This document shows, in pieces, positions 1-41,853 of a stretch of 41,853 nt of DNA; the stretch's first letter is position 1, and the number at the start of each line of letters is the position of its first letter. The stretch is from the IMG/VR virus record IMGVR_UViG_3300033143_006071, positions 1-41,853 of that record; one strand, written 5' to 3'. The notes under the pieces are model-generated. The model did no database searches, was not told the origin of the DNA, and saw only the letters and a list, made by a program, of their open reading frames with translations. Made by a program: the position numbers and the translations under genes. Source of the stretch: a virus.

Positions 1-117
1 AAAAAGAAATGGGAAGAGCAGAATAATAAGTTTAATGATCACAATAACAAGGTTACTCGCATGGCTACTAGGGAAGAATTAGGTAAGGCTCTCGACAGGA
101 GTGTACTTAATGATTAG
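1..117 (+). CDS. Small early protein, 5' end outside the window
   Basis: An open frame enters at base 1 and stops at TAG 115-117, giving 38 readable residues that are very polar and rich in Asn, Lys and Glu. The only internal ATG is at base 61 ([11 protein letters not shown]...), so the gene either begins before the window or is an 18-residue peptide. The stop overlaps the ATG of the next gene by 8 bases, which suggests translational coupling. No domain is recognisable. Confidence 0.45.
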
Positions 118-301
118 AGGTAGGAAACAAAATTATTATAGGTCAGGGTCAAGGTCAGGATCAGAGTCACGGTCAAGGTCAAGGTCATGGTCAGTGTCAG
201 GGTCATGGTCAGGGTCAGCGCCATGGTCAGAGTCAGGGTCAAGGTCAGGGTCAGAGTCATGGTCAAGGTCATGGTCATGGTCAAGGTCATGGTCAAACTA
301 A
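110..301 (+). CDS. Ser-dipeptide repeat protein, copy 1
   Basis: 63 residues. The start is ATG 110, which overlaps the stop of the preceding frame. After the leader [10 protein letters not shown] the protein is almost entirely X-Ser dipeptides, with X = Arg, Gly, Trp or Glu, encoded by a GGTCAN hexamer array. A second gene at 600-749 starts with the same 31 bases, and the identity begins exactly at the ATG; that is the best argument for this frame. The frame reading GGT-CAN (Gly-Gln/Gly-His) is also open through the array to TAA 303-305 but has no standard start. Function is unknown; a low-complexity, partly basic peptide could bind nucleic acid, but that is a guess. Confidence 0.45.
141..296 (+). 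repeat. GGTCAN hexamer array, 26 units
   Basis: Twenty-six direct hexamers. The TCA core is unchanged in all units but one, positions 1-2 are usually GG, and the last base is any of the four. The array lies inside a short open frame and can be read in more than one frame. It may be a protein-coding microsatellite, a set of DNA sites, or both. Confidence 0.9.
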
Positions 302-309
302 GTAAACAA

Positions 310-325
310 AAGGCACTTAAGCCTT
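310..325 (+). terminator. Short hairpin between early genes
   Basis: AAGGC-ACTTAA-GCCTT forms a perfect 5-bp stem just after the repeat gene and before the ribosome site of the next gene. There is no U-run, so it is more likely an mRNA processing or stability hairpin than a strong terminator. Confidence 0.35.
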
Positions 326-344
326 ACTAAGAGGAGAATATAAT

Positions 345-587
345 ATGAAGAAACTAGTAAATGTAATTGAAACAAATGAGATATTCTCATTAAATTATAT
401 CTATCATGGTAAGCTGGTAGGCGTTAATGATGAAAACATTCTATTAAAAGATCCTAAGATTGTATATGAGACAGGCAAGTTCTCAGATAAGGGATTTAAA
501 GACGCTCAAAGTTTAGAGTGCGATGAGTTTTTTATCCAGAAAGGTACTATCGAATCATTCGGTATATTAGGTAAGAAGAATTCTTAA
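345..587 (+). CDS. Hypothetical early protein, 80 aa
   Basis: 80 residues starting at ATG 345 behind a clear GAGGAG ribosome site. The sequence alternates hydrophobic and polar stretches, as in a small mixed alpha/beta protein, with no signal peptide, membrane segment or known motif. It sits between the two hexamer-repeat genes. I do not recognise the family. Confidence 0.75.
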   Translation: MKKLVNVIETNEIFSLNYIYHGKLVGVNDENILLKDPKIVYETGKFSDKGFKDAQSLECDEFFIQKGTIESFGILGKKNS

Positions 588-599
588 TAGAGGTATCGG

Positions 600-749
600 A
601 TGATTAGAGGTAGGAAACAAAATTATTATAGGTCACGGTCAAGGTCAGGGTCAAGGTCAAGGTCATGGTCATGGTCAGGGTCAGATTCAGAGTCATGGTC
701 ATGGTCAAGGTCACGGTCAGAGTCATGGTCAAGGTCAGGGTCATACTAA
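600..749 (+). CDS. Ser-dipeptide repeat protein, copy 2
   Basis: 49 residues from ATG 600 to TAA 747-749, preceded by an AGAGG ribosome site. The first ten residues ([10 protein letters not shown]) are identical to those of the gene at 110, and the DNA is identical for 31 bases from the ATG. The rest is X-Ser dipeptides from a 19-unit hexamer array. The pair probably arose by recent duplication, with the arrays then changing in unit number. As in copy 1, the Gly-Gln/His frame is also open and ends in Thr-Lys-stop. Confidence 0.45.
   Translation: MIRGRKQNYYRSRSRSGSRSRSWSWSGSDSESWSWSRSRSESWSRSGSY
631..744 (+). repeat. GGTCAN hexamer array, 19 units
   Basis: Nineteen hexamers of the same type as at 141-296, with the same invariant TCA core and variable last base. 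They differ from copy 1 in unit number and in the order of variants. Confidence 0.9.
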
Positions 750-769
750 GTAACTTTAAGGAGAATAAT

Positions 770-958
770 ATGTTAAACATGGTAACAATTAACACCAGCG
801 AGTGTAATTTTAAAGACGAAGAGACTTTGAATAGTTTTAGATTAATGCAAGAGAGGCTAGAGTCTGCTATTGAGAAGAAAGATACGTTGGCAATCTCAGT
901 CCTAGTAGCTAGACTTGATGCAATGGGGTATAAGGTTATCTCTATGGAGGAGCACTGA
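770..958 (+). CDS. Hypothetical early protein, 62 aa
   Basis: 62 residues from ATG 770, which has an AAGGAG ribosome site at the correct distance. An upstream GTG in frame would start inside the hexamer array and is unlikely. The middle is a predicted helix rich in Glu, Leu and Lys; there is no known domain. Confidence 0.7.
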   Translation: MLNMVTINTSECNFKDEETLNSFRLMQERLESAIEKKDTLAISVLVARLDAMGYKVISMEEH

Positions 959-990
959 AGTGCGTGGGAAATATTAAAGGAGAGTATAAA

Positions 991-1236
991 ATGAAAAAAG
1001 AAATTGATGTTTGGATAGGGTATGATGGAGATACTGTTAAGGGAGGTAACTTTAATATAAAGGGTCCATATTCGGAACAGATGTGGAGGAACAGTATAAA
1101 AGCAAAACTAATTATAGAAATGCCTGAACCAAAAATAGAGGTCACGGAGTCGGTAGTTCGGGGTACAATGAAGCGGCTACTAGAGAACCATGGAGACATC
1201 GAAAAAGCGATTAAAGAACTTTTCGGGGAGGGGTAA
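991..1236 (+). CDS. Hypothetical early protein, 81 aa
   Basis: 81 residues. ATG 991 is chosen because AAAGGAGAG precedes it; a GTG at 964 in the same frame lacks a ribosome site. A beta-rich N-terminal half (residues 1-30) precedes a charged helical C-terminus. The stop TAA shares one base with the ATG of the next gene, so the two are probably coupled. Family not recognised. Confidence 0.75.
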   Translation: MKKEIDVWIGYDGDTVKGGNFNIKGPYSEQMWRNSIKAKLIIEMPEPKIEVTESVVRGTMKRLLENHGDIEKAIKELFGEG

Positions 1237-1925
1237 TGAAAATTACTAAAAAAGAAGATCATTATTTATTAAAGAACGATGAGGGGGAATATCACCTCTC
1301 TTTAGAGGAGTTTAATTCTTTAGGTGAAAAAAAGGCTATAGAATTAGCTCGAGAAGAAATTAAAAAGAAACTAGACTTTAGAATTTATCCTTATGCTACT
1401 ATAAATTTTAGTCAAGCCAGCAATCTAGGTTTCTGTGAATTTGGGATCGAAGATTTCTGCCAATCTCTTTCTTTGGACCTTGAAGATACATATTCCATAA
1501 AGGATCTTAATAAAGGATTAACTATAGGTATTCTTAAGAGATATACTACTGAGTGTCTTAAATTGTTTGGGAGTAATACTTTAAAATATTTAGGAGGTGT
1601 GAAAGAGGTTTTATCGGAGGATACTATTGATCTTGTTCTTCGGGAGGAATTTATACCTGAAAAAACCCTACATACATTAAGTGTCAAGTTTGCTAAATCC
1701 TCTCTACATTTATTTGAATCTCAATATCCAAAGGATAGAAGACCTAGAGAGGCTATTGAAGCTAAAGAGGCTTTCATTAAAGGAGATATAACAAAAGAAC
1801 AGTTAGTGGCAGCACGCTCAGCAGCATACTCAGCACACTCAGCAGCATACTCAGCAGCATACTCAGCAGACTCAGCAGCACGCTCAGCATACTCAGCAGA
1901 CTCAGATCACTACAACGCGCTTTAA
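1236..1925 (+). CDS. Immunity-like protein with Ala/Ser/Tyr repeat tail
   Basis: 229 residues. Residues about 105-190 contain segments resembling a family often labelled putative immunity protein in phages and bacteria: a helical stretch with FESQYPKDRRPREAIEA followed by an acidic/Lys segment. The last 40 residues are a degenerate repeat of Ala-Ala-Tyr-Ser-type units, encoded by a TCAGCA-rich microsatellite at 1810-1909. Such tails are common in this family and probably vary in length between isolates. The role in a phage is unknown; the family assignment is from memory of the motif and is moderate. It is coupled to the gene before it by a TAATG overlap. Confidence 0.6.
   Translation: MKITKKEDHYLLKNDEGEYHLSLEEFNSLGEKKAIELAREEIKKKLDFRIYPYATINFSQASNLGFCEFGIEDFCQSLSLDLEDTYSIKDLNKGLTIGILKRYTTECLKLFGSNTLKYLGGVKEVLSEDTIDLVLREEFIPEKTLHTLSVKFAKSSLHLFESQYPKDRRPREAIEAKEAFIKGDITKEQLVAARSAAYSAHSAAYSAAYSADSAARSAYSADSDHYNAL
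1810..1909 (+). repeat. TCAGCA-type coding microsatellite
   Basis: Imperfect tandem units of about 9-15 bases built on TCAGCAGCATAC and TCAGCAGAC, in frame with the preceding gene, encoding Ser-Ala-Ala-Tyr/His/Asp/Arg units. Serine is always TCA, as in the two hexamer arrays upstream. Confidence 0.85.
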
Positions 1926-1939
1926 GAGGATTACTATTG

Positions 1940-2122
1940 ATGTTGCTTATAAGTAGTTGTGGCACTACTACTAGAATAGTGGAACGAAAGGTTAAGACAA
2001 AACCAGCTAAAGAATTCTTTAAGAGGAAATCTGATAAGATTATGGCATGTGTTAATCACTTAATTAAAGTAGATGTTAAACCTTTAGAGGCTAAAGAGAT
2101 ATGTCTCGCTATTTATCAATGA
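1940..2122 (+). CDS. Small basic protein with lipobox-like start
   Basis: 60 residues from ATG 1940 (an in-frame TTG lies one codon earlier). The N-terminus MLLISSCGTTT ends in a lipobox-like Ile-Ser-Ser-Cys, but only six residues precede the Cys, too few for a normal lipoprotein signal. No usable start exists further upstream in this frame. The rest is basic and helical. It could be a degraded lipoprotein (outer-spanin-like) or a coincidence. The next gene's ATG 2119 overlaps its stop. Confidence 0.55.
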   Translation: MLLISSCGTTTRIVERKVKTKPAKEFFKRKSDKIMACVNHLIKVDVKPLEAKEICLAIYQ

Positions 2123-2451
2123 GGATAATATGTATAGGGTTTAGTGACTTCAACAAAGTCAAACCTATGTTAGATGGGTGTAAGTACACTGTAATGGAGC
2201 AAGGGCAGCAGGAATCTAGACCATTGGTTAAAAAGATTGCTATACATACTTATAAAAGACCGGGAAAAAAGTTAATTAAAAGATTTAAGAGCTCCCCTGA
2301 TATAGAATGTGTGCTTCTTATACCGGATTTAAGAAGGTTTAGCACATGTTTTTTTGTAAAATACCTTAGAAAAAAATCAGTAGTTATTACGTTTTATCCT
2401 GGTATAAGAGCTTACCGAAATATTAATAGATATAAGTACACAAAGGAGTAA
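2119..2451 (+). CDS. Hypothetical early protein, 110 aa
   Basis: 110 residues from ATG 2119, chosen for its ATGA overlap with the preceding stop; ATG 2101 would add six residues. The N-terminus (MRIICIGFSDF) looks like a first beta strand, and the protein is basic with a hydrophobic central strand (VLLIPDL). The pattern is like a small Rossmann-type or receiver-like fold, but no diagnostic residue is present. Confidence 0.65.
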   Translation: MRIICIGFSDFNKVKPMLDGCKYTVMEQGQQESRPLVKKIAIHTYKRPGKKLIKRFKSSPDIECVLLIPDLRRFSTCFFVKYLRKKSVVITFYPGIRAYRNINRYKYTKE

Positions 2452-2454
2452 TAT

Positions 2455-2724
2455 ATGAATGTAAACGATAACTATAGTCCAAACGTCGGAACGACGAGGG
2501 AACAAATAAATTCTTTTAAATCATTATTAAGTAAACTAAGTTACTGTAATGCTGCAGAGGGAAGTACTTATTTTAAAGAATCTCCATATCGTAAGGTAAT
2601 ACGGAAAAGGGTTATAGAGATAGGTAATATACTGTGCCAGGAAGGTATAGATGTAAATGATATAATGTCTAGTGGCAATTATCTTGTGTCATTAGATTTT
2701 AACATGGAGTGTCAAGGTGAGTAA
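2455..2724 (+). CDS. Hypothetical early protein, 89 aa
   Basis: 89 residues from ATG 2455 behind AAGGAG. Mostly helical and polar, with no recognisable domain. It overlaps the start of the PhaR-like gene by 8 bases and is therefore probably co-translated with it. Confidence 0.7.
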   Translation: MNVNDNYSPNVGTTREQINSFKSLLSKLSYCNAAEGSTYFKESPYRKVIRKRVIEIGNILCQEGIDVNDIMSSGNYLVSLDFNMECQGE

Positions 2725-2950
2725 TTCAACTATAAACGTAATTAAATATACCAATAGAAAATACTATAAGAGAGGGGACGGTTATTTCAACCTAAGAGAA
2801 TTAGCTGACTTTATAAAGAGTGGCATGGCTCTTGAAGTGGTGTCTAAGGATGGGGTGAGACTTACCCGTACTACACTAAAGGCTATAGTCAACCAACTAG
2901 ATTACAATGAGAAGGACTTATTAGATATGGTTAAGGCAGGGAAGCTATAA
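2717..2950 (+). CDS. PhaR-N-like DNA-binding regulator
   Basis: 77 residues from GTG 2717. Residues about 8-60 follow the pattern of the polyhydroxyalkanoate synthesis regulator DNA-binding domain (PHB_acc_N): a basic Lys-Tyr-x-Asn-Arg-Lys-Tyr-Tyr strand, then a Tyr-Phe-Asn-Leu-Arg-Glu-Leu helix, a Gly-x-x-Leu-x-Val-Val strand and a Leu-Thr-Arg-x-x-Leu helix. In bacteria PhaR represses granule-associated genes; it also carries a C-terminal region that is missing here. The phage version is essentially the bare DNA-binding domain, so it is probably a small transcription factor for phage or host genes. It is the last plus-strand gene before the opposed resolvase and the control region at 3.4-3.7 kb. 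Assignment is by pattern, not a profile search. Confidence 0.65.
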   Translation: MSNSTINVIKYTNRKYYKRGDGYFNLRELADFIKSGMALEVVSKDGVRLTRTTLKAIVNQLDYNEKDLLDMVKAGKL

Positions 2951-3083
2951 AGGTCATGTTAACTTATTATTAGGAACTGTTTGGATTTTCACTTTGATGT
3001 GATATTGATCATTTTGTGATACTCGCTTCTTCGAGAGGAGAGTCGTAATTAAGGCATCATCAAGATTTAAGTTAACATGACCT
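2951..3083. repeat. Perfect 16-bp inverted repeat in the resolvase 3' end
   Basis: AGGTCATGTTAACTTA at 2951-2966 recurs as its exact reverse complement at 3068-3083, enclosing 101 bases. One arm covers the convergent stop region of the PhaR-like and resolvase genes; the other lies inside the resolvase coding sequence. RNA from either strand could form a long hairpin. Confidence 0.8.
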
Positions 3084-3406
3084 CGGTCATTATACCTCTT
3101 ATCGAAGATTAAATCTAGGAAAAGTTTTTCGACGTTGCTGAGGTCCATTGAGTTACGAGATATTTTACCCGATTTAGTATAAAGCTTAGAATAAGGCATA
3201 TAAAAAGAAAGGTCAACAGTAAGGGAGTGAGTATTAAGATGATTAGAGACATACTTATGGAGCTTAGAGAACATCTTTTCATGTTTGATCAGCTGGTCCA
3301 GGATATTATCTCCCCAGGCTCTGCACTTTGTATTACGTTGCCTATTCTTATAGTACGCATTATTTACAGAAAAAGGAGGTGCACATATGGTGAACTCGAT
3401 GTCCAT
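2954..3406 (-). CDS. rusA: RusA-type Holliday junction resolvase
   Basis: 150 residues. It fits the RusA family: an N-terminal PPFSVNNAYYKN loop (residues 10-21), the acidic signature Asp88-Leu-Ser-Asn91 with Leu and Asp following (to about 98), and Asp116-Asp117 before a hydrophobic strand. The family are homodimeric, metal-dependent enzymes that cut four-way junctions in phage recombination or packaging. The start has AAGGAG upstream. It is the only minus-strand gene within the plus-strand early block, so it must have its own promoter or be read from elsewhere. Confidence 0.85.
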   Translation of the reverse strand: MDIEFTICAPPFSVNNAYYKNRQRNTKCRAWGDNILDQLIKHEKMFSKLHKYVSNHLNTHSLTVDLSFYMPYSKLYTKSGKISRNSMDLSNVEKLFLDLIFDKRYNDRGHVNLNLDDALITTLLSKKRVSQNDQYHIKVKIQTVPNNKLT

Positions 3407-3451
3407 AAAAAGAACTCCTTAGGTGAGGGCGAAATTAAATTCGCTATTAAG

Positions 3452-3553
3452 AGAACATGACCAGAGTATCTCTTTAGGATTAAAGTGCCTAAAGGCACAT
3501 AAGTTTGAAGAGGATTAATTAGTTGATTTGGAGTGACTTGAGGTCTTATTATA
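3452..3553 (+). promoter_or_regulatory. Duplicated ~100-bp control element, copy 1
   Basis: In order: AGAACATGACC (3452-3462), TTAGGATTA (3474-3482), hairpin GTGCC-TAAA-GGCAC (3485-3498) followed by ATAA, then an A/T-rich stretch and AGGTCTTATTATA (3541-3553). A second copy with the same blocks and spacings (within 1 base) lies on the minus strand at 37656-37756. Both precede operons. The hairpin lacks a U-run. It may combine a stop for upstream transcription with a start for the next operon. Confidence 0.7.
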
Positions 3554-3560
3554 CATAAGA
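3523..3560 (+). promoter_or_regulatory. Candidate promoter and operator for the primase operon
   Basis: TTGATT (3523-3528) and TATTAT (3547-3552) are 18 bases apart, a plausible sigma70 promoter. The -10 is inside a perfect dyad TCTTAT-TATAC-ATAAGA (3544-3560), a natural repressor site. About 80 AT-rich bases follow before the first small gene. Confidence 0.45.
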
Positions 3561-3638
3561 TTTAAAGGTTGTAAAGTAAATAATAAAAAAATATAATAAA
3601 ATTATAAAATATACTTTTATGGATAGGTGAGGTAAGTT

Positions 3639-3716
3639 ATGGGCAGATTATTTTTTAGGCAAGTTGCGATAATATTATTATTATTAGTATGGATAATAGG
3701 AGGGTTTAATGCATAA
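3639..3716 (+). CDS. 25-residue membrane peptide
   Basis: MGRLFFRQVAIIL... : ATG 3639 with GAGG upstream; the short basic head is followed by one hydrophobic segment of about 14 residues (IILLLLVWIIGG) and a stop at 3714-3716. The stop overlaps the primase ATG by 8 bases, the same arrangement used by real gene pairs here. It could be a coupled leader peptide for the primase or a small membrane effector. No homologue can be named. Confidence 0.5.
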   Translation: MGRLFFRQVAIILLLLVWIIGGFNA

Positions 3717-5832
3717 TTATAAGATTGAGTCAAGTAAGTATTTAGAGAATGGCTTATCAGTTATTCCAGATAAATATAAATCAAAACAACCTGCTATAAA
3801 GGCATGGTCAAAGTATAGCTATGAACACCCTTCAAAAGAAGAGGTAACCAGCTGGAATAATAGCTTTAATGAGTCTAACATAGCATTATGTTTAGGGGAA
3901 TCTAGTGGAGTTATTGCTTTAGATGTTGATACAATTGATCCTAAAGTAATGGCTATTATAGAACCTCTCCTACCTCCTAGTCCAGTTGAGAAGAAAGGTG
4001 CTAAAGGGTTTACTCGCTTTTATAAGTTTACAGGTGAAACTACTCAAATGCTGAAATATAACGGTGAAGTAGTATTGGAGATACTAAGCTCAAACAAGAA
4101 GACTACTCTTCCACCTAGTGTACACCCCAATGGTATGAAGTATGTGTGGACCTCAGAAAAGGTTCTAACAGATATAAACGCTTCAGAGCTGCCTATCCTA
4201 CCACCTATGCTAATTTCGCACTTAGAGAGCAAATTAAGGCTCCACATACCTGAATTAGTAGGAGTATCTAGAGGAAAGTTATTCTCTGGTAGGAATGACT
4301 CTCTTTCCTCGCTTTGTGGTAAGTTGATCCAGGAAGGTAAAAGTGTAGATGAGTGTACGAAAATCCTCGTACAAGAAGACATAAAGAATAATGATATACC
4401 TCTCTTTAGTGATCCTGAAGAAATGCAACATACTGAGCCCTTTACAAATGCTTTAATGTTTTATTCTAATCACTTAAGTAGTGTGAATAGTAAGAGATTT
4501 CGATCTAAAGAGGAGTATGAGACGCCTGTTACAGCGTCTGCTATTAACCATGAACATAAGGAGATAGTGGCTCAGGGAAAGTCACAAAAGGAGGTAAGCT
4601 CAAAAAAGTTAAAGAAGACAGAGTTGCCTTCTGCTCAAGGTGTAATGCAAACCGTTCAACAAAACATACTTGATAATAGTTTTATTAAACAGCCTGCTTT
4701 TGCTTTTAGTGCAAGTTTAATTTTAATGAGTACTTTAATTTCACGTAAGTTTACTTTTAAGGGAATGAGTTCCAACCTGTATGTTATCAATATAGCACCG
4801 TCAGGGTCGGGCAAGGATGCCCCTCAACAGAAACTTAAAGAGTACTTAATTGATATAAATGCAGATTCGTTATTAGGTGCAGGGGACTATGTGAGTGACG
4901 CCGCTCTTATGGACGGCTTAGAACAAAAGCCAGTGAGAATAGATATCATGGATGAAATCGGCGGCATTTTAAGGAGTATTACAAGTGGTAAAGCGGAATA
5001 TAACTCTAAAATGGCGGATGTGCTTGCGGAACTGTATACAAGCTCAAATACGATCTTCCTTGGAAGGGCAGTGGCAGATGGAGTCAAAGGAAGATGCTAT
5101 CGTCCTAACGTCAACATACTTGGATCCACAACACCAACCGGATTCATGGAAGGAATTTCTAGAAGAGCACTTGAAAAAGGACTTCTCGGAAGAATGTTGA
5201 TATTTGAAGGAGACTATGACCAGCCTGCTAAAAGAGTGCAGAAGTTTACTCACTTGGATAACAGAACTTTAAACAAATTGCGGTTTTTACATACATATCA
5301 GCCTGAAGAAAATAATGACATCATAGTTGCAGGGATACCCCAACTAGTGGAAGAGGTAAACGCGACCTCTAAAGCCGAGGAGAAATTAGATGAATACTTC
5401 ACTTTTTTTGACAGAATACGAACAACTAGTGATCACACTAATCCCCTTTTGCCTATTGTTGCTCGTTTATATCAACAAATGGTTAAAATAACCCTAATAC
5501 ATGCTGCATCCAGATGTGATATGTCAGCTCCTAGGGTCGATGTTATAGATGTTGAGTTTGGATATAAGACTATTCTTTATTATTATGAGAATATGAAGTC
5601 TATCCTAAAGAATTATATACATGATAGTCAAAATGGGCAGTTAAGAAGTAAGTTACTTAAGTTCATAAGAGAGAGGGAGGTCGCTACTAAAAGTAAGGTA
5701 ACACGCTTTCTTTCTGGCATGAATAAGAGACAGAGAGAGGATCTTATTACTGATTTAATTGATGGGGAATATATTGTGGTAGATGTACAGAACATTAATG
5801 GTAGAAACATGACTGTATACAGGTCTATCTAA
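3709..5832 (+). CDS. Primase-polymerase / helicase-like ATPase
   Basis: 707 residues. The N-terminal 230 residues resemble the bifunctional primase/polymerase (archaeo-eukaryotic Prim-Pol) domain: Gly15-Leu-Ser-Val-Ile-Pro start, Lys-x-Pro-x-x-x-x-Trp, and the metal-binding Asp72-Val-Asp74. From about 310 to 600 there is a DUF3987-like ATPase core with Walker A PSGSGKD (364-370) and Walker B Ile-Met-Asp-Glu near 415. The C-terminus (650-700) looks like a winged-helix. The probable role is priming and duplex opening at the phage origin, feeding the family A polymerase. It leads the replication operon. No separate helicase gene was seen, so this protein may supply that function. Confidence 0.8.
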   Translation: MHNYKIESSKYLENGLSVIPDKYKSKQPAIKAWSKYSYEHPSKEEVTSWNNSFNESNIALCLGESSGVIALDVDTIDPKVMAIIEPLLPPSPVEKKGAKGFTRFYKFTGETTQMLKYNGEVVLEILSSNKKTTLPPSVHPNGMKYVWTSEKVLTDINASELPILPPMLISHLESKLRLHIPELVGVSRGKLFSGRNDSLSSLCGKLIQEGKSVDECTKILVQEDIKNNDIPLFSDPEEMQHTEPFTNALMFYSNHLSSVNSKRFRSKEEYETPVTASAINHEHKEIVAQGKSQKEVSSKKLKKTELPSAQGVMQTVQQNILDNSFIKQPAFAFSASLILMSTLISRKFTFKGMSSNLYVINIAPSGSGKDAPQQKLKEYLIDINADSLLGAGDYVSDAALMDGLEQKPVRIDIMDEIGGILRSITSGKAEYNSKMADVLAELYTSSNTIFLGRAVADGVKGRCYRPNVNILGSTTPTGFMEGISRRALEKGLLGRMLIFEGDYDQPAKRVQKFTHLDNRTLNKLRFLHTYQPEENNDIIVAGIPQLVEEVNATSKAEEKLDEYFTFFDRIRTTSDHTNPLLPIVARLYQQMVKITLIHAASRCDMSAPRVDVIDVEFGYKTILYYYENMKSILKNYIHDSQNGQLRSKLLKFIREREVATKSKVTRFLSGMNKRQREDLITDLIDGEYIVVDVQNINGRNMTVYRSI

Positions 5833-5843
5833 GGAGGTGAAGT

Positions 5844-6281
5844 ATGGATAATTATTATTACTGTAATTGTAGAAAAGGATATGCTGAAGTAACAGAGACT
5901 AAAGAGGACAATATCTGTGTTCACTGTGGACACTACGCAGTAGCTACTAGAGAAAGCTGTAAGAAGCTACCACTGTATAACTACGTAGCTAAGCCTAGAA
6001 GGACCTCTAAGAAACATAGTATTACAGTATATAGAGCAAGTAATTTAGAGAAGGTAGGAGCACACTACATGGCTGTAGATGCAGAGAAGGAGTTAGGTCT
6101 AAAAAAAGGTCTTATTGCTAAATTTTTCTATGAAAAAAGACCTCATGTTAATGGGTATATTTTCGTAAAAGGATGGGACTCTCCTCTGAAGAGGGTGCAT
6201 TTTAATAGATTATTAAAAACATACAAGTATAGGAATGTTGTGTTAGATAAATTAACTGACTTAGGAGGAGTGAATGGATAA
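5844..6281 (+). CDS. Zinc-ribbon protein with NUMOD-like tail
   Basis: 145 residues. N-terminal Cys8-x-Cys10 and Cys-Val-His-Cys-Gly near 26-30 form a likely zinc ribbon. Residues about 75-115 (Ala-x-Asp-Ala-Glu-Lys-Glu-Leu-Gly-Leu ... Asn-Gly-Tyr-Ile-Phe) resemble the helix-turn-helix modules attached to homing endonucleases (NUMOD1 type). No nuclease motif is present, so it may be a DNA-binding remnant or a regulator. It follows the primase at 11 bases behind AAGGAGG. Confidence 0.6.
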   Translation: MDNYYYCNCRKGYAEVTETKEDNICVHCGHYAVATRESCKKLPLYNYVAKPRRTSKKHSITVYRASNLEKVGAHYMAVDAEKELGLKKGLIAKFFYEKRPHVNGYIFVKGWDSPLKRVHFNRLLKTYKYRNVVLDKLTDLGGVNG

Positions 6282-6660
6282 TCAATACATAAATAAAGCT
6301 TTAAGAACAGAATCAAATGATTATGCTCCTATGCAAAATCGCTTACAAGACCTAAAGACCATAAGATTATTACATGGTGCCTTAGGGTTAACGACGGAAG
6401 CGGGAGAATTTGCTGATGGGTTGAAGAAGCATGTCTTTTATGGTAAAGTCTTAGATGTTGCAAATTTAAAAGAAGAGATGGGAGATATTTTTTGGTATAT
6501 GGCTTTGATAGCTAATACGTTGGATATTGATTTCTCCTCTATTATGGAGACTAATATTAAGAAATTAGAAGCCAGATACAAGATTGCCTTTAGTGAAAAT
6601 GAGGCTGAAGATAGAGACTTGATCCAGGAAAGGAAGACTTTAGATAGGAATGAGAAATGA
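6274..6660 (+). CDS. MazG-like nucleotide pyrophosphohydrolase
   Basis: 128 residues with the all-alpha NTP pyrophosphatase signature: Glu42-x-x-Glu45 (TTEAGEFADGL), then Glu67-Glu68-x-x-Asp71 (LKEEMGDIFWYMA). Family members cleave (d)NTPs to monophosphates and pyrophosphate and in phages adjust nucleotide pools or alarmone levels. The length is right for a single-domain member. Overlaps on both sides put it inside the replication operon. Confidence 0.85.
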   Translation: MDNQYINKALRTESNDYAPMQNRLQDLKTIRLLHGALGLTTEAGEFADGLKKHVFYGKVLDVANLKEEMGDIFWYMALIANTLDIDFSSIMETNIKKLEARYKIAFSENEAEDRDLIQERKTLDRNEK

Positions 6661-7079
6661 ATGTATCAAAAAGATTAGACGAGTTCATCGAAAGGCAAGG
6701 TATTGTCAGTGCTGAGTTTTGTAAACTACTAGACCAAGTTGAAGAAATGGAGCAAGAAATCAAGAGGGTTAAAAAGCTAAATAAAATACTATCCACCGCA
6801 TTCAACACAAAGGATAGGGTACACAATGCGCTTAATGATGACTATGTAAAACGTAGAAAAGAAAACGAGGTAAATAAAGAAATTAACCGAAACCTTGCAA
6901 ATACAAACCATGACTATAAAATTCAAAACGAGAAACTGATGGGACTCTTAAAAGAATCCTGTTATTTATTGTTCCGCGAGCAACAATATAACCATAATGA
7001 TTTATGTAGGCTAAGAGAATTTCAAGAAGCGATAGAGAAGTATTACAGTACAGGAGAAACCCTTGGAGGGAAGTTATGA
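6657..7079 (+). CDS. Coiled-coil protein, unknown function
   Basis: 140 residues, ATGA-coupled at both ends. Residues 5-60 show heptad-like Leu/Ile/Val spacing with abundant Glu and Lys, typical of a coiled coil; the C-terminal half is polar and helical. Its position between MazG-like and RecE-like genes suggests a replication or recombination accessory role, but nothing in the sequence proves it. Confidence 0.7.
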   Translation: MNVSKRLDEFIERQGIVSAEFCKLLDQVEEMEQEIKRVKKLNKILSTAFNTKDRVHNALNDDYVKRRKENEVNKEINRNLANTNHDYKIQNEKLMGLLKESCYLLFREQQYNHNDLCRLREFQEAIEKYYSTGETLGGKL

Positions 7080-7930
7080 GTAATGAGAGTGTGAATAAGA
7101 CGTTAGTCTTAGGATTCAATAAAGATATAGGTAACTCGGAATATCACGACGATAGAGAATATATTTCTTCAAGTGGTTTAAAGATGTTATATAAAAATCC
7201 TAGAGAATTTCATAGGATATATGTTCTTAATGAAGAGAACAAGATGCCTAATCAAAGTGCTTTAGATTTCGGTAGTTATCTACATTGTCTAATACTGGAG
7301 CCTCACCTAGAGCATACTGATTTTGCTGTATTTACAGGATACTCTAGAAGAGGTAAGGACTGGGAGAAGTTTCGAGATGCGAATGCATCGAAGTGTATCA
7401 TCACATCTTCGCAGAAGAATTTATCAGATAAGCTAATGAAAAGTTATAAAGAATCTAGTGTGATTATTGGTAAGCATGGATATGAGATAGACGTTCCAGT
7501 ATCATCCTTCTTTTCTGGAGGAGAAGCAGAAGAGACTCTCTGTGTAGAAATTGAAGGGGTTAAGGTTAAGGTAAGATTTGATTACCGTAAAGAGTTTGAA
7601 GACTACGGTTCTATTAATGATGTTAAAACTACGGCAGAGTATATATCAACCAAAGCCCAGGTAGAGAAGATATGTGCCTCTTGGGGATATGATGTCAGTG
7701 CTGCTCTATACTGCGACGCTGCTGAAATAGCTACAGGAAAGCCACACGAGTTTTACTATAATTTTCTTAGCAAGAAGGACGGGGCTTGTAGGATTTATAG
7801 AGCCAGTGACCAAATGTTAGAAGTAGGGAGAAAGAAATATAAAGAAGCCATCAGGAGGTTGAAAGATGCAAGAGAAACAGGATTCTACTACAAAAACGAA
7901 ATCGAAGAACTTAACTCAATCGACTTCTGA
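7076..7930 (+). CDS. RecE/Cas4-like PD-(D/E)XK exonuclease
   Basis: 284 residues. Matches the phage exonuclease group with DUF3799-type domains: an N-terminal ISSSGLKMLYKNP helix, DFGSYLHCLILEP with His70, acidic Asp169 in VRFDYR, and Asp182-Val-Lys184 (INDVKTT) forming the PD-(D/E)XK core, then WGYDVSAALYCD, a Gln/Tyr-type motif seen in lambda-exo relatives. It probably resects dsDNA ends for single-strand annealing together with the DUF669-like protein downstream. Full length for the family. Confidence 0.85.
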   Translation: MSNESVNKTLVLGFNKDIGNSEYHDDREYISSSGLKMLYKNPREFHRIYVLNEENKMPNQSALDFGSYLHCLILEPHLEHTDFAVFTGYSRRGKDWEKFRDANASKCIITSSQKNLSDKLMKSYKESSVIIGKHGYEIDVPVSSFFSGGEAEETLCVEIEGVKVKVRFDYRKEFEDYGSINDVKTTAEYISTKAQVEKICASWGYDVSAALYCDAAEIATGKPHEFYYNFLSKKDGACRIYRASDQMLEVGRKKYKEAIRRLKDARETGFYYKNEIEELNSIDF

Positions 7931-8078
7931 GAGAGAAGTTAAAGAACTAGCTTTACTAATATTCTCTAGAGTAATTAGTATGGATATGGGAGCAGGGTAT
8001 ACGATGCTAAAATGTTTAGAAAAGGCTGAGAAGGCTATTAAGGTGTTAAATGATTATAGGGCAGACAACTTAGATTAA
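7866..8078 (+). CDS. Small helical protein, 70 aa
   Basis: 70 residues. ATG 7866 is supported by a perfect AGGAGG seven bases upstream even though it overlaps the exonuclease gene by 65 bases. The first 25 residues are Thr/Ser/Lys-rich and encoded in the overlap; the rest is a helical segment (ELALLIFSRVISMDMG) with amphipathic character. Function unknown. Confidence 0.6.
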   Translation: MQEKQDSTTKTKSKNLTQSTSEREVKELALLIFSRVISMDMGAGYTMLKCLEKAEKAIKVLNDYRADNLD

Positions 8079-8101
8079 CTACTGCTAAAAGGAGCTTGAC
8101 A

Positions 8102-8323
8102 ATGGGGAACATAAAAGATATGTTAATGACTGAAAAATATTCAATGGAACAAGAAAGTAAGGAAGTAGATGCTATGTATTCCTATTATACCAATGATGCT
8201 ATAGGAAAAGTTCGTGCACTAGAGGATAACCTGTCCGTCTTACATGCTTTTTTAGTAGACAAAGGATTACAGAAAGAGTTCGCAGATTTTGAAAATAAGA
8301 ATAATATAGAACAAGGGAGATAA
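8102..8323 (+). CDS. Hypothetical helical protein, 73 aa
   Basis: ATG 8102 with GGAG seven bases upstream; an in-frame TTG at 8096 is less likely. Acidic and helical throughout, without known motifs. It lies in the recombination segment of the operon. Confidence 0.65.
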   Translation: MGNIKDMLMTEKYSMEQESKEVDAMYSYYTNDAIGKVRALEDNLSVLHAFLVDKGLQKEFADFENKNNIEQGR

Positions 8324-8326
8324 GTA

Positions 8327-8491
8327 ATGCCAACAAGAAGAGAACTAGAAAATAAACAGGCGGAGACTATTGAAAAAATGGCTCAGCAGATATTGAATTT
8401 AGCTAAGATTGCAGATAGGTCTCTTGCTTTAATTTTAAAGTTAAATGAGGAAGTGGTTAATTTAAAGGGTCAAAAAGGTGTAAAACAATGA
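8327..8491 (+). CDS. Small coiled-coil protein, 54 aa
   Basis: 54 residues from ATG 8327 to TGA 8489-8491, three bases after the previous stop and coupled by ATGA to the next gene. The sequence runs through one long helix with Leu/Ile at heptad positions (QILNLAKIADRSLALILKL). It fills what would otherwise be a 160-base gap in a gapless operon. Confidence 0.65.
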   Translation: MPTRRELENKQAETIEKMAQQILNLAKIADRSLALILKLNEEVVNLKGQKGVKQ

Positions 8492-8913
8492 ATGGTAAAA
8501 TAGCTAGAGAATTGAGAAAAGTATCTACGTTTACCCCAAGCACAGCGAGGGAGTATCAGGATATAGTATTTTCAAGTATGAAAAAGGTATACCAATATAA
8601 TCCAGAGACAAATAAAACCAACGTCGTGGATAGGGTTGTGGATTCCTTTACAAAAGAGTGTGTTGATGCATCACGGAAGACGTATCAGTATTTAAAGAGG
8701 AAGTATGTTAATCCCTCCCATGAGGCTAATTTTAATGTAATTCCAAACAAGGATGATATTAAGAAAATCCAGGACGGATTTGTAAAAGAGCAAGCCGAAA
8801 TGCAAGAACGCATTAAGGTTAACGAATCAGAGCAGCCGTTAGGTGTAGCTCTACAGCAGTCTGATGAGATCGCAATTTGCGATAACTCAAACGATAAAGG
8901 GAGTGAAGTATGA
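8488..8913 (+). CDS. Hypothetical protein, 141 aa
   Basis: 141 residues, coupled at both ends by ATGA. N-terminal 65 residues are a basic helical region; the tail is acidic. Being directly before the DUF669-like protein it may be an annealing or loading accessory, but there is no motif to support a specific role. Confidence 0.7.
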   Translation: MNGKIARELRKVSTFTPSTAREYQDIVFSSMKKVYQYNPETNKTNVVDRVVDSFTKECVDASRKTYQYLKRKYVNPSHEANFNVIPNKDDIKKIQDGFVKEQAEMQERIKVNESEQPLGVALQQSDEIAICDNSNDKGSEV

Positions 8914-9296
8914 GTGACGCAAAAAACCCATTTGAGCCATTAAGTGAAGGTGATTATTTAGTAAGGATGAATAGGGTAACTGAAAAGACATCTAAAGCAG
9001 GTAACAAGATGTTATCTGTTGGATATCAGGTAGTTAGTGGAGACAGCAAAGACAGATTGATCTTTGAAAACTTTCTTCTAGAACATTCTAATCCTAAAGT
9101 AAGTGAAATTACTAATGAGCGTATTGATAAATACCTTAAAGCTGTAGGGGTTGATGACGGACTAGAGGCAATTGGTCACGATCTTACACAGATTGATCAA
9201 TATCTAGAAATTCCTTTTATGGCTGGAGTAAGAATTCAGGCAGGGAATAACGGTTATAAGGACTCCAACAAGATTGCAAGTTTTAAAAGAAGATAA
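8910..9296 (+). CDS. DUF669-like ssDNA-binding/annealing protein
   Basis: 128 residues. Shows the DUF669 pattern: FEPLSEGDYLVRM start, then ...EKTSKAGNKMLSVGYQV, an Asp-Arg-Leu-Ile-Phe-Glu-Asn-Phe strand, and KYLKAVGV. Such proteins are OB-fold, single-strand-binding partners of phage exonucleases and polymerases. It closes the operon segment before a gene-free region. Confidence 0.75.
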   Translation: MSDAKNPFEPLSEGDYLVRMNRVTEKTSKAGNKMLSVGYQVVSGDSKDRLIFENFLLEHSNPKVSEITNERIDKYLKAVGVDDGLEAIGHDLTQIDQYLEIPFMAGVRIQAGNNGYKDSNKIASFKRR

Positions 9297-9299
9297 CAC

Positions 9300-9600
9300 A
9301 TTGCGTTATTAGTGTAACACCGGAACTGATAATTCGGAGTTAGTTGCAAAAGGTGTCACCTACCTGGGTAAAATCTTAAGTGGTGAGGTTGACTGGCTTC
9401 TATTGTAGTATAACTAGCTTCTGTCGAAAATAGCTGGATGTGGCTTATCCTAGAAAGCTAGAGTGGCTCCCTTAAGGAGTTAGCCCAGAGGGTACAGGCT
9501 ATAAACGTATGGTGGGAGGCGGATGCCTGGTTTGGTAACTTCTAGCCTTAAACTTACCATGTAAGAAACGTCCTGAGTAAGACTGATAAATAAACTGCTC
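9300..9600 (+). ncRNA. Candidate structured RNA, about 300 nt
   Basis: No open frame over 20 codons lies here, in a genome that otherwise has almost no gaps, and the stretch is richer in G and C than its surroundings. Stems visible by eye: ACACC 9317-9321 with GGTGT 9352-9356 (inner AACT/AGTT); CTAGCTT 9414-9420 with AAGCTAG 9455-9461 (inner GGAT/ATCC 9436-9450); CTCC 9467-9470 with GGAG 9476-9479; AGGC-GGAT-GCCT 9517-9528; TGGTAA 9533-9538 with TTACCA 9554-9559. I found no clear group I or II intron core, tmRNA, RNase P or known riboswitch signature. It could be a free phage RNA or the leader of the polymerase transcript. Confidence 0.6.
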
Positions 9601-9623
9601 ATTTTACAAACGGAGGGCGTTAG

Positions 9624-9884
9624 ATGATTGTAGATGACATGATAGATAGGTTAAGGGAGTTAGAACCTTCTAGGTTAGAGAAGGAGTCTACCTATTCTAC
9701 CAGGATAGATGCTGAGTTCTTTTGGAGACAATTACCAATATACTACGGGTATATGTCGGGTAGAGTGGGCGTAAAAGGTACAGACTACTGGTTATCTAAG
9801 ATAATAAGTTTAGCTTTAGGCAGTTTGGATAAAATTACTAGAGAGGATTTAGACAATGCTAGAAAATTTAAATTTCGATTTTAA
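9624..9884 (+). CDS. Small protein upstream of DNA polymerase, 86 aa
   Basis: 86 residues from ATG 9624 behind GGAGGG, just downstream of the putative RNA. It is mixed charge and helical with aromatic residues in the middle (FFWRQLPIYYGYMS). Its last 29 bases overlap the polymerase start, so it is probably a coupled partner. Family not recognised. Confidence 0.65.
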   Translation: MIVDDMIDRLRELEPSRLEKESTYSTRIDAEFFWRQLPIYYGYMSGRVGVKGTDYWLSKIISLALGSLDKITREDLDNARKFKFRF

Positions 9885-11616
9885 TAAATCTAATTTCCAA
9901 ATTCGAATATGGAATGGTGAGAAATTAGGTAAGGTTATTGCCTGTGATACCGAGACCACAATGGTCCCTTTTCACATGACTCCTGATCTAGTAACTACTC
10001 AAGTATATGACGGTAGAGATACTGTATATTACGTAGAAAAGAATAAACTACGGCTCTTTTTTGGGAAACACTATGGCTCTAGTTTTATATTTCATAATGC
10101 TCCTTTTGATATATCTGTTCTTGAAAAAGAATTGGGATCTGAATGGGTATATGACCTTTATGATAGAAATTTGGTTCACGATACTAGTGTTCTCTATAGG
10201 CTACTACATCTGGCTCAAATAGGATTTATTCCACATAAATATAACTTAAACTTATTATCTCAGAAGTATCTTAATGAGGAACTTACTGGAAAGGATGACA
10301 TACAATGCGACTTTGGAAAGTACCTGGGAAAAGACCTTGGAGAAATCCCTACAGAACACTTGATCTATGGGGCAAAAGATTCAGTAGCTACTCACAGTAT
10401 TTATCTTATACTCTCTTCTTTAATCCAAAGACTAAGCGTAAGTGGGACGACCCGAACTGCTTGGGGGAAATGGGGATTGTTAAGTGCCCATATACAGGTG
10501 AAAGGAGAGTGGGCGCTATCAAATATTTTTAAGAATGGAATAGGGTTTGACCTACCTATGAAAGATGAGTGGTTAGACAAGGCTAATCAGTCCCTTACGG
10601 TCCTGCAAGATAGATTGGCTATGTGGGGATGGATTAGAGGGCAGAAGGGCTTAAAGGAGCGATATGAAAGAATAATAAACCTATTAGGTCTAGCTGATAA
10701 GTTACCTAGAACAGATTCTGGAGGTATTTCCTCTAAGGGAGATGATTTAGAACCTTATCGTAATATATCTTTTATTGATGATTATCTCGACTTTATAGAA
10801 CTTGAAAAGACTACTACATTTGTTAGAGATGTAGATACAGATAGGCTACACCCTAGATATACCTCTATAATGACTACAGGTAGGACTTCCTGTTCTAAGC
10901 CAAATGTACAGCAGATACCTAGAAAAGGTGGAATTAGGGAGATGTTTATACCTAAGCCAGGTTATAAGTTAATAGACATAGATTATTCTTCCCTGGAGTT
11001 AGCAGCACTAGCTCAAGTAAATATAAATTTATTTAGGTATAGTACAATGGGTGATTTAATTAATGAGGGTAAATGCCTTCATTATAATACTGCAGAAAGT
11101 TTATATGAAAAACCAAAGGAAGAGATAACTAAAGAAGAAAGACAGTTTAGTAAAATACCTAATTTTGGGTTCGGTGCTAATATGTCACCAATAACCTTTG
11201 TAACATATTGTAATAATTATGGAATTAATATAACTGAACAGAGGGCAATTAAGGTAAAAGATATGTGGCTAAAAACATATCCAGAAATGGTAGAATATTA
11301 TAAGACTGGAAATAATGATAATCATGCTACACTTACTGGACGAATAAGGGCTAACTGTACTTATACGGCATACCTTAATACTGGCTTCCAAGGTTTATCT
11401 GCTGACGGCTTTAAATTAGCTATGTATGAGGTTACTAAGGAAGGTTATACAATAGTAGCAGAAATTCATGATCAACTAATTATAGAAATTAAAGAAGAAG
11501 ATAGTGAAACTTCTCTTCCTAAAATTCAAAAGATTATGGAAGATTGTATGTCCTTAGTAATACCCGATGTAAATATAACTACAGAGGGAATGATTTTAGA
11601 TAGGTGGTGTAAATGA
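9856..11616 (+). CDS. Family A DNA polymerase with 3'-5' exonuclease
   Basis: 586 residues, a compact phage PolA-type enzyme. Proofreading domain: Asp31-x-Glu33 (ExoI), Asn81-x-x-Phe-Asp85 (ExoII), Tyr171-x-x-x-Asp175 (ExoIII). Polymerase domain: motif A DIDYSSLELAALAQ with Asp376, motif B Arg429-x-x-x-Lys433 followed by PNFGFG, and motif C Ile-His538-Asp539. All catalytic residues are present, and the motif order is uninterrupted, so no intron or intein splits the gene. It is the replicative polymerase of the phage. The stop overlaps the start of an HNH gene by 4 bases. Confidence 0.95.
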   Translation: MLENLNFDFNKSNFQIRIWNGEKLGKVIACDTETTMVPFHMTPDLVTTQVYDGRDTVYYVEKNKLRLFFGKHYGSSFIFHNAPFDISVLEKELGSEWVYDLYDRNLVHDTSVLYRLLHLAQIGFIPHKYNLNLLSQKYLNEELTGKDDIQCDFGKYLGKDLGEIPTEHLIYGAKDSVATHSIYLILSSLIQRLSVSGTTRTAWGKWGLLSAHIQVKGEWALSNIFKNGIGFDLPMKDEWLDKANQSLTVLQDRLAMWGWIRGQKGLKERYERIINLLGLADKLPRTDSGGISSKGDDLEPYRNISFIDDYLDFIELEKTTTFVRDVDTDRLHPRYTSIMTTGRTSCSKPNVQQIPRKGGIREMFIPKPGYKLIDIDYSSLELAALAQVNINLFRYSTMGDLINEGKCLHYNTAESLYEKPKEEITKEERQFSKIPNFGFGANMSPITFVTYCNNYGINITEQRAIKVKDMWLKTYPEMVEYYKTGNNDNHATLTGRIRANCTYTAYLNTGFQGLSADGFKLAMYEVTKEGYTIVAEIHDQLIIEIKEEDSETSLPKIQKIMEDCMSLVIPDVNITTEGMILDRWCK

Positions 11617-12053
11617 GACTATGTAAAAAGTGTAATTTATATAGAAGTAAATCTCAGTACAGACATAATATGCAGCAATGTCATGAGTGTACTAAGTCTC
11701 AAAAAAGAGATCATTATGCTAAAAATAGTGAACGAATTAACGAAGATAGAAAAAGTCCTAATGGTTATTTTATACGTTATAAAACCCAAGCAAAGAAACG
11801 AGGGTTAAACTTTGAATTAACTAGAGAGCATTGCTACCTTTTGTTTTCAAAATCTTGCTTTTATTGTGGAGATACTAACCAAGTAGGTATTGATCGAATT
11901 GATAACTCAAAAGGATATACATTAAGTAATGTAAGATCATGCTGTGGGTGGTGTAATGTTATGAAATGGAAATTTAGTGAAGGTGACTTTTTTTCTAAAA
12001 TTAATAGTATTCAGGCACGAAGTGCAAAGCGAACGACCAAGGGGAGTAAGTAA
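11613..12053 (+). CDS. HNH homing-type endonuclease (1)
   Basis: 146 residues. An N-terminal zinc knuckle (Cys4-x-x-Cys7 ... Cys-x-x-Cys) precedes the HNH core: CFYCG, then Gly-Ile-Asp-Arg-Ile-Asp-Asn-Ser-Lys-Gly-Tyr, then CCGWCNVMK. This is the free-standing phage HNH type that nicks or cuts DNA and can spread into neighbouring loci. It sits immediately behind an intact polymerase gene, a common location for such elements. Confidence 0.85.
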   Translation: MRLCKKCNLYRSKSQYRHNMQQCHECTKSQKRDHYAKNSERINEDRKSPNGYFIRYKTQAKKRGLNFELTREHCYLLFSKSCFYCGDTNQVGIDRIDNSKGYTLSNVRSCCGWCNVMKWKFSEGDFFSKINSIQARSAKRTTKGSK

Positions 12054-12385
12054 TGAGTTTAGACTTAAGCTTAGAGAATAGATGTGAAATGTGTACATCT
12101 AGGGAAGAACATTTTGATCGCAATATTACACATAACCTAATCCCTATGTGGAAGAAAGCAGGTGTGTACGATGCGCTATATAATTCAGATGGTAAAAACC
12201 CAGAGGAGTTTATAGAGGTGTTAGGGAGAGGGATGCATGATATGAGGACAAATCCCGAAGAATATAAAAAACTTAACCCAGAGAACGGGTGGGGTGACTA
12301 TGAGGGGGCTATTGATTTCTTAGAAGAATTTAATAGGGCGTGCCTTGATTCTCCTCTACAATCGATTATTAGAGTTTGTAAATAG
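12053..12385 (+). CDS. Conserved phage protein, 110 aa
   Basis: 110 residues, TAATG-coupled to the HNH gene. It contains NITHNLIPMWKKAGVYDALY and, later, NPENGWGDYEGAIDFLEEF with a terminal Cys segment. I recall this combination from a widespread phage family of no known function (Asn-Leu-x-x-Met-Trp ... Asn-Gly-Trp-Gly-x-Tyr-Glu). Cys12 and Cys15 may bind metal. Confidence 0.7.
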   Translation: MSLDLSLENRCEMCTSREEHFDRNITHNLIPMWKKAGVYDALYNSDGKNPEEFIEVLGRGMHDMRTNPEEYKKLNPENGWGDYEGAIDFLEEFNRACLDSPLQSIIRVCK

Positions 12386-12412
12386 AATAGTAACAACCAT
12401 TGGGAGATCACT

Positions 12413-12715
12413 ATGGCAAAAGCAATATTAGAATTTGATTTAGATGATTATGATGAAAACCAGAAGTTTCAAAGGATGTTGGCAGCAGATTCGCTTTTTA
12501 GTGCTTTGCATGAAGTAGGTAATAAGGTCTTTAGACCTGCTAGAAAACATGGGTATTCAGACCCTATTTTCCAAGCCCTTATAGATAATTGTCCTATATT
12601 AAAAGATTCTATGGGAGATGAGTATTCAGTAGGCTATGAGATTATATCTCAACTTGAGGATATTTTCTATAATATCTTAGCAGAAGAGAATGTTAATATG
12701 GACTTGTGGTCATAA
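12413..12715 (+). CDS. Conserved phage protein, 100 aa
   Basis: 100 residues starting MAKAILEFDLDDYDENQKF, an acidic N-terminus typical of a small phage family found near replication genes; members are predicted helical and have no assigned function. The start has GGGAGA upstream. The 27-base gap before it is the only break in this stretch. Confidence 0.65.
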   Translation: MAKAILEFDLDDYDENQKFQRMLAADSLFSALHEVGNKVFRPARKHGYSDPIFQALIDNCPILKDSMGDEYSVGYEIISQLEDIFYNILAEENVNMDLWS

Positions 12716-12716
12716 T

Positions 12717-12953
12717 ATGGGACCTACACCTCCGTTACCTGAAAGTGGGTGTCGAAAATGCGGCTCCAATATGGTAATTTTCAATAGGTATGGGCAACGT
12801 ACTAGATGTATTAGTTGTGGGGAGGATCATAGTATACCTCCATGTAAGTCACAGGGTAGTTCTTGTGAGTGTGGCACAGATAAGACCTATAAAAACCCTA
12901 ATCCTCACTTCCATAGTGACTACTGCCCTAAATATAAAAAGAAGGAGGAATAA
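12717..12953 (+). CDS. Zinc-ribbon protein, 78 aa
   Basis: 78 residues if ATG 12717 is used (next to the preceding stop); ATG 12690, with a weak AGAGA site, would add nine residues. Cys-Arg-Lys-Cys-Gly and Cys-Ile-Ser-Cys-Gly form one zinc ribbon; further Cys and His residues (CECG, HFHSDYC) suggest a second site. Likely a nucleic-acid or protein-binding small protein. Confidence 0.65.
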   Translation: MGPTPPLPESGCRKCGSNMVIFNRYGQRTRCISCGEDHSIPPCKSQGSSCECGTDKTYKNPNPHFHSDYCPKYKKKEE

Positions 12954-13168
12954 TGGCTAAGTATCTAACAGCAGGTATATGGGAAAGTGATATGAGTGAC
13001 CTTAGAGTCGAGATCATTAAAGTCGCTTACCAGACCGATGTATACGCTAAGATTAAATGTAACATAACACATAAAAAACATAGGCACTTCTATGAAGGTA
13101 GATCTAATTACAAAGTATATAAAGAGAATATAAAGCATTGGCACAAAGTGCCGTTGCTACGCAACTAA
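12953..13168 (+). CDS. Hypothetical basic protein, 71 aa
   Basis: 71 residues, TAATG-coupled to the previous gene. It is basic and rich in His and Tyr with alternating strands (EIIKVAYQTDVYAKIKC). Its last codons are made of two perfect hairpins in a row (13140-13165). Family unknown. Confidence 0.65.
   Translation: MAKYLTAGIWESDMSDLRVEIIKVAYQTDVYAKIKCNITHKKHRHFYEGRSNYKVYKENIKHWHKVPLLRN
13140..13165 (+). repeat. Two adjacent perfect hairpins
   Basis: GGCAC-AAA-GTGCC (13140-13152) is followed directly by GTTGC-TAC-GCAAC (13153-13165), ending at the stop codon. In RNA the two 5-bp stems could stack coaxially. They may limit readthrough or protect upstream mRNA. Confidence 0.6.
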
Positions 13169-13181
13169 GGGAGAAGAAGTT

Positions 13182-13388
13182 TTGAATCAAAAATGGAAAG
13201 CTGCTAAGTATTTAGCGAAAGTTAACCCTAAGAAGTATAGACTAAGCAGAGGGATAAGGTGGGTATCTAAAACCGAAGGGGATTTTGTATTCTCTATAAA
13301 TATAGAACTTATCCTGGACGGTTATTTGAGAACTTGGGACCATCTACTAGATCTGCCGGAAAGAGTAGCACCTGGATGGCGCAGATGA
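13182..13388 (+). CDS. Hypothetical protein with TTG start, 68 aa
   Basis: 68 residues. The only start is TTG 13182 with a GAAGAAG site upstream. Basic N-terminus (NQKWKAAKYLAKVNPKKY), hydrophobic core strand, then an acidic/aromatic end. Coupled to the next gene by ATGA. Confidence 0.55.
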   Translation: MNQKWKAAKYLAKVNPKKYRLSRGIRWVSKTEGDFVFSINIELILDGYLRTWDHLLDLPERVAPGWRR

Positions 13389-13600
13389 ATAGAAATTTGC
13401 ACATATGTGATAATTGTGGTATACCTCAGGTAGACGAATTACTAACAAGATCAGGATTTAAGACCACATTTTACGTGGAATGGTGTTGTACGGAGTGTTT
13501 CATTAAATTAGAAGGAGTTTCATTTGAAAATTTTAGACAATGTACGGATCAAAAAAGAGATAGTAAAAGTGACCAAACCAGAAATGAAGAAAATCCTTGA
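13385..13600 (+). CDS. Zinc-finger protein, 71 aa
   Basis: 71 residues from ATG 13385 (ATGA overlap with the previous stop; an in-frame ATG at 13376 is possible). Cys-Asp-Asn-Cys near the N-terminus and Trp-Cys-Cys-Thr-Glu-Cys later form a treble-clef or ribbon-like site. The polar C-terminus is encoded in a 77-base overlap with the next gene. Confidence 0.6.
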   Translation: MNRNLHICDNCGIPQVDELLTRSGFKTTFYVEWCCTECFIKLEGVSFENFRQCTDQKRDSKSDQTRNEENP

Positions 13601-14123
13601 CTTCGTCTCGGCACGATGTGGTGAAGACCAAGGATTATATGCCAAGAGAGGCGGATTTAAGAGAGAAGATGTTCTAGCGGGGGCTATAGGGGAAGTGGGG
13701 GTATATAAGTTACTACGTAAGCATGGTTTTAAAGTAAATAAGCCTGACTTTGAGATCTACTCTAAAGGCAATAAGAGCTTTGATGCAGATCTAGTGGATG
13801 CGACTAGGTATTTTCATGTAAAAAGCCAAACTATGGAATCTGCTAAGAAATACGGTCATTCATGGCTACTGCAACGCAGTGATAAGATTGTTAAAGCAGG
13901 TATAAGAAAGCATTACATAGTACCCACTAACGTAAATCTTACCACAAATGTGGTTACTATTTTTGGCATAATTCCAACATTAACTCTACACGAATGGGGC
14001 TGTTTTGGCGAATGCGCGGTACCTTATTTCAGACATTCTAAAGTGGCTATATATTTAGAATCTCTGAAGATGCTGTCCTCTAATGCTAGGTGGAGTGTAA
14101 TGAGGAGGGGTATGACCAAATGA
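13524..14123 (+). CDS. Restriction-endonuclease-like PD-(D/E)XK protein
   Basis: 199 residues. The start is TTG 13524, chosen because AAGGAG lies six bases upstream and no ATG precedes the conserved region. The core reads GAIGEVGVYKLLRKHGF (helix with Glu), then PDFEIY, FDADL and YFHVKSQ: the Asp ... Asp ... Val-Lys pattern of a PD-(D/E)XK nuclease fold. Phages carry such enzymes for host DNA breakdown or DNA repair. The specific substrate cannot be inferred. Confidence 0.6.
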   Translation: MKILDNVRIKKEIVKVTKPEMKKILDFVSARCGEDQGLYAKRGGFKREDVLAGAIGEVGVYKLLRKHGFKVNKPDFEIYSKGNKSFDADLVDATRYFHVKSQTMESAKKYGHSWLLQRSDKIVKAGIRKHYIVPTNVNLTTNVVTIFGIIPTLTLHEWGCFGECAVPYFRHSKVAIYLESLKMLSSNARWSVMRRGMTK

Positions 14124-14281
14124 AGTTTGACCCTAAAAGTTTTATAAAAGCCCTAGATGTGAATGAGCTTGTAGTGATAGATCTTCTAATAAAGTACTAC
14201 ATTGTAGATACTAATATAGAATATATACATGAACTAGTAAAGAATAATCTGGAGGTAGACTATGACAGTTCTGATTCTTAA
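14120..14281 (+). CDS. Hypothetical acidic protein, 53 aa
   Basis: 53 residues from ATG 14120, with GAGGAGGGG upstream and ATGA overlap with the nuclease-like gene. Acidic and helical, with a hydrophobic middle (ELVVIDLLIKYYIV). No known motif. Confidence 0.6.
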   Translation: MKFDPKSFIKALDVNELVVIDLLIKYYIVDTNIEYIHELVKNNLEVDYDSSDS

Positions 14282-14432
14282 ACAAAGGCATAAAGTTACC
14301 ACTTTAGAGGTAATCTGTACTAAGTGTAAACACAAATTCTGGCTTAATCCAGATCATAAGCCTAAGCCCTATAAGTGCTATAGGTGTAAAGGACCCATAT
14401 TAATAATACTAAAAGGAGGAAAATATGTATAA
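14262..14432 (+). CDS. Zinc-ribbon peptide, 56 aa
   Basis: 56 residues from ATG 14262, seven bases after GGAGG, ending at TAA 14430-14432 that overlaps the next ATG. Cys-Thr-Lys-Cys-Lys-His and Cys-Tyr-Arg-Cys-Lys frame a basic zinc ribbon. It overlaps the previous gene by 20 bases. Probably binds nucleic acid. Confidence 0.65.
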   Translation: MTVLILKQRHKVTTLEVICTKCKHKFWLNPDHKPKPYKCYRCKGPILIILKGGKYV

Positions 14433-14811
14433 AGATCCGTTACATGTACCATACAAAGACCTTGAGATAAAATATAAGGATAGATCACTTATTTTAAATA
14501 AAAGTCTTATAGATAGTCAAAATTGCTGGTGTAATGTAAGTAATATAAAAGACCTACATCTGCTAAAGATGCAAATAATGGATTTCATGGATACTTGTGA
14601 AGATAACAAATGGCTCAGAAACTTAGGTGAGACCTTAAGGAGGCTTGAATTCGCTCTTCAAAGACTATGGGGCTTCCCTGAGGATAAGAACTACCATAGG
14701 TGGTGGTATCATTCTAAGTGTAGCTGTCCTAAGATGGATAATGATGATGCATACCCTACAGGATACTCCTATATATCAGGAGATTGTCCTTTACATGGGG
14801 GAGTAGCATGA
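14425..14811 (+). CDS. Conserved Cys/His-rich phage protein, 128 aa
   Basis: 128 residues, overlapping the preceding stop by 8 bases and with AGGAGG upstream. The C-terminal half is the recognisable part: FPEDKNYHRWWYHSKCSCPK, then Asn-Asp-Asp, then YISGDCPLHG. The conserved Cys and His residues suggest a structural zinc site. I have seen this tail in phage hypothetical proteins but know no function. Confidence 0.65.
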   Translation: MYKDPLHVPYKDLEIKYKDRSLILNKSLIDSQNCWCNVSNIKDLHLLKMQIMDFMDTCEDNKWLRNLGETLRRLEFALQRLWGFPEDKNYHRWWYHSKCSCPKMDNDDAYPTGYSYISGDCPLHGGVA

Positions 14812-15080
14812 AAGTAATATTGGAATTTAAAGGCTCACACCACTATGAACAAGACTACCGCAAAAGCGATATGTATTGTCCCTCTTGTGGAGAAAAAGAT
14901 ATATGGGAAAATGAGGGTCACGGGGACTATTATCTAGGGACAGACTATATATGTACAGCTTGTGAATCATCTCACGCGCTCGACCACTCTTCCAAGATAG
15001 AAACTGAGGCATACACGGCTGTCGTAAGGCAGCTAAAAAGTGGCATTGCTATAAAACCCTCAACTAGAACAGGTAATTAA
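14808..15080 (+). CDS. Zinc-ribbon protein, 90 aa
   Basis: 90 residues from ATG 14808 (ATGA overlap, GGGGAG upstream). Cys-Pro-Ser-Cys-Gly and Cys-Thr-Ala-Cys form a classical zinc ribbon at residues 24-55. One of several small zinc proteins in this operon segment. Confidence 0.7.
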   Translation: MKVILEFKGSHHYEQDYRKSDMYCPSCGEKDIWENEGHGDYYLGTDYICTACESSHALDHSSKIETEAYTAVVRQLKSGIAIKPSTRTGN

Positions 15081-15114
15081 CAAAGGGAATAACAACAATC
15101 ATAAGGAGATTAAT

Positions 15115-15504
15115 ATGAAAAAAAATAAAGAACAGGCTATGAGATTTAATACAGATAAGGCACCTATTTCTATGGTCCCTAGCTCTTTAATTAAAGAGAC
15201 CGCGAAAGTGATGGGATTTGGAGCAGCTAAATATGATAGAGACAATTGGAAAAAAGGTATGCCCTTTACTTCAGTATTTGACTCGCTTCAGAGGCACTTA
15301 CTTGCGTGGAATTCTGGAGAAGATTTTGACCCCGAGTCGGGATTAAGTCACTTAGCTCACGCTAGTTGTAATATTGCCTTCCTTATTGAATTCACTAAGA
15401 CCCGACCAGAGTTCGATGACAGACATATAGAGACAGTAGAGAGTCCTTTCTCCTCTAGAGAGTATAATTCTGAATGGGGACCAGGTTCCGAAGGAGTAGC
15501 GTAA
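15115..15504 (+). CDS. dATP/dGTP diphosphohydrolase-like protein
   Basis: 129 residues. The N-terminal 90 residues match the phage dATP/dGTP pyrophosphohydrolase family (DUF5664/MazG-like): MRFNTDKAPISMVP, GFGAAKYDRDNWKKG, LQRHLLAW with Glu-Asp, and GLSHLAHASCNIAFL. The enzymes convert purine dNTPs to dNMPs, altering pools during infection or supporting modified bases. Coupled by TAATG to the holin gene, an odd pairing that marks the end of the early operon. Confidence 0.8.
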   Translation: MKKNKEQAMRFNTDKAPISMVPSSLIKETAKVMGFGAAKYDRDNWKKGMPFTSVFDSLQRHLLAWNSGEDFDPESGLSHLAHASCNIAFLIEFTKTRPEFDDRHIETVESPFSSREYNSEWGPGSEGVA

Positions 15505-15896
15505 TGAGTTTATTTTCGTTTATTGGAGATATTTTTAAACCGGCTTCAGATATAATTGATGAGCTTCACTTTTCTGGAGAAGAAAAAGGTGAGGTCGCTA
15601 ATAAGAAAGCAGAACTTAAGAATAAGTTGGCTGAGATAGAGGCGAGGGTCTCACAGAAACTCATGGAGCTTCAGAGCCAGAGTATTGAGGCAAATGCTAA
15701 AGTCGCAATTGCAGAACAACAACATGGAAATTGGTTGAGCCGCAGCCATAGACCTATTACTAGTATACTACTGGTGACCATACTTATTTGTATGGGCTTT
15801 GAGATTATACCTTATAAAGAATTATTGATAAAGATATGTGGAGGTTTCCTCGGTGTGTATGGAATTGGGAGATCAGTTGAAAAAGCTAGAAAATAA
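15504..15896 (+). CDS. Holin, 3TM gene-transfer-agent type
   Basis: 130 residues from ATG 15504. An amphipathic N-terminus and an Ala/Glu/Lys coiled coil (residues 25-75) lead to WLSRSHRPITSILLV and a second hydrophobic segment ICGGFLGVYGIGRSVEK. That is the signature of the 3TM holin family found in GTAs and many proteobacterial phages. It would permeabilise the inner membrane so that the lysozyme at 19955-20584 can act. It lies on the opposite strand from that lysozyme, so the lysis genes are split between transcription units. Confidence 0.8.
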   Translation: MSLFSFIGDIFKPASDIIDELHFSGEEKGEVANKKAELKNKLAEIEARVSQKLMELQSQSIEANAKVAIAEQQHGNWLSRSHRPITSILLVTILICMGFEIIPYKELLIKICGGFLGVYGIGRSVEKARK

Positions 15897-16413
15897 ATCT
15901 GCTCATAACAGGATTGATTATATAGGACTTAAAAACAACAAGCTGGCAGCGATTCGGTTTGTTGATTCCAAGAATCATCGATTGAGGTGGTTATTTAGGT
16001 GCGCTTGTGGTACAGAGAAGGTAATACCTGCATATAGAGTTAAAAACGGAATAATAAAGTCATGTGGATGTATTAAGAGCGATAAAAAACCTGAATCTTT
16101 CGAGAAAAGGTTGTTCCACATATACAAACAAGGGGCTAAAAGAAGGGGTTATGCATGGGACCTGGGCTTTGATGAATTTATTGATCTAACTAAACAAGAT
16201 TGTTTTTATTGTGAAAAGCCTCCAACAGATTCCTATTCTTATTTAATAGAAGGGTACTCTAGATCCGTAAATGGAGTAGATAGGATTATTAACAAGGAAG
16301 GTTATTATGCAGGTAATGTAGTAGCCTGTTGCAAGGTATGTAATAAGATGAAAATGGATATGTCTATGAAAGATTTCTTAAATAAATGCAAAGAAATAGC
16401 ATATTGTCGCTAG
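15859..16413 (+). CDS. HNH endonuclease (2)
   Basis: 184 residues from ATG 15859; GTG 15838 and TTG 15877 (the latter with GGGAGA upstream) are alternatives. The N-terminus has a Cys-x-Cys ... Cys-x-Cys zinc motif (FRCACG, SCGCIK). The HNH core follows: CFYCEKPP, then Gly-Val-Asp-Arg-Ile and ACCKVCNKMK. It overlaps the holin end and finishes exactly against the oppositely oriented minus-strand gene. Confidence 0.8.
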   Translation: MELGDQLKKLENKSAHNRIDYIGLKNNKLAAIRFVDSKNHRLRWLFRCACGTEKVIPAYRVKNGIIKSCGCIKSDKKPESFEKRLFHIYKQGAKRRGYAWDLGFDEFIDLTKQDCFYCEKPPTDSYSYLIEGYSRSVNGVDRIINKEGYYAGNVVACCKVCNKMKMDMSMKDFLNKCKEIAYCR

Positions 16414-16661
16414 ATCTTACCTAACAGTTTCAAAATACCTGCAACTGCTAACAATATACTAGTAAATTTACCAAAGTCTATAAGAGCCTCTTTAATATAT
16501 TTCTTGGCTTTTATAGGCTCTTCTAATATTCCTATCCTTATAGCATTATCTTTATGTAAATCTTCTAAGAGGTTAGTCCTCTTAATATGCGTTTTTATGT
16601 CCTCTTCTGTACGGATCTGACTCTCTCTTATGACCTGTATCTCTTTCTTTATCTCTTCCAT
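16410..16661 (-). CDS. Coiled-coil protein with C-terminal membrane segment
   Basis: 83 residues. The first 60 form a charged coiled coil; residues about 63-80 (FTSILLAVAGILKLLG) form a single membrane span. The topology recalls XhlA-like or antiholin-type proteins that act with holins. It is the last gene of the minus-strand unit, directly opposite the holin region. Its stop shares the palindrome CTAG with the stop of the plus-strand HNH gene. Confidence 0.6.
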   Translation of the reverse strand: MEEIKKEIQVIRESQIRTEEDIKTHIKRTNLLEDLHKDNAIRIGILEEPIKAKKYIKEALIDFGKFTSILLAVAGILKLLGKI

Positions 16662-16699
16662 GTTCGTTCCCTTCAGTCACTCACGTTGCACTTCGTGCG

Positions 16700-18763
16700 T
16701 TAATAGCTAGGCTTGCTCTTATCTCTTTCTCTGTATTTTAAAAAGCGTTCAGGTTCTTGTTCTATTTGAGGAATAGTTCCACTTATCTGCAAAGCTTTCT
16801 TATGCTTAAGTTTCTGCTGTAGGCTTATATCCATAGAGTTAACTTCTCCAGTCAATTGTGCCTTCTCTTCTGCAGAATAGACCTTACCATCCCAGCCCTG
16901 CCCTTCAGCAATAAATTCTTTAGATCCAGGCAATTTAGAAACACCGTTCATAATGGCTCCAATTGTCGTATCATCATCTATATTAATGGCTTCTCGTAAC
17001 TGCTTAGCTAATTCAGGATTCTCGTCATCCAATATTGGAAGGATATAATCGCTTTTATTCTTAACATCTTCAGCAGTCCTAGCTACGGCACTTTCCATCA
17101 AAGTTATTCTAGATGCTACGGAATCTACTGCTAGTCTTAAATCATCACTAGATAGCGAAGCTGCTATCATAATTTTCTTAGCATACTCACTATTAGGGTT
17201 ACCAGCAAGGAAATTCCCTATCTTCTTAAACCCTACAGCTAATACTGCTGGGGTTTTGGGTGAGTTTAATACTTCATTGACTGCTAGAGATATCCCTGCT
17301 GCAGCTCCTCTTGAGGCACCTACTGTAGTAGATATTCCCCCCATTATAAGCCCTTTAGTAGCGATTGCATTTTTTAAATGTTCGTAAGGTCCACCAAAAG
17401 ATTTATTAGCAACATCATCTGACATCTCTTGAACAATGTCTAAAGTTCTCCATTTTCTATTTAGTACTTGAAAAGACTCTTTAGAAGAGATGCCACTTTT
17501 TTCTACATTATCAGAAATAATATCTGATAAGACTCCCAAATTCTCTCTAAGAGCTACTTCATCTGCACTTAGTCCTTCCCCTCCTTTTACAGCGTTTCTA
17601 GCCTTAGCACTTAAAGTATCTCCTAACTCAGTTTTTAACTTATGTAACTGTTTTAAGGTACGGTCTTTAAATACAGGAATATCTGCCATTTCATCTACTT
17701 TAGATACAATTTCTTCACCTAACTCCCCTTGTCGGGTAATAGTCTTCTCCCCTATCTTAGTACTCTTATTGTGACTAAAGAAATCCTTATGAATCTTTTG
17801 TCTTATTTTTAGCAGTACGCTTCGTTTGCCTTCAGACTCTACAGACTTAATAGCAGCGTCATCAACACCTAGTCCTAAGATTATCTGGTCGTAGATTTCC
17901 TCTCCCTTAAGAGGAGCACCATCAGCTTCTTGTAGTACATCACCGATCTGCTTACCTACTACTTTTTTAGCTTCCATAGTTCTAGATGCTGTTATATTAG
18001 GATCTTGAAAAGGACTCTTTAGTATAGGTTTGCCATCTAATGCTTTAGCATTAATAACATCATCAGCCATGGAAAGTACTGCGTCATTTTTAGTACCTGT
18101 TTTTGTTAAATATGTCTCTGCATGTTTATTGACCGCTTTTCTGGTCTTAGGGGTAATTGCTCCTGCAGCCTCTAGGGCTCCTTTCTTACCAGATTTAGAG
18201 AATACTTCCCCAAACTTACTAATACCTTTAGATATCCCTTTTCCTATTATTCCACCTCCGAAACCGATAGCTCCGCCAACCAAAAGGTCAGTAAAGTCCC
18301 TATCTTCACTTCTAGATAGACCAGAAGCAGCCCCAAACGCAGTAGCAGCTTTTAGACCGGCTCCCATAGGAAGTCCTACTCCCCCACCAATATCACCAAG
18401 AGTAAAGGCTACAGGATTCTCTCCTTCTGCCTCATTTAGATATTTATCCCATTCTGCTTTATTCTTATTATATCTCTCCCCGAAGTCTTCATTACTACTC
18501 TCAGCTACAGCCATTCCTGCAGACAGGGCGTCTTTTAAGAAGGGCACACCCTCTACAGATCCTGCAACCGCAGACTCCATAAAACCCATCTCCTCACCTT
18601 CTATGTTTTGTACGTCAAATCCTTCAGATTCTAGTTTCTCATCTACACTAAGTTCTTCTGCAGGCTCTTCTTGCGAGCCTTTTTGTAGATCTTGTTCATA
18701 CTGATCAAGCTCTTCTGGAGATAGTGATGATAACTCTTGTTCTAGTTCTTGTTCAGGTGTCAT
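16700..18763 (-). CDS. Large internal virion (ejection) protein, 687 aa
   Basis: 687 residues. Acidic N-terminus, then glycine-rich hydrophobic segments (residues about 110-180, with GGAIGFGGGIIGKGISKGIS), a long helical middle with Lys/Glu repeats, another Ala/Gly-rich segment (GGISTTVGASRGAAAG), and an acidic tail. No enzymatic motif. In podoviruses such proteins are packaged in the head and form the channel for DNA entry. Last of the ejection block; its ATG overlaps the stop of the preceding gene. Confidence 0.6.
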   Translation of the reverse strand: MTPEQELEQELSSLSPEELDQYEQDLQKGSQEEPAEELSVDEKLESEGFDVQNIEGEEMGFMESAVAGSVEGVPFLKDALSAGMAVAESSNEDFGERYNKNKAEWDKYLNEAEGENPVAFTLGDIGGGVGLPMGAGLKAATAFGAASGLSRSEDRDFTDLLVGGAIGFGGGIIGKGISKGISKFGEVFSKSGKKGALEAAGAITPKTRKAVNKHAETYLTKTGTKNDAVLSMADDVINAKALDGKPILKSPFQDPNITASRTMEAKKVVGKQIGDVLQEADGAPLKGEEIYDQIILGLGVDDAAIKSVESEGKRSVLLKIRQKIHKDFFSHNKSTKIGEKTITRQGELGEEIVSKVDEMADIPVFKDRTLKQLHKLKTELGDTLSAKARNAVKGGEGLSADEVALRENLGVLSDIISDNVEKSGISSKESFQVLNRKWRTLDIVQEMSDDVANKSFGGPYEHLKNAIATKGLIMGGISTTVGASRGAAAGISLAVNEVLNSPKTPAVLAVGFKKIGNFLAGNPNSEYAKKIMIAASLSSDDLRLAVDSVASRITLMESAVARTAEDVKNKSDYILPILDDENPELAKQLREAINIDDDTTIGAIMNGVSKLPGSKEFIAEGQGWDGKVYSAEEKAQLTGEVNSMDISLQQKLKHKKALQISGTIPQIEQEPERFLKYRERDKSKPSY

Positions 18764-19923
18764 TATTTATTCCTCCGTGCTTTAATTCTTTTAATCATAT
18801 CTAATTGAGACTGTACATTAATCCCTTTAATCTTTTTACCTTTTTTATATTTATTCTCAGCTTCTATAAGACCCTTAATAGTTCCTGCTTTAAGAGGCTG
18901 TCCAGAAGTGATAGATTTAGCAAATGCTAATTTATTTTCTCTAACAATTCTTTCAAATGTTTCTAATTTATCCTCAAATACAGAAGGACTATCATTAACA
19001 TCTGGTATAATTCCTTGGAGACGTTGAGCCTCTAATTCAGAAACTGCAGCTCCGGATATAGATTTAACATAAGCCGCCAAGGTGTTAGTTGTTTCTGCTT
19101 TTATCTTATTAAATCTTCTAGGTGCTGCACCTGCTAATTGAGCCAGACTTTGGACACGTCCTGCTAAAGGACCTGTATTTACTTTCTTCCGAAGCTCCTC
19201 AATTCTAGCAACAGATCCCAAAACCTTGTCCATGTCAGAGAACTGATCTACTTGTTTATCAGATAATTGCGCAGCTTTCTTTTTTGTCAGACCTAATTGA
19301 TCAGCACTTAAAGCTAATTTCTTACCCCTAAGTTTTAATCCTGGCTTACTAATCTCTGTAAATCTTCTCTCGTCCTGCTCTAGTTCCTGAGCTCTCAGTT
19401 TTAGAGACTCTTTCTGGAAAGCAGTTATTCCACCAGCCTTTCTAGTCCTATCTTTCTTAAGTTTTAATTCTTCTTTCTTTAACTGATGTTCTCTAAAAGA
19501 TGCACCTAAGGCACCTGCTGTTTCGCTCCCTGCAATAGCTCCTTCAGTACCTGCAATAGCACCCCCAATAGCCAAACCCCCTAATTGAGGTAAGAAGAAT
19601 GTAAAGGCTTCCATAAAATTATCTTTAACAGAGGGTGTACCCCCTTCGTTTCTTTTTAACTCATTTTTAGCAACAGCATCTACCAAAGAACTAGGGTCTG
19701 TGGACACTTTTTGTCTTACCCTATCTCCTTGAGATACAGAGAGCTTAGACTTTTTAACTTCGGTATCCAATATAGTAGCTACTTTTTCTGTCTGAGAAGG
19801 CTCTAAAACTCTTCTTGGTATTTCTGACTGTTCAAAAGGATCTCTAACCCCTCCTGGTCTTTTTATAGAAGGACCGCCACTAAAGTTAATCTCTTCTTCT
19901 TTTTCTTTTCTACCAAAACCCAT
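18763..19923 (-). CDS. Internal virion (ejection) protein, 386 aa
   Basis: 386 residues. A charged N-terminal tail, one glycine-rich hydrophobic segment (FFLPQLGGLAIGGAIAG), a Lys/Glu coiled coil (residues 145-230), and a C-terminal module with AYVKSISGAAVSELEAQRL and a Pro-containing acidic loop. This last module is familiar from several phage internal or injected proteins. Coupled to the 687-residue protein. Confidence 0.6.
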   Translation of the reverse strand: MGFGRKEKEEEINFSGGPSIKRPGGVRDPFEQSEIPRRVLEPSQTEKVATILDTEVKKSKLSVSQGDRVRQKVSTDPSSLVDAVAKNELKRNEGGTPSVKDNFMEAFTFFLPQLGGLAIGGAIAGTEGAIAGSETAGALGASFREHQLKKEELKLKKDRTRKAGGITAFQKESLKLRAQELEQDERRFTEISKPGLKLRGKKLALSADQLGLTKKKAAQLSDKQVDQFSDMDKVLGSVARIEELRKKVNTGPLAGRVQSLAQLAGAAPRRFNKIKAETTNTLAAYVKSISGAAVSELEAQRLQGIIPDVNDSPSVFEDKLETFERIVRENKLAFAKSITSGQPLKAGTIKGLIEAENKYKKGKKIKGINVQSQLDMIKRIKARRNK

Positions 19924-19954
19924 TTTAATCCCTCTTTAAGAATAGACTTCGTCA

Positions 19955-20584
19955 TTACCTTTTCAGGAATAGACTTATTTCTTTATTTCTTCTATTAACT
20001 AAACCTCTTAGTACTTTACCTTTTGAGGTAATTATACTAGCCCACCTTCTTATAATTTCTTTCCTACTCTTACCTCTTAAAACATATCTTAAGACCCCTG
20101 GTCCTGCGTTATATCCTAAAGATATCATGGCTGCACCTTGCCATTTATTGTATTTACTAAAGTCAACTATTGAGACTGCTAGTAAAAAGGCTTCCTCAGC
20201 CATTATCTGCATTCTTGCAACATCTAACGGCAAATCTGCTGTATATATGCCATAAGATAGAAACTTGCCACTCTTAAACTCATTTTTACTTAATCTATGA
20301 CCATAACCAATTGTAGGGTATCCTTTGACCTTAGACCCTTTAATAATTGTTTTGCCTGTAGCATCATCATAAACCTTACTTCTAAATCCTTCTTCACTGA
20401 TTATTAATTCTCTGGCAATATTAAATGCCGATGTCCTCTGGTTTAATTCCAAGGGACTTAGCTCGCTGCTTTCTAAGTTTCCGCATAGTAGCAGCCCTAT
20501 TAAGCTTCCTACTCTCAAGAAATTTCTTGAGTTTACTATCTGATTTTTTAACAGAAGTAATTTCTTCTTCAACATTTCTAACAT
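19955..20584 (-). CDS. Lysozyme (GH24, T4-lysozyme type) with signal anchor
   Basis: 209 residues. Catalytic Glu65 (ISEEGF) is nine residues before Asp74 (VYDDATGK), as in T4 lysozyme (Glu11/Asp20), and the TIGYGH motif follows at 91-96 after a short insertion. It hydrolyses the peptidoglycan glycan backbone. Residues 1-35 have a Lys-rich head and a hydrophobic run (SLIGLLLCG), as in signal-arrest-release or signal-peptide endolysins; no later ATG precedes Glu65. The first 164 bases overlap a 65-residue frame. The sequence also could serve as a virion-bound muralytic enzyme because it lies among ejection genes. Confidence 0.85.
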   Translation of the reverse strand: MLEMLKKKLLLLKNQIVNSRNFLRVGSLIGLLLCGNLESSELSPLELNQRTSAFNIARELIISEEGFRSKVYDDATGKTIIKGSKVKGYPTIGYGHRLSKNEFKSGKFLSYGIYTADLPLDVARMQIMAEEAFLLAVSIVDFSKYNKWQGAAMISLGYNAGPGVLRYVLRGKSRKEIIRRWASIITSKGKVLRGLVNRRNKEISLFLKR

Positions 20585-20618
20585 TCTGACTCTCCAAGTC
20601 CTTTCTTCTCTGGCTCAT
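20421..20618 (-). CDS. Basic 65-residue protein overlapping lysozyme start
   Basis: 65 residues in a different frame, starting 34 bases before the lysozyme ATG. It is hydrophilic, strongly basic (RKLRKQRAKSLG) and helical. The frame covers both the end of the GNAT-like gene and the lysozyme signal region, so one stretch would code for two proteins. It may be a small virion protein; or the overlap may be chance. Confidence 0.4.
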   Translation of the reverse strand: MSQRRKDLESQNVRNVEEEITSVKKSDSKLKKFLESRKLNRAATMRKLRKQRAKSLGIKPEDIGI

Positions 20619-20952
20619 TTTTTACCTCTTTATATAAATATATCTTATCTTCTTCTTCAAACTCAGCCTCTAATAGGAGGTATCCTCCTCCATTTACCAG
20701 AGCTAAAAATGCCTCTCTTGAGCCTTTAGCTTTAGTATCAATATTACATAACATTAAGGTAGGTTTCTCCTTCCTAATGAGTAATCTTTCGTACTCCTGA
20801 CCTTTACCTTCTCTTCTTTTACTTTCTGTAACAAACAAGGTATGAACAAAAATAGTGTCATTAGTAAGCTTATTGTAAGAGATGTAGCCAAAATCGTCAT
20901 AAATTATTTCCCTGTCATATTTTTCTTTTATATATTCTGCGTAAATCTTCAT
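20578..20952 (-). CDS. GNAT-like protein, 124 aa
   Basis: 124 residues. The order of elements (first strand-helix, YISYNKL strand, then FVHTLFVTESKRREGKGQEYERLL) resembles the acetyl-CoA-binding beta4-alpha3 part of GNAT acetyltransferases (Arg-x-x-Gly-x-Gly is relaxed to Arg-Arg-Glu-Gly-Lys-Gly). The C-terminus has a LEAEFEEED strand. Similar small proteins are found between tail genes in some podoviruses. Enzymatic activity is unproven. Confidence 0.55.
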   Translation of the reverse strand: MKIYAEYIKEKYDREIIYDDFGYISYNKLTNDTIFVHTLFVTESKRREGKGQEYERLLIRKEKPTLMLCNIDTKAKGSREAFLALVNGGGYLLLEAEFEEEDKIYLYKEVKNEPEKKGLGESEC

Positions 20953-20987
20953 ACCTCTCCCTACTTATTGCACGCTTTAAGTGCGCC

Positions 20988-21755
20988 TTACTTACCACCA
21001 CTGGACGCGCCTGCTCTCGATGCAGCTGCAGCCTCTTGTGCTTTAGCCTGCACTTTAGCCGTTCTTTCACTAACCCCCATTTGGGCAAAACCTAGACCAG
21101 ATGATAAAACAATATTCTTTTCTGCTGCTGCTTGTCCTAAGTCAAATGTTTTCATCTCACCTAATCTTGAGGAAAAGTCTGCTAGTCCTGTTCTTTTAAT
21201 TTGTTCTGATTTAAGAAATAGATCGCGCTCCCCCTGAGCTCTCTCAGAGGCTCCAGCAAGTTCTACATCTAATAACTGTCTCCCTGCAGTAGCTCCTCTA
21301 ACACCGGACTTAGCTTGTAGGGCTTGAATTCTTCTAGAAGCCGTCTGAGTAGATCGTCCAATACCTTCTGACATTCTCTGTCTTTCTGCAGCTACCTCTT
21401 CTCTAGATAATCCTTTTTCACTAATATCTTTAAAACGACCTAAAGTCTCTTGTACGTCAACATCTTCGCTAAGTCTACCTAAACCTTCCTCTCCTAAAAC
21501 CTGCTCTCCAAACTTAGCGCCTCTTTCTATATCAGCCCCTCTATTAAAAGAATCGACTTTAGTCTGAGCCTTAGCTAGTTCATCACCGGACATAAACTGT
21601 CTTTTAGATATCTTGGTGCTTAGCTCTGCAGCTTTCTCTCTATCTTCAGGAGAAACTATACTTGTACTAGTTTTTTTAGTAGCTAATCTTTTAGATTTGG
21701 CTGCTGCGGCTTTTTGGGCTGCTGCTGATAAAGGTGCTGCTGTTGTTTCTGCCAT
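20988..21755 (-). CDS. Ala-rich internal virion protein, 255 aa
   Basis: 255 residues, strongly Ala/Glu/Arg/Gln-rich and predicted helical almost throughout, with a disordered Ala/Lys start. No membrane segment and no catalytic motif. By position between the small beta protein and the lysozyme it is a third candidate ejection protein (gp14- or gp7-like by location only). Confidence 0.55.
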   Translation of the reverse strand: MAETTAAPLSAAAQKAAAAKSKRLATKKTSTSIVSPEDREKAAELSTKISKRQFMSGDELAKAQTKVDSFNRGADIERGAKFGEQVLGEEGLGRLSEDVDVQETLGRFKDISEKGLSREEVAAERQRMSEGIGRSTQTASRRIQALQAKSGVRGATAGRQLLDVELAGASERAQGERDLFLKSEQIKRTGLADFSSRLGEMKTFDLGQAAAEKNIVLSSGLGFAQMGVSERTAKVQAKAQEAAAASRAGASSGGK

Positions 21756-21759
21756 TTTA

Positions 21760-22068
21760 TTACCTCATGAAAGTTACTGTGACTGTAGCTGAATTAGTAC
21801 TGTCGTGGTTCTTTAAATATAAATAGTTATCGTCCCATTCAGTAGATCCAGCAGTAACCAGAGCATTGCCTATTTGATGTACTATCATATACTTAGTGGG
21901 CTTTATTGTCAATGTATTTCTAATCTTTTCCTCTGTATTAGCAGATATAGTAGTAGTGTATTCAAAAGAGGTAAAATTATCTCCAAATGTGAGGTCTCTT
22001 AAACCTGTAGCTAACTCTTTAATAAGAGGTGCTATTTTTTTAAATGTCTCTATTCTAAACTTAGCCAT
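21760..22068 (-). CDS. Small neck/tail-associated beta protein, 102 aa
   Basis: 102 residues with a helical start (FKKIAPLIKELATGL), LTFGDNFTSFEYTTTI and a long beta region ending in VTVTFMR. The pattern recurs in a small phage family placed next to tail-hub genes. Probably a virion component; exact role unknown. Confidence 0.65.
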   Translation of the reverse strand: MAKFRIETFKKIAPLIKELATGLRDLTFGDNFTSFEYTTTISANTEEKIRNTLTIKPTKYMIVHQIGNALVTAGSTEWDDNYLYLKNHDSTNSATVTVTFMR

Positions 22069-22070
22069 AA

Positions 22071-24332
22071 TTACTCTTTTAAGAATGCTCCATAAGGGGC
22101 TACTACTTCTAACTCATATCCAGATATTAGGATGTTTTCGTGTATATTATCATTTGAGAATAATACTCTCATAGACCTAACTTTCTTGGATGCTAATTTC
22201 TTTTTAAGTTGTTGTAATCTAGACTCACTCCAAGGAAAGCTTCCCCAAGGACTAAGTCCCCATCCTATAGAACCTCCTGAAAAATCATAATCTATGTTAG
22301 TTCTAGTGGCAATGATAAAATCATTCTCTGTTTTAAGGGTTAGTGTGAAGGACTGTGTCTCAAAATCATCTAGAGAAGTATCATATGAGTGTATCTTACA
22401 TCTTAGAAACTTTTTCCATATAGAAGGATCTCCCATCGTCTCCCAATGAGATTTAAATGCAAAGGAGATAGCCTCTGTGTGGTCTGCGTAATCATATTGA
22501 GTACCATCTTGAGATAGCCTGGTAATATTATTTAAACTAACTACTCTTCTACAGAAGTAGAGATCATTACCTACTTCAGTCATTCCACCCATGAAATTAA
22601 AATTATGCCACTCTAACCAAGCTTCTCTAAAATGATTATATACATAAATTTCATTTAAAGAGTCATTACTGTATGACGAATCTACAGGTAAATTAGGCAT
22701 AAATAATAAATATTTATCCTCTGCAATCCAGTTATATCCTACCGCTTGTTTAAAAGAAAACTGATGCCCTCTTTGAAATTTAGGCTCAATAGGGTGTCCT
22801 ACAGTGGTATCTAGTCCCTCTGTAGATATTGCCATAACACCTTTATCAGAAAGAAACATCAACCTACCTTTTACTTCCTGGATAGTATGGTGAGCAGCAC
22901 AGCCAATTCCGCCTCTGGATACTGAATCTACTTGGAAATTACCTGTTCCAAAGTCTCCAGTAACAGAATCTATTGAATGTTGTTGAAATATATACAAGTT
23001 ATTATCTAAAGATTTTAATCCAGTAACTTTATTACTGACTTGAAAGCTATTATCAGCAATTGGGAAATATTCGGGACTTTCAATATCTGAGTAGTAAGTA
23101 GTATCTACTGAGGTTATATCTCCAGAAAGTATTAACTGCCCTCTCCATACATCTACATACTTACATACAGGAGGCAACCCTCTATCTTTTATAGGAGGTA
23201 CAAACTCGGCACCTAATGCATCCGCCACATCCTTATATGGTATAGTATCTCCTGGGTCTGCAGAATGTATTAAATAATATAGGGAGGTAGCACTAGCATC
23301 TAAACTTTCATCTGTACGATATATATTATATTTTAAAGCACCATCTGTATCATATCCACTAGATGCAGCCAATTCTGTATAAGTAACATCTATTGAATTT
23401 CCACTACCATCCACAGTAACTTCTACATGACTACTTATGGTTCCATATATAATATTACCTTTAGCATCTGTATGTTCTATTTCTATTTTATATCGTATCT
23501 TTCTACCTACTGTAAAAGTACTACCATCAGTCCCTGAAGAGGCAGCTGTAGGAGTAGTTGCTTGAGGAAGACCTGCTTTGTATACTCTAGTGCCATCGTA
23601 CTTATGAAGAGCTTCGTACCCTGTAGCAATATATAATATATTATTTATCTGAGAGAAGGATGCATTTTCAAAATCACTTGTAGTTTTTTTAGTTAAAAAG
23701 GTAGAAAAAGGAGTTGTGTAACTTCCGGGTAAGGATATGTCACTTATTATATTAAAAGGTATAGTTGCTCCCGCTCCTACAGCAACATTTATTGTTTGGG
23801 GAATTTGTGCAGCAGGCTCACTTCCTCCTCCACTTAAAGTACCACATGTAAAATCAGTAAGTGCATTTAATGTAGATACAAGAGATGTAACCGTAACAGG
23901 ACTGACTTCTAATCCTGTACCTAAATCTACACTAGTTAATACAGAGTTATTTTCATACACGTTAAAATAAAATTTATTGTCTGTAGGGCTTAGTAGTACG
24001 TTGTAGAACGTACCTGATCCAGATCCTGTGTATGCAAATACAAAAGTATGTCCTACTCTTTTTTGTAAGTTATCGTCTATAGATATAAGCTCTTCAGTTA
24101 TAATACCTGTAGTTGTATTAACATTACTATAAGTAGTTAACCCATAACCTGCCCCAGTTGCACTACGGGACATTATTTGATAACCTTTCCTTTTACTCAT
24201 GGCACCGGTCTGCCTGAAGGTCATATTATTTATAGCAGTAGCACTCTCTCTATCTCTAAGCAAATCACTTACACGGAGATCTAGTCCTCTAAATGTAGTA
24301 AATAGCTTTAAAAGTCTGGTAGGTACTGCCAT
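22071..24332 (-). CDS. Tail hub / stabilisation protein (P22 gp10-like)
   Basis: 753 residues, rich in beta strands with repeated Tyr/Gly/Asp loops and blade-like segments (INNILYIATGYEALHKYDG, LDNNLYIFQQHSID, VKGRLMFLSDKGVMAIST). The pattern is that of the beta-propeller hub proteins that close the portal channel in P22-like tails. It directly follows the adaptor gene. A T7-type nozzle is the nearest alternative. Confidence 0.7.
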   Translation of the reverse strand: MAVPTRLLKLFTTFRGLDLRVSDLLRDRESATAINNMTFRQTGAMSKRKGYQIMSRSATGAGYGLTTYSNVNTTTGIITEELISIDDNLQKRVGHTFVFAYTGSGSGTFYNVLLSPTDNKFYFNVYENNSVLTSVDLGTGLEVSPVTVTSLVSTLNALTDFTCGTLSGGGSEPAAQIPQTINVAVGAGATIPFNIISDISLPGSYTTPFSTFLTKKTTSDFENASFSQINNILYIATGYEALHKYDGTRVYKAGLPQATTPTAASSGTDGSTFTVGRKIRYKIEIEHTDAKGNIIYGTISSHVEVTVDGSGNSIDVTYTELAASSGYDTDGALKYNIYRTDESLDASATSLYYLIHSADPGDTIPYKDVADALGAEFVPPIKDRGLPPVCKYVDVWRGQLILSGDITSVDTTYYSDIESPEYFPIADNSFQVSNKVTGLKSLDNNLYIFQQHSIDSVTGDFGTGNFQVDSVSRGGIGCAAHHTIQEVKGRLMFLSDKGVMAISTEGLDTTVGHPIEPKFQRGHQFSFKQAVGYNWIAEDKYLLFMPNLPVDSSYSNDSLNEIYVYNHFREAWLEWHNFNFMGGMTEVGNDLYFCRRVVSLNNITRLSQDGTQYDYADHTEAISFAFKSHWETMGDPSIWKKFLRCKIHSYDTSLDDFETQSFTLTLKTENDFIIATRTNIDYDFSGGSIGWGLSPWGSFPWSESRLQQLKKKLASKKVRSMRVLFSNDNIHENILISGYELEVVAPYGAFLKE

Positions 24333-25280
24333 CTAGAATCCCCAATCTTCGGTATCATTTATTTCAGGCACTTCTATAATATCATCACTTATATCTGCGT
24401 AAGAAGCAATAATATCCCTTTCCATCTCACTTAATTCTATTAATGCTTCCTGACTATCTACGGAAGAGTCTCTTTTCAGTACTTTCCATTCTGCATACGC
24501 ATGCAAGTATCTTTCAACTTCTTCACCTAACTCAAAGTGAGTAGTTGTATATTCCCCTGGAATAATGTAATCATCTACAACTATAGTTTCACCTGTTTGA
24601 AATGCGAATGAAGAATCTACTGCCAGTGTCGTATCGTAACTAACACTAGTGTCAATTGAACTAAGAAGTATGTTTTCCATCTTTAAGTTACCGTATTTAT
24701 CAACAACACAAAACCTAGTTCTTTTAAGTAACTCTATATTATCTACAGAAGATCCTTGAACATAATTAATTTCTAAATTTGTTATAGCAGACCCTACTGT
24801 AGTAATAGCCTTTATTTGCCCTCTTCTTTTATCTAATCTTTTACTCTTTCTCACATAAGTTATGCGAAGTTTTCCACCAGATTGGTCGGGGGTAGGTAGA
24901 AGAAGAAATCCTCCACCTTTTCTAATATATTTACAAGGACTTCCGTTAGCCCCCGAATCCCTATTATACAGAGAAGCAGGTCTTAACGGATAATAATCAT
25001 CTGCAGATCCAGAAAAAGAATACTCTATTTGAGTTACTTTATTACCTAAATACGCCTTGTGATCTAGAGTATATGCTTCTTGGTTAGATACTATATCTTG
25101 CTCTTCTGTTAAGAGAAATATTGAAGGGTGCTGGGCAACAATCTTACTATGTAGACGTCTCATACCATGGTTAATAAACTTAAGTATTTCTTCTTCAGTC
25201 AGCCCTATTGTTGAATCAAACTCTTCGTTTTCAGTAGATTCTCTAATCTCATCTATAATATAATCTATATGTTTAGACAT
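24333..25280 (-). CDS. Head-to-tail adaptor protein
   Basis: 315 residues. Helical N-terminus (IDYIIDEIRESTENEEF ... TEEEILKFINHGMRRLHSKI), then LDHKAYLGNKVTQIEYSF and a long beta middle, ending in a helical YLHAYAEWKVLKRD and an acidic tail. This resembles portal adaptor (gp4-like) proteins of short-tailed phages. GGAG precedes the ATG. It is one base from the hub gene. Confidence 0.65.
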   Translation of the reverse strand: MSKHIDYIIDEIRESTENEEFDSTIGLTEEEILKFINHGMRRLHSKIVAQHPSIFLLTEEQDIVSNQEAYTLDHKAYLGNKVTQIEYSFSGSADDYYPLRPASLYNRDSGANGSPCKYIRKGGGFLLLPTPDQSGGKLRITYVRKSKRLDKRRGQIKAITTVGSAITNLEINYVQGSSVDNIELLKRTRFCVVDKYGNLKMENILLSSIDTSVSYDTTLAVDSSFAFQTGETIVVDDYIIPGEYTTTHFELGEEVERYLHAYAEWKVLKRDSSVDSQEALIELSEMERDIIASYADISDDIIEVPEINDTEDWGF

Positions 25281-25289
25281 TTAAGTCTC

Positions 25290-25421
25290 CTATTTCTTTA
25301 TTTTTCTACCGTACCTATCAAAACCTTTTTTCTTCAGCTTCTTAACGTTAGGGTTCTGTAGTTTTGATAACACTCCTGCAAAAAACCCTTTCTTCTCTTC
25401 CTTCTTTCTATCTTTACTCAT
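25290..25421 (-). CDS. Basic 43-residue protein
   Basis: 43 residues from ATG at 25421 to TAG at 25290, TAATG-coupled to the preceding glycine-zipper gene and immediately before the adaptor's ribosome site. Lys-rich ends (SKDRKKEEKK and DRYGRKIKK) flank a short hydrophobic segment. Possibly a DNA- or capsid-interacting virion peptide. Confidence 0.6.
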   Translation of the reverse strand: MSKDRKKEEKKGFFAGVLSKLQNPNVKKLKKKGFDRYGRKIKK

Positions 25422-25852
25422 TATAGTCTCACTTTTTTACGTTGGGTTAATGTTTGGGAAAATACTTGTTGTAGATTTCCTAAAGCTTGATTTATTCTAC
25501 TAGCCTTTTGACCCTCTATTTCTGATAAAGCTTCTTGCTTTGTGGCTTCTGCCTCTGCTTGGGCTTTTCTTTGAGCAGCTTTTCTAGCAGACTTTGCTTT
25601 AAGTCCCCCAACAACTCCTCCTATAACAGCTCCTGCTACAGCCCCTTTAGCACCAAAAGCAGCTCCAGTAGCGGCTCCACTAGCGGCTCCTCCTAAGGCA
25701 GCTCCAGCAGTACTTTGACCACCTTCAGAAGAAGATCTACTACCTACTCCAGCTGCTTTAGCTAACTGTAATCCTGCCTGAGCTTTTTGAAGCCCTGTCA
25801 TAGTAGCTGGTTTTTTCTTTTCGTCATCGGGAACTAATTTACCTTTTGCCAT
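25421..25852 (-). CDS. Glycine-zipper protein, 143 aa
   Basis: 143 residues. A Lys-rich start, then a long Gly/Ala-x3-Gly zipper (GAASGAATGAAFGAKGAVAG and on to about residue 85), then an Arg/Ala/Gln coiled coil. Glycine zippers of this type make oligomeric membrane pores, consistent with a DNA-ejection role. Its location before the adaptor differs from the other ejection genes. Confidence 0.6.
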   Translation of the reverse strand: MAKGKLVPDDEKKKPATMTGLQKAQAGLQLAKAAGVGSRSSSEGGQSTAGAALGGAASGAATGAAFGAKGAVAGAVIGGVVGGLKAKSARKAAQRKAQAEAEATKQEALSEIEGQKASRINQALGNLQQVFSQTLTQRKKVRL

Positions 25853-25856
25853 TTTC

Positions 25857-26672
25857 TTATCCTTTAATCATTAAATACTTAAAAGTAGGGGCATTTCCCG
25901 TACTCGTGCTTACATATTTTAATTGTCCGCTTACATTAGTAAAAGTTATTCCAGCATCATCCCCATAGAATTCTTCAATAAGTGCACCATTATCTTCGTC
26001 TATCATTATCTTCCCAAATTGTACACTTGTACTTCTTGTGATCTTATATGTAATTTCTGCAAACTCATCTGTAGCAGCCAGTATCCCGGTTACGTTTGCA
26101 GCTGATGATTGATTATCTGCCATTGTAAAAGAACCACTAAACCCTATAGACTTTACTTCTGATATAGGCATTCCCGCAGCTATACCTGTAATGGAATTAG
26201 CCAATAAAAGAGCCATTCCTGTGGAGGTTGTTCCTTGAACAGATACTACATTATTTGCTCCTACCACCACTTCATCTGTAGTAGACACTTTGGCAATAGA
26301 TATATCTGTAGAATCAGCATTATTTCTTCCACCTATATATGTATCATTTATCATAACTGCTCTAGCAATTTCAGTAACTACTTCTACCTTATCACTGGTA
26401 TTAACTTTAACGATATCTATATCACCCGTACCTGCTTGATCAGCGGATCTAAGAGCAGCATTGTTACTTAATTTTATTAAAGTATCATCAACAGAATCAG
26501 CTGTTAGTGCGGCTGTAGCAGTTAATTTAACACCTAGCCCGGCAGAACCACTATGATCATGATCAACAATTTTCTGAAAACAATTATCTCTAATTGAAGT
26601 TGACCAGTCTGTCTCGGCATCCGAAGGGATTACTAGTTGTAGATCTGAAGTTGTTCCTAATGTAATTGACAT
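25857..26672 (-). CDS. Tail fibre/spike-type protein, 271 aa
   Basis: 271 residues, Ser/Thr/Asp/Val-rich, strand-forming. N-terminal DHDHSGSAGLGVKL resembles the His-Asp-His-Ser-Gly motif found near the start of phage fibre proteins. The C-terminal domain is compact beta (EITYKITRSTSVQFGKIMI). Likely part of the receptor-binding apparatus. Confidence 0.6.
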   Translation of the reverse strand: MSITLGTTSDLQLVIPSDAETDWSTSIRDNCFQKIVDHDHSGSAGLGVKLTATAALTADSVDDTLIKLSNNAALRSADQAGTGDIDIVKVNTSDKVEVVTEIARAVMINDTYIGGRNNADSTDISIAKVSTTDEVVVGANNVVSVQGTTSTGMALLLANSITGIAAGMPISEVKSIGFSGSFTMADNQSSAANVTGILAATDEFAEITYKITRSTSVQFGKIMIDEDNGALIEEFYGDDAGITFTNVSGQLKYVSTSTGNAPTFKYLMIKG

Positions 26673-26683
26673 TGTTTATCCCT

Positions 26684-27601
26684 TTATCTTAATTTAGTTA
26701 TTTTTACTTGGGTATATATTTCAGACACACTATATCCTGTAGCAGTACCAAATCCTGTTGTTGCTTGTGTAGTGGTACATCTGTGCTGTATTTCATATGT
26801 TGTTGAAGATGTTATAAGAATCTCTCCTATTATAGTAGAACGATTAGATACAAAATTTCCAGGTGTAGATTCCATTCCAGAACCTATTATCTCATCTACA
26901 GGAGTACCTGAAGGATCTGAAACTAGTTTTGCTTTATGTGCGGCACAGTTATATGCAGGAGCACTGATTTCTATTTCATATTTTCCAGCCCCTAAAGTAA
27001 ACTGATTGGTAGCCAAGGATACTATACTAGAATCACCACTAACGGTATTTAATGTTCTAGTTTGCCAGGCACCACTGTTAAATGTACCTCCTGCTACTGT
27101 AGTTGCTCTAACGTCTTTTATATATGCCACTAAATGCATAGGTATACCTGTCATCTGCCAATTTGACCCGTCAGATACAATTTCCACCTCTTGGTACTGT
27201 GCATACAATATATACGTTAAAGCACCATCTATAGTCTCACTACCATTAGCATCTATTGTAAGTTTATTAGCATGCGAGTTAGTTCTTTTAATTCTAAAAA
27301 CTTTACCTGAGTTCCCTACAGCAGTGGGAAGAGTTATGCTAAATGCCCCAGAAGCAGTACTTGCGGTTACAACGTCATCTGTAGTTAATAATGTATATGC
27401 GGCTGTCTTATTAATTACAGTTAAACTGCCTACAGATCCTGATGCTAATAGATTCCAAGAAGCCCCATCATAAGTCCATAATCCTTCGGACCTTGCAGTA
27501 CCATCAGCATACTGTAATTGACCTTCTGTAGGTGTTCCAGGATCTGCAGATTGAGGATCTAGAGTTACACCTGTTTTAAACTTTTTAGTATCATTTGCCA
27601 T
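26684..27601 (-). CDS. Fibre protein with C1q-like C-terminal domain
   Basis: 305 residues. N-terminal linker with QLQYADGTARSEGLWTYDG, then a beta repeat region, and from about 165 a C1q/TNF-like jelly roll (SGAWQTRTLNTVSGDSSIVS, FTLGAGKYEIEISAPAY, and a YEIQHRC strand). This kind of head is common at the tip of phage fibres and probably binds a surface ligand. A 48-residue gene overlaps its start by 11 bases. Confidence 0.7.
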   Translation of the reverse strand: MANDTKKFKTGVTLDPQSADPGTPTEGQLQYADGTARSEGLWTYDGASWNLLASGSVGSLTVINKTAAYTLLTTDDVVTASTASGAFSITLPTAVGNSGKVFRIKRTNSHANKLTIDANGSETIDGALTYILYAQYQEVEIVSDGSNWQMTGIPMHLVAYIKDVRATTVAGGTFNSGAWQTRTLNTVSGDSSIVSLATNQFTLGAGKYEIEISAPAYNCAAHKAKLVSDPSGTPVDEIIGSGMESTPGNFVSNRSTIIGEILITSSTTYEIQHRCTTTQATTGFGTATGYSVSEIYTQVKITKLR

Positions 27602-27737
27602 TATTTTCTTCCTCTTCTTTATTTTTCTTTAAATTCAACAGCTTATATATTATCTGATGGACTTCCTCGTAGGGTCTTTTACCTAAATACCCAAGTACAT
27701 CATTAAGTGTGTTGACATCAATTTTAAACTCTTCCAT
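27591..27737 (-). CDS. Small acidic/basic helix protein, 48 aa
   Basis: 48 residues from ATG 27737 to TGA 27591, with a GGGAAGGA ribosome site close upstream. It overlaps the end of the 172-residue gene by 55 bases and the start of the C1q-type gene by 11. Helical, ending in a Lys/Glu run. It covers the 80-base gap that would otherwise separate the two genes. Confidence 0.45.
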   Translation of the reverse strand: MEEFKIDVNTLNDVLGYLGKRPYEEVHQIIYKLLNLKKNKEEEENNGK

Positions 27738-28201
27738 ATCCTTCCCTCATATAGTGAATCCGCAAACACCATTCCTAATATACCACTATTTAACGCATAA
27801 AGCAACGCTAACTTATGGAAATCAGATAACTTCTTATCTATACTTTTCCTTTCTTCTTTAATAGATACTTCAAGTAGATCATAGAGTTCCCTCTCTATAT
27901 AGTCTTCACAGAACTCTCTAAAATACCCTTCTTCTTCCATTTTATTCTTGTTCTCTTTAACAGATTCTAGTAAATCACTATCTAACCTATTTTCTTCTTT
28001 AATGAGACGTAACTCATTGTTTTCCTTATCTGGATAGCAATGATGTAAAGGAAACCCTTTTGTCTTACGTTCATTTGGATTTATAAGGACTACTCCTTCC
28101 GTATTTAAGACCCTTAAATGTTCTTTAGTAGGATTAGTGTAAATTCTAGGTAAACACCCTTCTTTAAATAAAATTACTTTAACCTTCTTAGGTTTAAACA
28201 T
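27683..28201 (-). CDS. Hypothetical protein in fibre cluster, 172 aa
   Basis: 172 residues. The N-terminus is beta-like (VKVILFKEGCLPRIYTNP), the middle a charged coiled coil (LESVKENKNKMEEEGYF), and the end amphipathic with a hydrophobic stretch (LALLYALNSGILGMVFA). It could be a fibre chaperone or a membrane-associated accessory. No family recognised. Confidence 0.6.
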   Translation of the reverse strand: MFKPKKVKVILFKEGCLPRIYTNPTKEHLRVLNTEGVVLINPNERKTKGFPLHHCYPDKENNELRLIKEENRLDSDLLESVKENKNKMEEEGYFREFCEDYIERELYDLLEVSIKEERKSIDKKLSDFHKLALLYALNSGILGMVFADSLYEGRIWKSLKLMSTHLMMYLGI

Positions 28202-28460
28202 CTAAAGCCCCTAGATATTCAGGTAGTTTCTTTACTAATTTATACGCGTATTCTATAGGATTTTTACACCCAGCCATATCTTCTGTAGGGAAAGATATAG
28301 AAAATGTCTCTATAGGATCATTACCTGCATCTTTTGCCTCGATTGTCAAAAAAAGACCTATGACTACAATATTTATATAGGGGGTAGAATCTACATGCAT
28401 TATTTTATGGTAGTCTCCTGTAACTCCAACGCGGGATCCTTTATCTTTTTTTAGTGCCAT
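28194..28460 (-). CDS. Small beta protein in fibre cluster, 88 aa
   Basis: 88 residues with strands (INIVVIGLFLTIEAK, TFSISFPTEDM) and a short C-terminal helix. It follows the trimeric fibre gene after 9 bases and overlaps the next by 8. Probably a minor virion protein or fibre assembly factor. Confidence 0.55.
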   Translation of the reverse strand: MALKKDKGSRVGVTGDYHKIMHVDSTPYINIVVIGLFLTIEAKDAGNDPIETFSISFPTEDMAGCKNPIEYAYKLVKKLPEYLGALDV

Positions 28461-28469
28461 TTTATTATC

Positions 28470-29825
28470 CTATGCTGATGTTACAGCTTCCCACGCACTT
28501 CCACTATAGAAGTTAAGTTTGTTAGTTGTTGTATTATAAATAGTAAGTCCTGTTGCTGGACTGGTTATATTACCTCTTTCTGTAGTAGTTAATCTTGGAG
28601 GTAAAAATCCCTTAGTTGTTGATGATAATTCTAATAATGCTGTAACTACAGGAGAACTAGTACCTATACCTATATTACCGATAGTATCTATAACTAATCT
28701 ATCTGCCAATGCATTTAGTGAGGATCCTGTAGTACCTGCTGTTGCTGTCTGTAATATAATCTCTCCAGATACTCCTGTACCTGTACCTTGTCCTGCTGCA
28801 AGTGTAAGATCTACTCCTGCTATATTTGTACCTGAACCACTGCTACTGTGAATAGCACACGCTACAGGAGATGCCGTTGCCACACCGTTACCAAAATATA
28901 CATGAGTAATAGATGATGATGAAGACCCTACAACAAATTGATTAGTAGCTGTTGAAATTGACTGGTATCCAAGAGATATTGCTCCTACATGGTTAGATAG
29001 TGCATTTGCACCCAAAGCACATCCATAATTATAATTAACTGTAGCTGTCCTTCCTACTGCTATAGAGTAACTTCCAGAAGACCATGACCCTCTACCTATT
29101 GCAGTGCATGAAGTATTTGCAAGAGCCTGGTCCCCTACTGCAGTTGACTGGACGGCATATGAAACTGCTCCATACCCTATAGCGGTAGAGTTGTCAGGAG
29201 TTGCTGTAGCAGTTGCCCCAAATCTCTCTGATTGCGTTCCTGCAGTAGTACAGCTTAGTGAACTTGTATATGTCTTAGATCCTGCAATAGTCTGTGTACC
29301 AGTAGTAATATGTCCTAAAGATGATGCAGAGGCTGCAGGGGTTGTTAGGGCAATTGTATCGGTAGTACTGTTTCCAGTAACTACAACGCTTCCGTCCCCA
29401 CTTGTAATAGTTAATGTATCAGTTGATGAATCAGCTACAGGATTTGTTCCTGCATCTGCTTGAATTGTTGTAAATGAACTGCTAGCTCCTCCTCCTGAAG
29501 AACTAGCTTTAAAAAAACCCGAAGCTGCGATCTCTCCTGTGCTGCCTGCGGCTACAGTAAAATTAAATCGTATATAATCATAAACATCTATATCGAAAGA
29601 GTCAAAATCTCCTCCAGATGTTAGGGTTCCTACTGCTTGCCATGATGAGGAGTACTTGATTCTTCCTTGGACCGTAAGCGTTCCAGATGTTGTAAAGTCG
29701 GTAGCAATACTAAGCTTAACCTCACCAAAGGTTTCATACTCATCTAAACCTACAACACCTGAAGATGCTGTATGTGTTATCTTGGCAAAGAGTTTATCCT
29801 TGCTATATTTTTTTCCAGTTGTCAT
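28470..29825 (-). CDS. Tail fibre with YadA-like head repeats
   Basis: 451 residues. Globular N-terminal domain to about 115, then a Ser/Thr stalk, then repeats of the trimeric adhesin head type around 210-300 (STAIGYGAVSYAVQSTAVGD, TAIGRGSWSSGSYSIAVG, CALGANALSNHVGAISLG). The C-terminus reads KGFLPPRLTTTERGNI and LTIYNTTTNKLNFYSGSAW, familiar from phage and bacterial fibre ends. Probably a trimeric receptor-binding fibre. Confidence 0.75.
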   Translation of the reverse strand: MTTGKKYSKDKLFAKITHTASSGVVGLDEYETFGEVKLSIATDFTTSGTLTVQGRIKYSSSWQAVGTLTSGGDFDSFDIDVYDYIRFNFTVAAGSTGEIAASGFFKASSSGGGASSSFTTIQADAGTNPVADSSTDTLTITSGDGSVVVTGNSTTDTIALTTPAASASSLGHITTGTQTIAGSKTYTSSLSCTTAGTQSERFGATATATPDNSTAIGYGAVSYAVQSTAVGDQALANTSCTAIGRGSWSSGSYSIAVGRTATVNYNYGCALGANALSNHVGAISLGYQSISTATNQFVVGSSSSSITHVYFGNGVATASPVACAIHSSSGSGTNIAGVDLTLAAGQGTGTGVSGEIILQTATAGTTGSSLNALADRLVIDTIGNIGIGTSSPVVTALLELSSTTKGFLPPRLTTTERGNITSPATGLTIYNTTTNKLNFYSGSAWEAVTSA

Positions 29826-30073
29826 ACTATTCCTTTTATATGCACCATCTCTGGGTTAAGATAAATATATCCTGCCAGAATAATAAGTACAGCACTGATT
29901 AGCAGCTTAGTCCTTTTATAGTGTATATATTTCTTTTTATTATTGCCTTGTTCAAAATTATCAATCTTTCTATCTATCCATCTAGCTCTTTCTTGTACCC
30001 TAAGAATAATTACCCAGGGGATAGCTAATAATAATACTAAAAGATTAAAAGGGAATACGATAAGTTTTCTCAT
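29822..30073 (-). CDS. Two-span membrane protein, 83 aa
   Basis: 83 residues starting at ATG 30073, which follows AAGGAGG and shares a base with the preceding stop. Two hydrophobic segments (residues 4-24 and about 60-78) flank a Lys/Arg-rich cytoplasmic-type loop. It lies between structural genes and could be a second holin or pinholin-like protein; no sequence signature decides this. Confidence 0.6.
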   Translation of the reverse strand: MRKLIVFPFNLLVLLLAIPWVIILRVQERARWIDRKIDNFEQGNNKKKYIHYKRTKLLISAVLIILAGYIYLNPEMVHIKGIV

Positions 30074-31581
30074 TATATATCCTCCTTCCATACTAAAGCA
30101 GCAGTAACGTCTGCAGCAGATCCTGATACTACACGAGCATATATCGTAAGGGTAGTACCTAAAAGTAATTCTATATTTGTCTCTTTAAGAGAGATTGTCT
30201 TCGCTCCCCCTGCTCCAATAGTACCTTCATATATTTCTTCACCATCATCTGCAAAAGCGTGAGCGACAGTATCTATTAAAGATATCTCATCTGAATGATG
30301 GCTCTGGTAGTTGTATTCATCTAAGGAAGCATTCTTAACAACTATAAATCTAGTCTCTTTAGTAGAGTCACTAGATAGCTCTAATGCAAAAGGAACTATT
30401 CTACCTAAGGTCGCTTTTCCTTTGAAATTTCTTTTAATACCTATATTTAAAACTGATACAAAACTGGTCCCTACTGAGCTATTAGAGTTACCATGAGAAG
30501 ATGTGTGTCTTAAAATAGAAGATTTTCCATCTATAAATCCTGCACAAGATCCTCCTTTAACTGTTATATCTGTAGTCGATCCTAGAGATGCAGCAGTCCA
30601 CCCTATCTTTAAAGCTCTATTAGATATAGATGGCTTACTATCTGTATTATGTCTCATTGTATGAACAAGTTCCCACCTATCTGTATTAGTATTCATTATA
30701 TAAAATTTAAAGGGTCCAAATCCTAAGTAAGATATTTGGATCATATAAATATTACCTTCAGAAGGGTCAAACCAACTAGAAACATCTGTACCATTCCAAC
30801 TGGCTTGAGCTACTGTATGTATATCTTTTATTAATCCTGTAGCTTGTGTGGAGAAAGATCCAGATACTGATGCACCGCTTATAGAATAGGTTCCTGCAGC
30901 AGCGACTACATTTTTCATTTGAACTACTACTGTATCTCCTACCTGCTGAGCGTTCCAGATAGACTGATTAGCATTTATCCACTCTACAATCTCATATGCA
31001 TTATGTGCCTCTGTTCCAGACGTAACTGCAATTACATATTCTACACTATTCAAAGTTAATGTCAGGTTTCCGTTCCCTGCAGTAGTTACTGTTAGGGTTC
31101 TTGTTTCTTGTGCCCCATAACTATCATGTATAATTCCAAAAGAAGTTCCTCTATATCCAAAAGCAATAGTATCCTGGACATTGAACATTCCGGCAAATTG
31201 TAAGCTATTAGCTACAGCATTAGTTGAGTCAAATATAGATGTGAACCTAGCCATCATTCCTTGACCCTCTCTATATATTAGGGGTCTGAAGGACCCTATT
31301 ACTCCATATCCTCCTACAGAGGTACCTGTAGTGCATTTGAACATGTTATCTTCAGTAGTTGCGGCTCCTCCTGTAGCTGAGAAATTCTCAGAGTTATGAG
31401 GAAGTCCGTATTGAGCTGACATTTGGACAACTGCCTCAGGAGTAACCCTAACCTTATCCCCAAAAGAAGACATATGGCTAGGATCTTCATAAGCCGTAAC
31501 ATCTACAGAGTTCCTATCTCCAATAACAGAAGTTCCTGTTACGGGCTTAGATGTATTATATGTATAAAGTTGTCCTGCCAT
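30073..31581 (-). CDS. Large structural protein, lectin-like, 502 aa
   Basis: 502 residues from ATG 31581 (AAAGGAT upstream); a TTG five codons earlier is less likely. A region around 95-160 (FRPLIYREGQGMMARFTSIF, then FGYRGTSFGIIHD) resembles concanavalin-like beta-sandwich domains found in tail or capsid-associated phage proteins; the C-terminus has strands ending in a small jelly roll. Position after the minor head proteins suggests a head fibre or tailspike/appendage. Confidence 0.6.
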   Translation of the reverse strand: MAGQLYTYNTSKPVTGTSVIGDRNSVDVTAYEDPSHMSSFGDKVRVTPEAVVQMSAQYGLPHNSENFSATGGAATTEDNMFKCTTGTSVGGYGVIGSFRPLIYREGQGMMARFTSIFDSTNAVANSLQFAGMFNVQDTIAFGYRGTSFGIIHDSYGAQETRTLTVTTAGNGNLTLTLNSVEYVIAVTSGTEAHNAYEIVEWINANQSIWNAQQVGDTVVVQMKNVVAAAGTYSISGASVSGSFSTQATGLIKDIHTVAQASWNGTDVSSWFDPSEGNIYMIQISYLGFGPFKFYIMNTNTDRWELVHTMRHNTDSKPSISNRALKIGWTAASLGSTTDITVKGGSCAGFIDGKSSILRHTSSHGNSNSSVGTSFVSVLNIGIKRNFKGKATLGRIVPFALELSSDSTKETRFIVVKNASLDEYNYQSHHSDEISLIDTVAHAFADDGEEIYEGTIGAGGAKTISLKETNIELLLGTTLTIYARVVSGSAADVTAALVWKEDI

Positions 31582-31624
31582 TAATATCCTTTTCAAAAGA
31601 GCCTTTTACCTCATGCTCAGGAGT

Positions 31625-31643
31625 GGAGAGGGGAGGACTCTCC
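31625..31643 (-). terminator. Intergenic hairpin
   Basis: GGAGAG-N7-CTCTCC, a 6-bp stem, between the 112-residue beta protein and the 502-residue structural protein. No U-run, so probably an attenuator or processing site that lowers downstream expression. Confidence 0.4.
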
Positions 31644-31658
31644 AAAATATCCCTTTAA

Positions 31659-31997
31659 TTAACCATAAACAATTGCAACTGATTGAGTAGCTATCGGAGT
31701 ACTTGCCCCCGTTAAAACTACTCGAACCAGAGGTAAACATGCTGCTGAAGCGAATTTTACTTCCACTCCTGTGGCAGCAATTGCGGTAGAAGCGGCTCCT
31801 GCCAAGTCTACCCAGCGACTCCCATTAAGAGAGTGCTGTATTTTTGCTGTAAATGTACCCGAAGTAAAGGCAGATGTATCGATACATATACCTATATCAG
31901 TAGCATCTCCAGGTAGAGATCTCTGCTCACTTGTAGCTGTTGCTGTTCTAGCAGCACTTGCAAAGACTTCTATTCTTTTTTCGGCTATGTTACTCAT
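31659..31997 (-). CDS. Small beta-rich virion protein, 112 aa
   Basis: 112 residues, Ala/Ser/Thr/Val-rich, with strands such as FTAKIQHSLNGSRWVDLAGA and VRVVLTG. This resembles small discoidin-like or immunoglobulin-like virion proteins. It is encoded two genes after the major capsid protein and is probably a capsid or neck decoration. Confidence 0.6.
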   Translation of the reverse strand: MSNIAEKRIEVFASAARTATATSEQRSLPGDATDIGICIDTSAFTSGTFTAKIQHSLNGSRWVDLAGAASTAIAATGVEVKFASAACLPLVRVVLTGASTPIATQSVAIVYG

Positions 31998-32006
31998 CTT
32001 TTACTC

Positions 32007-32342
32007 CTAGTAATTGTCAATAATATCATGACCGATAATCACAAGTTGGACATCTCCATCACTAAGTGCGGCTGTTTCATCAATATCATTAACCTTAACT
32101 ACAACAGTACTTGCAGTACATACTACAGTTACAGCTTTATCAACTGCTTCTGCGTTACCTACAGCATGACATGCCTCGGCAAATGGTTCTGTAAGTGTCA
32201 GTGTGTAATGACCTACACCCGTATCTACGATTGTTACTTTATTGGCATCCAATCCTTCAATAGAAGGAGTACCAGTACTACCTTCAATTCGTATTGCTAA
32301 TACCCTAACAGCTCTTTGAGCACTTTTAATTGATCTTTTCAT
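32007..32342 (-). CDS. Minor capsid / decoration protein candidate, 111 aa
   Basis: 111 residues. A basic start (KRSIKSAQRAVRVLAIRIEG) is followed by strands GVGHYTLTLTEPFAEA and VKVNDIDETAALSDGDVQLV. I recall similar short proteins directly after capsid genes in other short-tailed phages. A decoration or head-fibre base role is inferred from position. Confidence 0.6.
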   Translation of the reverse strand: MKRSIKSAQRAVRVLAIRIEGSTGTPSIEGLDANKVTIVDTGVGHYTLTLTEPFAEACHAVGNAEAVDKAVTVVCTASTVVVKVNDIDETAALSDGDVQLVIIGHDIIDNY

Positions 32343-32378
32343 TTTATTCTCCTCACGTAACCCTGTGGAGGGTAAGAG

Positions 32379-32404
32379 GTCCCTAGGGATTACTCCCTAG
32401 AGAC
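32379..32404 (-). terminator. Strong hairpin after the major capsid gene
   Basis: GTC-c-CTAGGGA-TTAC-TCCCTAG-a-GAC: seven consecutive pairs plus three more after one mismatch. A smaller hairpin CCCT-GTGG-AGGG (32361-32372) lies beside it. There is no U-run; it probably stabilises the capsid mRNA or causes partial termination so that capsid is made in excess. Confidence 0.5.
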
Positions 32405-32422
32405 ATTACTTAATTAATTAAT

Positions 32423-33691
32423 CTATACAGCAAGTCCATATAAGTAGCCTTGGAACGCAGGGTTAATGAACGATTGTCCATATCCACCATAACGCGCTTC
32501 ATAACTATCTACACTGGCTTCTCTTAAGAAAACAGTACCGTCATCTTGAAACCACTCAAATCCACCTGGACATAAGTGAAGCTCAATGTGTCTTTCGTTT
32601 AGAAAGTACATTTTATCACTATCAATGAATCTTGATGGGATTACAGGAATTGGTCCATCAGCACTCATATATTCAAGAGCAGCAAAAGAAACTTGTCCTT
32701 TATACTTTTTATCTCTTGCAGGAAGTTGGTATCTCTTTTGATCTTCAAGAAGGTTTAACAACTTAACAAACTGGTGGTAAGATGTAAGAATCATAGAAGG
32801 AGACTCACTTGATTGACGTTTAACGTTAAGAACAACATCATTCATAAGGTCAGTTGAAAGAGATGCAGAACTAGCATTTTTTTGGTATGCTTGCCATCTA
32901 TGTCCAATAGAAATGTTATGTAAGGTAGAACTAGTTGCAGAAATTGCACCTTGAATACCTACAATCTCAGCATCTTTAGAATTTTGCATATAAAGAGACT
33001 GTACAAATGGAGTAGTATCTTCATCAGCAGCAAGAAGGACAGAAGAACCAACTAGTGTAATCGTACCAGTAGCATATCCGTTTGCAACAGAAACACTCAT
33101 ATCAGACACTACAAGAGCAGTTGCCTCAGCATCCGCATTAAGAATATCTCCAACTTCAATACACTCAAATTCCGCTGGAAAATAAGTAGAAGCCGTATCA
33201 AAAGAAACGATAAACGGATCACCTGAAGTACCATCTCCAGATACGTTTGTATCTCCAGCACCACCTGTAATAAGGGCACCAGATCCACCTACAGTGTTTC
33301 GTGTAAGCATTCTTTCAAGGTTTCTGTTAAAAGATTTTACAGCAGTTTTAACTGGAAAAGCTGTAAATTTAACAAAGGCGCCTTCACTTTTTGAAGATAG
33401 TTTCTTAGATTTTCTATCAATAGAAACAACACCATACATATTTTTAGGTGCCCCAAGAAGTGCTTTTGAAATTTTGTTAATATTTGAAGTAGGTAGAGAG
33501 GTACCACAACCAACACCACCACCAATAGACTGTTGAACAGCCATCTGTAGATCAGATCCTACAAAGTCCTCTATTTTCTTAATACGTCCAAAAATGACGT
33601 TTGCCATATTAAATTGTTTTTCGATCAATTTGTGATACTTGATCTTCATCAGGTTCGCTTCATTCGATCCTGTACTTGTCCATGTTGCCAT
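32423..33691 (-). CDS. Major capsid protein
   Basis: 422 residues. Starts ATWTSTGSNEANLMKIKYHK with a helical N-arm, has a central glycine/serine-rich stretch (residues about 128-158), and a C-terminal domain ending in GYGQSFINPAFQGYLYGLAV. It follows the acidic scaffold and portal in the order normal for HK97-fold capsid genes. It has an AAGGAG site and is followed by hairpins. Identification is from context and general composition; I do not see a diagnostic motif. Confidence 0.75.
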   Translation of the reverse strand: MATWTSTGSNEANLMKIKYHKLIEKQFNMANVIFGRIKKIEDFVGSDLQMAVQQSIGGGVGCGTSLPTSNINKISKALLGAPKNMYGVVSIDRKSKKLSSKSEGAFVKFTAFPVKTAVKSFNRNLERMLTRNTVGGSGALITGGAGDTNVSGDGTSGDPFIVSFDTASTYFPAEFECIEVGDILNADAEATALVVSDMSVSVANGYATGTITLVGSSVLLAADEDTTPFVQSLYMQNSKDAEIVGIQGAISATSSTLHNISIGHRWQAYQKNASSASLSTDLMNDVVLNVKRQSSESPSMILTSYHQFVKLLNLLEDQKRYQLPARDKKYKGQVSFAALEYMSADGPIPVIPSRFIDSDKMYFLNERHIELHLCPGGFEWFQDDGTVFLREASVDSYEARYGGYGQSFINPAFQGYLYGLAV

Positions 33692-33724
33692 TGTATAACT
33701 CCTTAAGTTATTTTATTATTATTA

Positions 33725-34876
33725 TTAAATATCATCCCAATCCAATATTTCTTCGCCTTGTTGGTCTACTATTGGTTTGATTTCGCTATTTTCCTGCTCT
33801 ACAGATTTATTAACTTTAGATTGTTTCTTAGAGACCGTCTCTACGATTTTCTCTTCAGCTACTTCTTTCTTAGAGCTTCCAAAAGCTTGTACTAAAATAT
33901 CCTGAATATCCGAATCCGTGAAATCAGGGTTTTTGATGATAATGTCTTGTAGGTTCTCTATAACTTCTTCGTTACCCAAATAAGATGAATCAAACTGGTC
34001 AATAGCAGCTTTAGCGATATCTTCAGACTTCGAAAACTGAATATATTCCTTAACCGTATCAATAGTTAAACTTTCTTCCGGGGGAAGAGATTTATCGAGA
34101 TATGCTACTGCATCTTCCCACTCACTATTATCAACTCCTAGAGTTTCCCGGGCTTGAGATATTTTAAAACTAAGTTCCTTTTGGGCTTGCTCGGTTTCAA
34201 ACTTCTGTCGATCAGACTCTGTTTTTTCTTTTAAATATTTAATCTCATTTTGCTGATATTCTAAATCAATACCTTCTTGAGACATTCCTTCCAATCTTTC
34301 TAATTCTGGAAGTATTTCTTTAATTAATGCAGCCTTTATAGCATGGGCAGGCATATTAACCATCTCCCCTACCTTATAAAAACCTTCTAAAACACTGTTC
34401 TCTTTCATTGTTTTTCCAAGCTCACTCACATAAGAGTTGATATCTTGGACCTCTTTCTTAAAAGATTGTCTTTCCGTATCCATCTCGCTAAACTTTTTAT
34501 CATAAGCGACCTTACCCGAATAGTTATTTTTTAATTCTTGTAGAGAGATCTCTTCAACCTTCCCATCTACCTTAACCTCATAAAGCTCCTCTTTAGATTC
34601 TTTACTCTCTTCTTCTTCTTCTTCTTTGGCTTCAAGAGGTTCTTTTTCTTCTTTTTCGATATCCTCTTCTTTTTCTATCTTTTCTTCTTTAGGAGCCTCT
34701 TCCTCAAGATTTTCAATCTCTTTTTCAATATCTTCAGTATCTCCATTATCAGACATAGTGACGCCTTTCTCTTCGGCTTCATAAGCGTCTTCCGCGTCAT
34801 CTTCTATTTCTAACCACTCATTATCCGAGGTAATACTGTCTGGTGTAAACTCATGTACTGCTGCTGCATTACTCAT
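33725..34876 (-). CDS. Scaffold protein
   Basis: 383 residues, highly acidic. Residues about 45-100 are Glu/Lys repeats, followed by a long coiled coil (residues 115-240) and an Asp/Glu-rich end with a helix (EVIENLQDIIIKNPDFTDS). No catalytic motif. Between portal and capsid, this composition is the rule for assembly scaffolds that drive procapsid formation and are then removed or cleaved. Confidence 0.8.
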   Translation of the reverse strand: MSNAAAVHEFTPDSITSDNEWLEIEDDAEDAYEAEEKGVTMSDNGDTEDIEKEIENLEEEAPKEEKIEKEEDIEKEEKEPLEAKEEEEEESKESKEELYEVKVDGKVEEISLQELKNNYSGKVAYDKKFSEMDTERQSFKKEVQDINSYVSELGKTMKENSVLEGFYKVGEMVNMPAHAIKAALIKEILPELERLEGMSQEGIDLEYQQNEIKYLKEKTESDRQKFETEQAQKELSFKISQARETLGVDNSEWEDAVAYLDKSLPPEESLTIDTVKEYIQFSKSEDIAKAAIDQFDSSYLGNEEVIENLQDIIIKNPDFTDSDIQDILVQAFGSSKKEVAEEKIVETVSKKQSKVNKSVEQENSEIKPIVDQQGEEILDWDDI

Positions 34877-34888
34877 AACATCTCCCGA

Positions 34889-37000
34889 TTATTTTAATTG
34901 ACTCTTTGCATGCTCTTGTGCTTTCATATCTTCTGTAGAGGAGCCAGGTATATTTCCCTGTACTTCATCACCTCTATTAGCCTGTCCTTGTACCATAGCT
35001 ATCTGCTGCTCCATTGATCTAGGTGCTACAAACCCTTCATGATGAAATAATGGAAATAGCATAAGTGTAGCTAATTTAGCTTCAAACTCAGGGTTATTTC
35101 TCATCTTATCTATCATAGCTTCTTCAGTCCAATATACATGATCTTTCATAGCACTTCGTGCCTCTGGATCGGCTTCTTCTTTAAAGGTCCTTGTTTGCAT
35201 AGATCGTGCATGAGATTCCCAATGCTGGATATGGTCTTCCCATTCTTCAGGCATAGATGCTCCTCTTCCTGCCATAAGATCTTCAGTCTCGCTATCAGCA
35301 GCTCTAAGTGCAGATGTAATTAACGAGTTCATCTTCTCAGTATTTGCTAACTCTAGTAGATCAGTCCATCTCTCAGGAGACATCATTTGTGGGTTTCTTT
35401 GCATAGCATCTAGGATTCTTTGGAATTTTCCCGACTTCGACTCCGGTAACCCAGTACTATTATCGAATCGAACATCATAAGACTTGTGTAAGTGGGCAGA
35501 ATCAAAGTGCCTGATAGAATATTTGTTATTCTCACCAACAATGCGCAGCATACGACCATCTTCAATATCATAATTTTGCCCTACAACTGCAATAGTCATT
35601 TTAGCTAAGTCTTTAACTAAAAATCCATGTTTAGATATATCACTAGTGGCTCTTTCATTTTCTAATTCGTTTAGAAACTGGAGAGCAGATGCTGCTGTGA
35701 TTCCTTTAGGAACCTCTCCACGAGATATACCATGAGATCCATAAATTACCTGCATCTCTTCTTTTATATTTTGTCTAAAATTATATACTTCTGGTGCATT
35801 AGGTTGCATCTGTACCATCTGTGGGGCAACAGGACCTTGGTATTGTAATATAGTATTATCATTACCTAATTGATCAATTTTACATGCTCCACGAGGCATC
35901 ATCCACTTCTGATGAGCCATAAGATATATGTTTTTACTTATCAAAGTTGACATGTTGTTATACATATTCTGTAGAGGGGATATCATCTCATATCGAGATA
36001 CGCCATTTAGAACATCAGGTACATCCATATCAGTAAGTCTAATAATAGGAAGTTCTTCATGATTAAAAGGATAATCTATATTTTCTAGTATAGCGTCTTT
36101 AGTAAATTTTATAAACCGCCCTTTAGGTACATATTTAGTAGGCTTGTGGTACATTTCAAATACTAATGTATGTTCTTCCAAGAATCTACTATCTAAATTA
36201 TCCATGTCAAAAGTACTTACTCCATCTGTGGACTGTATTTCATTTTTAAATTTAGGGTAATCTTCTTTAAGTTCTTCAGTAGGTCTAACTTTAACTCTAA
36301 ATAAATACTCTACCTCGTCATATCTCATTTTTCTTTGGAGTAGTACTCTCCAGGGAAGTTCTGGTTCAAAACAGACATCTCCTGTTTTAATGGGTTTGTC
36401 TAGCTTAAGGGTCTGTCCATTAGGGAGTTTAACTTCTTTTATTCCTGCATCCCTAGCCTGTACATATGCAGGATCTAAATCACCTAGATCATCATTCCAT
36501 AATACAAATGTATAGGATTCCCCAAAAATGCGACATTCTCTATGCATCTTAGTAATCATATCATCCATATTATTGTTGTACCAGATGTGCTTAATTAACT
36601 GTCCAACTACTTTAGCTGATATACGATCCGCATACTCATCATTTGTAGGCAGAACTTCTACGGCTGGTTTTAATCTAGTCATCTGAGATACTTTGGTCTC
36701 AGTAAGATCAAATAAATGGTTTACTATAAACTTTTGAACTTTATTAAGTCTTCTTATTGAGCGGTCGCGATCTACACCCATCTCTCTAGTTATATTAGGA
36801 TCTATCCCTCTATACATGTGAAGATTGGCTCTTTGTATGGATGTGCGATTTTGTGATTGATTGATTAATGCTTCAGAAGCTGAATTTAGCCAGTCGAGAA
36901 GTTCACCATCTTTTTTCTTGATAATCTTAAAAAAAGGTTTTTCTTTCAATTCCGGATCTACATCAATAGAATCAAAAGAGTCGAATAGACTATCTGACAT
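34889..37000 (-). CDS. Portal protein
   Basis: 703 residues. N-terminal helices, then IVNHLFDLTETKVSQMTRLK, a segment like the portal wing with GESYTFVLWNDD, a long helix (VLNGVSRYEMISPLQNMYNN) and the KGITAASALQFLNELENERAT crown/stem region, with a polar C-terminus. Size and order of elements are like P22-type portals. It forms the dodecameric ring through which DNA is packed and ejected. Confidence 0.8.
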   Translation of the reverse strand: MSDSLFDSFDSIDVDPELKEKPFFKIIKKKDGELLDWLNSASEALINQSQNRTSIQRANLHMYRGIDPNITREMGVDRDRSIRRLNKVQKFIVNHLFDLTETKVSQMTRLKPAVEVLPTNDEYADRISAKVVGQLIKHIWYNNNMDDMITKMHRECRIFGESYTFVLWNDDLGDLDPAYVQARDAGIKEVKLPNGQTLKLDKPIKTGDVCFEPELPWRVLLQRKMRYDEVEYLFRVKVRPTEELKEDYPKFKNEIQSTDGVSTFDMDNLDSRFLEEHTLVFEMYHKPTKYVPKGRFIKFTKDAILENIDYPFNHEELPIIRLTDMDVPDVLNGVSRYEMISPLQNMYNNMSTLISKNIYLMAHQKWMMPRGACKIDQLGNDNTILQYQGPVAPQMVQMQPNAPEVYNFRQNIKEEMQVIYGSHGISRGEVPKGITAASALQFLNELENERATSDISKHGFLVKDLAKMTIAVVGQNYDIEDGRMLRIVGENNKYSIRHFDSAHLHKSYDVRFDNSTGLPESKSGKFQRILDAMQRNPQMMSPERWTDLLELANTEKMNSLITSALRAADSETEDLMAGRGASMPEEWEDHIQHWESHARSMQTRTFKEEADPEARSAMKDHVYWTEEAMIDKMRNNPEFEAKLATLMLFPLFHHEGFVAPRSMEQQIAMVQGQANRGDEVQGNIPGSSTEDMKAQEHAKSQLK

Positions 37001-37008
37001 TTATGCTC

Positions 37009-37323
37009 CTAAAAGCTATGTATTGCTTTATCTTCGTCGGATTCTACAAATTCGGGGAGATCACTCTCTAACTGCTCTTTATACGATTTTTGTTGCTTAA
37101 CCAGCTCGGCTTCAGTTGTTGCCCATTTATTGTTTTTTAGAATCTTTTCGTTGTGCTTATCGATTTCTTCGTCGACAGGCTGATAAGTAATACTATGTGT
37201 ACTCTTCTCAAATGCCAATACACGGACATAAGAGAGTAGACCTAATATAGTACCAATTAGTCCAAATGTAAAGCCTAAAATTGATAATACTAAGACTAAT
37301 GTAGCTAAATCATGTGAAATCAT
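37009..37323 (-). CDS. Membrane protein with coiled-coil tail, 104 aa
   Basis: 104 residues. One or two closely spaced hydrophobic segments at residues 5-35 (LATLVLVLSILGFTFGLIG), then an acidic and Lys-rich helical tail. The layout (N-terminal anchor, long helical tail) would suit an inner-membrane spanin, but no partner outer-membrane lipoprotein is certain. First gene after the promoter/operator at 37378-37406. Confidence 0.6.
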   Translation of the reverse strand: MISHDLATLVLVLSILGFTFGLIGTILGLLSYVRVLAFEKSTHSITYQPVDEEIDKHNEKILKNNKWATTEAELVKQQKSYKEQLESDLPEFVESDEDKAIHSF

Positions 37324-37377
37324 ATAGTTATCTCCCTATTACGACATGTTATTCACTCTAAAAACTTATCGTTATTA

Positions 37378-37406
37378 ATAGTACCATACCCGTACTAACT
37401 TTACAA
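37378..37406 (-). promoter_or_regulatory. Promoter with AGTAC-N7-GTACT operator (portal operon)
   Basis: On the minus strand: -35 TTGTAA (37406-37401), 17 bases, -10 TACTAT (37383-37378). The dyad AGTAC-CATACCC-GTACT (37380-37396) covers the spacer and the first part of the -10. The -35 overlaps the stop of the preceding gene. The same dyad occurs at the promoter at 41802-41844. A protein bound there would block the polymerase. Confidence 0.6.
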
Positions 37407-37640
37407 GACATCTTCAAAATCATCATAATCTTCAAGAGTTATGTGCTCATGTTCTTTAGCAAGCTCTTCTAAAGTTTGTTGAGAAGTCATTAACCTTAAG
37501 TGATTCTCAAGTCGCGCCCAAACAGCTAATTGATAGTTATCAACCATAGTGAAAAATACATCATGTAAGTATAAGTATTTGTTCAGTAACCATAAATAAA
37601 TCGCAATTAGTTTATTTTTTATCCATATAAGTATTGACAT
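37401..37640 (-). CDS. Small protein with N-terminal hydrophobic helix, 79 aa
   Basis: 79 residues. N-terminal amphipathic/hydrophobic region (SILIWIKNKLIAIYLWLLNK) and an acidic C-terminus (DYDDFEDVL). GAGGAG upstream. It stands alone between the duplicated control element (37656-37756) and the portal-operon promoter. Confidence 0.6.
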   Translation of the reverse strand: MSILIWIKNKLIAIYLWLLNKYLYLHDVFFTMVDNYQLAVWARLENHLRLMTSQQTLEELAKEHEHITLEDYDDFEDVL

Positions 37641-37655
37641 ATAGCCATTCTCCTC

Positions 37656-37756
37656 TATAATAAGACCTAATTAGACCTCAATAAATTAATACACTCTTTT
37701 CAATTTTATGCGCCTATAAGGCGCGCTAATCCTAAGGGTCTCTTAGGTCATGTTCT
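37656..37756 (-). promoter_or_regulatory. Duplicated ~100-bp control element, copy 2
   Basis: Reading the minus strand: AGAACATGACC (37756-37746), TTAGGATTA (37735-37727), hairpin GCGCC-TTATA-GGCGC (37724-37710) followed by ATAA, an A/T-rich stretch, then AGGTCTTATTATA (37668-37656). A second AGGTCT lies 10 bases upstream (37678-37673). Block order and spacing match copy 1 at 3452-3553. An extra stem CCTAAG/CTTAGG (37731-37747) falls within the first gap. It follows the large terminase stop and precedes the next small gene. Confidence 0.7.
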
Positions 37757-37761
37757 AGGTC

Positions 37762-39255
37762 TTACTCCCAATAATCACTTTCAATATCATCTTCCCAATT
37801 AATACCTTCTTCTTGTCTATCGTGCATATGGCGAAATCTCCCGTCTACAATAGGATCTATATTCTTTACATACTGGACTGTAGTATGAGAGTCATAATTA
37901 CACGCTTGGTTCAAATACCTAAAACAATCTATTAAATGATCATTTTTCTTAGGTATGTTACCTTTCTGGTCCTTAGCATAGTGTTGCATCTCTTTGTATA
38001 GATGTTTACACTTATCTGATATTACAATAGTGTTATGTAGTAATTGATCTTTAATAACACCTAATCCCTCTTCTTTATCTCCATGTCTTTTATCTGTGGG
38101 ACTAAAATATATCTCATGCTCAGCCATTGCTTCTGTAATAAACCACGCAGCAGCTTCGTCAGCTACTTTAAACCAATCGTCCTTAACATTACCTTCAGGG
38201 TAAAGAAGTAAAGATTCCTTACATATTCTATTACATACGGACCTTGTGGTAGTTTTCATCTGATCTGTCACATACATCTCATTTAAGAGGTATAACTTCT
38301 TGGTCCAGGGATTGAGTGCTGCAAACAGTACTGCGAAACAAGTTGTATTCCCTGGGTCGGCTACTACGTACCACTCTAACTTCTTTAAATCACGTTTAAC
38401 CTCTTCATATACTTCATGGTGGGGCTTAACATGCTTTTCTGACAGCATCGGAAAGATGGCGGATTTGCCTCCTAATACGATTTTAGAGTAATACTCCCGT
38501 TGCACTATGTCTTCATCTCCACGAAGCCTTAGACGGGCTATTTCGGCTTCAATAAAGGACTTATTAGAAGGAAGGTGATTAATTGGGTTATCCCAAGTAG
38601 TTTTAAAGAAAACGCGAGATCGCGGATCCTTCTGAGCATATTCTAACAATGAGTTATATTGGTCCATATTCTTATCACCTACTTTAGGTAGGGTTCCAAT
38701 AACTATAAGAGGAGCCGCTTTTGCTGCCCTATTAGGTGAGAACTCGACATGCCACTGAGGGTGGAATACTTTCATCTCATCATAAACCACGATACTAGGA
38801 GTTAGTCCATTTCCGGCTGCCCAGTTATCTGATCCCATTATTTGGATAAAAGACCCATTAACAAGCCCAAGCTTCATTTCCTGGTTCTTAGTAGAAGATA
38901 TATACTTTCTGGTCTCAGGTCCCATAAACTTCTGAAAACGTTGAAGATCCCACATAATCTTCCTAGCATGCGCTGCTTCTGGTCCAATGTAATAACAAGC
39001 ACTTCCAGGGTTAAATAAGGCATGTCTCCATAGAACATAAGCAGCTAGCTCAGACTTTCCAAACTTCCTGGCACAGGGTAAGAACAGTGTATCTATGCTA
39101 CATTTCTTATCATATAGGGGTGCCAGTACCTCAATTTGACCATCATGGAGTCTTGTTTTTAGACCTACCTTAAGACCATCTCCACGGGCTTTGTTAAGAT
39201 CTTCTATAATTTGTAAATATTCTTGTTCCTGTACGGAAACTAGTACGTTAGACAT
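37762..39255 (-). CDS. terL: Terminase large subunit
   Basis: 497 residues. ATPase: Walker A-like CARKFGKSEL (61-70) and Walker B SIVVYDE with Asp159-Glu160; nuclease: WYVVADPGN with Asp300 and acidic residues later (ADEAAAW, LIDCFRY). It cuts concatemers and pumps DNA into the procapsid. Full length for the family. Shares a minus-strand operon with the small subunit. Confidence 0.95.
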   Translation of the reverse strand: MSNVLVSVQEQEYLQIIEDLNKARGDGLKVGLKTRLHDGQIEVLAPLYDKKCSIDTLFLPCARKFGKSELAAYVLWRHALFNPGSACYYIGPEAAHARKIMWDLQRFQKFMGPETRKYISSTKNQEMKLGLVNGSFIQIMGSDNWAAGNGLTPSIVVYDEMKVFHPQWHVEFSPNRAAKAAPLIVIGTLPKVGDKNMDQYNSLLEYAQKDPRSRVFFKTTWDNPINHLPSNKSFIEAEIARLRLRGDEDIVQREYYSKIVLGGKSAIFPMLSEKHVKPHHEVYEEVKRDLKKLEWYVVADPGNTTCFAVLFAALNPWTKKLYLLNEMYVTDQMKTTTRSVCNRICKESLLLYPEGNVKDDWFKVADEAAAWFITEAMAEHEIYFSPTDKRHGDKEEGLGVIKDQLLHNTIVISDKCKHLYKEMQHYAKDQKGNIPKKNDHLIDCFRYLNQACNYDSHTTVQYVKNIDPIVDGRFRHMHDRQEEGINWEDDIESDYWE

Positions 39256-39290
39256 AACACTTTCCTGAAACTATTTTTATATACTTTTGG

Positions 39291-39768
39291 TTACACATTT
39301 TCTACAACTATCTCATCTATAGCATTAAATTCTAACGCTTTATCGCTCATCCACCATATATTAGCTATAACCATCAAACGATATACTTCTGCAGACACTC
39401 CAAGACGCTTAGACTCTATCTTCTGGACGTGTCTTTCAAGTTCTTCTAATACGAAGTATAGCGAAACACATAGAGGCACATATTCCGGTTACTATACCAT
39501 CTATCTTTCTTCCACTTTTCTGTAAGGCTCTAATATAGTTCATTAGTTTGAATCCTGCAAATACTGATCCTCCAGGAGAATCTAATTCTATAGTTAAAAC
39601 CTCTTCTATAGGTTTACTTATATGAGCAGATCTAAGATCATCTATAACATTATCTATAGAATCATAATTAACTTCGTCTAATATAGAGGATGTAGTAGTT
39701 AAAGCTAAACAGTTTACTGAGGTTAGCAGTATCGTTAATAGGAGTAGTCCTCTAAATGTCTTTTTCAT
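39291..39768 (-). pseudogene. Frameshifted ClpP/SppA-like serine protease with signal peptide
   Basis: The first part (39768-39436, 110 residues) has a signal peptide or lipoprotein-like leader (KKTFRGLLLLTILLTSVNC), then LTIELDSPGGSVFAGFKLM and GICASMCFAI, with Ser99 in the place of the catalytic Ser. It then runs into an early stop. The second part continues in the next frame (to 39291) with LEELERHVQKIESKRLGVS, WWMSDKALEFNAIDEIV, the normal end of the family. The segment between them, which should hold the catalytic His, is missing. Either a deletion with frameshift made this a remnant, or two short proteins are made. Head maturation does not require it if capsid uses an unprocessed scaffold. 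Confidence 0.65.
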
Positions 39769-40246
39769 CTTCTTTTACCTCTTTAAATTCTATCTCTGGC
39801 ACGTCTGCAAAAGGATCTAATCTTATTTTCTCATGCAATACGTCTATAGCAAAAGGTTTTTCTTCAGTAATTTCAGTAGGTCTACCATCATCTAGCCGGG
39901 TAATCTTGTCTAAGGATTCTAATACTTGAGCGATCTTACCTAATTCAGCAGGTGTTGCCCCTTCTGCTTTAGACGCCATATTTGCCAGGGATTTATCTAT
40001 GATCTTCATAGCGTTCTCAGACATTCTGGTAAAGTGAGCTTTTTTTGTCGAGGTAAAGTGCTGAAATAACTCTGCTTTAGCAAGCTCTCTATCTACTTTC
40101 CAGTACTTATTGGCATGGTAACTTACAGAGGTACGGGCTAGGCTGTACTTAGAAGCAATCTCTGTTACAGAGTGATAGCTAAGATACATCTCTTTAGCAC
40201 CTTCTAATTGCTTAGGTGTAAGTTGTGTTACTTTCTTATTTTTCAT
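39752..40246 (-). CDS. terS: Terminase small subunit
   Basis: 164 residues. Residues 8-50 form a helix-turn-helix (LTPKQLEGAKEMYLSYHSVT, then SLARTSVSYHANKYW); a helical middle precedes an acidic, Pro-containing tail that would contact the large subunit. It overlaps the protease remnant gene by 17 bases. It recognises the packaging start site. Confidence 0.75.
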   Translation of the reverse strand: MKNKKVTQLTPKQLEGAKEMYLSYHSVTEIASKYSLARTSVSYHANKYWKVDRELAKAELFQHFTSTKKAHFTRMSENAMKIIDKSLANMASKAEGATPAELGKIAQVLESLDKITRLDDGRPTEITEEKPFAIDVLHEKIRLDPFADVPEIEFKEVKEDEKDI

Positions 40247-40255
40247 TTCTCTCCA

Positions 40256-40525
40256 CTAACTGTCTTTTTTGTACAGTATCTGGTTAAAATATTTTAACTT
40301 AGTGTCACTTTTCGACACTTTCTGCGTAAACCGGGATAATATCTCTTCACACATAGTGTTTAATAAATGCACCTTATCAAAGTCATTATAGTTAAACTGC
40401 CCTAACTCAGTGATTTCCTGTGTAAGAATAGCTACATCTACTAGATCTCTTACGAGAGCCTTTATAAGTTGCTGCTCAGTAGTTGATGCTTTCGCATCTT
40501 TGTCTTCATCTTGTTGTTTATCCAT
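40256..40525 (-). CDS. Hypothetical acidic protein, 89 aa
   Basis: 89 residues, acidic Lys/Asp start, then helices (LIKALVRDLVDVAILTQEIT, LLNTMCEEILSRFTQKV). Overlaps by one base with the membrane protein gene upstream. Near the packaging genes but without a recognisable domain. Confidence 0.65.
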   Translation of the reverse strand: MDKQQDEDKDAKASTTEQQLIKALVRDLVDVAILTQEITELGQFNYNDFDKVHLLNTMCEEILSRFTQKVSKSDTKLKYFNQILYKKDS

Positions 40526-40776
40526 TATAAATATCCTAGTTTAATCATTAATATTGCTCCCACAATTATCGTATTCAATCCATAATTTAGCAATAACGGG
40601 ATCTTCCCCAAGCTCGCTGCATACATTAGTCCCAGAATCTCTCCTGCGAACCATAGTATTAAAAGCCAGTAACTCGCACCAACCGCACCTGACTCGATAC
40701 CCAGATAAAGTTCCGGTATACCACAGGCTACAAGAAGAGCACTTGACATGTAACCCACTTTCTCTATTATTTTCAT
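40525..40776 (-). CDS. PQ-loop/SemiSWEET-like membrane protein, 83 aa
   Basis: 83 residues with three hydrophobic spans (residues 5-25, 35-53, 60-80). The sequence pattern (first span ending CGIPELYLGIESGA, second starting SYWLLILWFAGEILGLMYA, third after an Asn: LNYGLNTIIVGAILM) is like the PQ-loop triple-helix bundle of small sugar transporters, with Pro-Glu in place of Pro-Gln. Phage membrane proteins of this type are unusual. A holin-like role is the alternative. Confidence 0.55.
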   Translation of the reverse strand: MKIIEKVGYMSSALLVACGIPELYLGIESGAVGASYWLLILWFAGEILGLMYAASLGKIPLLLNYGLNTIIVGAILMIKLGYL

Positions 40777-41282
40777 TCAAAAATATTTCCTTTTTTAGTG
40801 TTATCTTTTTCACTAAGTAGTTGTAAATTTTCCCATACATGTAATCCACATACAGATTTATTATTTAGAGGAATTATATGATCTACGTGATACTTAATTC
40901 CAGTTATTTTTTCTAAATCTTTAGCTTTCTTATACAGTAGAGAAATCTTATCTAACTCAGACCATAAGGGAGTAGCGTTTATTTTAGTTGCCCTCCTTTT
41001 TGAATTTATATTATTAACTTTACAAGGATTTTCTTTCTTCCATGTCCTGTTATACATATTTCTTTTATCTCTATTTAAGATATTCCACTTAATAATATTT
41101 TCCTGTACTTTGTCTTTATTGCTTTTCTTCCAATCTCTATTGTATTTCCGTACACATTCTTTACACCTACTTTGAGTATTTTGTTTATAATTCTTTCTTA
41201 TATGAAAAGCAACTATGGATTTCTCTAAATTACATTTCGTACACACTTTAGTTTCCAAAAATAAAGTCCTTGACCCAACCAT
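40773..41282 (-). CDS. HNH endonuclease (3)
   Basis: 169 residues. N-terminal zinc knuckles (CTKCNLEKS and CKECVRKYN), a very basic linker, and a C-terminal HNH-type core: KYHVDHIIPLNNKSVCGLHV then WENLQLLSEKDNTKKGN. This variant (His-Val-Asp-His ... Asn ... Asn) differs from the other two. Start ATG 41282 overlaps the preceding gene by 35 bases; a TTG near 41255 with AAGGA upstream is possible. Confidence 0.85.
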   Translation of the reverse strand: MVGSRTLFLETKVCTKCNLEKSIVAFHIRKNYKQNTQSRCKECVRKYNRDWKKSNKDKVQENIIKWNILNRDKRNMYNRTWKKENPCKVNNINSKRRATKINATPLWSELDKISLLYKKAKDLEKITGIKYHVDHIIPLNNKSVCGLHVWENLQLLSEKDNTKKGNIFE

Positions 41283-41559
41283 TACTATCTATATAATTCA
41301 CTATCTTAGGTGATATATACCTAATAGAGTATTCTTCAGTATCATCCTCTTTCTCACAAGGGTTCTTAAATAGGGAACAATCCTCATAAGCCACATGTAA
41401 AAGCTCATGAAACAGAGTCTCAGCTTGTATCTCTTTAGAGAATCTAGTATTGATCCAAATCTTCTTCTCAGCCAGATCAGTAGATCCATGATCTTCATCA
41501 CTCATTTTCTGAAATGTTACATCATACGTGAATAAACCTAGTTTAGCTTTTTTAGTCAT
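41248..41559 (-). CDS. Metallopeptidase-like protein, 103 aa
   Basis: 103 residues with His51-Glu-Leu-Leu-His55 (ETLFHELLHVAYED), the HExxH zinc site of a minimal metallopeptidase-like fold, preceded by a beta strand with Asp-Leu-Ala-Glu-Lys-Lys-Ile-Trp-Ile. Such short phage proteins (ImmA/IrrE- or SprT-related) are common; they may cleave host regulators. A third zinc ligand is not certain. Confidence 0.65.
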   Translation of the reverse strand: MTKKAKLGLFTYDVTFQKMSDEDHGSTDLAEKKIWINTRFSKEIQAETLFHELLHVAYEDCSLFKNPCEKEDDTEEYSIRYISPKIVNYIDSNGWVKDFIFGN

Positions 41560-41786
41560 CCTCTAGCCTTTTCTAACTCTTCATCGGCTCTCTCACATAA
41601 CTCAGGATCCAGGTAAGAAAGCTGTCTTCTATAAAAATTAGCTCTATTTCTCTGGATATTACTCAAGTTTGAGTAACGTAACTCTCCTTGCATCATAAAG
41701 AACTTTGCTATCTGAGCAGGACTTCTTTTATATAATTCTGGATTATCCCTAAAACAGGCTTCTACTTCGGCATCTATTGAGATCAT
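41556..41786 (-). CDS. Hypothetical protein, 76 aa
   Basis: 76 residues, the first gene of the minus-strand unit, ATGA-coupled to the metallopeptidase-like gene. Helical and charged, with aromatic and Arg-rich middle (IQRNRANFYRRQLSYLD). It could bind DNA but shows no specific motif. Directly downstream of the strong promoter at 41816-41844. Confidence 0.65.
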   Translation of the reverse strand: MISIDAEVEACFRDNPELYKRSPAQIAKFFMMQGELRYSNLSNIQRNRANFYRRQLSYLDPELCERADEELEKARG

Positions 41787-41801
41787 TTAGACTCCCTTAA
41801 A

Positions 41802-41844
41802 AGTACTAACTTCGTACTATATACCAGAAAAAGAAAGTTGTCAA
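41802..41844 (-). promoter_or_regulatory. Strong promoter with AGTAC-N7-GTACT operator (minus-strand unit)
   Basis: On the minus strand: -35 TTGACA (41844-41839, consensus), 17 bases, -10 TATAGT (41821-41816). The dyad AGTAC-TAACTTC-GTACT (41802-41818) covers the last part of the -10 and the start point. It is the best promoter in the window and would drive the packaging operon. The same dyad is at 37380-37396. Confidence 0.75.
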
Positions 41845-41853
41845 TGACCAATC

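Follow-up and report, generated by a model that had tools for sequence, protein, structure and literature searches.

The genome of phage HK022 contains two related RNA elements of about 70-100 nt, putL and putR, which are transcribed from opposed strong host-type promoters and comprise internal hairpins, one of them starting with the first bases of its transcript (PMC9378689). In SPP1, the related sites oriL and oriR are located by the replication genes and in the late region, and the phage possesses the resolvase G44P (PMC3485210). Staphylococcal cabRNA is a structured RNA originating from within the terS/terL genes, and its sequence is not conserved between phages (PMC10686824). For Cluster A mycobacteriophages, dispersed operators or stoperators are reported that are phage-specific and occupy several noncoding places per genome. 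Here, we describe an element of about 100 bp that occurs twice, on opposite strands, in the window, i.e. the whole stretch of 41,853 nucleotides of a viral IMG/VR record.

The two copies and their promoter boxes

Copy 1 (102 bp) spans positions 3452-3553 and copy 2 (101 bp) positions 37656-37756. As first named, they lie on the plus and the minus strand, respectively, while the functional reading proposed here runs on the minus strand for copy 1 and on the plus strand for copy 2. Counted from AGAACATGACC, the shared motifs were found at offsets of 22 and 21 (TTAGGATTA), 33 and 32 (hairpin) and 89 and 88 (AGGTCTTATTATA) in copy 1 and copy 2. The alignment thus confirmed the original prediction of two copies with shared motifs in a common order and offsets one base apart. 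The end segments containing the copies aligned over 152 columns with 66% identity (BLAST E about 2e-11; about 2e-10 for the copy pair when searched against all fetched loci), and the local score between the copies was 61, compared to a mean of 27 and a maximum of 38 in the null. The similarity between the copies is far beyond chance. No third copy was found in the 41,853-base record, and a covariance model built from both copies yielded no further ones, as only the two copies were significant among 37 loci.

The homology extends past the first-named 3' end to 3599 and 37607, respectively, and this extension includes a -35 hexamer at fixed spacing past TATTATA. The conserved 3' end itself, AGGTCTTATTATA, corresponds to a -10 box in reverse complement, reading TATAATAAGACCT on the other strand. 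For copy 1, the promoter scan showed the -35 box TTTACA (3570-3575) and the -10 box TATAAT (3548-3553) on the minus strand, resulting in TTTACA-16-TATAAT (3575-3548) with an inferred start near 3541. On the plus strand of copy 2, TTGACA (37634-37639) and TATAAT (37656-37661) form TTGACA-16-TATAAT (37634-37661) with an inferred start near 37668. This corresponds to 11/12 matches to the sigma-70 consensus for copy 1 and 12/12 for copy 2, where recognition by a sigma-70 of the host is assumed. The 12/12 site is the only one in the window, compared to 0.07 expected from shuffles. Both copies are of the sigma-70 type, defined as TTGACA and TATAAT hexamers 16-18 nt apart. While the hexamers and their 16-nt spacing are kept, the 16 spacer bases have diverged, which is the pattern of a duplicated promoter. 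In the sense direction, no promoter is conserved between the copies; a candidate divergent promoter for the primase operon, TTGTAA-17-TATAAT (3569-3597, plus strand), is absent from copy 2 in conserved form. As a point against a promoter with leader, this genome is AT-rich and the -10 hexamer occurs frequently in it.

Judged from these sequence features, both copies probably comprise a strong bacterial-type promoter and a structured RNA start on the strand opposite to the first reading. A control element duplicated at operon boundaries, and a plausible target of a phage regulator, is thereby retained from the original prediction. A placement "ahead of" the operons for primase and portal is not supported, since the promoter boxes point to the other strand. 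The assignment of the element to the plus (copy 1) and minus (copy 2) strands is not supported either, because the conserved block ends in -10/-35 boxes of the opposite strand and copy 1 adjoins a minus-strand rusA-like gene with a Shine-Dalgarno sequence. The case is a caution that, where a palindromic element adjoins the stop of a gene, its strand can be mistaken.

A sense-strand reading would imply a processing or stop/start element, with RNA structure at the 3' end of terL or of the early genes on the left and cleavage or termination at TTATTATA. It would account for the element beginning with the terL stop; in addition, the structure can pair on both strands, and in the relative L003 three hairpins are each followed by ATTATA. 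However, TTGACA/TTTACA at fixed spacing past TATTATA is left unexplained, the ORF that would precede copy 1 on the plus strand overlaps with rusA on the minus strand, and a U-run is absent, so that we regard this reading as improbable. As had been stated for the element before, it is not a plain terminator: an intrinsic terminator was rejected at either copy, as a GC-rich hairpin followed by a U-run is absent. N4-type hairpin promoters, considered on account of a 5-bp stem with a 3-nt loop in L003, were also rejected, since no matching polymerase was seen.

Leaders, hairpins and neighbouring genes

The GC mini-hairpin reads GTGCC-TAAA-GGCAC (sense letters) in copy 1 at 3485-3498 and GCGCC-TTATA-GGCGC (minus-strand letters) in copy 2 at 37710-37724. 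The compensatory change that had been taken as an argument for selection on RNA structure is present. However, it is two-sided at one base pair only (T-A to C-G), fits an inverted repeat in DNA equally well and is too little to prove RNA structure. The outer helix of copy 2 (TAAGACCTA/TAGGTCTTA), which takes in the terL stop codon, is longer than that of copy 1 (GACC/GGTC). From the predicted starts, the mRNA of the rusA-like gene would begin with a structured leader of about 135 nt (3407-3541, minus strand), and the initially transcribed region of copy 2 (37668-37761, plus strand) would reach the terL stop, its transcript continuing antisense to terL. The leaders folded below shuffles, with z values of -3.1 for copy 1, -2.9 for copy 2, and -5.3 and -3.4 for the relative G001, while the comparison of sense and antisense fold energies favoured neither strand consistently. 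Folded as single-stranded DNA, z was about -4 for copy 2 and about -1 for copy 1. Both copies contain hairpins, but their predicted folds differ. No covariance-model match from Rfam 15 was obtained at the elements, even with E up to 10.

Copy 1 occupies the divergent gap between the rusA-like gene (2954-3406, minus strand, 150 aa) and the primase operon with its primase gene (3709-5832, plus strand; phrog_3022, 1.6e-54). To the left of copy 1, the Shine-Dalgarno sequence AAGGAG (3420-3415) follows after about 135 bases, and then an ATG at 3406. We use the label "RusA-like" because the score against PF05866 (E 4e-4, 21.4 bits) is below the Pfam cut-off of 22.8 bits. A protein of the IMG/VR relative L115 showed 43% identity to the gene product (E 1e-34). 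The residues D88, N91, K94, D98, D116 and D117 are invariant across six relatives and display the acidic/lysine active-site pattern. Furthermore, the AlphaFold2 model reached a pLDDT of 84, and its best seven Foldseek matches in the PDB were all E. coli RusA (E 4.5e-6 to 1e-4). By its model, the product has the RusA fold, seen mainly by structure, and is a predicted Holliday-junction resolvase. With the RusA family (PF05866; E. coli RusA 1q8r, 2h8c) it has in common the fold and the D..N..K...D.../DD motif; the difference lies in the sub-cut-off sequence score, the recognition being mainly by fold. A tblastn search of GenBank phages with this protein gave no match. The plus-strand ORF 3227-3460 overlaps the rusA-like gene and is probably no real gene. 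Beside rusA, the plus strand encodes a small protein (2717-2950) with a weak match to the DNA-binding domain of a PHB accumulation regulator (6.7e-5, below cut-off), which makes it a candidate regulator. Another small protein that may bind DNA is encoded at 39752-40246 on the minus strand.

Copy 2 begins at the stop codon of the gene for the large terminase (terL, 37762-39255, minus strand), and its promoter is aimed rightward, back over the 3' end of terL. No convincing gene was found downstream of this promoter on the plus strand; its product would therefore be a noncoding or antisense RNA. For terL and portal, only distant matches (<27%) were obtained. No match resulted from blastn of GenBank phages with the element or from a terL search of GTDB genomes, and a pattern scan of IMG/VR for the 5' half of the element gave two chance matches, in unrelated records only.

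The two copies could also be read as a pair of replication sites, i.e. two related sites bound by an initiator like SPP1 oriL/oriR, where the nearby rusA would resolve stalled forks. One of the two similar sites lies beside replication genes and the other in the late region, a resolvase gene is adjacent, and SPP1 provides a precedent (PMC3485210). Since the window yielded neither an initiator gene nor an iteron array and the conservation is centred on the promoter boxes, this explanation appears very unlikely.

Further repeats were observed at the left end of the window. Two 144-nt arrays of GGTCAN-type hexamers (110-253 and 600-743) are 88% identical, are each preceded by a nearly identical TGATTAGAGGTAGGAAACAAAATTATTATAGGTCA leader and can be read as SRSGSRSWS repeats; L115 contains a similar SRSRSGSRSWS ORF (4119-4292, minus strand). 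The plus-strand ORF 1236-1925 encodes a C-terminal run of SAAYSADSA-type repeats and matches an Imm5-like domain (9e-10), and L102 also contains an Imm5-like protein (3158-3733, minus strand).

Paired modules in related phages

Related uncultured phages were gathered by terL searches. Many of the closer relatives comprise a spacer of about 100-300 bases after terL, which is missing (0-3 bases) in most of the relatives at 44-50%. Of the spacer-bearing subgroup, L003, L006, L018, L023 and L036 are covered by fragments. An exact antisense TTGACA after terL was detected in 8 of 12 relatives' spacers, which are partly related by descent and hence not 12 independent cases, while 0.43 were expected and at most 3 occurred in 300 shuffle sets.

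On the evidence of their sequences, G001, G016 and L018 each contain a pair of their own, opposed in the same way. In G001 (L009; terL 46%), the stretch following terL and the beginning of the other arm share a 68-base inverted pair. Its partner copy showed TTGACA-19-TATAAT, the only 12/12 site in L009, together with a leader upstream of a RusA-like gene, this leader being without a clear Shine-Dalgarno sequence. The terL-side copy showed TTTACA-19-TATAAT with an A-tract upstream. For G016, the opposite-strand pair reached a score of 56 compared to a null maximum of 32; judged by eye, its partner promoter reaches no more than about 9/12, and the gene that follows is not RusA. The opposite-strand pair of L018 (score 76, null maximum 63) was spotted by eye after this locus had appeared as the best other match of the covariance model (E 0.21, 37 loci). 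For G006 and G008, similarity within the genome did not exceed the null, with only short identical words (TTCAAAACTTGTTTA; TAAACATGTTTA) in common.

In G001, the rusA promoter lies at the head of a long row of genes that run in its direction through terL, which would suit a put-like antiterminator, where the RNA from each promoter binds host RNA polymerase and both long transcripts ignore terminators. The leader folding with z of about -3 points in the same direction, as does the pair of related RNA elements with which the transcripts of two opposed strong promoters would begin, comparable to HK022 putL/putR (PMC9378689). As a two-stem put architecture would have to be assumed, an Rfam match is missing and the promoters face each other instead of diverging, we consider this form of the leader unlikely.

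While the copies are similar inside one genome, the comparison between genomes is at noise level. Even for L003, whose terL is 77% identical in DNA, the spacer is unalignable with copy 2. Thus, conservation in related phages, on which the original prediction had been made to depend, does not apply to the sequence, whereas the arrangement recurs with different sequences. In G021, a module at rusA comprises TTGACA, inverted GACATGTC repeats and a CTCCC-GAA-GGGAG hairpin over the Shine-Dalgarno sequence, and the terL spacer is absent. Based on this one case of a module at rusA only, it is suggested that the rusA site is the older of the two.

The leader could also act mainly as DNA, with two or more regulator sites (the flanking inverted repeats) switching both promoters and the hairpin being incidental. 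Palindromic repeats are typical of operators, and in relatives the flanking repeats are palindromic (TAAACATGTTTA in L018 and G008, TAGACATGTCTA in G021, AGCATAAGCTAACTTATGCT in G016). In addition, ACTTATG is concentrated in the G016 elements (8/11), and likeness within and divergence between genomes would fit a change in repressor/operator specificity. On the other hand, the repeats in the window are not palindromes, no dispersed operator is enriched there (AGGTCT-type words were tried as such and rejected), and many relatives have the GC mini-hairpin at a comparable position. For such an operator pair, which is one possible mechanism of the promoter with leader, we see somewhat less than an even chance.

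Additional features were noticed in two of the relatives. In L009, about 250 nt without a good ORF separate the first gene of the left arm from the sense promoter (4740-4430, minus strand); this stem-rich stretch ends in a terminator-like hairpin (GGTCTCGCCTTCGGCGTTAGGAGATTTT) and may be an unrecognised small RNA. The same locus contains operator-like repeats of the type AAGTGTCTAAA...TTGACAC (4776-4815, 5682-5721, 8170-8195 and 11696-11726), two of the four being located at sense promoters beside paired elements. A 500-nt noncoding stretch in L100 (4200-4730) comprises repeated TAAACAWGTTTW words and several GC mini-hairpins. It lies upstream of an endonuclease VII-like gene (PF02945), and no RusA was found in the L100 genome, so that one of these resolvase types may have been replaced by the other.

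Proposed control and comparison with known systems

In the proposed mechanism, each copy would consist of a sigma-70-type promoter followed by about 90 nt of conserved, dyad-rich sequence that is transcribed first, and both promoters would be fired, probably early, by host RNA polymerase. Transcription from copy 1 would start near 3541 and proceed leftward via the structured leader into the rusA-like gene (3406-2954). The same promoter and leader after the terL stop would direct transcription rightward, leading to a non-coding or antisense RNA against terL. The shared leader may be the target of one common trans-acting factor, either as nascent RNA (put-like, or masking the Shine-Dalgarno sequence) or as a pair of operators in the DNA. 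Expression of the resolvase and the antisense transcript at the end of terL would then come under joint control. Taken alone, common control of both copies is about an even bet. Considerably more doubtful is the complete picture, in which a co-evolving convergent promoter-leader pair flanks the early region, the rusA-side leader and the antisense RNA share the same 5' sequence, and the noncoding twin, as a decoy or an antisense switch, couples the resolution of DNA branches to packaging. If the reading as promoter with leader is right, an uncultured phage family of about 42 kb possesses a duplicated promoter-leader whose copies co-evolve per genome and are wholly changed between close relatives, which would be the signature of a specificity-setting control circuit. 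Of note are mainly the co-evolution of the copies within each genome and the reverse-facing promoter behind terL.

Among the known systems, staphylococcal cabRNA is similar in being a structured RNA (here a predicted one) at the terminase genes that shows no sequence conservation between phages, while here a dedicated antisense promoter is predicted after terL instead. Compared to the stoperators of Cluster A mycobacteriophages, the window contains only two modules of about 90 bp, each tied to its own promoter, and no regulator was identified. SPP1 oriL/oriR share the paired sites and a Holliday-junction resolvase in the genome. They are a weaker parallel than HK022 put, as the conservation here comprises promoter boxes and leader and no G38P-like initiator was found in the window. 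The likeness to HK022 putL/putR is one of placement, with two copies just downstream of promoters, and the promoter boxes adjoin both copies here; as the put fold and antitermination would both have to be assumed, the element is not classed as put. In contrast to HK022, the promoters converge, one being predicted to drive rusA and the other to run antisense to terL. Altogether, by analogy, the element would work most like HK022 putL/putR or like two promoters whose operators are bound by a single phage regulator.

Follow-up and report, generated by a model that had tools for sequence, protein, structure and literature searches.

In lambda-type operators, 17-bp palindromes overlap the PR and PRM promoters and are bound by CI and Cro; phi29 p4 and the mycobacteriophage stoperators are further cases in which phage regulators act through repeated sites overlapping promoters. 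The dyad AGTAC-N7-GTACT described here is like the lambda-type operators in that a 17-bp imperfect palindrome lies over core promoter elements and several copies would control phage transcription units. It differs in sequence and in its position at late structural promoters; each promoter has a single site where lambda has triplets, and no protein resembling CI or Cro was found here. With phi29 p4 and the stoperators it would share the principle of one protein coordinating early and late transcription from several sites, although the dyad sequence is unrelated and a homologous regulator was not detected here.

In the literature, near-matches to the motif were found only for LexA and LysX, both with other spacing. 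The cyanobacterial LexA box, AGTACWNWTGTACT, is a repressor operator with AGTAC/GTACT half-sites (PMC3091678). These half-sites are identical to those of the dyad, but the arms are 4 bp apart instead of 7 and the inner TA...TA bases differ; all sites found here had the N7 spacing and none had AGTAC-N4-GTACT. No lexA was found in the phages, and there was no sign of cyanobacterial hosts. The predicted LysX operator of Desulfovibrio, GTGGTACTAATcAGTACCAC, which belongs to a bacterial lysine-gene regulator (PMC545781), has the core palindrome GTACT...AGTAC, but its GTG/CAC flanks are longer and its GTAC cores are closer together than in the dyad. The dyad would be of a known kind, the coordinated phage operator, with a sequence for which we found no exact published match.

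The window analysed here is a whole IMG/VR virus record of 41,853 bases; on its right side the late genes form a block on the minus strand. The packaging operon contains, in order, a 76-aa gene, a metallopeptidase-like gene, an endonuclease VII-like gene, a small-terminase-like HTH gene, a protease gene and the terminase gene. It is followed by a gap with a 79-aa ORF, and then by a 104-aa gene, the portal, a scaffold-like protein and the capsid. The features at the two dyads were as follows.

41839-41844, minus strand: -35 element TTGACA of the packaging-operon promoter (promoter scan)
41816-41821, minus strand: -10 element TATAGT of the packaging-operon promoter (promoter scan, 11/12)
41802-41818: site 2, dyad AGTAC-N7-GTACT, minus-strand reading AGTACGAAGTTAGTACT (exact pattern search)
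41556-41786, minus strand: conserved 76-aa gene that opens the packaging operon (tblastn finds homologues where the operon begins in L005, L011, L013, L017, L035 and others)
39752-40246, minus strand: small-terminase-like HTH protein of the packaging operon (weak matches to the Pfam families YlxM/p13 HTH and Terminase_5; conserved family with the HTH aligned)
37762-39255, minus strand: terminase large subunit (phrog_2, E 1.1e-20)
37401-37406, minus strand: -35-like TTGTAA of the pre-portal promoter (from sequence; overlaps the end of ORF 37401-37640)
37380-37396: site 1, dyad AGTAC-N7-GTACT, minus-strand reading AGTACGGGTATGGTACT (exact pattern search)
37378-37383, minus strand: -10-like TACTAT of the pre-portal promoter (from sequence; extended, with TGG in front)
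37009-37323, minus strand: 104-aa pre-portal protein; its gene is the first one downstream of site 1 (conserved, same place in relatives)
34889-37000, minus strand: portal protein (phrog_156, E 1.4e-24)
33725-34876, minus strand: scaffold-like protein (phrog_3927; homologues in relatives carry a third dyad promoter, C)

Site 2 precedes the packaging operon, which includes the terminase large subunit and the protease, by 16 bp, and site 1 precedes the 104-aa gene in front of the portal by 57 bp; these genes agree with the packaging and portal operons to which the earlier note had assigned the two sites. The scaffold-like gene of the window has no gap and no dyad in front.

Some other features of the window were also recorded. 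G+C-rich hairpins (GCGCC-TTATA-GGCGC) were found in the terminase-portal gap of the window (37641-37761) and of L008 (1950-2180), while L004-L006 have no gap, and the gap may represent a terminator plus a new promoter inserted in the lineage of the window and L008. A perfect consensus promoter on the plus strand, TTGACA-16-TATAAT (37634-37661, promoter scan), lies in the terminase/portal gap antisense to the terminase. The left end contains dense GGTCA-type hexamer repeats (GGTCAAGGTCATGGTCAG...) at 101-301 and 588-760, which ORF 665-958 reads through (VMVKVRVMVK...). No tRNA was found in the window.

Through exact pattern search, we found exactly two copies of AGTAC-N7-GTACT in the window, at the two positions given by the earlier note, which had seen no others by eye. 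Dinucleotide shuffles of the window had a mean of 0.07 copies, and none of 100 reached two. With the same arms and any other spacer from 0 to 20 there was no second copy, and the N2 spacer gave one case (position 32268). To allow for look-elsewhere, a simulation counted any dyad with 5-bp arms not made of A and T only and a spacer of 3-12 that was present twice in noncoding DNA; such a repeated dyad turned up in about 8% of the simulated windows. The window alone is therefore suggestive of an operator and not conclusive, and the decision was left to the relatives.

Both dyads overlap the -10 of a minus-strand promoter, as had been proposed, and they do so from opposite sides; in each, the -10 lies at the edge of the dyad and not at its centre. 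The site 2 promoter is strong (TTGACA, 17-nt spacer, TATAGT), and the dyad shares the final 3 nt of the -10, from where it continues downstream. At site 1 (TTGTAA, 17-nt spacer, TACTAT) the dyad occupies most of the promoter spacer and has 4 nt in common with the -10. The description of both promoters as good sigma70-like holds for site 2; the hexamers of site 1 match at 4/6 and 4/6 and fell below the cut-off of the promoter scan, so the promoter was not listed there. It is weak by its hexamers, yet it has an extended -10, TGG-TACTAT.

For comparison, 80 IMG/VR loci were gathered by terminase alignment. The exact pattern occurred at 12 sites in 50 related records, whereas the reversed pattern, as control, occurred at one. 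Of the 12, about half were at promoters and the remainder in coding sequence. The exact sites inside the terminase genes of G006, G028 and G029 belong to the codons for a conserved VVQxEYYS stretch and were put down to coincidence, and the one of G004, within a tail gene, was treated in the same way. A fuller dyad, AGTACTA-N3-TAGTACT, a near-perfect 17-bp palindrome, was found in a clade of uncultured phages whose terminases are about 55-60% identical. Three homologous late promoters bear it, at the following positions.

Position A, start of the packaging operon (at most one mismatch): G008 (6556), G012/L020, L055, L076 and window site 2
Position B, upstream of the pre-portal gene (at most one mismatch): G008, L017-L019, L020, L022, L025/L028, L035, L036 and window site 1; with two mismatches, L016, L024 and L027
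Position C, in front of the scaffold gene (at most one mismatch): G008, L016, L020, L022, L025/L028 and L027; by matrix also L024 and L036

In G008, G009, G012, G013, G016 and G018, sites with at most one mismatch are located 13-25 bp upstream of pre-portal, scaffold and packaging genes. The B and C dyads usually lie 12 bp after a TTGAC(A/T) or TTGATT -35, with the -10 inside the dyad and GGAGG and a start codon close behind. The relation to the -10 varies: it is centred in B and C, on the upstream side in window site 1, L015_A and L020_A, and on the downstream side in window site 2. Site 1 has GTTAGTAC-N3-TATGGTACTAT and its promoter geometry in common with L020_A, the packaging-operon site of L020, and the geometry also matches L015_A. 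In L017, L018, L019 and L035 the dyad lies within a short conserved ORF, so it is not strictly intergenic there. A strict promoter-plus-dyad pattern matched 9 contigs in all IMG/VR, in every case at the promoter of the scaffold gene in this phage group: five were already known C sites and four were further contigs, with the match between the portal and scaffold genes. The strict pattern of site 2 plus its promoter matched no other contig.

The dyad is not present throughout the group. L008, the closest relative (terminase 80% identical), has no dyad at the site 1 position and keeps a TTGACA-17-TACACT promoter, and L011 keeps TTGACA-17-TATTAT without the dyad. Because the -35 and -10 persist in both, the dyad is a separate module. 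In L004-L006 the promoter gap is missing at the site 1 position, and most of the more distant loci have no dyad. Three changes account for the dyad label on the portal tree, where it clusters strongly (none of 500 shuffles gave so low a number). The lack of conservation which, for the earlier note, would refute the site is seen in L008 and many others and clearly not in the sister clade; the same palindrome is found above chance at two or more promoters and is conserved at homologous ones, L008 excepted. From these sequence comparisons, the dyad is very probably a lineage-specific late-promoter operator and not a universal one in the group. Two loci without AGTAC have other palindromes over a late-promoter -10, ATCTTA-N5-TAAGAT (L005, 241-282) and ACTAAA-N9-TTTAGT (L037, about 4545-4580), which are possibly operators of changed specificity and are not significant alone.

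We also scanned 14,336 combinations of 5-bp arm and spacer in the B and C gaps (terminase-portal and post-portal) of 25 relatives, leaving the window out. The top four included AGTAC-N7 and two sub-views of its palindrome, with TATTA-N3 in first place; these gaps are A+T-rich. A symmetric matrix was then built from hand-picked sites, for which the window, G039 and G045 were not used. In these two distant near-complete relatives it found three sites of at least 16 bits in G039 (0.13 expected) and two in G045 (0.10 expected), located at late genes or shortly ahead of them. Four strong sites were found in G008, and none of at least 16 bits in the seven longer genomes assigned to the class without the dyad. 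Site 2 scored about 18, where about 0.08 sites of at least 16 are expected per genome. Site 1 scored 10.8, near the background maximum for a genome of this size, because its inner bases differ while its arms are exact. We consider site 2 highly likely to be a real site, and site 1 likely so.

A shared protein-binding site that controls late genes is well supported, since relatives have the dyad at their homologous late promoters; very probably a regulator that times these genes docks there. We rather favour a 17-bp operator for a dimeric regulator with coordinated control by repression. The palindrome AGTACTA-N3-TAGTACT would be built into late promoters, both packaging and head, centred on or touching the sigma-70-type -10. 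A dimer bound there early in infection would exclude the host RNA polymerase, and later the late promoters would fire together. Occlusion is the most likely mode of control, as judged from the -10 overlap. Only late genes carry the dyad, with one per promoter and 2-4 sites per genome; together with the -10 overlap, the variable side and the loss of the dyad without loss of the promoter, this fits a dimer that occludes polymerase. The variable position relative to the -10 also suits occlusion better than an activator of fixed geometry. Of the shared repressor site claimed by the earlier note, the shared site at late promoters is borne out by the relatives, and the repressor role is the part read from the -10 overlap.

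Neither of the binders suggested by that note, a PhaR-like protein and small zinc proteins, follows the distribution of the dyad, and the PhaR-like protein was rejected for this reason. The PhaR/PHB_acc_N domain is usually known from bacterial polyhydroxyalkanoate regulation, and small proteins resembling it are common in the early region of the group (window 2717-2950; G004, G006, G042, G044 and others). PF07879 was found in G004, G006, G031, G038, G042, G044, G047 and G049, nearly all without promoter dyads, and was absent from the dyad-bearing G008, G039 and G045; the match in the window is weak, and the resemblance in G039 and G045 is weak and non-significant. Two of the zinc proteins have no homologue in dyad-bearing genomes, and the third (5844-6281) has weak homologues in genomes both with and without the dyad and was rejected as not discriminating. 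A zinc-like motif, CxC...CxxCGHYA, is common to small proteins at window 5844-6281, L101 1880-2137 and L133 19321-19500, in phages with and without the dyad. The small-terminase HTH, common to most phages of the group, likewise occurs in both kinds of phage, and its recognition helix does not separate them cleanly. An Imm5-like protein (window 1236-1925) is shared only with G008 among the genomes compared, and two genomes are too few; it has SAAYSA-type repeats, and G008 has three adjacent related ORFs (L099 2616-3733). No protein was common to the window, G008, G039 and G045 yet missing from the other genomes compared.

The binder might tentatively be sought in the host, as a transcription factor (e.g. 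a LexA-type or stress regulator) whose operator was adopted by the phages, which is compatible with repression. The operator is conserved across phages with terminases only about 45-57% identical while no phage protein tracks with it, and 20 mostly unassigned proteins scanned in G008 gave no convincing Pfam DNA-binding domain, the small-terminase-like HTH aside. The half-sites equal those of the LexA box, but the spacing is N7 and not N4, and the small early phage proteins, mostly without annotation, could include the binder. The further idea that a host regulator reads the operator fused to the -10, so that the physiological state of the host and not a phage-encoded switch releases the late genes, is rather doubtful. 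Two scans of 84,980 GTDB genomes with terminase alignments found no relative for the patterns tried, and the terminase, portal and capsid showed nothing above about 27% identity to INPHARED isolates.

It is unlikely that the dyad binds a phage late activator, which would act positively by aiding polymerase at weak late promoters. The restriction to late genes would suit such a protein, as would the strikingly fixed B/C geometry, with TTGA(C/T) 12 bp before the dyad, and the weak hexamers at several dyad promoters including window site 1. However, a protein bound to the dyad would sit on the -10 and would normally block polymerase, the geometry is not the same between site types, and sister-phage promoters without the dyad still have good hexamers, as though they could do without an activator.

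Chance, in the sense of two unrelated matches in the window, is quite improbable. It draws on the look-elsewhere rate given above and, for site 1 especially, on the near-background score and the missing dyad of L008. Against it, independent relatives have the dyad at homologous positions, site 2 scores far above expectation, and the flanks and geometry of site 1 are common to L020_A. A symmetric -10 firing both ways without a separate binding protein is very improbable: the N7 centre of the B/C sites (TACTAT/TAATAT/TATAAT) is -10-like on both strands, but the conserved GTAC arms lie outside the hexamer, the -10 is at the dyad edge in both window sites, and by eye the opposite strand has no -35-like hexamer at the matching distance and the 3' flank is a Shine-Dalgarno and gene start. 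An RNA hairpin was rejected by reasoning, since site 1 is upstream of the transcription start and site 2 straddles it.

As a shared late operator, the dyad is a concrete candidate element for the timing of late genes in uncultured phages. AGTACTA-N3-TAGTACT may be used as bait for the regulator, and if this is a host protein, it could help to name the host.
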